Source of the DNA: Meiothermus sp.
GTDB taxonomy: Bacteria; Deinococcota; Deinococci; Deinococcales; Thermaceae
Assembly: GCF_025056915.1 (NCBI RefSeq)
Contig: NZ_JANWVH010000015.1
Span: 1-44,593, forward strand
Direction: 5' to 3'
Length of the DNA stretch: 44,593 nucleotides
A program made the translations under genes and the position numbers. Positions 1-44,593 of the stretch are shown here, piece after piece (position 1 is the first letter of the stretch; each line of letters begins with the position of its first letter). The notes under the pieces are model-generated. The model was not told the DNA's origin, did not search any database, and worked only from the letters and a program-made list of their open reading frames with translations.

Positions 1-87
1 TTTTCGAGTTTCCAGGCCGCCACTGTTCTGTCCAGGACAAAGCTTTCTTATAGTCGAATGGCTCTAAATATGTGAAGGGCGCTCTAG
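1..87. repeat. Dispersed 87-bp repeat, copy 1
   Basis: These 87 bases align without gaps to 11810-11896, with 14 mismatches by my count (about 84% identity). The copy is cut by the window edge, so it may extend further left. Its right end carries the TAG stop codon of the minus-strand gene at 84-1001; copy 2 does the same for another gene. A short hairpin (GTTCT/AGGAC around positions 26-39) pairs in both copies, here through a G-U wobble. It is probably a remnant of a mobile element or a spreading intergenic element; I do not recognise its family. Confidence 0.75.
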
Positions 88-1001
88 TTTTGGACCTTTG
101 GCTGCAACTCAGTGACCTCGGGCCCCAGGTTCAGTTTCTCGATGTACTCGAGGTAATCGGCCTCGCTCAAGGGGTACTTGCCCGCCGCGGCCACGATAAA
201 GGCTTCCATCACGTTGGTTCCGAAGCTGCGGCCCTCCAGGCGCGGGGTGGTGGTGATGAGCTTGGCCACGCCCCTATCGCGCATGAACTCGAGGTCCTCG
301 GGGGTGGTGGTGTTGGTCAGGATCAACTTGCCCTGCATATTCTCCGGCATGAAGCGGCGCATGAAGTGCCAGTCGCCCGCGATCACATCGGCCCACTCAA
401 AATAGCGCTGGCGCCAGTCCTTGACCTGTTTTTCCTGTTTTTCGCCGGTCGGGTAGAGCCACTCGAAGGGCAGTTGGGTGATGAGGGGGAGCAGCAAATA
501 GGCGATTTTTTGCAGCAACGACAGGCGGTAAAGGGGAATGGGCAGCCCCAGTCCAAATATAAAGTCGCCGTAGAGCACCCTGGCCCCGGCCTGATCGAGG
601 GCTTCGGCCAACCCAAAGCGATCTACCGCACTGGGAACCAGCACTTTTTTGTCTTTCCAGCCAATCTCGTGCTCGAGCTGCCGCACGGCGTTGCGCTCGA
701 GGGTATGCTTCAGCCCCGACCCGTCCAGCATGGGGGTTTTGCGGGCTGCATCGGCCAGGCGCTGCGAGTCGCGGAAGGTGTAGCGGCGCCGTCCGGCGTA
801 CACGTACAGGTCGGCCCCCCCAAGCCCGAAGGCATCCACTTTGCCGTCCAGCTCTTTGACCAGTTCAATGGCCTTTTCCCAGCTCCCATCGGTGCCAATG
901 CGCTCGAGCACAAAGGTCTCGCCCAGGCTTGCCACATAGATTTCGGCCTTGGAGTTGCGCTTGGAGGAGCCGATGGAAACGCTCACCACGTGTTTGGGCA
1001 T
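84..1001 (-). CDS. Conserved protein usually labelled quinate 5-dehydrogenase
   Basis: This is a 305-residue soluble protein beginning MPKHVVSVSIGSSKRN. It resembles a family found in Thermus, Meiothermus and some Chloroflexi that automated pipelines name quinate 5-dehydrogenase. I see no textbook shikimate/quinate dehydrogenase motifs (no Ser-Leu-Ser-Pro or GAGGA-type Rossmann loop), so the reaction is doubtful. Likely conserved stretches are FGLGGADLYVYAGRRRY near residues 58-73, LYPTGEKQEKQ in the middle and LTNTTTPEDLEFMRDRG towards the C terminus. The hydrophobic stretch LPIPLYRLSLLQKIAYLLLP could touch a membrane. The ATG lies 7 nt after a TAGACT box, suggesting a leaderless mRNA. The stop codon lies inside repeat copy 1. 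The gene is real; its function is unproven. Confidence 0.75.
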   Translation of the reverse strand: MPKHVVSVSIGSSKRNSKAEIYVASLGETFVLERIGTDGSWEKAIELVKELDGKVDAFGLGGADLYVYAGRRRYTFRDSQRLADAARKTPMLDGSGLKHTLERNAVRQLEHEIGWKDKKVLVPSAVDRFGLAEALDQAGARVLYGDFIFGLGLPIPLYRLSLLQKIAYLLLPLITQLPFEWLYPTGEKQEKQVKDWRQRYFEWADVIAGDWHFMRRFMPENMQGKLILTNTTTPEDLEFMRDRGVAKLITTTPRLEGRSFGTNVMEAFIVAAAGKYPLSEADYLEYIEKLNLGPEVTELQPKVQN

Positions 1002-1008
1002 GGCTCAC

Positions 1009-1014
1009 AGTCTA
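1009..1014 (-). promoter_or_regulatory. -10 box for a leaderless transcript of the quinate dehydrogenase-like gene
   Basis: On the minus strand TAGACT ends exactly 7 nt before the ATG at 1001, with no ribosome-binding site between. This spacing places the transcription start at or next to the start codon. No good -35 box is visible. Confidence 0.55.
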
Positions 1015-1109
1015 CTACTGCGCCCAGTGGCGTCCAGAGCCTCGAGCCAACACCCGCCCCATCGCTTTGCCGCCATGAGACCCCTGCGCCAGGCAAGAGT
1101 GAACGCCCC

Positions 1110-1301
1110 CTACGGCCCGGCCATCGCCCGAATCAAACCAATCAGCGCCAGGCCCACGGCCAGACCCCACAAGAACTGGGCGGTTCGCTTGCTGGCCGCT
1201 CCCTGCAAGGCCAAAGCCCAGAACAGCAGGCCCAGGAGGGCCGCCCCCAGGGCCAGGGTGAAGAGCATCGCGGGCAGGTTGGCAAAAATGGTCTGAATCA
1301 T
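1110..1301 (-). CDS. Small two-helix membrane protein
   Basis: This is a 63-residue protein (MIQTIFANLPAMLFTLALG...) with two hydrophobic segments, about residues 10-32 and 42-60, joined by a short basic loop (QGAASKRTAQ). It starts directly after the transketolase stop codon on the same strand, so the two are almost certainly cotranscribed and translationally coupled. I recognise no family. It could be a small inner-membrane protein of the sort often annotated as hypothetical in Thermaceae. The directly abutting arrangement and a coding-like composition support it as a real gene. Confidence 0.6.
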   Translation of the reverse strand: MIQTIFANLPAMLFTLALGAALLGLLFWALALQGAASKRTAQFLWGLAVGLALIGLIRAMAGP

Positions 1302-3263
1302 CTAAACCCCCAGCAAGGCTTTGACTTCGGCAGCCACCCGTTCCCTGGTGAAGCCCAGTTTGCTGTACACATCGGCAAAGGGAGCGCTGGCCCCAAACCG
1401 GTTCAAACCCACCACCCGGTGGGCGTAGCGCTCCCAGCCCAGGGTTGTGCCGGCCTCGAGGGCCAGGGTGGGCAGGCTTCTGGGTAGAATCCCCTGGCGG
1501 TAGGTGTCGGGCTGGGCCTCGAAGGCTTCCCAGCAGGGGAGCGAGACCACCCGCACCGCAATCCCCTCCTCGGCCAGGAGCCTTTGGGCCTCCAGCGCCA
1601 GCGACACCTCCGAGCCGGTGGCCACAATGGCCGCTCGAGCCTCGGGCACATTGGCCAGGATGTAGCCCCCACGCTCAACCCCCTGGGGCCGCACCCCCTC
1701 CAGCACCGGCAGGGCCTGGCGGGTCAGGATCAGGGCGGTGGGGCCGTCGGTGCGCTCTAAAGCCATCTTCCAGGCCACGGCGGTTTCATTGGCATCGGCA
1801 GGCCGGATCACCCACAGGTTGGGGATGGCCCGCAGGCTCATCACGTGTTCGATGGGCTGGTGGGTGGGGCCATCCTCACCGACCCCAATTGAGTCGTGGG
1901 TAAAGACAAAAACCGTAGGAACCCCCATGATTGCGGCCATGCGAATGGCCGGTCGCATGTAGTCCGAGAAAACCAAAAAGGTTCCGCCGTAGGGCCGCAG
2001 GGCCCGGCTGAGGGCCAGGCCGTTCATAATGGCTCCCATGGCGTGCTCGCGCACCCCGTAGCGAATGTACCGGCCCTCAGGGTTGGCCTGGCTGAAGTCG
2101 GTCATGTCCGGGGTGCGGGTGTTGTTGGAGGGGGTCAGGTCGGCAGAGCCGCCCATCAGTTCCGGCAGCACCGGCACCAGTTTCTCCAGCACCTTGCCCG
2201 AAGCCGCTCGGGTGGCGAGCTTCTCGCCGGCTGTGAAGCTCGGCAGGTGCACCTCCCAGCCCTGAGGCAGCTGGCGATTCAGCCGGCGTCGGAACTCAGC
2301 GGCTTTTTCGGGCTGGGACTCGGCCAGGGCGGTTAGTTTTTCGGCCCATTCGGCCTGGGCCTTTGCGCCCTTTTCAAGCACACGGCGGTAGTCGGCGTAA
2401 ACCTCCTCGGGAATGACAAACGGCTCGTAGGGCCAGCCCAGGGCCTGCCGGGTTGCAGCCACTTTTTCGGGGCCCATCGCGTCGGAGTGGGCCTTGTGAT
2501 GGCCTGCCAGGGGCGAGCCAAACCCGATGATCGAGCGCACCGAGATCAGGCTCGGGCGGGGGTCGGCCTGGGCTTCGCGCAGGGCAGATCGGATGGCCTC
2601 GAGGTCTTCGCCATGCACCCCCCGCACCACGTGCCAGCCGTAGGCTTCGTAGCGTTTCAGGCGGTCTTCGGTAAAGGCCAGCTCGGTGCTACCGTCAATC
2701 GAGATCTCGTTATCGTCGTACAGCACAATCAGCCGGCCCAGCCCCAGATGCCCCGCCAGAGACGATGCTTCGCCGCTCACGCCTTCCATCAAATCGCCAT
2801 CGGAAGCAATCACATAGGTAAAATGCTCGGCAATTTCGCCAAACTCGGCCACCAGCTTGCGCTCGGCAATAGCCATACCGACTGCGGTTGAGATGCCCTG
2901 GCCCAGTGGCCCTGTCGTCACCTCAACGCCGGGCGTGTGGCCGTACTCGGGATGCCCTGGGGTTTTGGAGTCCCACTGGCGAAAGCGCCGGAGCTCCTCC
3001 ATGGGCAGGTCGTAGCCCGTCAAGTGAAGCAGCGCGTAGAGCAACATCGAGCCATGGCCTGCCGAAAGCACAAAGCGGTCCCTGGCGGGCCACTGGGGGT
3101 CTTTGGGGTTGTGTTTCAGGAACTCTGTCCAGAGCACGTAAGCCGCCGGAGCCATGCCCATGGGCATACCTGGGTGGCCGGACCTGGCCTGCTCGACGGC
3201 GTCCAGGGCCAGGATTCGAAGAGCATCAATCGAGGCTTTGGCAGTGGGAGGGGTCTGGGTCAT
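1302..3263 (-). CDS. tkt: Transketolase
   Basis: Transketolase moves two-carbon units between ketose and aldose phosphates in the non-oxidative pentose phosphate pathway, using thiamine diphosphate. The product is 653 residues, the usual size. Visible signatures are the N-terminal [14 protein letters not shown], the substrate-loop [19 protein letters not shown], the thiamine-diphosphate motif [13 protein letters not shown] with the following [21 protein letters not shown] and [17 protein letters not shown] in the pyrimidine domain, and [20 protein letters not shown]. The frame can also open at a TTG three codons earlier (3272). I prefer the ATG at 3263 because the homologous region starts just after it, and a TATGAT box 8 nt upstream would fit a near-leaderless start. 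The small membrane gene follows without a gap. Confidence 0.95.
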
Positions 3264-3475
3264 ACTCCGCAATCATAATGCCTGAAGAGGACAGTACACC
3301 CCAAATTCATCCAAGCTGTGGGTAGGCTACGCAAATCTTCTGCCAGAAGGGCGTTGCTCGATCCCGCATGAAAGCGAAACCCTGTGTGCCGGGGCGCTCG
3401 AACCAAGGCCTTTCGATGACTATTTTCTGTTTCGGGACGTTTTTCCTTAGGACATATGTACTCTCACCACCTTCT

Positions 3476-3481
3476 TAGACT
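3476..3481 (+). promoter_or_regulatory. Possible -10 box of the cba operon
   Basis: TAGACT at this position would start transcription about 15 nt before the cbaD ATG, leaving room for the purine-rich AAGGGGGAA ahead of the start. No convincing -35 box is seen. The 230-nt gap between tkt and cbaD, which are divergent, holds no further gene that I can support. Confidence 0.35.
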
Positions 3482-3502
3482 CCCTCCAAGGGGGAAACCG
3501 CT

Positions 3503-3616
3503 ATGGAAGAAAAAGAACAACGACCCATAGGTGCACTCGTGGTGGTTGGGGTGGTGACGGTGTTCATCCTGACCTTTTGGTTTTTCCACTTCTTCATGCA
3601 TCTGGCAAGGGGTTAA
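3503..3616 (+). CDS. cbaD: ba3 cytochrome oxidase subunit IIa (37-residue single-helix protein)
   Basis: Subunit IIa is the tiny third subunit of ba3-type cytochrome c oxidase; it supplies the membrane helix that subunit II lacks compared with other families. The sequence MEEKEQRPIGALVVV... has a charged N terminus, one membrane helix (about residues 10-33) and ends LARG. The Thermus protein is about 34 residues, begins MEEK and ends in ARG. The gene sits 3 nt before cbaB, exactly where cbaD lies in Thermus. An AAGGGGG ribosome-binding site precedes the ATG. It is too short for many gene callers and is easily missed. Confidence 0.88.
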   Translation: MEEKEQRPIGALVVVGVVTVFILTFWFFHFFMHLARG

Positions 3617-3619
3617 AAC

Positions 3620-4102
3620 ATGGAACACAACGAGCACATCCTGGAGCGCTATGAGCGGGCCTGGATTTTTTTCGGCCTGGCTATGATTACGGTCTTCATC
3701 ATCCTGATTGGGTACATGATGCTAACGATGGGGAATACGAACCCGGTAGGTGCTGGCCGCATCGATGCTACCAAGGTTCGCACCGAGGGGAATTTTGCCA
3801 ATCCAAGGGTTGAACAAGTGGGCAACGAGTACGTCGCATATGTTCAAGGGTTTTCATTTGGATACCTACCTGCGGAAATGAAGTTCAAAGCAGGCCGGAA
3901 AGTTACGTTCTACATTACCTCACCGGATGTCCAGCACGGCTTTCAGGTCGAAAACACCAACATCAACGTTCAAGTGATTCCGGGTGAGATCGCCAAATTG
4001 AGCTATACATTTGAGAAGCCTGGTGAATACCGCATCATCTGCAACGAATACTGCGGAATTGGTCACGCCAACATGATCAGCAAGCTAATCGTGGAACCCT
4101 AA
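3620..4102 (+). CDS. cbaB: ba3 cytochrome c oxidase subunit II (CuA domain)
   Basis: Subunit II accepts electrons from cytochrome c at its binuclear CuA centre and passes them to subunit I. The 160-residue protein has one N-terminal membrane helix (about residues 16-37) and an external cupredoxin domain. The CuA ligands are visible: His106 in SPDVQHGF, then Cys141, Cys145, His149 and Met152 in CNEYCGIGHANM. The Thermus protein has Gln where Glu143 stands; that residue binds copper through its backbone, so the change should be tolerated. The length matches the short ba3-type subunit II (168 residues in Thermus). It lies 3 nt after cbaD and 12 nt before cbaA. Confidence 0.95.
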   Translation: MEHNEHILERYERAWIFFGLAMITVFIILIGYMMLTMGNTNPVGAGRIDATKVRTEGNFANPRVEQVGNEYVAYVQGFSFGYLPAEMKFKAGRKVTFYITSPDVQHGFQVENTNINVQVIPGEIAKLSYTFEKPGEYRIICNEYCGIGHANMISKLIVEP

Positions 4103-4114
4103 AAGGAGTCTTTG

Positions 4115-5797
4115 ATGGCAGTCAAAACCTTTCCCATGAACGATGCCTACGTGGGTGCGCCCGAAAAGAAATACACCCTATTTATGCTGATGCTGGGCTT
4201 TATCGCCCTGATGGTCGGCACCCTGTTTGGCCCCTTGCAGTCGTTCAACTATGGCGGGCTGGATTTATACCCCTTCCTCAAGCCGGTGTTCCAGAGCTAT
4301 TACCAGGGTCTGACCCTCCACGGTGTGCTGAACGCCATCATTTTCACCCAGCTGTTTGGCCAGGCCATTATGGTCTACCTGCCCGCTCGAGAGCTGGGTC
4401 TGAAGCCCAATATGACCCTGGCCTGGGTCTCGTTCTGGATGGCCCTGATTGGGCTTCTCATAGCTGCCCTCCCCTTGCTGGGGAATGCCGCCAGCGTGCT
4501 GTACACTTTTTATCCACCCCTCCAGGCCCACTGGGCTTTTTATGTGGGAGCAGCCATCTTTGTGCTTTCCAGCTACGTCAGCATCTATCTGGCACTTGAC
4601 ATGTGGGCGCGCTGGAAAAAAGCCAACCCAGGCAAGATTACCCCTCTGGCCACCTATATGTCGGTCACCTACTGGCTGATGTGGCTTTTGGCCAGTTTGG
4701 GCCTGGTCGTGGAGGCACTGTTCCTGATTGCCTGGTCGCTGGGCCTGGTGGCAGGGGTAGACCCGCTCTTGATGCGTACCCTGTTCTGGTACACCGGCCA
4801 CCCCATCGTGTATTTCTGGCTATTACCGGCCTATGCCCTGGCCTACACCACCCTGCCCCGGCTGGCCGGCGGCAAGCTTGTCTCCGACCCGCTGTCCCGC
4901 CTGGTCTTCCTGTTGTTCTTGCTGTTCTCGGTGCCGGTAGGCTTCCACCACCAGTTCGCCGACCCCGGCATTGCCCCCTACTGGAAAATGATCCATACCA
5001 TCCTGACCATGATGGTTGCGGTGCCCAGTCTGATAACCGCCTTCACCATTGCCGCATCGCTCGAGGTTGCAGGTCGGGCCAACGGCGGCAAAGGCATCCT
5101 GGGCTGGATTACCGCCCTCCCCTGGAACAACCCCACCGTGCTGGCCTTCTTGCTGGGCTTCCTGGCCTTCATCCCCGGGGGCGCGGGCGGGATGGTCAAT
5201 GCCAGCTTCAACCTCAACCAGAACGTCCACAACACAGTCTGGATTCCCGGTCACTTTCATTTGCAAGTGGGCACCCTGGTCACCATGGCTGCGATGGGCA
5301 CGGCTTTCTGGCTGATTCCACACCTGACCGGCAAACCGCTGGTAGCCCGCGGCCTGGCCCTGGCCTCGCAGTGGCTGTGGTTCCTGGGCATGTTCATCAT
5401 GACCTTCGCCCTTCACTGGATGGGCTTCCTGTATGCCGTGCCCCGTCGCTCCCACATCTCGGGTAGCCCGGTGGCCATGGAGGCCTTCCGCGACAGCGCG
5501 GCCTGGATGGTCTTGAACATTGTGTCGGGGGTTATCCTGCTCATTGCGGCCATCCTGTTCTTCTACGTCATCTACGCCACCGCCCTGCAAAGCCGCCGTG
5601 AGCCCAGCCAGGTGATGGCCGAAGTGCCTTTTAGTGAGGTCATCTCCAAACCGGAAGGCAGCAGCCTGGCCCTGCTGACCGAGCGGGTCTGGTTCTGGTT
5701 TGGCATCGCCGTTGTGCTGGTGGTGCTGGCCTACGGCCCGGTGCTCTTCCAGATGTTTACCAATATGAACCCGGTTCCGGGGCAGCGGCTCTGGTGA
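4115..5797 (+). CDS. cbaA: ba3 cytochrome c oxidase subunit I
   Basis: Subunit I is the catalytic, proton-pumping membrane subunit that reduces oxygen to water at the heme a3-CuB site. At 560 residues it matches Thermus CbaA (562). Heme and copper ligands are in place: His69 (LTLHGVLNAI) and His382 for heme b, His380 (GHFHLQVG) for heme a3, and His229, His278 and His279 for CuB. Tyr233 in GHPIVYFWLLPAY is the residue cross-linked to a CuB histidine. I chose the ATG at 4115, preceded by AAGGAG at 4103-4108, over the TTG one codon upstream. The operon order cbaD-cbaB-cbaA is that of Thermus. The enzyme family works at low oxygen and high temperature. Confidence 0.97.
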   Translation: MAVKTFPMNDAYVGAPEKKYTLFMLMLGFIALMVGTLFGPLQSFNYGGLDLYPFLKPVFQSYYQGLTLHGVLNAIIFTQLFGQAIMVYLPARELGLKPNMTLAWVSFWMALIGLLIAALPLLGNAASVLYTFYPPLQAHWAFYVGAAIFVLSSYVSIYLALDMWARWKKANPGKITPLATYMSVTYWLMWLLASLGLVVEALFLIAWSLGLVAGVDPLLMRTLFWYTGHPIVYFWLLPAYALAYTTLPRLAGGKLVSDPLSRLVFLLFLLFSVPVGFHHQFADPGIAPYWKMIHTILTMMVAVPSLITAFTIAASLEVAGRANGGKGILGWITALPWNNPTVLAFLLGFLAFIPGGAGGMVNASFNLNQNVHNTVWIPGHFHLQVGTLVTMAAMGTAFWLIPHLTGKPLVARGLALASQWLWFLGMFIMTFALHWMGFLYAVPRRSHISGSPVAMEAFRDSAAWMVLNIVSGVILLIAAILFFYVIYATALQSRREPSQVMAEVPFSEVISKPEGSSLALLTERVWFWFGIAVVLVVLAYGPVLFQMFTNMNPVPGQRLW

Positions 5798-5813
5798 CCT
5801 TTCCCCTCGAGAT

Positions 5814-5848
5814 ATGCCTCTGGCCCGGCCCAGGGGCATTTCTCGTTT
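5814..5848 (+). terminator. Intrinsic terminator of the cba operon
   Basis: A 26-nt hairpin at 5814-5839 has a 10-bp stem with one G-U pair and a 6-nt loop. It begins 16 nt after the cbaA stop and is followed by the T-rich TTCTCGTTT. Confidence 0.65.
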
Positions 5849-5893
5849 GGCGAAGTCCCGCCCGACCACCGGCCTGATGCATGAAGCTGGCTG

Positions 5894-5899
5894 TAGATT
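5894..5899 (+). promoter_or_regulatory. -10 box for a leaderless MFS transporter transcript
   Basis: TAGATT ends 7 nt before the ATG at 5907. The intervening GAGGGCC could serve as a weak ribosome-binding site, so both modes are possible. No clear -35 element. Confidence 0.45.
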
Positions 5900-5906
5900 G
5901 AGGGCC

Positions 5907-7064
5907 ATGAAGAAGCTGCCCCGCGAAGTTTATGTTCTGGGCACGGTCAGTCTGTTTACCGATATCGCCTCGGAGATGGTTTATCCGCTCCTACCCTTGT
6001 TTCTGACCGGGGTGCTGGGGGCCTCTACAGCGCTGGTTGGCCTGATCGAAGGCATTGCGGAGGCCACAGCCAGCCTGTTCAAGGTCGTCGGAGGGCGCAT
6101 CTCAGACCGGATGGCGGCCCGCAAGCCGCTGATTTTGTTGGGCTATGGCTTTCCGGCTTTGCTCAGGCCGGTGCTGGCTTTGGCCGTAGCCCCCTGGCAG
6201 GTACTGGCCTATCGGTTTCTGGACCGGGTGGGCAAGGGGCTTCGCACCGCCCCCAGGGACGCCCTGATTGCCGAGGTGGCCAGCCAGGACAGCTACGGAC
6301 GAGCCTACGGGCTGCATCGGGCCATGGATACCCTGGGGGCCACGCTCGGGCCGTTTCTGGCCTTCTTGCTTCTGCCCTTGCTGGACTTTCGCGGGGTGTT
6401 TTGGGTCTCGGCCATTCCTGCGGTTCTGGCCACCCTCATTATTTTGCTCTTCTTAAGGGAGAAGCGCGGCCTCGCCCGACCCTTGCCGGCCCTTCGGTTA
6501 TCGGCGTTTTCGCCGCAATACCGCTGGTTCTTGCTGGCAACGGGCGTGGCTACGCTGGGCCTGTCCTCCAACGCTTTCCTGATTCTGCGCCTGAACGACC
6601 TGGGTCTATCGGCGGCCCAGGCCACCCTGGTCTACACCGGCTACAACCTGGCCTACGCCCTGTTCGCCTATCCGCTGGGGTCATTGGCAGACCGCCTGGG
6701 TGCGCGTCGTTTGGTGCTGCTGGGGTTCGCCGCTTATGCCCTGGTCTACCTGGGGTTCGGCTTCAGTTTCGCTGCCTGGCACGGAATTGCCTTGTTTTTG
6801 CTGTACGCTTTGTACAGCGCTGCCTTCGAGGGCAGCAGCCGGGCCTATCTGGCGCAAATCATCCCGGCCACCGAAAAGGCCAGCGCCATTGGGCTCTACC
6901 ACACCCTGGTCGGCTTGCTCTTGCTGCCGGCCAGTGCCCTGTTTGGTTTTTTATGGCAACATTTTGGTGCCAGCGTGGCCTTTTTCACCGGAGCCGCTTT
7001 TGCCCTTTCAGCCATGTTTTTGCTCTTGCTTGACCCTACCCGCAAGGGCCGCTATACTAGCTAG
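5907..7064 (+). CDS. Major facilitator superfamily transporter
   Basis: This is a 385-residue polytopic membrane protein with about twelve hydrophobic segments. It begins MKKLPREVYVLGTVSLFTDIASEMVYPLLPLFL, the usual opening of a bacterial MFS exporter subgroup. The loop after helix 2 (GGRISDRMAARKPL) is the MFS signature motif A. The cytoplasmic stretch RVGKGLRTAPRDALIAEV is typical of one large uncharacterised MFS group. The substrate cannot be read from the sequence. The frame is open from 5814, but that part lies in the cba terminator, so I start at 5907. The last codons contain the rpsO promoter. The gene is monocistronic between the terminator and rpsO. Confidence 0.85.
   Translation: MKKLPREVYVLGTVSLFTDIASEMVYPLLPLFLTGVLGASTALVGLIEGIAEATASLFKVVGGRISDRMAARKPLILLGYGFPALLRPVLALAVAPWQVLAYRFLDRVGKGLRTAPRDALIAEVASQDSYGRAYGLHRAMDTLGATLGPFLAFLLLPLLDFRGVFWVSAIPAVLATLIILLFLREKRGLARPLPALRLSAFSPQYRWFLLATGVATLGLSSNAFLILRLNDLGLSAAQATLVYTGYNLAYALFAYPLGSLADRLGARRLVLLGFAAYALVYLGFGFSFAAWHGIALFLLYALYSAAFEGSSRAYLAQIIPATEKASAIGLYHTLVGLLLLPASALFGFLWQHFGASVAFFTGAAFALSAMFLLLLDPTRKGRYTS
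7030..7058 (+). promoter_or_regulatory. Strong sigma-70-type promoter of rpsO
   Basis: TTGACC (7030-7035) and TATACT (7053-7058) are separated by exactly 17 bp. The promoter lies inside the 3' end of the MFS gene, and transcription should start around 7065. Confidence 0.85.
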
Positions 7065-7133
7065 CTGGCCTCGAGCAGGCCATGAGGAAGCCCCGGTCAA
7101 GAGGACTGCGGCTCACCCGACAAGGAGACTTTC
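7065..7133 (+). promoter_or_regulatory. rpsO leader, possible S15 autoregulatory RNA
   Basis: The predicted 5' leader folds into a hairpin GGCCT-CGAGC-AGGCC (7067-7081), followed by an imperfect hairpin built from AGCC/GGCT and GTC/GAC segments ending before the AAGGAG ribosome-binding site. Ribosomal protein S15 represses its own mRNA through structured leaders in several phyla, including Thermus. That this leader binds S15 is inference. Confidence 0.4.
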
Positions 7134-7403
7134 ATGCCTTTTACCAAAGAAGAAAAAGCCCGTGTCATCGAGAAGCACGCCCATCAAGCCGGCGACACCG
7201 GCTCAACTGAAGTGCAGGTAGCCCTCCTGACCGAGCGCATCAACCGCTTGTCTTCTCATCTGAGTGCGCACAACAAGGACGTGGCCGCCAAGCGCGGTCT
7301 GCTGACCCTGGTCGGGCAGCGCAAGCGATTGCTGACCTACCTGGAAAACAAAGACAAAGCTCGCTACAAGGCGCTCATTGAAAAACTTGGGCTGCGAAAA
7401 TAA
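7134..7403 (+). CDS. rpsO: 30S ribosomal protein S15
   Basis: S15 is a primary 16S rRNA-binding protein of the small subunit platform. The 89-residue product ([36 protein letters not shown]...) has the exact family length and the conserved [17 protein letters not shown] and [25 protein letters not shown] segments that contact rRNA. It has a dedicated promoter, a structured leader, an AAGGAG ribosome-binding site and its own terminator. It precedes pnp, as in very many bacteria, but the terminator suggests that pnp is expressed only partly by read-through. Confidence 0.98.
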
Positions 7404-7410
7404 AAAAAGC

Positions 7411-7437
7411 TCCGGGGGCAACCCCGGACGTTCTCTT
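7411..7437 (+). terminator. Intrinsic terminator after rpsO
   Basis: TCCGGGG-GCAA-CCCCGGA (7411-7428) forms a perfect 7-bp stem with a GCAA tetraloop. It is preceded by an A-run and followed by CGTTCTCTTT. It begins 8 nt after the rpsO stop codon. The rest of the gap to pnp (about 250 nt) holds no gene that I can support; a TATAAC near 7661 might be a pnp -10 box. Confidence 0.8.
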
Positions 7438-7685
7438 TCATGTACAATGCAGTTGACTCGGTAGGCGGGGCCGGGGGTTGGCTCCGCCAATCACTTAAGG
7501 CTAAGCCCCTCGACTTTCACCAGCTCATTGCTCGGCGCATCCTCTTGAATATGTCCCGACCCGCAAGCTACCTATTCCACATCCAGAGTGCGTGCCCGAT
7601 GCATCACCCCCGGTGGGGTGCAGCCGACCTTTTAACTTAGCCCTAAAGCGTACCCAGCGCTATAACTGGGCCCTCAGGAGTTGAT

Positions 7686-9830
<2,145 letters not shown>

Positions 9831-9960
9831 CCCCGGCCTTTTCAAGCCGTGTGGGTTCTTGCATTGTGCGTAGCTATGGCTAAAGCCACAGACTGCCCAC
9901 GCCAGGGCGTGACCGGGCCGGGCCTGTTCCGACCCATGCGGCATTTCCGTTGGAGCAACC

Positions 9961-11691
9961 ATGAACGACACCCCCCCTTTTAGCCGTCCCAGGGGGCCGC
10001 GCAAGCGGCAAGAAAGGCCCAAACCCAAGGGGCCTGTCCTGCTGGGCAAACCCAATAGCGCTGTCGAGATTGTGTTTCTGGGAGGAACCGGCGAGATCGG
10101 CAAAAACATCACCGCCGTGCGCTACGAAGACGAGATCTTCGTCATTGACGGGGGTCTGGCCTTTCCAGATGCACGCATGCTGGGCGTGGACATCGTGATT
10201 CCACGCATTGACTACCTGATTCAGAACAAGAACCTGATTAAGGGCTGGGTGCTCACCCACGGGCACGAAGACCACATCGGAGCCCTGCCGTACCTGTTTC
10301 CCCAGTTGCCTCGGGTGCCGGTGTACGGAGCCAAGCTCACCCTGGGACTGGTCAAGGGCAAGCTCGAGGAATTCGGCATCAACCCCGGTGAGTACCACTT
10401 CAAAGAGGTCTCCCCCGATGACCGGATTCCCATGGGGCGTTATTTCCAGCTCGACCTGTTCCGCATGACCCACTCCATTCCGGACAACTTCGGCATGGTC
10501 ATTCATACCCCTATCGGCAGAATCGTGCACACCGGCGATTTCAAGCTCGATGAGCGCCCAATTGACGGCAAGACCTCCCACCTGGAAAAAATCGCCCAGG
10601 CCGGGGATGAGGGGGTGCTCTGCCTGATTATTGACTCCACCAACGGCGAGCGCCCCGGCATCACCCCCACCGAAAGCGAGGTGGCCGAGGAGCTCGATAA
10701 AGTAATCGGGGCTGCCAGGGGTCGTATTTTTGTGACCACCTTTGCCTCCCACATTCACCGCATCCAGTCGGTGGTCACAGCCGGCGAGAAGTATGGGCGC
10801 AAGATTGCGGTCGAGGGACGCTCCATGCTCAAGTATGCCCGGATTGCCCTCGAGCTCGGCTACTTCAAGCAAAAAGACCGTTTCTACACCCTCGACGAAA
10901 TCAAGGATTTGCCCGACGAGCAGGTGCTGGTCATCACCACCGGCTCTCAGGGCCAGCCCGAGGCGGTGCTGGCCCGCCTGGCTGCCGGCAACCACGCCAA
11001 AATGAGCATTCAGGAGGGCGATACGGTCATCCTCAGCAGCAGCCCCATCCCCGGCAACGAAGAGGCGGTCAACACCGTAATCAACCAGCTCTATGCCCTG
11101 GGGGCCTATGTCTTCTACCCCCCGCGCTACCGCGTGCATGCCTCGGGCCATGCCAGCCACGAAGAGATCAAGACCGTGCTCAACCTGGCCCGGCCCCGGT
11201 TTTTGCTGCCCTGGCACGGCGAGATTCGTCACCAGACCAACCTCAAATGGCTGGCCCAGAGCCTTCCACAACCGCCGGAAAAAATCCTGATTCCCGAGAA
11301 CGGGCGCCTAATCAAGCTCACCCCCAACAACATCGAGTTCGATGGCAAGGTGCCGCACGGCCAGCTCTATGTGGATGGGCTGGGTGTGGGCGATATTACC
11401 GACGAAATCCTGGAAGACCGCCAGCACATGGCCGCCGAGGGGGTGGTCATTATTACCGCGCTGGTCAGCCGCGACCCGCTGGTCGAGGTCATCTCCAAGG
11501 GGTTTGTGAAAGCCGGGGAGCGCCTATTGGGCGAGGTGCGCAAGATGGCCCTGGACTCGCTGTACAAAGGGGTACGGGAAAAGAAGCGGCTCGAGGAGAT
11601 CCGCGACGACATCTACTACCCGGTCAAGAAATTCATCGCCAAGAACACCGGGCGCAACCCGGTCATCCTGCCCATTGTGATTGAAGGCTAG
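9961..11691 (+). CDS. rnj: Ribonuclease J
   Basis: RNase J is a beta-CASP metallo-beta-lactamase enzyme with 5' to 3' exonuclease and endonuclease activity in rRNA and mRNA processing. The 576-residue protein matches T. thermophilus RNase J in length. The zinc-binding motif His100-x-His102-x-Asp104-His105 sits in LTHGHEDHIGALPYL. The basic N-terminal extension RPRGPRKRQERPKPKGP precedes FLGGTGEIGKNI. Further motifs are HTGDFKLDERP, IIDSTNGERPG, the beta-CASP segment VTTFASHIHRIQSV, and VHASGHASHEEIK followed by LPWHGEIRH. A GGAG lies 5 nt before the ATG. The 130-nt gap after pnp holds small palindromes (for example CACGCC/GGCGTG) but no clear terminator, so read-through from pnp is likely. 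Confidence 0.95.
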   Translation: MNDTPPFSRPRGPRKRQERPKPKGPVLLGKPNSAVEIVFLGGTGEIGKNITAVRYEDEIFVIDGGLAFPDARMLGVDIVIPRIDYLIQNKNLIKGWVLTHGHEDHIGALPYLFPQLPRVPVYGAKLTLGLVKGKLEEFGINPGEYHFKEVSPDDRIPMGRYFQLDLFRMTHSIPDNFGMVIHTPIGRIVHTGDFKLDERPIDGKTSHLEKIAQAGDEGVLCLIIDSTNGERPGITPTESEVAEELDKVIGAARGRIFVTTFASHIHRIQSVVTAGEKYGRKIAVEGRSMLKYARIALELGYFKQKDRFYTLDEIKDLPDEQVLVITTGSQGQPEAVLARLAAGNHAKMSIQEGDTVILSSSPIPGNEEAVNTVINQLYALGAYVFYPPRYRVHASGHASHEEIKTVLNLARPRFLLPWHGEIRHQTNLKWLAQSLPQPPEKILIPENGRLIKLTPNNIEFDGKVPHGQLYVDGLGVGDITDEILEDRQHMAAEGVVIITALVSRDPLVEVISKGFVKAGERLLGEVRKMALDSLYKGVREKKRLEEIRDDIYYPVKKFIAKNTGRNPVILPIVIEG

Positions 11692-11733
11692 CAGGCGAGA
11701 ACCAGGGGCTATACGAGAAGCGAGCCGGTTATC

Positions 11734-11896
11734 GCGCTCTTCTCAGACGTGGCCGCCACGAAAACGAGAAGGGACAAGTGTCTGCGTTGCGTCTGGGCCA
11801 AGGCGCATGTTTTCAAGTTTCCAGGCGGCCACTGTTCTGTTCAGAACCAGACTTTCTCGAACTCGAATGGCTCAAAATATGAGAAGAGCGCTCTAG
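11734..11896. repeat. MITE-like decayed element containing dispersed repeat copy 2
   Basis: The right part (11810-11896) is the second copy of the repeat at 1-87. The region is bounded by perfect 12-bp inverted arms, GCGCTCTTCTCA at 11734-11745 and its complement at 11880-11891. A second inverted pair, GTGGCCGCC (11749-11757) and GGCGGCCAC (11824-11832), lies inside. GTTCTG-TT-CAGAAC is a further small hairpin. Both copies can be read in one frame ending at the same TAG, but copy 1 has an internal stop, so this may be the tail of a dead transposase gene. No target-site duplication is obvious. The family is unknown to me. Confidence 0.6.
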
Positions 11897-12504
11897 CATG
11901 CCTCGAGCCGCTCCAACACTCGCAGAAGCGCCCGGCCTCGAGTCTGGTCGCGCACCGCGTCCAAGAACTGGGGCAGCCGACTTTCCTCCAGGGTGAAAAC
12001 CACGGCCAGACCTGCTTCGGTGTAGGTCTCGGTTTCGCGCTGGAGTCCCTCCAGCAGGTGAAACACGGTCTGGCTGAACTCAAAGGGGGCTTGCAGGGCG
12101 CAGCGCACCCGGGGCACCAGAACCCGCTTGGGGGCTTGCCGCAGGCACTCTGAGGCGGCGCCTCCGTAGGCCCGCACCAGCCCTCCTGCGCCCAACTTGA
12201 CCCCCCCAAAGTAGCGGGTCACCACCACCATCACCCCATCCAACCCCTGCGCTTCGAGGGCGTTCAGGATGGGGCGTCCCGCGGTACCGGCGGGCTCGCC
12301 ATCGTCGGAAAAGCGATACAAAGGCCCCACCTTGTAGGCCCAGCAGTTGTGGGTGGCCTCGGGAGCCCGCACCGACTGCAAAAAGGCCTGGGCCTCTTCG
12401 GGACTTGTCACCGGCGCAGCCTGGGCCACAAAGCGCGAGTGTTTGACCTCGAGTTCGTGGCGCCAGGCGCGCTCCAGGGTGAGCCTTGATGGCGGGCCGC
12501 TCAT
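11893..12504 (-). CDS. YigZ/IMPACT family protein
   Basis: This 203-residue protein belongs to the UPF0029/IMPACT family, whose N-terminal domain is shared with the eukaryotic translation regulator IMPACT. Bacterial members are thought to bind RNA or ribosomes, but their biochemical role is unsettled. The signature is clear: HNCWAYKVGPLYRFSDDGEPAGTAGRPILNALE, followed by VVVTRYFGGVKLGAGGLVRAYG. The C-terminal half (about residues 130-203) is the small ferredoxin-like domain typical of YigZ. The ATG overlaps the aroE stop codon by 4 nt (ATGA), so it is translated in tandem with aroE. Its stop codon is inside repeat copy 2. Confidence 0.9.
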   Translation of the reverse strand: MSGPPSRLTLERAWRHELEVKHSRFVAQAAPVTSPEEAQAFLQSVRAPEATHNCWAYKVGPLYRFSDDGEPAGTAGRPILNALEAQGLDGVMVVVTRYFGGVKLGAGGLVRAYGGAASECLRQAPKRVLVPRVRCALQAPFEFSQTVFHLLEGLQRETETYTEAGLAVVFTLEESRLPQFLDAVRDQTRGRALLRVLERLEAC

Positions 12505-13316
12505 GGCTGCAAGGCTTCAGCGAGCCGGGCCTGGGCTGCTTGGTACATGACCCGGAGATCGGCCTTGACCCCTGTCCAGAGTTCAAAGGCCAGCGCCCCC
12601 TGCCAGACCAGCATGGGCAACCCCCCCAGGGTGGGCAGGCCCGCTCTTTGGGCCTCGAGCATCAAGCGGGTCACCGGCGGGTTGTAGATGATGTCCACCA
12701 CAGCCCCCGCACGCGGCAAACAGCCCTCGGGCAGGGGGGAACTCAGGGGGTCTTGCAAACCGACGCTGGTGGTGTTAATCAGCAAATCGCAGCTATGAAC
12801 CGCCGCATCCAGCAAAGGCGCCGAAACCAGGTGCAGCCCCAGGGCTTTGCAAAGGGCTTGGGCCCGCTCGAGGGTGCGGTTGTAAACGGCTACGTGGGCC
12901 CCTTCTTCCTTGAGGGCGTAGGCAATGGCCCGGGCGGCCCCCCCCGCGCCCAGCACCAGGGCCTTTTTGTTGCGGTAAGGGATGCCGGCCTCATCAAGGC
13001 TTGAAATAAACCCCGGCGCGTCGGTGTTGTAGCCAATCAAGCGCTGCCGGTCGCACACAATGGTGTTGACCGCACCGATGGCGCGGGCCTCCGGGCTCAG
13101 TTCGTCCAGGTAGGCCAGCACGCTCTCTTTATGTGGAATGGTTACGTTGACCCCTGCGTAGTCGCGCCGAATTTCCTGCAAACGGGCCCGTAAAAAGGGG
13201 GGTGGGGTCTCCAGGGCTCTGTACGAACCCTCCAGCCCCGCCGCCCTCAGGGCCGCCTCTTGCATCACGGGCGAAAGCGAATGTTCGACTGGAAATCCAA
13301 TTACCCCGAGTTTCAC
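12501..13316 (-). CDS. aroE: Shikimate dehydrogenase
   Basis: AroE reduces 3-dehydroshikimate to shikimate with NADPH in the aromatic amino acid pathway. The 271-residue protein shows shikimate-binding Ser13 and Ser15 in FPVEHSLSPVMQ, catalytic Lys63 in NVTIPHKES, catalytic Asp99 in GYNTDAPGF, and the NADP-binding loop VLGAGGAARAIAYAL. The start is a GTG, placed by the family N terminus (MKLGVIGFPV). A TAGAAT box ends 6 nt upstream, so the mRNA is probably leaderless. The gene overlaps the downstream YigZ gene by 4 nt. It is divergent from nfeD, with 130 nt between them. Confidence 0.95.
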   Translation of the reverse strand: MKLGVIGFPVEHSLSPVMQEAALRAAGLEGSYRALETPPPFLRARLQEIRRDYAGVNVTIPHKESVLAYLDELSPEARAIGAVNTIVCDRQRLIGYNTDAPGFISSLDEAGIPYRNKKALVLGAGGAARAIAYALKEEGAHVAVYNRTLERAQALCKALGLHLVSAPLLDAAVHSCDLLINTTSVGLQDPLSSPLPEGCLPRAGAVVDIIYNPPVTRLMLEAQRAGLPTLGGLPMLVWQGALAFELWTGVKADLRVMYQAAQARLAEALQP

Positions 13317-13322
13317 GACTGG

Positions 13323-13328
13323 ATTCTA
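13323..13328 (-). promoter_or_regulatory. -10 box for leaderless aroE mRNA
   Basis: Minus-strand TAGAAT ends 6 nt before the GTG start at 13316, with no ribosome-binding site between. The -35 region is not conserved. Confidence 0.55.
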
Positions 13329-13433
13329 AGCCCCCTGCAAGCATTTGCCAAAGGCCAGAAAGGGTTCTGCGCCTGGCCGCTGCTGGCCCGTGCCCACCCC
13401 CCCTCACATTACACTCCCCCTGACCTGGCTTGC

Positions 13434-13439
13434 TAAGAT
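13434..13439 (+). promoter_or_regulatory. -10 box for leaderless nfeD mRNA
   Basis: TAAGAT ends exactly 7 nt before the GTG at 13447. TTACAC about 19 bp further upstream is a poor -35 candidate. Confidence 0.55.
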
Positions 13440-13446
13440 AAAGTTG

Positions 13447-14721
13447 GTGAGAAACTTACTTTTCGCCCTCTTGTTGGCTATCTCCTGGGCGCAGGCCCGA
13501 ACGTTTGTTATTCCCATAGAGGGAACCATAGACGGGCCGCTGGCCACTTTCGTGGAGCAATCCCTCGAGCAGGCCGAGCGCGAGGGGGCCAGCGGGGTGG
13601 TGTTCAGGGTCAACACCCCCGGCGGGCGGGTAGATGCCGCCATCCGCATCACCGACCGCATCCTGGCCTCCACCGTGCCCACCCTGGCGGTGGTCGAGAA
13701 CGCCTTTTCAGCGGGCGCTCTGATCTCTTTGGCCGCCCAGCAAATCATGATGCTGCCCGGTTCCAACATCGGGGCGGCCCTGCCCATCACGGTCACGCCG
13801 GTGGTGGGCAACGCCAATGCGGCCGACCGCAAGGTGATCTCGGCGCTCAAAGGCAAGTTCCGGGCAGTGGCCGAGGCCCGCAACCGCCCGGCCAACATCG
13901 CCGAGGCCATGGTAGACCCCGAGGTGGAGGTGCGCGGCATCACCACCAAGGGCGAGCCCCTGACCCTTTCAGCCAAGAAGGCGGTGGAACTGAAGGTGGC
14001 CGATGCCGAGGTGGCCAGCCTGCGGGCGGCCCTCGAGAAAGCCGGTTTCAACACCGAGACCCAGGAAGTGCAGCCCGGCCCCCAGGTGCGGGTGGCCCGC
14101 TTCCTCACCGACCCCACCATTGCGGCCATCCTGCTGGCGGTTGGGGTGCTGGGGCTCATTCTGGAGTTCTTCACCCCCGGCACCTTTATTCCCGCCATCA
14201 TCGGCCTGACCTCGTTGGGCCTGTTCTTCCTGGGGGGCTACCTGGCTGGCCTTTCCAGTGCGCTCACCATCATCCTGCTCTTTGGCGGTCTGTTGTTGGT
14301 GGCCTTCGAACTCTTCGTGACCCCCGGTTTTGGCATTCCGGGCCTGGTGGGGCTCGGGTTGATTGGGGCCTCCATCTATTTCACCTTTGGCGACGAGGCC
14401 CTGCAGGTGGGCTCCTTTGCCATCATTGGGCTGGCGGTGGGGCTCTTCCTGATCTTCCGCTACCTACCGCGGGGGCGGGTGGCCCGGCCCTTTGTGCTGA
14501 GCAGCGCCGTAGAGGAGGTGGCCCCCCCCAAAAACGAGCTGGAGTCCCTGCTCGGTGCAATCGGCAGCGCCCTTACCGACCTGCGACCGGCAGGTACGGC
14601 CCAGTTCGGTGACCGTCGGGTAGATGTGGTGACCGCAGGTGAGTTCATTGACCGTGGTCAGACCATCCGGGTTGTGCAGGTCGAAGGGCCCCGGGTGGTG
14701 GTTCGCAAGGTAGAGGGCTGA
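13447..14721 (+). CDS. NfeD family membrane-bound serine protease-like protein
   Basis: Long NfeD proteins combine a ClpP-class serine protease domain, a block of membrane helices and a C-terminal OB-fold domain, and act with flotillin/stomatin proteins. This 424-residue protein starts with a signal peptide (MRNLLFALLLAISWAQA). The protease domain follows (about residues 20-215), with NTPGGRVDAAIRITD and the nucleophile region ENAFSAGALISLAA. Four or so membrane helices lie at about 220-345, and the OB-fold domain is at about 365-424 (TAQFGDRRVDVVTAGEFIDRGQTIRVVQVEGPRVVVRKVE). The frame is open from 13345, but the leaderless GTG at 13447 gives the best signal peptide and promoter spacing. The next gene is the flotillin floA, the usual partner. 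Confidence 0.9.
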   Translation: MRNLLFALLLAISWAQARTFVIPIEGTIDGPLATFVEQSLEQAEREGASGVVFRVNTPGGRVDAAIRITDRILASTVPTLAVVENAFSAGALISLAAQQIMMLPGSNIGAALPITVTPVVGNANAADRKVISALKGKFRAVAEARNRPANIAEAMVDPEVEVRGITTKGEPLTLSAKKAVELKVADAEVASLRAALEKAGFNTETQEVQPGPQVRVARFLTDPTIAAILLAVGVLGLILEFFTPGTFIPAIIGLTSLGLFFLGGYLAGLSSALTIILLFGGLLLVAFELFVTPGFGIPGLVGLGLIGASIYFTFGDEALQVGSFAIIGLAVGLFLIFRYLPRGRVARPFVLSSAVEEVAPPKNELESLLGAIGSALTDLRPAGTAQFGDRRVDVVTAGEFIDRGQTIRVVQVEGPRVVVRKVEG

Positions 14722-14787
14722 CGGGCTGCTGGGGCCTAGGTTCGTATGGTGCGCTCTTGGCCTGCGGCGGGGCTCCATTGGGCGGCT

Positions 14788-14815
14788 TTGCAATGATGTA
14801 CCCTTAGGATAAGGT
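14788..14815 (+). promoter_or_regulatory. Promoter of floA
   Basis: TTGCAA (14788-14793) and TAAGGT (14810-14815) are spaced 16 bp apart. They precede the strong AGGAGG ribosome-binding site and the ATG at 14849, so floA can be expressed separately from nfeD. Confidence 0.55.
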
Positions 14816-14848
14816 TTGACGGTTAACCCGCTTCGTTAGGAGGACTAC

Positions 14849-15847
14849 ATGGAGTTTGGAGCTTTGATCGTAGCAGGTATCGCTTTGCTGGCGGTTTTTC
14901 TGTTCTTTTACCTGGTTCCCGTTCCGCTCTGGATTACGGCGCTGTTTTCGGGGGTCAACGTGCCCCTGACCGCCCTGGTGGGGATGCGTTTTCGCAGAAT
15001 TCCCCCGGCCAAAATCGTGAATCCGATGATCAAGGCCTTCAAGGCGGGGATTCCGGTGGAAACCGCCAAGCTCGAGGCCCAGTACCTGGCCGGTGGCAAC
15101 GTGGATCGGGTGGTGGATGCCCTCATTGCCGCCGACAAAGCGGGCATCAAGCTCAACTTCGACCGCGCCGCCGCCATTGACCTGGCGGGCCGCGACGTGC
15201 TGGACGCGGTGCGGCTCTCGGTCAACCCCAAGGTCATCACCAGCCCCATGGTGGCCGGTATGGCCAAAGACGGCATCCAATTGCTGGCCACGGCCCGCAT
15301 TACCGTACGGGCCAACATTGACCGGCTGGTCGGGGGCGCCGGGGAAGAGACCATCGTGGCCCGGGTGGGCGAGGGCATCGTGGCCTCGATTGGCCAGTCG
15401 GAAGACCACAAAATGGTGCTCGAGCAGCCCGACCGCATCTCCAAAACCGTGCTGGCCAAGGGCCTGGACGCCGGTACGGCGTTTGAGATTCTTTCGGTGG
15501 ATATCGCCGAAGTGGACGTGGGCAAAAACATCGGGGCCCAGCTTCGCACCGACCAGGCCGAGGCCGACAAGAAAATCGCCCAGGCCAAGGCCGAGGAGCG
15601 CCGGGCCATGGCGGTGGCGGTGGAACAGGAAAACGCAGCCCTGGTCGAGGCCATGCGGGCCAAGCTGGTCGAGGCCCAGGCCGCCGTGCCCATGGCGCTC
15701 GCCGAGGCCCTGCGCAGCGGACGGATGGGGGTGATGGACTACTACCAGCTCAAGAACATCGAGGCCGACACCGACATGCGCGAATCCATCAGCAAGGCCA
15801 GCGGCGGCAGCACCCCCGAGGGCGGGTCGGGTGCGTCCCCGCGCTAG
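14849..15847 (+). CDS. floA: Flotillin-like protein FloA
   Basis: FloA is a flotillin-like scaffold protein of functional membrane microdomains. The 332-residue protein begins with a hydrophobic hairpin (about residues 5-50, with [20 protein letters not shown]). It continues with the highly conserved [21 protein letters not shown] and [31 protein letters not shown]-type core and an Ala/Glu-rich coiled-coil region follow (about 220-290, [24 protein letters not shown]). It ends [21 protein letters not shown] plus a Gly/Ser tail. It lies downstream of NfeD, a long-known pairing for flotillin-like proteins. Confidence 0.95.
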
Positions 15848-15969
15848 AGGCCACAGGGGGAAGGTGGGGATGAAGGAAGCGCCAACCAGCACCAGGCCGC
15901 AGGGGAACCGGGGGTTTGGGGCTGCCTGCCCCTCTTCCCTGCGCCTGCCCCCCCTTCCTGGAGGCTCGT

Positions 15970-16512
15970 ATGGGTTTAGATGACCTCTTAGGCCTGCTTT
16001 TCCTGTTCTTTTTTATCGTGCTGCCCGCCTTGCAGGGCCTGTTGCGGCGGGGGCAGCAGATGCCGCCCGATTTCGAACCGGACGAGATTCCCCTCCCCGG
16101 CGAGGAGCGGCGTCCACCGGCCCAACCCCGGCAGGCACCGCCCCCCCAGTCCAGCGCTCCTGCACGTCCGCCTGCCCCCACCGCGCCGCCCGCTCGACCT
16201 CCGGCCAGCACGACTTCCACCCGGCCCCCGGCCAGCCAGCCTGGCCCCCCCCCCAGGCCCAAAACCCCGCCTGCCCCGCGCCCTAAAACCCTCGAGGAAA
16301 TCGAGCGCGAACGTCTGGCCCGAACCGGGGCCCGTCCGGCCCAGGAGCCGCCGCGGCCAGCTCCGCCGGCTGCCAAACCCAAAAGCAAACCCCCCGAGCC
16401 GTGGGCGTTCTCCACAACCCCCCATGCTATTCTGAATGGGGTGGTCTGGCATCAGGTGCTGGCCGAACCCAGGAGCCAATATTGGAGAAGAGTACGCAAA
16501 CCAAAGCGATAA
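15970..16512 (+). CDS. Membrane-anchored proline-rich protein
   Basis: This 180-residue protein starts MGLDDLLGLLFLFFFIVLP, giving one N-terminal membrane helix (about residues 4-22). A long Pro/Ala/Arg-rich, presumably disordered segment follows (about 30-150), then a short C-terminal stretch ending in WRRVRKPKR. GGAGG lies 5 nt before the ATG. Its last 31 nt overlap the start of phoH in another frame, which suggests translational coupling. I recognise no domain. A role as a linker or anchor between the membrane (FloA/NfeD) and an RNA-related protein (PhoH) is only a thought suggested by position. Confidence 0.7.
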   Translation: MGLDDLLGLLFLFFFIVLPALQGLLRRGQQMPPDFEPDEIPLPGEERRPPAQPRQAPPPQSSAPARPPAPTAPPARPPASTTSTRPPASQPGPPPRPKTPPAPRPKTLEEIERERLARTGARPAQEPPRPAPPAAKPKSKPPEPWAFSTTPHAILNGVVWHQVLAEPRSQYWRRVRKPKR

Positions 16513-17459
16513 TCCCCCTGCGCTCACCCCAAGAAGCCCTGGCCTTGCTCGGCCACGGCGACAAGCATCTCAAAACCCTGCGCAAGCTCCTCCCGGCCCA
16601 GCTGGTTGTGCGCGGGCAGGAAGTGCAGATATCGGGCGACCCCGAGGAAGTGCGGCTGGCCGAGCGGGTGGTGCGGGATTTGGTTACCCTGGTGCGCCAG
16701 GGGGCCGAAATTGACGCAGGCACCCTCGAGCAGGTCATTCTGGTCGCCGAAAATGGGCAGTCGCTGCCGGTCGAGACGGCCACACCGGCCCTGGGCAACG
16801 AAATCACCCTGCCCGGTCGGCTCAAGCCCAAAACCCCCGGGCAGCGACAGTACGTGGAGGCCATCAGCAGCCACGACATCACCTTTGGCATCGGCCCGGC
16901 CGGAACCGGTAAAACCTATTTGGCCGTGGCCATGGCCGTGGCCTTTTTGAAAGCCAAGAAAATCAAGCGCATCATCCTGACCCGCCCCGCTGTGGAGGCC
17001 GGGGAGCGTCTGGGCTTTTTGCCCGGCGACCTTCAGGCCAAGATTGACCCCTACCTGCGCCCTCTCTACGATGCCCTCTTCGACATGATTGATGCCGAGC
17101 GCTTCGACCAGTACATCCAGTCGGGGGTCATTGAGGTGGCCCCGCTGGCCTTTATGCGCGGGCGCACCCTCAACGATGCTTTTATCATTTTGGACGAGGC
17201 CCAGAACACCACCCCCGAGCAGATGAAGATGTTCCTGACCCGGATGGGCTTTAATAGCCGGGTGGTCATCACCGGTGACATCACGCAGATTGACCTGCCC
17301 AAAGCCCAGAAAAGCGGCCTGGTGGAGGCCATGCGCATACTCAAGGGCATCCAGGGCATCGCCCAGCAGCGCTTCCTGGAGTCCGACGTGGTGCGGCACC
17401 CACTGGTCGCCCGCATCATCAAGGCCTACGAGACCCACGAGCACGAGAGCGAGCGCTAA
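16482..17459 (+). CDS. phoH: PhoH family ATPase
   Basis: PhoH-like proteins are ATPases linked to RNA metabolism; they often lie next to ybeY, as here. The 325-residue protein has an N-terminal KH-like region (about residues 15-75) and a P-loop ATPase domain. The Walker A motif is GPAGTGKTYLA and the Walker B motif is AFIILDEAQN, with TRPAVEAGERLGFLPGDLQAKIDPYLRPLYDAL and VITGDITQIDLP also characteristic. I chose the TTG start at 16482 because AGGAG lies 6 nt upstream and the family N terminus begins there. The frame is open back to 16401. It overlaps the proline-rich gene by 31 nt and ends 9 nt before ybeY. Confidence 0.92.
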   Translation: MEKSTQTKAIIPLRSPQEALALLGHGDKHLKTLRKLLPAQLVVRGQEVQISGDPEEVRLAERVVRDLVTLVRQGAEIDAGTLEQVILVAENGQSLPVETATPALGNEITLPGRLKPKTPGQRQYVEAISSHDITFGIGPAGTGKTYLAVAMAVAFLKAKKIKRIILTRPAVEAGERLGFLPGDLQAKIDPYLRPLYDALFDMIDAERFDQYIQSGVIEVAPLAFMRGRTLNDAFIILDEAQNTTPEQMKMFLTRMGFNSRVVITGDITQIDLPKAQKSGLVEAMRILKGIQGIAQQRFLESDVVRHPLVARIIKAYETHEHESER

Positions 17460-17468
17460 GGCTTGGCG

Positions 17469-17894
17469 ATGGCCCGGGTGCATGTGGTCGCCCAAACCCC
17501 CCTGCCCAGGGGCCTGAGCCCCCAGGTGCGCAAAGCCCTGCAAAGCCTGCTGGCCGAACTCGGGCACCAGGACAAATCCCTTACGCTCATCCTGACCGAC
17601 GACCCCGCCATTCGGGCCCTCAAGCGGGCGCACTGGGGCGAGGACGCCCCCACCGACGTGCTCTCGTTTCCGACCTACGAGCCCGGCGACCCCTTTGTGC
17701 CCCCCCACCTGGGGGATATTGTGATTAGCCTGGACACCGCGCGTCGCCAGGCCACCGAACAGGGCCACAGCCTGCTCAGCGAGGTCAAGGTGCTGGCGGC
17801 CCACGCCCTGTGGCATCTTCTCGGACACGACCACCTGAGCGAGGCGGAGTGGGAAGGCTTCCGGCAGGTGCAAGCGCGCATCCTCGAGCTCTGA
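17469..17894 (+). CDS. ybeY: Endoribonuclease YbeY
   Basis: YbeY is a zinc-dependent RNase involved in 16S rRNA 3'-end maturation and ribosome quality control. The 141-residue protein has the zinc-binding His-x3-His-x5-His motif in AAHALWHLLGHDHLSEAEW, and the conserved APTDVLSFPTYEP and LGDIVISLDTA segments. I start at the ATG at 17469 rather than the TTG six bases earlier. It follows phoH by 9 nt in the classic phoH-ybeY pair. Confidence 0.95.
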   Translation: MARVHVVAQTPLPRGLSPQVRKALQSLLAELGHQDKSLTLILTDDPAIRALKRAHWGEDAPTDVLSFPTYEPGDPFVPPHLGDIVISLDTARRQATEQGHSLLSEVKVLAAHALWHLLGHDHLSEAEWEGFRQVQARILEL

Positions 17895-17961
17895 GGTTCG
17901 GGTAAGCTACTATGGCCGAGGGTGGCAAAACCACCCGTCGAACACCCCTCCCCCTGGCCCC

Positions 17962-18366
17962 ATGCCCACCCTGACCCCACCCCCCAAGCCCGGCTCCGAC
18001 CCCCTGCCCTTGCGGGGCCTGCGGGCCTCCTTTGCCTATGCCTGGGCGGGGGTTCAACTGGCCTGGAAAAGCCAGCGCAACTTTCGCCTCGAGGTTTACG
18101 TGGGCGCGGCGGCCCTGGGCCTGGCTTTGTGGTTGCAGGTCAACCTGGTGCCGGTTTTGTTGCTGATAGCCCTGGTGCTGGGCCTGGAACTGCTGAACAC
18201 CGCCCTCGAGGCCCTGGTCGACCTGGTCTCGCCCAACTATCATCCCCTGGCCAAAGCCGCCAAGGATGTGGCCGCCGCAGGGGTGCTGGTCGTTAGCGTA
18301 ATTGCCGCTCTGATCGGGGTTCTGTTGTTTTTGCCGCCGCTTGTGAGCCGGTTGGGGCTGTGGTAA
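17962..18366 (+). CDS. dgkA: Diacylglycerol/undecaprenol kinase family protein
   Basis: DgkA-type kinases are small membrane enzymes that phosphorylate diacylglycerol or undecaprenol using ATP, recycling lipid carriers. The 134-residue protein has a Pro-rich N terminus (residues 1-18), a surface helix with AWKSQRNFRLE and three membrane segments. The family signature ELLNTALEALVDLVSPNYHPLAKAAKDVAAAGVL holds the catalytic Glu and the metal and ATP-binding residues. Gram-positive-type homologues near ybeY are mostly undecaprenol kinases, so that activity is plausible. No strong ribosome-binding site precedes the ATG. Confidence 0.88.
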   Translation: MPTLTPPPKPGSDPLPLRGLRASFAYAWAGVQLAWKSQRNFRLEVYVGAAALGLALWLQVNLVPVLLLIALVLGLELLNTALEALVDLVSPNYHPLAKAAKDVAAAGVLVVSVIAALIGVLLFLPPLVSRLGLW

Positions 18367-18471
18367 ACTTGCGGCTAGTAGCGTATGGACTCCCCTTCCA
18401 AACGTAGCCCTGGCATTGCCCTGGAACGCTCCGGGGCGAGTTAGTTTTTGGATGGGTCGAACGCGAACCCT

Positions 18472-19848
18472 ATGGAAAGTATCCCTGGCAGTTTTGGCAT
18501 CATCGTCCTGCTCATCCTGATCAATGCTTTTTTCGTAGCCGCCGAGTTCGCCCTGGTGGCGATTCGGCGCAGCCGGGTCGAACAGATGGCCGAAAGCGGG
18601 GCCTGGCAGGGCAAATTGCTCAAGCAGGCCATGGCCCGACTCGATACCTACATCGCCACCACCCAGCTCGGCATCACCGCCACCAACCTGATTCTGGGCG
18701 CGTTTGGCGAACCCTACGTGACCCGCCTGATTGTGGCCGGAATTGCCACCCTGTTTGGCCAGAGCCAGGCTTCCGTCGCCGCCGAGAGCAGCTTGCTTTC
18801 CACCCTGAGTTTTGCCATCTCGGTCATCATCATTACTTTTATCACGGTGCTGTTTGGCGAGCTGATTCCCAAGGGGATTGCCCTTCAACGCACCGAGCAG
18901 GTCGCCGGCTACACCATCCTGCCCCTCAACGTTTTTCAGCGCCTGACCGCTCCTCTGGTGTGGCTGTTCAACCGCAGCGGCAACTTCTTTCTGAAGCTCC
19001 TGGGCCTCAAGGAAGCCCCCTCGCACTCCATGGTCGGGAGCGCCGAGGAACTCAAGCTGATTGTGGAGGCTTCCTCCAAGGAAGGGGTGCTCGACGAGAG
19101 CGAAGGCGAGATTATCAGCCAGATTCTCGACCTCGAAGAGACCCCGGTGCGCTCGATCATGGTGCCCCGGGTGGACATGGTGGCCATCTCGGCGGAAGCC
19201 ACCTTGCGTGAGTTCTGGAACATGGCCCGCGAGCACCGCTACTCCAGGGTGCCGGTCTTCCGCGACACCATTGACAACATCATCGGGGTGGCCTACATCA
19301 AAGACCTGCTGGAGTACAGCGGCCCGGTCATGGAGAACACCAAGGTCAGCAGCATCTGTCACCCTGCCTACTTTGTGCCCGAGACCATGGGGGCCCGCGA
19401 GCTGTTGCGCGAGATGCGCCGCCGCAAGACCCACATGGCCATCGTGGTGGATGAGTTCAAGGGCACCGCCGGCCTGATTACCCTCGAGGACATCATCGAA
19501 GAAATCATCGGAGAGATTTACGACGAGTCCGACGAGGAAGAAGCCGCCCCGGTGCAGGAGGTGGCCGAGGGGGTCTATATGCTGGACGCCTCCATCCCCC
19601 TCGAGGACGCCTCGGAGAAACTGGGCATCGAGCTGCCCGAAGGCGAGTACGACACCCTGTCGGGCTTCCTGATGAACGAGTTTGGGCGCATCCCCGAGGC
19701 GGGCGAAAAGCTCCTGTACGGCGGTTTCGAGTTCATCGTGGAGCTTGCCGACCCCAGGGGCATCGAGCGGGTACGGGCCCAGAAGAAAACCCCCCAGCCC
19801 AGCGACGACGAGACCCTGAGCGAGTCGGTGGCCTCGGAAGAAGCCTAG
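18472..19848 (+). CDS. CNNM/CorC (HlyC) family transporter-associated protein with CBS domains
   Basis: This protein family is implicated in magnesium (or cobalt) efflux. The 458-residue protein has a DUF21/CNNM membrane domain (about residues 1-190, LILINAFFVAAEFALVAIRRSRVEQMAESG). A pair of CBS domains (about 205-335, SIMVPRVDMVAI and HMAIVVDEFKGTAGLITLEDIIEEIIGEIYDE) follows. The C-terminal CorC_HlyC domain (about 350-430, LPEGEYDTLSGFLMNEFGRIPEAGE) completes it. I start at the ATG at 18472; the frame opens at a TTG 24 nt earlier. It lies between dgkA and cdd, a common neighbourhood. Confidence 0.92.
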   Translation: MESIPGSFGIIVLLILINAFFVAAEFALVAIRRSRVEQMAESGAWQGKLLKQAMARLDTYIATTQLGITATNLILGAFGEPYVTRLIVAGIATLFGQSQASVAAESSLLSTLSFAISVIIITFITVLFGELIPKGIALQRTEQVAGYTILPLNVFQRLTAPLVWLFNRSGNFFLKLLGLKEAPSHSMVGSAEELKLIVEASSKEGVLDESEGEIISQILDLEETPVRSIMVPRVDMVAISAEATLREFWNMAREHRYSRVPVFRDTIDNIIGVAYIKDLLEYSGPVMENTKVSSICHPAYFVPETMGARELLREMRRRKTHMAIVVDEFKGTAGLITLEDIIEEIIGEIYDESDEEEAAPVQEVAEGVYMLDASIPLEDASEKLGIELPEGEYDTLSGFLMNEFGRIPEAGEKLLYGGFEFIVELADPRGIERVRAQKKTPQPSDDETLSESVASEEA

Positions 19849-19860
19849 AAACGGTTGCAG

Positions 19861-19866
19861 TATGCT
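19861..19866 (+). promoter_or_regulatory. -10 box for leaderless cdd mRNA
   Basis: TATGCT ends 6 nt before the GTG start at 19873. The intervening GGTGGG could act as a weak ribosome-binding site. Confidence 0.45.
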
Positions 19867-19872
19867 GGTGGG

Positions 19873-20289
19873 GTGTCCAAAACACCTCCAGAAGTCAAAG
19901 AACTGTTGCATCTGCTCCTGACCCGCGCCTACGCCCCCTACTCGGGCTTCGCGGTCGCCGCTGTTGTCAAGTCCAGGTCAGGCCGGCTGTATGGCGGCGT
20001 GAATGTGGAGAACGCAGCCTATCCCCTCTCGCGCTGTGCCGAACAGTCGGCAACCCTGCAAATGGTCTCGGCGGGCGAGCAGGAGATTGTCGAAGTCTGG
20101 GTGATGAGCCGAGGGAAGCAACCGGCAACCCCCTGTGGCGGCTGTCGGCAGGTGCTGAGCGAGTTTGCCCCCTCTGAGACTCCGGTGCACTGCCTGAGCG
20201 CGGATGGCCCCGAGCTCCACGCCACCCTTGGTGCGCTTCTGCCCCATGCCTTTTCGAAGCAGTATCTGGATGGGCCGGAAACCCAATAA
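19873..20289 (+). CDS. cdd: Cytidine deaminase
   Basis: Cdd deaminates cytidine and deoxycytidine to the uracil nucleosides in pyrimidine salvage. The 138-residue protein is the tetrameric short form. It shows substrate-binding YAPYSGFAVAAVV and NVENAAYPLSRCAEQSA, with zinc ligand Cys55 and catalytic Glu57. PCGGCRQVLSEF supplies zinc ligands Cys88 and Cys91. I chose the GTG at 19873 by family alignment and promoter spacing; a TTG six codons earlier is the alternative. The gene overlaps, on the opposite strand, the open 3' extension of the ORF at 20019-20522. Confidence 0.93.
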   Translation: MSKTPPEVKELLHLLLTRAYAPYSGFAVAAVVKSRSGRLYGGVNVENAAYPLSRCAEQSATLQMVSAGEQEIVEVWVMSRGKQPATPCGGCRQVLSEFAPSETPVHCLSADGPELHATLGALLPHAFSKQYLDGPETQ

Positions 20290-20522
20290 CTTTCAGGTTG
20301 GCATCGGACATCAGCGTCCTCCACCGCTACCGCAAAACCCTGTTCGCAGTGCGACAGACACGAGACAAACTCCACCTCAACACCTTTGCCCACCCCGCCA
20401 AAGTACCCCACCCCCAGGCGGGACTCGAGCAGCTCGAGCCAGCCTGGAAAATGCCTTTCGCCCTCCCGGGCATGGCAGCCGGTGCAAATGGCCAATCGCA
20501 ACACGTCCGGCTGGCCTCGCAA
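20019..20522 (-). CDS. Possible DUF1636-like/[2Fe-2S] thioredoxin-fold protein, 3' end uncertain
   Basis: The first 80 or so residues of this 167-codon frame look like a small metal-binding domain: Cys13-x2-Cys16 in ICTGCHAREGERHFPG, then Cys55-x3-Cys59 in VEFVSCLSHCEQGFAVAVED. This spacing recalls DUF1636 and related ferredoxin-like folds. The rest of the frame (20019 to about 20289) lies antisense to cdd and is Ser/Arg/Cys-rich, unlike any conserved domain. Either the gene has lost its own stop codon or it is frameshifted near 20290. It follows glyS by 33 nt on the same strand, so glyS read-through could express it. The start may be the TTG at 20522 or a GTG at 20504. Confidence 0.45.
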   Translation of the reverse strand: MRGQPDVLRLAICTGCHAREGERHFPGWLELLESRLGVGYFGGVGKGVEVEFVSCLSHCEQGFAVAVEDADVRCQPESYWVSGPSRYCFEKAWGRSAPRVAWSSGPSALRQCTGVSEGANSLSTCRQPPQGVAGCFPRLITQTSTISCSPAETICRVADCSAQRERG

Positions 20523-20555
20523 ACAACTGTAGCCGTGCGCCCTTTGGGGCCTTAT

Positions 20556-22082
<1,527 letters not shown>

Positions 22083-22345
22083 ATATCTCCCTTCGGCCTG
22101 TAAGGTTTGGCCCGACCACCCCGTGCCGCAGAATGAGAAAACCCCGGGCACGAATGCCTGGGGACGAAAGTTCAGGACTGAAGCCTCCGCGGTTCCACCC
22201 CAGTTCCTTAGGAAAATGCCCCTAAGGCCCTTTGAGCTGCGCTGAAGTATGGCCCGCTGCCCTTCACCCGGTTCTTGGCTGCCTGGCTCGCACCCTCCCA
22301 GGCTCGCTGAAGCGGAACGCCGGGCTACTCCTGCGGTTCAGCGCA
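22083..22345 (-). promoter_or_regulatory. Glycine T-box riboswitch leader of glyS
   Basis: The minus-strand leader holds the diagnostic T-box sequence GGGTGGAACCGCGG (22187-22200). Upstream, the stem I features are recognisable: AGCGAGCCTGGGAGGGTGCGAG matches the AG-bulge/distal-loop region near 22281-22302. A GGC glycine codon followed by A (22259-22261) is the best specifier candidate. Downstream lies an intrinsic terminator that competes with the T-box antiterminator. Uncharged tRNA-Gly should therefore switch glyS on at the level of transcription. Confidence 0.9.
22138..22163 (-). terminator. T-box-controlled terminator upstream of glyS
   Basis: On the minus strand CCCC-A-GGCA-TTCG-TGCC-C-GGGG is followed by TTTTCTC. 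The stable UUCG loop and the T-run mark an intrinsic terminator, placed about 24 nt after the T-box motif. Confidence 0.85.
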
Positions 22346-22351
22346 GGTTTC

Positions 22352-22380
22352 AGGTTAACACATAGCGCCAAGCCAAGCAA
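22352..22380 (-). promoter_or_regulatory. Promoter of the glyS leader
   Basis: On the minus strand TTGCTT (22375-22380) and TAACCT (22352-22357) are separated by exactly 17 bp. Transcription would start near 22345, just ahead of T-box stem I. Confidence 0.65.
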
Positions 22381-22401
22381 GGATTTTGCTATGCTGAAAA
22401 C

Positions 22402-22945
22402 GTGCCCCGGCTCGAGCCCCCGGTCAGAAAAAACCTGGCAGTGGTGGAGTTTCTCGACTTTGAGCCTGGTTCGCAGGAAAAGCACGAGTTCATCCAGGGT
22501 CAAATTGTCCCGATGGCTGGCGGAACCCCTCGCCACAACCGCCTGGCCGTTCGACTGGGCAGCCTGCTCGAGAATCCAGGCCAGAATACCCGCTGTCTGG
22601 TGGCCATTGCCGATACCCTGGCGCAGGCCGTAGATGCCTTGTATGACCCCAATGTAATGCCGTACTGGGAGCAAAAGGACCATGCCAGGGTATAAAAACC
22701 CTGTCTCTTTGTAGAAGTCCTGCCTGAGCACACGGCTTCAACCGACCGGGGAGAAAAATGGCTCCACTACCAGAGCCTTAGCAGCCTGCAAATGTACGGG
22801 TTGCTCGAGCAGACCACCCCACGGGCCGAGGTCTTTCGGCGGATGGGGCGGCTGGTTTTACGAAAAAATCGAGCGCGGCCTGCTGCGGCCATCTTGTTGA
22901 GACCTCGAGGTGCCGCTCGAGGACATTGATTCCCGCCTGGAATAA
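22402..22945 (+). pseudogene. Uma2 (DUF820) family endonuclease-like pseudogene
   Basis: The first 97 codons read as a Uma2/DUF820 N-terminal domain (EKHEFIQGQIVPMAGGTPRHNRLAVRLG... then DALYDPNVM), but the frame then meets a stop. The next part of the family is visible in another frame (VEVLPEHTASTDRGEKWLHYQSLSSLQMYGLLEQ). The end (WFYEKIERGLLRP, then a stop codon, then DLEVPLEDIDSRLE and a terminal TAA at 22943-22945) needs a further shift. At least two frameshifts and one in-frame stop are required. The Asp-x-Val-type active-site region is replaced by DPNVMPYW. The family is common in Thermaceae and cyanobacteria as a PD-(D/E)XK-fold nuclease of unknown role. Confidence 0.75.
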
Positions 22946-23313
22946 GCCAAAGCGCTACACGCTGCAAAGCCCGCAAAACCGCGTCCGAGCCATTTTCGCC
23001 ATCGGGCCTACCCGGCGGCAACGCCTCTTCACATATGCAACGGCCATCCCGCCGACACCCCCGTGGGCCCTTTACAACGCAGCATCTGGCTTTTTGCGGT
23101 GGCGAGAGGGCAAAAGGCTTGCACTGGGTTGAGTAAACCCTCATTTCCCTAAAGCCATACCAACCCCAACCTTCCAGTAACCGGGCTTCGCTGGCCGAGG
23201 ACAAATGTCGCTAACGGGGTTTTGAAGGGTTGGGCTAACCTTTTCTTTAGGGTTCGGCAACGCTTCGTAACGTGTGGCGCAAACACCTAGAAAGAGCGAG
23301 GCATACTGTATTA
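22946..23313. other. Gene-free stretch between the Uma2 pseudogene and the clp promoter
   Basis: I can support no gene in this stretch. The 3' half holds imperfectly inverted pieces (CCAACCTTC near 23166 and GAAGGGTTGG near 23225) and an A/T-rich segment ahead of the clp promoter. I looked for CIRCE and CtsR-type heat-shock operators and found neither. Confidence 0.5.
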
Positions 23314-23342
23314 TTGAGGTAGGGAAAAAGCGGCGCTATGAA
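23314..23342 (+). promoter_or_regulatory. Promoter of the clp ATPase gene
   Basis: TTGAGG (23314-23319) and TATGAA (23337-23342) are separated by 17 bp. Transcription would start near 23349, shortly before the AGGAGG ribosome-binding site at 23359-23364. Confidence 0.6.
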
Positions 23343-23372
23343 TACTTGCACTACACATCAGGAGGTTCGCGC

Positions 23373-25583
<2,211 letters not shown>

Positions 25584-25601
25584 GCCATAGCAGCATTTCC
25601 G

Positions 25602-25631
25602 ACCTCCCCATGGTGGGGGGGTTCTTTTTTT
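25602..25631 (+). terminator. Intrinsic terminator after clp
   Basis: ACCTCCCCA-TGG-TGGGGGGGT (25602-25622) forms a 9-bp stem with one G-U pair and is followed by TCTTTTTTT. Confidence 0.85.
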
Positions 25632-25773
25632 GAAGGTCGGCTGACGTTTGGCTGCTAACGTAAATGATGATTCGTTTATGTTCGGCTTACGGACTGAGTC
25701 TAACCCTCCTGGCTTTCCCTCAGGCTTGCTTATGGGTTTGCCTTGGCCAGCCGATTGAACCTTGGAGGCCCCT

Positions 25774-26547
25774 ATGTTGACGCAGCAAGTGGCGGAAACC
25801 AAAACACTGAGCGCACCCGAGCTCCTGGTACTGCTTAACCCTGTGGTAGAACCCCGTGAGGTGCTCAAGGCGGGGCTTAAGGAACTCTTGGTGCAGGGGT
25901 TCTTGCGGCTCTCGAAAAATTCGCGCAAGCTGCCTTTGGGAATTTCCTTCCCCTTCACCTCGGTGCAACTGGCCGCCCGCCCGCTGCCACCAAACCCTGT
26001 GCTGAGGCGCCTACTGGAGGATCTCAGAACGGCCCAGCGACACGGCGAACAGATGAACCAGGTGCTGAGCCGGTTGCAGGTTGAGTACGGCACGACCTAT
26101 GGAGGTTTCAAACAGCGCGTGGTGCTGCCGCGCCTTCAGGCGGAAGGCCTGGTTAACCCAACCCAGAGGCAAATCCTGGGTCTTTTCAAAAGCGTCCATT
26201 ACCAGCACACGCCGCAGGGGCAGGAGTTGAAAGCGAGGCTCGAGCAAGACATGGCCCGCGCCCGACAGATCGCCTTTTTGCTCAAGGATGACCCTACCCA
26301 GGTGGTCGCCCTGATGGCCAGCCTAGGGGCTGCGGCGCTCCTGGTGCCCGAGCTATGGCCCCACTGGGGAGAGATTAATAGCCTGCTGCAGCGCTACACA
26401 GACGGTGGTTACCCTCCAACCACCGGCGGGGACTCGTCCTTGTTTGACGAGGACTGGAAAAGTCTCGAAGGGGCCTTCAGCGAGTTCGACAGCAGTTTCG
26501 ACGCCTCGGACGGTGGCGGTGGGGACAGCGGAGGTGGCGGAGAGTGA
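25774..26547 (+). CDS. Unknown protein with acidic Gly/Ser-rich tail
   Basis: I do not recognise this 257-residue protein. It begins MLTQQVAETKTLSAPELLVLL. Residues 10-50 look like a helical, winged-helix-like segment (LLVLLNPVVEPREVLKAGLKELLVQGFLRL). The middle is charged and helical. A hydrophobic stretch lies at about 177-193 (VVALMASLGAAALLVPELW). The last 40 residues are rich in Asp, Ser, Gly and Glu, ending GGGGDSGGGGE. Glycine-rich tails of this kind occur on some bacterial membrane-associated proteins (for example DUF2207/TIGR04222 groups), but I cannot assign it. GGAGG lies 5 nt before the ATG. Its last 64 codons are antisense to the 3' extension of folA. Confidence 0.65.
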   Translation: MLTQQVAETKTLSAPELLVLLNPVVEPREVLKAGLKELLVQGFLRLSKNSRKLPLGISFPFTSVQLAARPLPPNPVLRRLLEDLRTAQRHGEQMNQVLSRLQVEYGTTYGGFKQRVVLPRLQAEGLVNPTQRQILGLFKSVHYQHTPQGQELKARLEQDMARARQIAFLLKDDPTQVVALMASLGAAALLVPELWPHWGEINSLLQRYTDGGYPPTTGGDSSLFDEDWKSLEGAFSEFDSSFDASDGGGGDSGGGGE

Positions 26548-27039
26548 AGGGCTATCTCTGCGCTCCAGGTCTACATACGTAAACGCCAAAGCGTGCCGCT
26601 CGTCGGCAGGGTGGTGTTCCCGATGGGTTTCGCGCCAGTCCTGCGGGTTCCAGGCCGGGAAGAAGGCGTCGGCGCCCGGTACGGCAGTGTCCACCAGGGT
26701 CAGGTACAGGTGGGTGGCAAGGGGCAAAAAAAGAGCATAGACCTCGCCCCCGCCAATCACCATGAGTTCCTCGTCGAGCTGAAGCGCCTCCTCCGGGACG
26801 TGCACCACCTCCACACCCTCCGCCCGGAAATGGGGGTCGCGGGTCAGCACCACGTTGCGGCGCTTGGGCAGGGGGCGGCCAATGCTCTGGTAGGTCTTGC
26901 GCCCCATCAGCACGGTCTTGCCCAGGGTGAGCGCCCTGAAGCGCTTGAGGTCGTCGGGCAGGTGCCAGGGCAGGGCGCCGTCCCGTCCAATGGCCCGGTG
27001 CTGGTCCATGGCCACAACTAAAGCGATGGTTCGGGCCAT
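26353..27039 (-). CDS. folA: Dihydrofolate reductase with unusual C-terminal extension
   Basis: DHFR regenerates tetrahydrofolate from dihydrofolate with NADPH, restoring the cofactor that thymidylate synthase consumes. Residues 1-162 are a complete DHFR: IALVVAMDQHRAIGRDGALPWHLPDDLKRF (acidic Asp29/Asp30 at the active site), VLMGRKTYQSIGRPLPKRRNVVLT, and MVIGGGEVYALFLP. Typical DHFRs end near 160 residues. Here the frame runs on for 66 more codons, entirely antisense to the end of the neighbouring gene, with no recognisable domain. It starts 3 nt after thyA, so the two are cotranscribed. Confidence 0.92.
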   Translation of the reverse strand: MARTIALVVAMDQHRAIGRDGALPWHLPDDLKRFRALTLGKTVLMGRKTYQSIGRPLPKRRNVVLTRDPHFRAEGVEVVHVPEEALQLDEELMVIGGGEVYALFLPLATHLYLTLVDTAVPGADAFFPAWNPQDWRETHREHHPADERHALAFTYVDLERRDSPSLSATSAVPTATVRGVETAVELAEGPFETFPVLVKQGRVPAGGWRVTTVCVALQQAINLSPVGP

Positions 27040-27042
27040 AGC

Positions 27043-27837
27043 TCAGACCGCCACCGGGGCCGCAATACGCGGGTGGGGATGGTAGCCTTCGAGTACGATG
27101 TCGTCGTAGGTGAAGTCAAAGAGGCTCTTCACCGCCGGGTTGAGTCGCACTGTGGGCAGTGGGCGCGGCTCGCGCGAGAGCTGCAAGCGGGCTTGCTCAA
27201 AGTGGTTCTGGTAGAGGTGCGCGTCACCCAGGGTGTGAATGAACTCGCCCGGCTTCAGGCCCGTGACCTGGGCCAGCATCAGCGTAAGCAGCGAGTAGGA
27301 GGCAATGTTGAAGGGCACCCCCAGAAAGATGTCGGCGCTGCGCTGGTAAAGCTGGCAGGAAAGCCGCCCCTGGGCCACGTAAAACTGAAACAGGATGTGG
27401 CAGGGGGCCAGGGCCATGCGGGGCAGGTCGGCCACGTTCCAGGCACTCACCACCAGGCGGCGCGAGTCGGGGTTGCGTTTGATTTCCTCCACCACCCAGG
27501 CCATCTGGTCTATGGTCTGGCCGTTCGCCCCCTCCCAGCTTCGCCACTGCTTGCCATAAACCGGCCCCAGCTCGCCCGCTTCATCGGCCCACTCATCCCA
27601 GATGGTCACCCCATTTTCGCGCAAAAAGCGGATGTTGGTCTCGCCCCGCAAGAACCACAAAAGCTCGTAGACCACGCTTTTCCAGTGGATTTTTTTAGTG
27701 GTCACCAGCGGAAAGCCTTCCGAGAGGTCGAAGCGCATCTGGTAGCCGAAAACGGAGCGGGTGCCCACCCCGGTGCGGTCGGCCTTATCCACCCCATGCT
27801 CGAGCACGTACTGCATCAGCTCGTGGTACTGCCGCAT
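27043..27837 (-). CDS. thyA: Thymidylate synthase (ThyA type)
   Basis: ThyA converts dUMP to dTMP, using methylenetetrahydrofolate as both methyl donor and reductant. The 264-residue protein matches E. coli ThyA in length, with the catalytic nucleophile Cys146 in [14 protein letters not shown]. Other family stretches are [57 protein letters not shown], and [19 protein letters not shown] box ends 7 nt before the ATG, suggesting a leaderless mRNA. folA follows after 3 nt, giving a complete dTMP cycle unit. Confidence 0.97.
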
Positions 27838-27844
27838 GGCCGAC

Positions 27845-27850
27845 AGTCTA
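27845..27850 (-). promoter_or_regulatory. -10 box for leaderless thyA mRNA
   Basis: Minus-strand TAGACT ends 7 nt before the thyA ATG and abuts the stop codon of the upstream FAD oxidoreductase gene. The hexamer and spacing are identical to those of the gene at 84-1001. Confidence 0.55.
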
Positions 27851-28744
27851 TCAGGATTTCCCCTGGAGTCGCTTTAGCAATCTGTGAGCATAAAGAGGAG
27901 CGTAAAAATACGCCGCCGAGCCGAAGCCGGTGAGGGCAAAGCCACCGGGTATGGGCTTCAGGTAATTCTGATCCAGCCGGTAGCGCACCCCGGCCCAGGA
28001 CGAACGAAACCTGGGCCGGTACCCCAGCAGTTTTTCGGCCTCCGCCATCAGCCACTCGACCTCGTGGGGCTCGGTCTGGTGCGGCGCGTAGCTGTTGCGG
28101 TGGGGCAGGTAACTGCCCCCCAGGCTGTGCCCGGCCACGTACACCCCATACGAGCGGGCCTGCTGGAAGTGTTCCTGGGTTTGGAGCACCGAGCCCGGCG
28201 TGAACCGCCCGCCCAGGCCCAGGAGGTGCGCCCCGCTGGCCCCTCCGGCGTACACCACCAAACCCGCCCGCAGGGTGCGGGGCTCGGGGGTGCGAAGGTA
28301 AAGGGTGCGCCCCTCGAGCCGCTCCACCTCGGCATACCAGATGTTCAGGCCCTGGGCCAGGCGGTGCAGCAGGGGGGTGGTCTCGAGCCAACCCGCGTTC
28401 TCCAGGTAGAGGCCCTCTTCCAACCACTGGTGGGGGATTTTTCGAACCTCCAGCTTGCCCTTCCACACCCCCCGATCCGCCTCGGGCACGGGCCTGAGAA
28501 TGCCCCGGCGCACCGGCCCAAAGCGGGGGTAAAAGTCCCACAGGGCTTCCAGCGCTTCTTCGGCCTCGAGGGCTACCGTGCCGCGCTTGCCCCGCACCGG
28601 GTTCAAAAGCGCATCCGGCACCCGGCTGGCCTCGCCCAGCTCGCGGGTAACGACCAGCACCTCGTTTCCCGCCTCGTGTAGCAGCCGGGCAGCCACAAGA
28701 CCAGCAATCCCAGCGCCCAACACCGCGATGTGAGTCCTCTCCAC
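27851..28744 (-). CDS. FAD-dependent oxidoreductase (DAO family)
   Basis: This is a 297-residue flavoprotein of the D-amino-acid-oxidase/glycine-oxidase type. The N-terminal dinucleotide-binding loop reads [21 protein letters not shown]. The C-terminal FAD-contact region reads [24 protein letters not shown], and [19 protein letters not shown] resembles the substrate-side motif of the family. [13 protein letters not shown] after the first strand resembles the flavin domain of MnmC. The substrate is not evident. I start at the GTG at 28744 so that the Rossmann motif begins at residue 5; a TTG at 28792 would add 16 residues. It lies upstream of thyA on the same strand, with only the thyA promoter between. 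Confidence 0.82.
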
Positions 28745-28897
28745 GGTTTCGATTCTGTCCCATCCCAGCAAAACTTGGGTAGTTTTACGCAAAACAGCCA
28801 GGGTGATCCCCCAGGCCCAAGGGAAATGGGCGTGGCGTTATACTTTGAGGCGTTTGGAGCCCCAGTATCGTTGGGCGTTCGAGGGTTGTTGACGGTT

Positions 28898-29617
28898 ATG
28901 AGTATTCAGGCCATCGTCCTTCTGGTTGGGCTCGTTGCGTTCGCGGTTCTGGGGCTTTTTCTCATGATTGCCGGTGCTGCAAGGCAAAACCGGCGCCTGG
29001 CCGAGGCACTGAAACCTTTGGGTTTCCAGTCTGATAACCTGGACAAAGCCCTAGTCACCCAAAAATTTTCCCTGGTTACCGAACGGTTTGCAGATACTCG
29101 AGCCACAGTAACCACCCTGTTCAAGAAACACACTCCCGACCACACCCTCTACATCTGCAACTACCATCCGCGAAGCGCCTCTGGCAGGGCCACAGGTTCG
29201 AGCTACTGGCTCGTGGGTGCCCTCGACCCAAACCTTGACCTGCCGCGCTTTGCCGTTGAACCGGTGCCAACACAGGGCGGGTTGCTGGGAAAGATGCTAC
29301 GGACCGCTTATGCGCACTTTTCTGTGCCGGGCCTACAAAAAATACCAACTGGCTTCCCTGGCTTCGACCAACGCTTTTACGTCTACGCACCCCCAGGGCT
29401 ATCGGCCAGCGCGCTGATGTCTGCAAATGTCATGCAACATCTGCTCTCTTCGGGCCACGTGGCTCTCGAGGCCAAGGGTGACACACTGATATTGTCGAGC
29501 TTGGATCTCGAGGCTGAGCGCAAAGCCAAAGGGCTTGACCCAAATAAACTAATCCAGTTGACTGCCCTGGTACAGACCCTTCTGGCAGAGTTCCACAACA
29601 AAGGGAATCGCACATAA
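28898..29617 (+). CDS. Unknown membrane-anchored protein
   Basis: I do not recognise this 239-residue protein. It begins MSIQAIVLLVGLVAFAVLGLFLMIAGAARQNRR, a clear N-terminal membrane helix (about residues 4-26) followed by basic residues, so the bulk is probably cytoplasmic. The rest is soluble with no visible catalytic motif and only one cysteine. The frame is open from 28730, but the upstream part overlaps the divergent oxidoreductase gene; the ATG at 28898 gives a standard membrane anchor. TATACT at 28840-28845 might be its -10 box. It converges with miaB. Confidence 0.6.
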   Translation: MSIQAIVLLVGLVAFAVLGLFLMIAGAARQNRRLAEALKPLGFQSDNLDKALVTQKFSLVTERFADTRATVTTLFKKHTPDHTLYICNYHPRSASGRATGSSYWLVGALDPNLDLPRFAVEPVPTQGGLLGKMLRTAYAHFSVPGLQKIPTGFPGFDQRFYVYAPPGLSASALMSANVMQHLLSSGHVALEAKGDTLILSSLDLEAERKAKGLDPNKLIQLTALVQTLLAEFHNKGNRT

Positions 29618-29674
29618 ATAGCAGTGGGCTTGACGCCGGAGTGTACAGCAACCGATAAATATTGTGCCAAGTTT

Positions 29675-30997
29675 TCAAGCCATCATCAGGGGAATGGTGG
29701 TGGGTTCTTCGGCCCCCACCACCTCCCCAAACAGCATGTGCGGGGTGGCCTGCTTGACCACCACCTGATACAGCCCCGGACGGGGCGCCTGGGCCGCTGG
29801 AATCAGGGTGGGGTGGTTGCCCCGGGTGTGGCCTTCCACGTAGCTTTCGTCCTTGGCCGCGCCGCGCACCAGCACCTCCACAGTCCGGCCCACCCAGCGC
29901 TGGTTCTGGCGGTAGCTCCACTCCTTTTGCTTTTCGATGAGGCGCTGGAGCCGCTCCACCTTCACCTCGCGGGGCATGTCGGGGAAGTGCTTGTAGCTCG
30001 GCGTGCCGGGGCGGGGGGAGTAGATGAACATGTAGGCCTGGTCGTAGCCCACCTGGTCGTAGAGGGAGAGGGTTTCCTGGAAGTCTTCTTCGGTCTCGCC
30101 GGGGAAGCCCACGATGATGTCGGTGGAGAGCACCACCTCGGGCAGGGCCTCGCGGATGGCCCGGATGCGGTCTAAGTACCACTCGCGCCTATACTCCCGG
30201 CCCATGCGGCGCAGCACCCGGTTGGAGCCCGACTGCACCGGCAGGTGGATGTAGCGGCAGACCGCCGGGGTCTCGGCCATGGCGGCGATTACGTCGTCGG
30301 TGAAGTTGACCGGGTGAGAGGTGGTGAACTTGATGCGGGGAAGGCCCATCTGGCCCACCATCCGCAAAAGCTCGGCGAAGCTCGGAAAGCCGGGCTGGTC
30401 CTTGCCGTAGGAGTTTACGTTCTGGCCCAGGAGGGTGACCTCCACCACGCCGGCGGCCTTGAGCTGCTCGATTTCCCGCAAAATCAGGTCGGGGTGGCGG
30501 CTCACCTCGGGGCCCCGGGTGGTGGGCACGATGCAATAAGTGCAGTGGTGGTTGCAGCCCCGGATGATGCTCACGAAGGCCGAGAGAGCCCCCTGGGGAG
30601 CGGGGGGTAGGTGGTGGGTGAGTTCCTCGCGGAAGGAAAGGTCCCAGAATTTGTGTTTGGACTCGAGGGCCTTGCCAATCTCGGTGAGCGCCCCCGGCCC
30701 CAGCAGCACGTCCACTTCAAACTTGCGGGCCATCTGCTGGCCCTCCTCGAGCTGGGCCAGGCAGCCCATCATGCCCACCAGCAGGGGCCGCTGTTCCTTG
30801 GCCTTGCGCAGCTCACCCAAAAGCGAGCGCACCTTCTCGACGGGCTTGCCGCGCACCGCGCAGGTGTTGACCAGCACAAAATCGGCTTCCTGCCAGAAGT
30901 CTACAAATTCCGCGCCCAACGACACCAGCTCGCTTTTCACGAGGTGGGTGTCGTACTCGTTCATCTGGCAGCCATAGGTGATGATATGGGTTTTCAT
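29675..30997 (-). CDS. miaB: tRNA-2-methylthio-N6-dimethylallyladenosine synthase
   Basis: MiaB is a radical-SAM enzyme that adds the methylthio group to i6A37 in tRNAs reading UNN codons. The 440-residue protein has the N-terminal UPF0004 domain with cluster ligands Cys10, Cys46 and Cys79 ([12 protein letters not shown] and VNTCAVRGK). The radical-SAM motif Cys148-x3-Cys152-x2-Cys155 lies in [21 protein letters not shown]. Residues 375-440 form the TRAM RNA-binding domain ([25 protein letters not shown]). GAGGT precedes the ATG by about 5 nt. Confidence 0.95.
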
Positions 30998-31057
30998 GCG
31001 AACCTCGAGGCCGACCGGAGGGATTCCGGGGCCACACAGAACCTCAGTGTAGCAGAG

Positions 31058-31930
31058 TTATTCCAGGGGTTCACCCCAGGGCCGTGGCAGACCTTCTTCA
31101 ATCAGCCGCATCAGGCGGGGCTCCTCGGCGGGAATGTTCTCGCGCAGGCGGGCCGCCGCCACAATGGGCATCCAGGCCTGGAGTTCGGCCAGGTCGAGGC
31201 CCGAAAAGGTCTGGTAGTGCTCGAGGTAGGTCTGGTAAAAAAGCTCGCGCTGCTGCATGATTTCCTCGCGCCCCGGCAGGTCGGGCGGGAGTTCGCTGTA
31301 AAGCACCAGCAAGGTGGTGCGGGCCATGTCGGCCAGGGGGTTGCCGCGCATGGCCCCAGGCCAGTCAATCACATGCACCCCCTCGTCTCCAACCAGCACG
31401 TTCTCGGGGTGGAAGTCGCCGTGGCAAAGCGCGGTTCCGTCGGGCAGGCGCTTTAGATGATGGAGCAGGGCCGTCCGCAACTCGAGCGGCAGTCGGCTGG
31501 CCTCGATGCGGCGAATGAGGTGAAGCCGCTGGGAGGGCAAATGCCCCGCCGACTTGTTGTGAAGCTGGCGGTGCAAGGCCCCCAGCATCTGGGCTGCAAA
31601 GCGCAGCCGGGTGGGGTCGGTCTGGATATAGTCGGTTAGGGGCACCCCCTTAATCCACTGCAACACCAGGCCCCAGCGCCCTTCAAACTGGAGCACATCC
31701 TCCACCCTGGCACAGGGCACCCCCATCAGCCAGACCTGCTGGGTGAGGCGGGCCTCGAGTTCGGCGTCGGCTTGGGAAAACTCGGGCCAGAATAGCTTGA
31801 GCACGTATCCATCGGCCCAGGCAAAGACCTCGGCATCGCGCCCTTGTCCGAGCCGTGTCAGCAACATCGCACCCAGGATACCTGCTTCCCAGGCCCTTTG
31901 CCTAAATACTTCGTGGGAATCCGGCTTCAT
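31058..31930 (-). CDS. Aminoglycoside phosphotransferase-fold kinase
   Basis: This is a 290-residue protein of the APH/choline-kinase-like superfamily. The catalytic loop is CHGDFHPENVLV (Asp base, Asn metal ligand) and the metal-binding aspartate is in HVIDWPGAMRGNP. The N-terminal lobe has RLGQGRDAEVFAWADGYVLKLF, with the presumed ATP-binding lysine. Members phosphorylate diverse small molecules, so antibiotic resistance should not be assumed. It lies 60 nt upstream of miaB on the same strand and diverges from the leu operon. No clear ribosome-binding site precedes the ATG. Confidence 0.82.
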   Translation of the reverse strand: MKPDSHEVFRQRAWEAGILGAMLLTRLGQGRDAEVFAWADGYVLKLFWPEFSQADAELEARLTQQVWLMGVPCARVEDVLQFEGRWGLVLQWIKGVPLTDYIQTDPTRLRFAAQMLGALHRQLHNKSAGHLPSQRLHLIRRIEASRLPLELRTALLHHLKRLPDGTALCHGDFHPENVLVGDEGVHVIDWPGAMRGNPLADMARTTLLVLYSELPPDLPGREEIMQQRELFYQTYLEHYQTFSGLDLAELQAWMPIVAAARLRENIPAEEPRLMRLIEEGLPRPWGEPLE

Positions 31931-31980
31931 ACCGGCGTTGATTGCCTTTGCCCAGCGTCCGGTTCACCTGGCCCCACAGC

Positions 31981-32009
31981 TTGACGTTTTGGTATACCAA
32001 ACTTATACT
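31981..32009 (+). promoter_or_regulatory. Consensus promoter of the leu operon with embedded operator
   Basis: TTGACG (31981-31986) and TATACT (32004-32009) are separated by exactly 17 bp. Positions 31988-32001 inside the spacer form the perfect 14-bp palindrome TTTGGTATACCAAA. Palindromes of the form TGGTNNACCA are typical of GntR-family repressors, but other regulators are possible. Occupancy here should block RNA polymerase directly. Confidence 0.85.
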
Positions 32010-32016
32010 CATGGCA

Positions 32017-32067
32017 ATGTTGGCTCGAGTCAAGCAGCACCTACTAAGCCCCGCTCGAGGGGTCTAG
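32017..32067 (+). CDS. leuL: leu operon leader peptide (16 residues)
   Basis: The frame reads [16 protein letters not shown] and stops at TAG. Its ATG begins 7 nt after the -10 box, so it should lie at the very 5' end of the mRNA and be translated without a Shine-Dalgarno site. An in-frame ATG two codons upstream (32011) would fall before the expected transcription start. Leucines 9 and 10 are encoded by tandem CTA, a codon rare in this G+C-rich window. They sit directly before the first arm of the attenuator. Ribosome stalling there during leucine shortage would favour the antiterminator. Confidence 0.8.
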
Positions 32068-32115
32068 TCGGCTGCAGGCAGGACCCCAGGGCACCGCGCC
32101 TCTGGGGTCTTGTTA
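32048..32115 (+). terminator. Transcription attenuator of the leu operon
   Basis: Four segments can be assigned: 1, CCCC at 32049-32052; 2, GGGGTC at 32059-32064; 3, GACCCC at 32082-32087; 4, GGGGTC at 32104-32109. 1:2 is a protector hairpin, 2:3 a perfect 6-bp antiterminator. 3:4 is the core of the long terminator GACCCCAG.../...CTGGGGTC, followed by TTGTTA. The tandem leucine codons end 3 nt before segment 1. The T-run is short, so the terminator may be leaky. Confidence 0.8.
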
Positions 32116-32146
32116 TCGGAGGTTGAGCGCACAGGAGGCACACCAA

Positions 32147-33571
32147 ATGGGAAAAAGCTTGTACGAGAAAGTCTGGGAGACCCACGCCCTCCGCACCCTG
32201 CCCAACGGGCAGACCCAGCTCTTCATTGACACCCACCTGATTCACGAAGTCACCAGCCCCCAGGCCTTCGGGATGCTGCGCGACCTGGGCCTCAAGGTGC
32301 GCTTCCCCGAGCGTACCTTTGCCACGGTGGATCACATCGTGCCCACCCATTCGCTGCTCGAGCCCTTCGCCGACCCCCAAGCCGACGAGATGATCCGCCA
32401 GCTCCGCAAGAACGTGCAGGAGTTTGGCATCACCTTCTTCGACGTAAGCTCTGGGCTTCAGGGCATCGTGCACGTGATTGGCCCGGAAAACGGCATTACC
32501 CAGCCCGGCATGACCATCGCCTGTGGCGACTCCCACACCTCCACCCACGGGGCCTTTGGGGCCATTGCCTTCGGGATTGGCACCACCCAGGTGCGCGATG
32601 TGCTGGCCACCCAGACCATGGCGGTGAGCAAGCTCAAGGTGCGGCGCATCAACGTAAACGGCCAGCTGCGTCCGGGGGTCTATGCCAAGGACGTTATCCT
32701 GCACATCATCAAGGTGCTGGGGGTGAATGGGGGCATCGGCTACGCCTACGAGTACGGCGGTGAGGTCTTCGACCGCTTCAGCATGGAAGAGCGCATGACC
32801 GTCTGCAACATGAGCATCGAGGGCGGGGCCCGCATTGGCTACGTCAACCCCGACCAGACCACCTTCGACTATCTGAAGGGCCGCCCCTATGCCCCCAAAG
32901 GCGCCGAGTGGGACAGGGCCGTGGAACGCTGGAAGGCCCTGGCCTCCGACCCCGATGCCCACTACGACGACGTGGTCAACATCCGCGCCGAGGACATCGC
33001 CCCTACCGTCACCTGGGGCATCAACCCCGGCCAGGGGTGCGCCATTACCGACCGCGTCCCCGACCCCGCCCTCTACCCCGAGGCCGAGCGGGCCGGCCTG
33101 GAGGAAGCCCTCAAACACATGAAGCTCCAGCCTGGCCAGCCCATCAAGGGGGTCAAGGTAGATGTGGCCTTTCTGGGCAGCTGCACCAACGGTCGCCTTT
33201 CGGACTTCCGCGAGGCCGCCAAATACCTCAAGGGCCGCAAGGTAGCCCCCGGCGTGCGGGCCATTGCGGTACCGGGCTCCCAGCAGGTGGCCCAGGCGTG
33301 CGAGGAGGAAGGCATTGCCGAAATCTTCCGCCAGGCCGGGTTCGAGTGGCGCGGGGCCGGTTGCAGCATGTGCCTGGCCATGAACCCCGACAAGCTCGTA
33401 GGGGACGAGCTGTGCGCCTCTTCTTCCAACCGCAACTTCAAAGGCCGCCAGGGGAGTGCCACCGGGCGCACCATTCTGATGAGCCCGGTCATGGTGGTGG
33501 CCGCTGCCGTGACCGGCAGGGTCAGCGATGCCAGGGAAGTGTTTGGGGTGGGCGAGCTGGTCGGTGCGTAA
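32147..33571 (+). CDS. leuC: 3-Isopropylmalate dehydratase large subunit
   Basis: LeuC, with LeuD, isomerises 2-isopropylmalate to 3-isopropylmalate in leucine synthesis. The 474-residue protein carries the [4Fe-4S] ligands Cys346 (LGSCTNGR), Cys406 and Cys409 ([11 protein letters not shown]). Active-site stretches include [23 protein letters not shown], and [26 protein letters not shown] start at the ATG at 32147, 8 nt after AGGAGG, rather than the upstream TTG at 32123. It is the first structural gene of the attenuated leu operon. Confidence 0.97.
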
Positions 33572-33649
33572 GGCTCTTGTGCAACCCCAGGCACGGGGCT
33601 TTGTGGACACCTCAGGCCGGTAGTGCTGGTCATAGAAGGAGAGGTCTGT

Positions 33650-33861
33650 TTGTCATCGTTGGCGTTGATTCGAGGGGTGGCGCTGGTGGCGGCCTCGGTG
33701 CTGCTGTCCATCGCCACCCTGGGGCTGTGGCTGGGCAACCTGCAAACCAATCCGGTGCTCAGCTGGGTGGTTTTTGCGGTGGGGTTTACCCTTTCGGCCA
33801 TCGCTGCAATTGCCGGCATCTGGGGCATCCTGGGTTTTTTCAGAGATAAGGAGGGCAAGTA

Positions 33862-33862
<1 letters not shown>
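33650..33862 (+). CDS. Small membrane protein inside the leu operon
   Basis: This 70-residue protein has two hydrophobic segments (about residues 6-27 and 37-60, LIRGVALVAASVLLSIATLGLW and VLSWVVFAVGFTLSAIAAIAGIWGIL) and a charged end (FFRDKEGK). I start at the TTG at 33650, 5 nt after AAGGAGAGG; a GTG at 33623 is an alternative. Its TAA shares a base with the leuD ATG (TAATG), so the two are translationally coupled. No family is recognised. Its place between leuC and leuD, whose products form one enzyme, is unusual. Confidence 0.65.
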
Positions 33863-35534
<1,672 letters not shown>

Positions 35535-35689
35535 AGCCCCTGCCCAACCCTTCGACCTTGCGATGGGTTCATCCATCCCAACCCCTCGAGGTGCGCTTGA
35601 AGGGCTGGCGTTGAGACCTGCGAGCCGCAACCTGCGTTGGGCCAGCAGCCCCCTGGCAGTTTTCGACGATTGGACGTATACACAGAAGC

Positions 35690-36436
35690 ATGAAACTCAA
35701 AAACCAGACCTTCATTATCACCGGAGCCAGCCGGGGCATCGGCGAGGCCCTGGCGCTTGAGCTGGCCCGGGCCGGGGCCAACCTGGTCATTGGGGCCCGC
35801 AACCAGACCGCCCTCGAGTTCGTGCGCGACGAGGTGCGCAACCTGGGGGTGCGCTGCGAAGCGGTGGCCGGAAGTGCGGCCCACAGTACCGTAGCCGAAG
35901 CTCTGGTGGCCCAGGCCTTGCAAATCGGAAACTTTGTGGGCTTCATCCACAACGCAGGCGTTTTGAATGCGGGGCCGCTGGCCTACGAGCTGATTGAACC
36001 GCAGTACGACGAAATCATGGAATCCAATGTCAAGGGCGGTTATCAGCTGGCCCGCTTTGCCTATCCCCATTTAATCCGCCAGCCCGGCAGCGTTGCGGTG
36101 TTTTTGGGGTCGGGCGTGGCCGAGCGCAACATCCCCGGCATGGGCATCTATGCCATTGCCAAGGCCGCCGAGGAGCACCTCAGCCGGCAACTGGCGGTCG
36201 AAGCCCCCGAGGTGACCTGTTTCACCTACCGCCCCGGCATTGTCGAAACCGAGATGCAAAGGCAGCTCCGCGAGGCTGAAGGGGGCGGGGGGCAGACCCT
36301 GCGCCCCCTGTTCAGGGGTTACAAAGCCCAGGGCCGGGTGCTGACCCCCGAACAGTCGGCCAGGGCCCTGGTGCGCATCCTGGAGGGCAACCCGCGCAAA
36401 TTCCACGGCCAAATCGCCGCCCACAACGACGCCTGA
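35690..36436 (+). CDS. Short-chain dehydrogenase/reductase
   Basis: This is a 248-residue classical SDR. The nucleotide-binding loop is ITGASRGIGEALALELARAG. The catalytic tetrad is Asn113, Ser141, Tyr154 and Lys158 (YAIAK), and NAG (residues 88-90) supports the central sheet. Substrate and cofactor preference cannot be settled; the basic residues after the glycine loop and GARNQT hint at NADP. TATACA ends 7 nt before the ATG, a near-match to the leaderless promoter pattern. It lies between leuB and ilvD, but a link with branched-chain synthesis is unproven. Confidence 0.85.
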   Translation: MKLKNQTFIITGASRGIGEALALELARAGANLVIGARNQTALEFVRDEVRNLGVRCEAVAGSAAHSTVAEALVAQALQIGNFVGFIHNAGVLNAGPLAYELIEPQYDEIMESNVKGGYQLARFAYPHLIRQPGSVAVFLGSGVAERNIPGMGIYAIAKAAEEHLSRQLAVEAPEVTCFTYRPGIVETEMQRQLREAEGGGGQTLRPLFRGYKAQGRVLTPEQSARALVRILEGNPRKFHGQIAAHNDA

Positions 36437-36531
36437 TACAACCGCCCCATCAGACCCCGATTCTGAGCAAAGCCAGGCTGAACACTCTGAGCCCCAGGTC
36501 AAGCTAGCCCCAACACCGGGCGTTTCAGGGC

Positions 36532-36560
36532 TTTTGAGCGTTGCTTTTTCACGGTAAGAT
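36532..36560 (+). promoter_or_regulatory. Promoter of ilvD
   Basis: TAAGAT (36555-36560) is a good -10 box. TTTTGA (36532-36537) lies 17 bp upstream, and TTGAGC at 36534 is an alternative with a 15-bp spacer. The predicted start leaves about 30 nt of leader with GAGGT before the ATG. Confidence 0.5.
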
Positions 36561-36596
36561 AGCGCCAGAAGCGAAAACATACTCTGAGGTTTGCCT

Positions 36597-38261
36597 ATGC
36601 GAAGCGATACCATCAAACTAGGCCCCCAGCAATCCCCCGCCCGCGCCATGCTCCGCGCGGTGGGTATCGGCGACGAGGAGTTCAAGATTCCCTGGGTGGG
36701 CATCGTGAATACCTGGACCGAAGGAATGCCCTGCAACTACCACCTGCGCGACCTGGCCGCCGACCTGAAAATTGGGGCCAAAGAGGCCGGTTTCCACACC
36801 TTCGAGTTCGGCGCTCCGGCCATCTCTGACGGGATTAGCATGGGCACGGTGGGGATGCGGGCCTCGCTGGTCTCGCGCGAGGTGATCGCCGACTCCATTG
36901 AGCTAATTGCCCAGGGCTACCTCTACGACGGCATGGTGGCACTGGTGGCCTGCGACAAAACCAACCCCGGCGGCATGATGGGGGTGATTCGGGCCAACGT
37001 GCCCAGCCTGGTGCTGTATGGCGGCTCGATTGCCCCCGGCTACCTGAACGGCAAGGCCCAGACCGTGGTGAGCGTGTTCGAGGCGGTGGGCCAGTATGCG
37101 GCGGGCAAGATTGATGCAAAGCAGCTCGAGGCCGTCGAGCGCACCGCCATCCCCGGCGCGGGGGCCTGCGGCGGGCAGTACACCGCCAATACCATGGCCA
37201 TGGTGCTCGAGGTGATGGGCTTCTCCCCCATTGGCTACAACGCCATTCCCGCCGTGCACCCCGAGAAGAAGCCCGCCGGGCGCCGGGCCATGCAGATTCT
37301 GGCCGATGCCATCCGGCATAACCGCACCCCCAAAAGCTTCCTGACCAAAAAGAGCTTCACCAACGCCATTGCCGCCGTAGCCGCCACCGGCGGCTCCACC
37401 AACGCGGTGTTGCACCTGCTGGCCATTGCCAAGGAGGCCGGCATCAAGCTCACCCTCGAGGAGTTCGACAAAATCTCCCGCAAAACCCCGGTGATTGCCG
37501 ATATGCGCCCCTGGGGCCAGTACACCGCCTGGGAACTCTACGAGGCCGGCGGCATTCCCCTGATTATCCGCCGCCTGATTGAGGGCGGCCTGATTGACGG
37601 CGACCAGATGACCGTGAGCGGCAAGACCCTCTGGCAGGAGACCAAAAATGCCCCGGAAACCAAAGGCCAGAAGGTGGTGACCAAGGTCAGCAAGCCCTTC
37701 AAGCCCGAGGGCGGGCTGCGCGTGCTCAAGGGCTCGCTGGCCCCGGACGGCGCGGTGCTCAAGCTGGCTGGCACCGAAACCAAAGTGCACCGAGGCCCGG
37801 CCCGCGTTTTCGACGGCGAGCAGAGCGCCATGAAGGCCGTACTCAAGAAGCAAATCAAACCCGGCGACGTGGTGGTGATCCGCTACGAAGGCCCCAAGGG
37901 CGCCCCCGGCATGCCCGAGATGCTCTCGGTCACCTCGGCCCTGGTGGGCGAGGGGCTGGGCCCGCACGTGGCACTCGTGACCGACGGGCGCTTTAGCGGT
38001 GGCACCAAGGGCCTGATGATTGGCCACGTGGCCCCCGAGGCCTTTGTGGGCGGCCCCATCGCGCTGGTCAAGGAAGGCGACATCATCTCGATTGACTGCG
38101 ACAAAGGCATTTTGAACCTGGAGGTCTCGGAAAAGGAACTCGCCAAACGGGCCAAAGCCTGGAAGCCCCCCAAGCCGCACTACAAAAGCGGCCTGTTCGC
38201 CCGCTACGCGGCGCTGGTCAGCAGCGCTCGAGAGGGGGCGGTGCTGGTGAAGCCGGAGTAG
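36597..38261 (+). CDS. ilvD: Dihydroxy-acid dehydratase
   Basis: IlvD dehydrates dihydroxy-acids to 2-oxo acids, the shared last-but-one step to valine and isoleucine and the source of the leucine precursor. The 554-residue protein has the three cysteines of a [2Fe-2S] cluster: Cys46 (TEGMPCNYH), Cys119 ([12 protein letters not shown]) and Cys191 ([14 protein letters not shown]). [14 protein letters not shown] and [21 protein letters not shown] are further family blocks. I start at the ATG at 36597 with GAGGT 6 nt upstream; the frame opens two codons earlier. Confidence 0.97.
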
Positions 38262-38282
38262 CCAAATGCCTAAAGCAATAGC

Positions 38283-38591
38283 TCAGGCTGAATCTGAGCT
38301 TTCTTGTTCCACAGCGCCGACTTTGAAAACATCCCTGACCGGATTGCCTGCATAGATTTTTGCGGCGGCTCCTAGATGGTTGGGTACATGAATCAAAAAA
38401 CCCAAAAGCAGTTGGCTGGCTTCCTTTGGGCTTAGGGCCTCGGGATTTTGATAGAACTTGACCAGAGCCTCGAGGTCATCGAGCCAATCCGTCATATGGA
38501 AAGCCACATCCGAAGCTTCGGTAGGGGACAACTCCATTTCTGTAGTCGAAATCTGCTCTAAAGTTTGCCGAATTCTCAAGCTGTCAAACAT
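38283..38591 (-). CDS. Small unknown protein
   Basis: I do not recognise this 102-residue soluble protein (MFDSLRIRQTLEQISTTEMELSP...). It looks mainly helical and acidic (TEASDVAFHMTDWLDDLEALVKFYQNPEALSPKEASQLLLGFLIHVPNHLGAAAKIY). A TATCCT box ends 6 nt before the ATG, arguing that it is transcribed as a leaderless gene. It converges on ilvD with 21 nt between the stops. Confidence 0.6.
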   Translation of the reverse strand: MFDSLRIRQTLEQISTTEMELSPTEASDVAFHMTDWLDDLEALVKFYQNPEALSPKEASQLLLGFLIHVPNHLGAAAKIYAGNPVRDVFKVGAVEQESSDSA

Positions 38592-38597
38592 GCCTCA

Positions 38598-38603
38598 AGG
38601 ATA
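38598..38603 (-). promoter_or_regulatory. -10 box for the leaderless 102-residue protein gene
   Basis: Minus-strand TATCCT ends 6 nt before the ATG at 38591. TGAGG overlaps the gap and could also help ribosome binding. Confidence 0.45.
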
Positions 38604-38761
38604 CTCGAGCCGAGCCTCGAGCTCGAAGATGAACTGGGTGAAGAAGGGTAGGCTCGAGGCCTGCGGATAGACAGGGCTTACGCTTTGGGCCTGGCTGCAC
38701 CCTTCGGCCCGGAGCCCAAATGCGGGGCCTCTCGAGCCTCGACGCGTGCGGCCCCAGCCAT

Positions 38762-38767
38762 TAGGCT
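38762..38767 (+). promoter_or_regulatory. -10 box for leaderless TrmJ-like gene mRNA
   Basis: TAGGCT ends 7 nt before the ATG at 38775, without a ribosome-binding site between. Confidence 0.5.
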
Positions 38768-38774
38768 AGAGCCG

Positions 38775-39548
38775 ATGGATTGGCTTCAGAACATCCGTGT
38801 GGTGCTGGTGGGCAGCCAGGAACCCATGAACGTGGGGGCCGCCGCCCGTGCCATGCAAAACTTTGGCATCTCCGACTTGTGGCTGGTGGCCCCCGAGCCG
38901 AGGGTGCGCGAGGATTTGGCCCTGCATCCGGGGGGCTCGCTGGCCTACCGACTGGCGGTTCATGCCGAAGAGATTCTGGACCGCCTCAAGGTTGTGCAAA
39001 CCCTCGCGGAAGCCGTTGGCGAAGCCCGGCTGGTGGTAGGTACCACCGTGCGGGAGCGGGAAATTTACACCGGCCCGGTGGTCGGCCCCAAAGCCATGGC
39101 CCATCGGGTGGCCGAGGTAGCCCCGCAGGGCCGGGTGGCCCTGGTCTTTGGCCGCGAGACCTCGGGCCTGACCACCGACGAACTCGACCTGTCGCAGCTC
39201 ATTGTGCGGATACCCACCTCGCCCAAGCAGTCCAGCCTCAACCTGGCCCAGGCGGTGCTGCTTTTATGCTACGAAGTGTTTGGCATGGCCCTGGAGCCGC
39301 CCAAGCCCGCCGAAGCCGAGCTGGCCGACCAGGAGGCCCTGCAACGGCTCTTCGATGACCTGCGCGAGTACATCCTGCGCATCGGCTTCACCGATGAGAA
39401 TCGCCTCCCCTACGCGGTTCGGCGCTTCCGCCGCCTGCTGCACAAAGCCCGCCTCACCCCGGGCGAAGTACAGTTATTGCGCGGGTTTCTGCACCAGAGC
39501 CGCTGGTATGCCCAGCACGGACGGCGTAAAACCGACCCCGAGAGGTAA
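38775..39548 (+). CDS. TrmJ-like RNA 2'-O-methyltransferase (SPOUT/TrmH family)
   Basis: SPOUT methyltransferases of this group (TrmH family group 1) 2'-O-methylate tRNA, typically at position 32. The 257-residue protein shows motif 1 VVLVGSQEPMNVGAAARAMQNFGISDLWLVAP. Motif 2 is VALVFGRETSGLTTDELDLSQLIVRIPT, and motif 3 PKQSSLNLAQAVLLLCYEVF forms the trefoil knot and SAM site. The C-terminal extension (about residues 165-257) is helical, as in TrmJ. The frame is open from 38685, but homology and the promoter box place the start at 38775. The kinase gene follows 9 nt later. Confidence 0.9.
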   Translation: MDWLQNIRVVLVGSQEPMNVGAAARAMQNFGISDLWLVAPEPRVREDLALHPGGSLAYRLAVHAEEILDRLKVVQTLAEAVGEARLVVGTTVREREIYTGPVVGPKAMAHRVAEVAPQGRVALVFGRETSGLTTDELDLSQLIVRIPTSPKQSSLNLAQAVLLLCYEVFGMALEPPKPAEAELADQEALQRLFDDLREYILRIGFTDENRLPYAVRRFRRLLHKARLTPGEVQLLRGFLHQSRWYAQHGRRKTDPER

Positions 39549-39557
39549 TGGTTGGCT

Positions 39558-41147
39558 ATGGAGCCCAGCCCCAGCTTATACCGCCTGATCCGGCTATACC
39601 GGCTGGTTTTGCCGCTGGCCATTGCGCTGGTGGTGGTGCTTTTCGAGCTTTCCCTGGAGCCCTACCAGGGCCAGCCGGTGGCTTTCTGGCTGCGCATGGG
39701 CTTTTATGGCCTGGTGGGGCCCCTGGTCACCTGGATGACCCTGGAGTGGATTGCCCAGCAGGTCCAAGACCGGGAGCGGGCCCAGCGCGCCCTGGAGGCA
39801 GCCAACCGACGGCTCGAGGCCATTGGCAACATCCTCAAGCGGGCCTCGACCGCCGACAACCTCGAGCAGGCCCTGGCCCTGGTGGTGCAGGAGGTGGCCC
39901 AGGCGCTGGGCATGGAGGCCTCGCTAACCCTCGAGGGGGTGCGGGCCACCTCTCCGGGCTTCAAGGCTGGGCCAGAGCCGCTTTTCGAGCTGGCCTTGCC
40001 CGGCATGGACGGGAAGCTCGAGGTCGCCCTGATTCGCCCCCTTTCGGCTGAGGAACAGGGTTTTCTGGAGGTGCTGGTGGCCGAAGTGGCCGGGGCCCTC
40101 GACTCGGCGCGGGCCCGCAGCCGCGACCTGCTCACGCTCTACGAGGTAGACCAGGCCCTGCGGGCCGAGGCCAATCTGGGACGGCTGCTGGAGCGCCTGA
40201 TGGAGCGCATCCTGGCCTGGGCCGGGGCCAGCGGGGGTGGGGTGCTGTTGCTGGACGAGGAGAATTTTTTGCAGCCGCAGGTGCTGCGGAACCTCGAGCT
40301 GCCCCCCTATGCCTTCGTGCCCGAGCACCGGTGGAAGGAGGCCCTGGAAGCCCCGGTGTTTGTGCGGGACAACCTGCTGGCAGTGCCGCTGCGCGAGCAA
40401 ACCGCCATTGGGCTTTTGTTGGTGCAGGGGGAGGCCGAAAACCTGCGCCAGCGGCTGCCCTTTTTGCGCTTCCTGGCCGCCCAGGTCACCCTGGCCGTGC
40501 GCAACGCCCAGGCCTACCTGCGGGCCGAGGAGCTGGCCCTCACCGAGGAGCGCAACCGCATCGCCCGCGAAATTCACGACGGCATCGCCCAGGCCCTGGC
40601 CTTCATGGCCCTCAAGCTCGACCTGGCCGAGCGGCTGCTGCAAACCGACCCGGCTCGGGCCATCGAAGAGCTCCAGCAGGTCAAGGAGACCCTTCGGGGC
40701 CAGATACGCGAGGTGCGGCGTAGCATCTTTGCCCTGCGGCCCATTGACCTCGAGCGCTATGGCTTTCTCGAGTCGGTGCGGCGCTATGCCAGCGCGTTTG
40801 CCGAGCAGGCCGGTTTCCGGGTGCGCCTGAGCCTGCCGGAAAAAATCGAGCTTTCGCAGGCTTCCGAGCTGGTGTTTTTCCGGGTCTTGCAGGAAGCCCT
40901 GACCAACGCCGCCAAACACGGCAGGCCGGGGCTGGTGCAGGTCAAGCTCACCTCCCTGGGTGAGCGGGGCGGGGTTCTGGAGATCAGCGACAACGGAAAA
41001 GGATTCAAGGCCGCAAGCTCCGCAAGTGGCATGGGCGGCTTTGGTCTGACCCAGATGCGCGAACGGGTCGAGGCCCGGGGTGGGCGTTTTACGGTTGAAT
41101 CGGTCGAAAACCAGGGGACGACGGTGCGGGCCGAGTTGCCCTTTTGA
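39558..41147 (+). CDS. Sensor histidine kinase, NarL/DegS-type, with GAF domain
   Basis: This 529-residue protein has two N-terminal membrane helices (about residues 16-32 and 45-65, VLPLAIALVVVLFELSL and FYGLVGPLVTWMTLEWI) with a very short external loop. A cytoplasmic coiled coil and a GAF-like region (about 185-315) follow. The HisKA_3 dimerisation helix has the phospho-accepting His340 in REIHDGIAQALAFMALKLDLAE. The ATPase domain has the N box in LQEALTNAAKHG and the G box in ISDNGKGFKAAS and GMGGFGLTQMRERVEARGG. The short external loop suggests an intracellular or membrane signal. No response regulator gene is next to it. It starts 9 nt after the methyltransferase stop. Confidence 0.92.
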   Translation: MEPSPSLYRLIRLYRLVLPLAIALVVVLFELSLEPYQGQPVAFWLRMGFYGLVGPLVTWMTLEWIAQQVQDRERAQRALEAANRRLEAIGNILKRASTADNLEQALALVVQEVAQALGMEASLTLEGVRATSPGFKAGPEPLFELALPGMDGKLEVALIRPLSAEEQGFLEVLVAEVAGALDSARARSRDLLTLYEVDQALRAEANLGRLLERLMERILAWAGASGGGVLLLDEENFLQPQVLRNLELPPYAFVPEHRWKEALEAPVFVRDNLLAVPLREQTAIGLLLVQGEAENLRQRLPFLRFLAAQVTLAVRNAQAYLRAEELALTEERNRIAREIHDGIAQALAFMALKLDLAERLLQTDPARAIEELQQVKETLRGQIREVRRSIFALRPIDLERYGFLESVRRYASAFAEQAGFRVRLSLPEKIELSQASELVFFRVLQEALTNAAKHGRPGLVQVKLTSLGERGGVLEISDNGKGFKAASSASGMGGFGLTQMRERVEARGGRFTVESVENQGTTVRAELPF

Positions 41148-41150
41148 GAG

Positions 41151-41290
41151 CGGTTCCCACGAGAGCTTGCTCCAAATACCCTCGTGCTGGCACGCATGCA
41201 GCAGTCTTTGCTGTGCTGGGCATATTACGCCTCACCAGGTGAGGTGTGAGGAGGGAAGCGCGATGAGCGCATCTGTCCTTCCCACCTAAC
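41151..41290. other. Hairpin-rich stretch between convergent genes
   Basis: Four inverted pairs are packed in 140 nt: CACGAG/CTCGTG (41158-41186), CAGCA/TGCTG (about 41199-41213), CCTCACC-A-GGTGAGG (41230-41244) and GGGAAG/CTTCCC (41253-41283), the last enclosing GATG-AGCG-CATC. No T-run follows on either strand. It may be a bidirectional terminator, a structured RNA, or debris of a mobile element. Confidence 0.4.
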
Positions 41291-41332
41291 GAAGTCAAGA
41301 CGTGCCTTGGGTATAGGTGCGACTCGTTTAGG

Positions 41333-42202
41333 CTACCTGGACATGGCTCGAGGTGTGCAGCGCAACGCGGTGGTACGCCCCTTCGGCGGTACTACGACCT
41401 GGAACTCTGCCTGCATATCCACAATTCGGCCCGAAAGTTTGATCAGGATCAGGGTTTCACGATCGCGCACTTTTTCCCAGTTCTTGAGGCTACTGGCATA
41501 GTTGGCCGATTCACCGGGTAACAACAGGCGAATCCGTCCATTCTCTACGGCTCCCACGTGGAACGCAGCCGGTCTGGCAAAGTCGGGGATTTTGTCGTAA
41601 GGCGCCCTGAGGTTGGCCTCGGCCCAGACCCGGCTGGCCGCTGCATAAACGGTTCCGGCGGGGTCGCTCACCCGAAGCTCGTGCAGACAGCGCCGGGCTC
41701 CAGGGTCTTCATCCAGCAGTTTGGCCAGGTAAGGGGGCGCGTCGCTGCGATCAATCAGCGCCTTGCGGACCAGGTACATATAGCCCAGATAGGGATTGAC
41801 CGGATTGCTGGCGGTGCCCAGCTTGAAAACTGTAGGCCCAAGGGTGATCACAGGGGTGGCCCAGCCCTCTACCTTGACTGGGGTCTGGATGCCCAGATCG
41901 ACCTGGGCCAGGTTGATGAACAGGTCGTCAAAAACCGCATAGGAGATGTTGTTCTGGCTGACCATCCGCAGGTACAGGCCGTTCGCGGTCTGGGGAAACT
42001 TGACCTCGAGCAAATACCGCCCCAGGATACCGGTCTCGTAGAAACGCACCCCCTTGGGCTCCAAGAGGCTCCGCAACTCGCTCACCCGCAACAGGGCGGG
42101 TTGCTGCACCCCTCCAACCGCCCAGGGCACCGAGCCCACACCATCCTGCGCGAGGGTCCAGGCCAACCCCATCGCTCCCACCCAGGCTATGCTTTTCTTC
42201 AT
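41333..42202 (-). CDS. Secreted protein of unknown function
   Basis: I do not recognise this 289-residue protein. It starts with a signal peptide (MKKSIAWVGAMGLAWTLA, predicted cleavage before Gln19 or nearby), so it is exported. The mature part looks beta-rich, with LLEVKFPQTANGLYLRMVSQNNISYAVFDDLFINLAQVDLG and VVVPPKGRTTALRCTP. It has only two cysteines (one in ARRCLHEL, one near the end). A GGGGG/AAGGG run precedes the ATG. A possible promoter (TTGACG at 42314-42319 on the minus strand) lacks a good -10 box at the right spacing. Confidence 0.65.
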   Translation of the reverse strand: MKKSIAWVGAMGLAWTLAQDGVGSVPWAVGGVQQPALLRVSELRSLLEPKGVRFYETGILGRYLLEVKFPQTANGLYLRMVSQNNISYAVFDDLFINLAQVDLGIQTPVKVEGWATPVITLGPTVFKLGTASNPVNPYLGYMYLVRKALIDRSDAPPYLAKLLDEDPGARRCLHELRVSDPAGTVYAAASRVWAEANLRAPYDKIPDFARPAAFHVGAVENGRIRLLLPGESANYASSLKNWEKVRDRETLILIKLSGRIVDMQAEFQVVVPPKGRTTALRCTPRAMSR

Positions 42203-42390
42203 CCCTTGCCCCCTGTCGCCAAATCATCCCTGGCAACTTCAATATCTGCGATTCTGTGGTCAGAGACCTTGCTATTGCCTTGCTTACCTACCATGACCCA
42301 CCCGACCAGGTTCCGTCAAGTTTGTGAGGCTCAGAGCCTTCAGTCAGGCAAAATGGCCTTGAAAAGCACGAGCACCAGGTTCCAGACCCC

Positions 42391-43734
42391 CTAAACTTCA
42401 ATGGGTCTGCCCCACTCCGCCAAAAAAGCCGCCTTGCCCCGTTCGCGCAGGGCCTGGCCCAGGCTTTGCAGTTTGTCCACTTCGCCGTGCACCAGCGCCA
42501 CCCGCCGCTCGCTGTCCAGCCAGTCCAGCAGTTCATCCCGGCCCGCATGGCCCGAAAAGCCCCCCAGGGTATGGGTTTTGGCCCGCACCTGCACGGTCTC
42601 GCCAAACATCCGCACCGTCTCGGCATTCTGAATCAAGAGCTCGCCCAGCCCCCCCCGAGGCTGATAGCCGGTGATAATGACCGCGTTTTTCGCATCGGGC
42701 AAACCCAAGCGCAGGTGGTGCAGGATGCGACCCCCTGAGAGCATCCCGTTGCCGGCGATGATGATCAGGGGCCCCTTCAGCAGGTTGAGGGCCTTGGACT
42801 CTTCCACGCTCTGGGTGTAGTCGAGGCGTTGGGGTCGGAAGGGGTCGCGCCCCTGTGCGTAAATGTGCTGCACCTCGGTGCTGAAGAAGTCCCGCACCTG
42901 GGCATAGATTTCGCTGATTTTGGAGGCCATGGGCGAGTCCACAAACACCGGCACGATGGGAATGGCCTCCTGCTGTTCGAGCTCGCGGAGGTAAAACAGA
43001 ATCTCCTGGGTGCGCTCGAGGGCAAACGAGGGGATGAACACCTTTCCTTCCTGATGCAGCACCTCGTTCAGAATGTCGGTGAATTCTTCGAGGGTGGCAG
43101 CAAAAGGGCGGTGGGAGCGATCACCATAGGTGCCCTCGCAAAGCACCAGGTCTGCCTGCGCGGGGTAGTCGGGGTCGGCGAGCACATCCTTGCGCCGGTG
43201 CCCTAAGTCGCCGCTGAAAATCAGGGTCTTGCCGCTCGCCTCGAGCTGCACAAACGCGCTGCCCGGCAGGTGGCCCGCATCCCGCAGGCGGAATCGAAAA
43301 GGCCCCAGGCTCAGGGTTTGATAGAAGGCAACCTCCTCCAGGCGGGCATAAAGCTCCGCCAGGTCTTGTTCATCCCAGGGCAAGGGCGGCGCTTCGCGTC
43401 CCTTGCGCTCGAGGCGCTCGCGCTCCTCCTGCATCAACTTGAGCGAATCTTCCAGGATGACCGGCAAAATCAGCCGGGTGGGCTCGGTCACGTACACCCG
43501 GCCCCTGTAGCCCTGCCGCACCAGCAAAGGCAAGCGCCCGATGTGATCGTTATGGGCATGCGAGACCAGCACCGCATCAATGCCCTTGGGGTCAAAGCCA
43601 AATGGCTCCTGGTTGCGCTCCTCGTCCGCTCCCTGGTAAGCCCCGCAATCGAGCAGCAATCTGAAACCCTGATGTTCGACCAGATGGCAGCTACCGGTCA
43701 CGGTCTGGGCTGCGCCAAAGGGAGTTATTTGCAT
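42391..43734 (-). CDS. Beta-CASP metallo-beta-lactamase RNA-processing exonuclease
   Basis: This is a 447-residue homologue of T. thermophilus TTHA0252, a beta-CASP ribonuclease related to the eukaryotic CPSF-73 cleavage factor. The zinc motif is His59-x-His61-x-Asp63-His64 in LVSHAHNDHIGRLPLL. Further metal-site regions are DAGHLPGSAFVQLEASGKTLIFSGDLGHRRKDV and CEGTYGDRSHRP. The beta-CASP segment has IPSFALERTQEILFYL and GNGMLSGGRILHHLRLGL, and the C-terminal motif is HTLGGFSGHAGRDELLDWL. A TACAGT box ends 6 nt before the ATG, so the mRNA is probably leaderless. It is separate from RNase J (9961-11691). Confidence 0.93.
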   Translation of the reverse strand: MQITPFGAAQTVTGSCHLVEHQGFRLLLDCGAYQGADEERNQEPFGFDPKGIDAVLVSHAHNDHIGRLPLLVRQGYRGRVYVTEPTRLILPVILEDSLKLMQEERERLERKGREAPPLPWDEQDLAELYARLEEVAFYQTLSLGPFRFRLRDAGHLPGSAFVQLEASGKTLIFSGDLGHRRKDVLADPDYPAQADLVLCEGTYGDRSHRPFAATLEEFTDILNEVLHQEGKVFIPSFALERTQEILFYLRELEQQEAIPIVPVFVDSPMASKISEIYAQVRDFFSTEVQHIYAQGRDPFRPQRLDYTQSVEESKALNLLKGPLIIIAGNGMLSGGRILHHLRLGLPDAKNAVIITGYQPRGGLGELLIQNAETVRMFGETVQVRAKTHTLGGFSGHAGRDELLDWLDSERRVALVHGEVDKLQSLGQALRERGKAAFLAEWGRPIEV

Positions 43735-43740
43735 GCACGT

Positions 43741-43746
43741 ACTGTA
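43741..43746 (-). promoter_or_regulatory. -10 box for leaderless mRNA of the beta-CASP RNase gene
   Basis: Minus-strand TACAGT ends 6 nt before the ATG at 43734, with no ribosome-binding site between. Confidence 0.5.
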
Positions 43747-43818
43747 CCAGACCTGCCGAAGGCGGGATGGGCTCCCGGAGGGGCGATTCTTTTGCCTTTT
43801 TTACAGCCTTTGTTCGGC

Positions 43819-43847
43819 TTGACAGCCCCCCGCGTGTGGTGTAACCT
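43819..43847 (+). promoter_or_regulatory. Strong promoter of the tRNA-tuf operon
   Basis: TTGACA (43819-43824), a perfect -35 box, and TAACCT (43842-43847) are separated by 17 bp. The first tRNA starts about 56 nt after the expected transcription start. Confidence 0.88.
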
Positions 43848-43909
43848 TACGACTTGGACGAGGTTCAACCCCTTTGTCCAGAGCAGCCATCGGAAGAACA
43901 ACAAGCCGG

Positions 43910-43985
<76 letters not shown>

Positions 43986-43989
43986 ACAA

Positions 43990-44075
<86 letters not shown>

Positions 44076-44099
44076 GCGCGCCCCAGAGGCGCACCCAAC

Positions 44100-44175
<76 letters not shown>

Positions 44176-44204
44176 GAAGCGCCCTGTGCGCGAACACCTC
44201 AGGT

Positions 44205-44280
44205 GCTCGGGTAGCTCAGCTGGTAGAGCACACCCTTGGTAAGGGTGAGGTCGTCGGTTCAAGCCCGATCCCGAGCTCCA
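44205..44280 (+). tRNA. tRNA-Thr (anticodon GGT)
   Basis: A 76-nt cloverleaf with acceptor arms GCTCGGG/CCCGAGC and an encoded CCA. The stem CACCC/GGGTG encloses TTGGTAA, giving GGT for ACC/ACT codons. It is the last tRNA before tuf. Confidence 0.95.
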
Positions 44281-44284
44281 ACCC

Positions 44285-44316
44285 CACACCGCCCGTCCAC
44301 CGCTGCGGGCGGTGTG
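44285..44316 (+). other. Perfect 11-bp hairpin between the tRNA operon and tuf
   Basis: CACACCGCCCG (44285-44295) pairs perfectly with CGGGCGGTGTG (44306-44316) around a 10-nt loop. It is followed by TTCCTGAAAAA, too poor in T for a normal terminator. It may be an RNase processing site or a partial terminator separating tRNAs from tuf mRNA. Confidence 0.65.
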
Positions 44317-44357
44317 TTCCTGAAAAACCCTAGCGGAAGCCAAAGGAGGCAACACGA

Positions 44358-44593
44358 ATGGCGAAAGGCGTATTTGAGCGCACCAAACCCCACGTGAACG
44401 TGGGGACCATCGGACACGTAGACCACGGGAAGACCACCCTGACGGCGGCCATCACCTTTGTGGCGGCGGCGGCCAACCCCAACGTGGAGGTGCAGGCCTA
44501 CGATCAGATCGACAAGGCCCCCGAGGAGAAGGCCCGCGGGATCACCATCAACACCGCCCACGTGGAGTACGAGACCGAGAAACGGCACTACTC
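44358..44593 (+). CDS. tuf: Elongation factor Tu (5' part, cut by window end)
   Basis: EF-Tu brings aminoacyl-tRNA to the ribosomal A site as a GTP complex. The first 78 codons are present: [20 protein letters not shown], the P-loop GHVDHGKT at residues 19-26, and switch I with [14 protein letters not shown]. The insert [28 protein letters not shown] matches the Thermus type. AAAGGAGG precedes the ATG. No promoter is visible between the last tRNA and tuf, so tuf is probably transcribed from the tRNA promoter. The frame runs off the window end. Confidence 0.97.

Follow-up and report, generated by a model that had tools for sequence, protein, structure and literature searches.

A probable leucine attenuator with a predicted leaderless leader peptide upstream of leuCDB in Meiothermus and related bacteria

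The window analyzed here is a whole stretch of 44,593 nucleotides from Meiothermus sp. (contig NZ_JANWVH010000015.1), read on the forward strand. It carries leuC, leuD and leuB, and the short region ahead of leuC holds a promoter, a small reading frame and three predicted, competing RNA pairings. These features are as follows.

31981..31986, forward strand: -35 box TTGACG (direct reading and promoter scan).
31986..32002, forward strand: palindrome GTTTTGGTATACCAAAC in the -35/-10 spacer, with core TTTGGTATACCAAA at 31988-32001; putative GntR/FCD operator.
32004..32009, forward strand: -10 box TATACT (direct reading and promoter scan).
32016..32018, forward strand: predicted transcription start, at the leader ATG or no more than about 2 nt from it, placed by the 7-nt gap behind the -10 box.
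32017..32067, forward strand: leader peptide frame, 16 codons plus a TAG stop at 32065-32067 (direct reading and relatives).
32041..32046, forward strand: control codons CTA CTA, codons 9-10 of the frame (CTA in 51 of 52 leaders).
32034..32075, forward strand: predicted protector hairpin 1:2, with stems 32034-38/32071-75, 32043-46/32065-68 and 32048-52/32059-63.
32059..32087, forward strand: putative antiterminator 2:3, GGGGTC at 32059-32064 with GACCCC at 32082-32087 (own-versus-foreign pairing test).
32077..32115, forward strand: terminator 3:4, core GACCCC at 32082-32087 with GGGGTC at 32104-32109, and a weak T-rich tail (fold and covariation).
32147..33571, forward strand: leuC, 3-isopropylmalate dehydratase large subunit (TIGR00170, 634.8 bits against a cut-off of 560.25).
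33862..34467, forward strand: leuD (TIGR00171, 120 bits against a cut-off of 116.25).
34482..35534, forward strand: leuB (TIGR00169, 513.7 bits against a cut-off of 353.2).

A preliminary description of this region had reported a consensus promoter, a 7-nt gap, an ATG opening a frame of 16 codons that includes CTACTA, and three pairings in competition, and direct reading places all of them, ahead of leuCDB, where that description had put them. The spacer between TTGACG and TATACT is 17 nt, and a further 7 nt lead to the ATG at 32017; this TTGACG-17-TATACT arrangement was the one promoter-like site found by the promoter scan between 31000 and 33000, where shuffled sequences gave a mean of 0.2. 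Segment 2 (GGGGTC) begins 12 nt past the last CTA and ends at the stop codon of the frame, from which 79 nt remain to the start of leuC. The fold of 32005-32125 reaches -56.6 kcal/mol (z -3.5), equaled by none of 200 shuffles. One detail of the preliminary description did not survive, namely that the CTA codons end 3 nt ahead of the protector hairpin: the fold puts the start of the inner stem at 32048, and ACUA at 32043-32046 is itself predicted to pair with UAGU at 32065-32068, stop codon included. A simple terminator scan of 31000-33000 flagged no terminator, the window's own included; its T-rich stretch (TCTTGTTAT) is weak and in part pulled into the stem, and many close relatives have TTTTT. 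No match to Rfam (4227 families) reached the gathering threshold at the leader, and a relaxed threshold over 31900-32200 returned two chance-level matches only (E 5-9). A second in-frame ATG lies at 32011, 1 nt past the -10 box. Initiation at that codon was ruled out, as it is absent from other Meiothermus-group leaders and lies upstream of the expected +1; an ATG like it occurs in three leaders of other genera (L023, L126 and L127).

The same arrangement recurs well beyond this genome. A search of 61 genomes identified LeuC in 56, one of which (G057, L029) was excluded, its sequence ending about 50 nt upstream of leuC. A short leader frame was present in 52 of the 55 readable leuC upstream regions, counts that come from related genomes and are not independent observations, and was absent from three regions of one family (L204-L206). 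Conservation of the frame and of its CTA codons, which the preliminary description had proposed as a check, and of the promoter-to-ATG spacing extends through Meiothermus, its sister genera and genus g5 of the same family (which we take to be Thermus), and also into further families of the order. Genus g1, that of the window's genome, is taken to be Meiothermus, as the leuC upstream sequences of G001 (L004), in the same genus, and of L031, from a record named Meiothermus granaticius, are identical. Fifty-one of the 52 leaders start 6-10 nt after a recognizable -10 box. Automatic reading placed 36 leaders at this distance with a -35 box at 17-18 nt, the gap being 7 nt in 24, 8 nt in five, 10 nt in five, and 6 and 9 nt in one each; the five leaders with a gap of 10 would be expected to carry a few nucleotides of 5' UTR. 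TTGAC[GCT] stands 17-18 nt ahead of TA[TG]ACT in all 22 leaders of genera g1, g2 and g4 (the Meiothermus group), while all 14 g5 leaders have TTGACC, a spacer of 17-18 nt, TAGGCT or a similar hexamer, and a gap of 8. In L203 the gap, read by eye, is 7 nt. The exception is L111 (G019), where the leader is intact and no recognizable -35/-10 promoter was found upstream. Its upstream sequence is unrelated to the others and looks like the end of a mobile element.

A combined definition was drawn up, consisting of the promoter, a gap of 6-10 nt, a frame of 10-40 codons and at least one CTA. It matched 50 of the 55 real regions, L203 among them, and none of 2200 dinucleotide shuffles; dropping the CTA condition changed the figures to 51 of 55 and three of 2200. 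Across the 22 Meiothermus-group regions, conservation upstream of the leader starts at the -35 box, rising from 0.36-0.43 upstream of about -41 (relative to the leader ATG) to 0.50 at -40 to -31 and 0.85 at -30 to -21. As for the neighbors of the leader, two g5 loci (L113 and L124) have an upstream tRNA-Leu(CAG) gene on the opposite strand, and L128 has an upstream tRNA-Pro(GGG) gene.

The preliminary description had also held that initiation on the leader peptide would need intact 70S ribosomes and not a Shine-Dalgarno site. In agreement with this, an SD-like 4-mer was found within 20 nt of the leader start in only five of 52 leaders, the window's own having none, versus all 22 of the Meiothermus-group leuC starts that were checked. 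Because the gap between the -10 box and the ATG is 7 nt and an SD-like site is mostly missing, the leader peptide is very likely leaderless. Such an arrangement has precedent in the phylum: in Deinococcus radiodurans, a -10 motif (TANNNT) is reported about 6-7 bp upstream of ORFs, and leaderless expression with -10-adjacent ORFs is described as common in Deinococcus-Thermus (PMC12340547). The requirement for 70S ribosomes in leaderless initiation rests on the general literature, as discussed in PMC9031893.

The leader frames have a distinctive leucine codon usage. In 45 distinct frames, leucine accounts for 105 of 737 non-start codons, and 71 of these 105 are CTA; in nine window coding sequences, CTA is 12 of 315 leucine codons. 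The one leader of 52 without CTA is L021 (G004), which also lies unusually far (168 nt) from leuC. Several leaders, e.g., L004, L014 and L022, have a single leucine codon. Conservation of CTA merely for pairing with a TAG stop was ruled out, CTA being kept in 10 of 11 leaders that end in TGA or TAA. The leuL leader of Escherichia coli carries CTACTACTACTA, with the same CTA codon. A theoretical study argued that CUA suits E. coli better as a control codon than any other leucine codon, and Salmonella experiments cited there found that replacement with CUG lowered sensitivity (PMC1183508).

Support for the three pairings is graded. A terminator was found in 50 of the 52 leaders, the exceptions being L028 and L123. 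For covariation, an alignment of 35 rows (32 distinct) was used, from which L021, L123 and genera outside the family were excluded. The terminator pairing 3:4 scored 0.317 versus 0.150 when shuffled, with none of 500 shuffles as high, and stood above all six slides; the terminator thus appears firmly supported. In this alignment, the one that is column-comparable, the antiterminator pairing 2:3 scored 0.098, the same as its shuffles (220 of 500 reached its value); of its six pairs, four barely vary, and 11 rows have gaps in two of the columns. A plain tally of column pairs for 1:2 in the same 35 rows was uninformative or negative. The preliminary description had named compensatory changes as a check on its pairings, and by this measure the expectation held for 3:4, while 2:3 lacked significant covariation by alignment column.

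Different clades use different words for segments 2 and 3, and the pairing was also assessed by setting each leader's own segments against foreign ones. Own 2:3 pairs averaged -15.9 kcal/mol and foreign pairs -13.4 kcal/mol in 26 leader types (permutation p 5e-5); none of 20,000 permutations matched the value for 14 clade representatives, and p was 0.001 for eight family members. By this comparison, the 2:3 pairing is significant. It is so on average: the own segment 2 ranks first in only four of 26 types, and last or near-last for L128, L129 and L130. In individual leaders, no more than 10 of 200 shuffles matched 2:3 in just 22 of 50 (and in two of 13 from g5), and no more than five of 100 matched the fold ahead of the terminator in 23 of 50. 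For 1:2, own-versus-foreign comparison gave p 0.08 in the 26 types, 0.007 in the 14 clade representatives and 0.0014 in the eight family members. The antiterminator thus appears to be supported on average, and support for the protector is confined to the narrower sets.

A second element is superimposed on the promoter. The palindrome is found near the leader in all 22 genomes of g1, g2 and g4, exactly in 20 and with one mismatch in two, and GGTATACC was found in the 60 nt upstream of none of the 30 leaders outside these genera. Within Meiothermus, an exact TTTGGTATACCAAA occurs in 17 of 18 genomes, each time at leuC (reversed control, 0); the only extra exact copy, in G008 (L131), could be linked to no obvious target. 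A regulator with GntR and FCD domains is encoded in 20 of the 22 genomes of these genera (missing from G004 and G015), in one of 27 g5 genomes and in the g3 genome not at all (0 of 1); in G033, the sole g5 genome with the regulator, the palindrome is absent. Among the 23 regulator loci of 27 that could be read (L194-L197 could not), a site within two mismatches of TTGGTATACCAA lies just upstream of the regulator in 20, and the GGTATACC core in one more. In G052, from another family, the best regulator match stands directly ahead of leuC. Because palindrome and regulator co-occur and GGTATACC is present in the regulator's own promoter, we infer that a GntR/FCD repressor binds the palindrome, by which it would repress both leuCDB and its own gene.

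The window genome's own gntR gene lies at G000:C113:28584-29234 (L177), with GGTATACC in its promoter, a Cys/Met-metabolism-like ORF on one side and TctC/TctB-like ORFs on the other (names assigned by eye). Some places in the same genome that resemble the operator with one mismatch (L215-L217) proved unconvincing, and a relaxed operator pattern gave 11 places versus 10 for the reversed control. In genus g2, operator-like sites (TTTGGTGTACCAAA and its reverse complement) stand ahead of an aspartokinase-like ORF (L165 and L168) and of a PEP-carboxylase-like ORF (L166 and L167), both named by eye. A second DAHP synthase gene of Meiothermus has GGTATACC 74-84 nt ahead of its estimated start in all seven loci fetched (L263-L265 and L270-L273).

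The anatomy, its conservation, the codon bias, the absence of a Shine-Dalgarno site and the covariation of the terminator are observed, and they make it highly probable, on sequence grounds, that the region is a ribosome-mediated leucine transcription attenuator for leuCDB with a leaderless leader peptide. The course of events set out here relies on an inferred start site, ribosome stalling, leucine response and repressor binding. RNA polymerase would start at the AUG at 32017 or within about two bases of it, and a ribosome would load onto this free 5' AUG without a Shine-Dalgarno site. Segment 2 lies between the CTA codons and the stop, and thus a stalled ribosome should leave it free while a ribosome at the stop codon should cover it. 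When charged tRNA-Leu for the rare CUA codon is scarce, the ribosome would stall at codons 9-10 and keep hairpin 1:2 open; segment 2 would then pair with segment 3, no terminator would form, and leuCDB would be transcribed. When leucine is plentiful, the ribosome would proceed to the UAG beside segment 2, and 3:4 would form, ending transcription about 100 nt from its start. In Meiothermus and two sister genera, the operator in the spacer, probably for the GntR/FCD repressor, would add a second layer.

Several other explanations were weighed against this reading. The attenuator could be real and its leader not leaderless, if transcription started further upstream, for example from TGGTATACC (31990-31998, inside the palindrome), which resembles an extended -10 element and would give a 5' UTR of about 12 nt. 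Sequences within two mismatches of TTTGGTATACCAAA do outnumber the reversed control in 17 of the 18 Meiothermus genomes, but we regard such a start as unlikely: the distance of 17-18 nt kept between TTGAC[GCT] and TA[TG]ACT in all 22 Meiothermus-group leaders suits TA[TG]ACT rather than TATACC, none of the 30 leaders from other genera has GGTATACC in the 60 nt upstream although those of g5 still keep the -35 box, the -10 box and the 8-nt gap, and a 12-nt UTR would be devoid of a Shine-Dalgarno site too. The palindrome and its GntR-type repressor might alternatively be the main control, with the hairpin a fixed terminator that sets a basal level. The presence of the palindrome throughout the 22 genomes of g1, g2 and g4 (exact in 20, with one mismatch in two) and of the regulator gene in 20 of them speaks for this, but the absence of the palindrome from all 30 leaders elsewhere, together with the fact that a fixed terminator has no need of a conserved CTA-bearing frame, makes the idea improbable.

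It is more doubtful still that the short frame acts on the translation of leuC, by coupling or reinitiation, and not on termination. Leaderless upstream frames are reported to be able to affect downstream translation (PMC9031893); here, however, the frame stops 79 nt short of leuC, 50 of 52 leaders have a terminator hairpin in between, and an SD-like site belonging to leuC itself was present in all 22 cases checked. Finally, promoter, frame and hairpin could be unrelated and lie together by chance. The short length alone favors this, and it is refuted by the conservation, 50 of 55 real regions versus none of the 2200 shuffles matching the combined definition.

Leaders of this predicted leaderless build are not confined to leuC in this organism. 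A survey of the window's genome with one strict promoter-plus-ATG pattern returned 17 places versus one for the reversed control. Among these, a threonine leader, MVWYTTTTT, precedes the aspartate-semialdehyde dehydrogenase gene asd (L161, G000:C179:3696, minus strand), and an aromatic leader, MPTQRVSASQNTFFFGYFYWPGVPVRLA, precedes a DAHP synthase gene (L148, G000:C10:4254, minus strand); terminator-like hairpins, read by eye, follow both. The threonine leader or a near variant occurs in all 17 Meiothermus genomes searched (G000-G016; L218-L234), always with GGTATACC inside the frame, where it encodes Trp-Tyr-Thr. An aromatic leader of the FGYFYW type occurs in 13 of 14 Meiothermus loci (L244-L257), the fourteenth (L247) being of incomplete sequence. 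Outside the genus, a threonine-run leader was found at two of nine asd loci (L238 and L239), and no FGYFYW leader at the three closest DAHP synthase loci (L258-L260). Two further places in the survey are of a different kind. At L160 (G000:C158:57353, minus strand), a leaderless frame ends in LRGYL-TGA; it resembles prfB with its programmed frameshift. At L157 (G000:C138:10487), a leaderless frame of 30 codons overlaps the beginning of an argininosuccinate-synthase-like ORF (named by eye).

Leader-peptide attenuation of leu genes is classical, and in the leu attenuator of E. coli and Salmonella, alternative pairings and a terminator lie ahead of the leu genes. E. coli leuL resembles the present leader in being a leader peptide with CTA control codons; it differs in preceding leuA and in having a 5' UTR, whereas here the frame lies at the predicted 5' end and ahead of leuCDB. 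Mycobacterial leaderless short ORFs with polycysteine runs are reportedly cysteine-responsive attenuators, alike in their leaderless build and different in responding to cysteine. Among the literature matches listed, no title dealt with a leader peptide of leuC in Meiothermus or Thermus; a 1998 paper in Gene is said to treat the leuC, leuD and leuB genes of T. thermophilus and may describe a leader.

Five leaders of Streptomyces lividans TK24 (LeuL1, LeuL2, trpL1, trpL2 and ilvL) are described as short, rich in codons for the end product, transcribed leaderless and located ahead of amino-acid or tRNA-ligase genes (PMC8079986). They belong to another phylum, the two leu leaders precede leuS and leuA, and LeuL1 is reported to be without a typical terminator (PMC8079986); a preferred CTA leucine codon and an operator in the promoter spacer set the Meiothermus leader apart from them. 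In Sinorhizobium meliloti, the 5' end of the trpL attenuator RNA (rnTrpL, encoding peTrpL) is reported to coincide with the leader peptide ATG (PMC7298713), but that system concerns tryptophan, is found in Alphaproteobacteria and has trans-acting roles. A leucine-rich attenuator peptide is likewise described as repressing branched-chain amino acid synthesis in Staphylococcus aureus, a member of the Firmicutes in which it is combined with CodY. The -10-adjacent leaderless genes of Deinococcus-Thermus, with TANNNT some 6-7 bp ahead of the ORF, share the arrangement seen here, and the main text of that report has no occurrence of "leader peptide" or "attenuat" (PMC12340547). According to a survey from 2010, and as far as its authors knew, leader-peptide systems had been demonstrated only in Proteobacteria and Actinobacteria before its own cases in Firmicutes, an atypical ermC leader aside (PMC2965389). 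Leaderless leader peptides themselves have thus been reported already, and what the present sequences would add is a conserved leaderless leu attenuator in Deinococcus-Thermus, with a CTA bias and a likely GntR layer.

The ribosome-mediated attenuator proposed here would be a conserved Deinococcus-Thermus case in a format that has no room for a Shine-Dalgarno site. At about 100 nt, it would also be a compact natural sensor with which to ask if leaderless initiation keeps pace with RNA polymerase. The choice of CTA, common to E. coli and these bacteria, fits the theory of a sensitive leucine sensor (PMC1183508). Perhaps, and we offer this tentatively, leaderless attenuation is the standard format of amino-acid control in Meiothermus, or even in the whole order, for leucine, threonine and the aromatic amino acids, with a GntR-family repressor layered on top, its operator placed in the promoter spacer of leuC and within the leader frame of asd as Trp-Tyr-Thr codons. 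If so, the switch would read not only charged tRNA, but also the cell's capacity for initiation on a bare 5' AUG.
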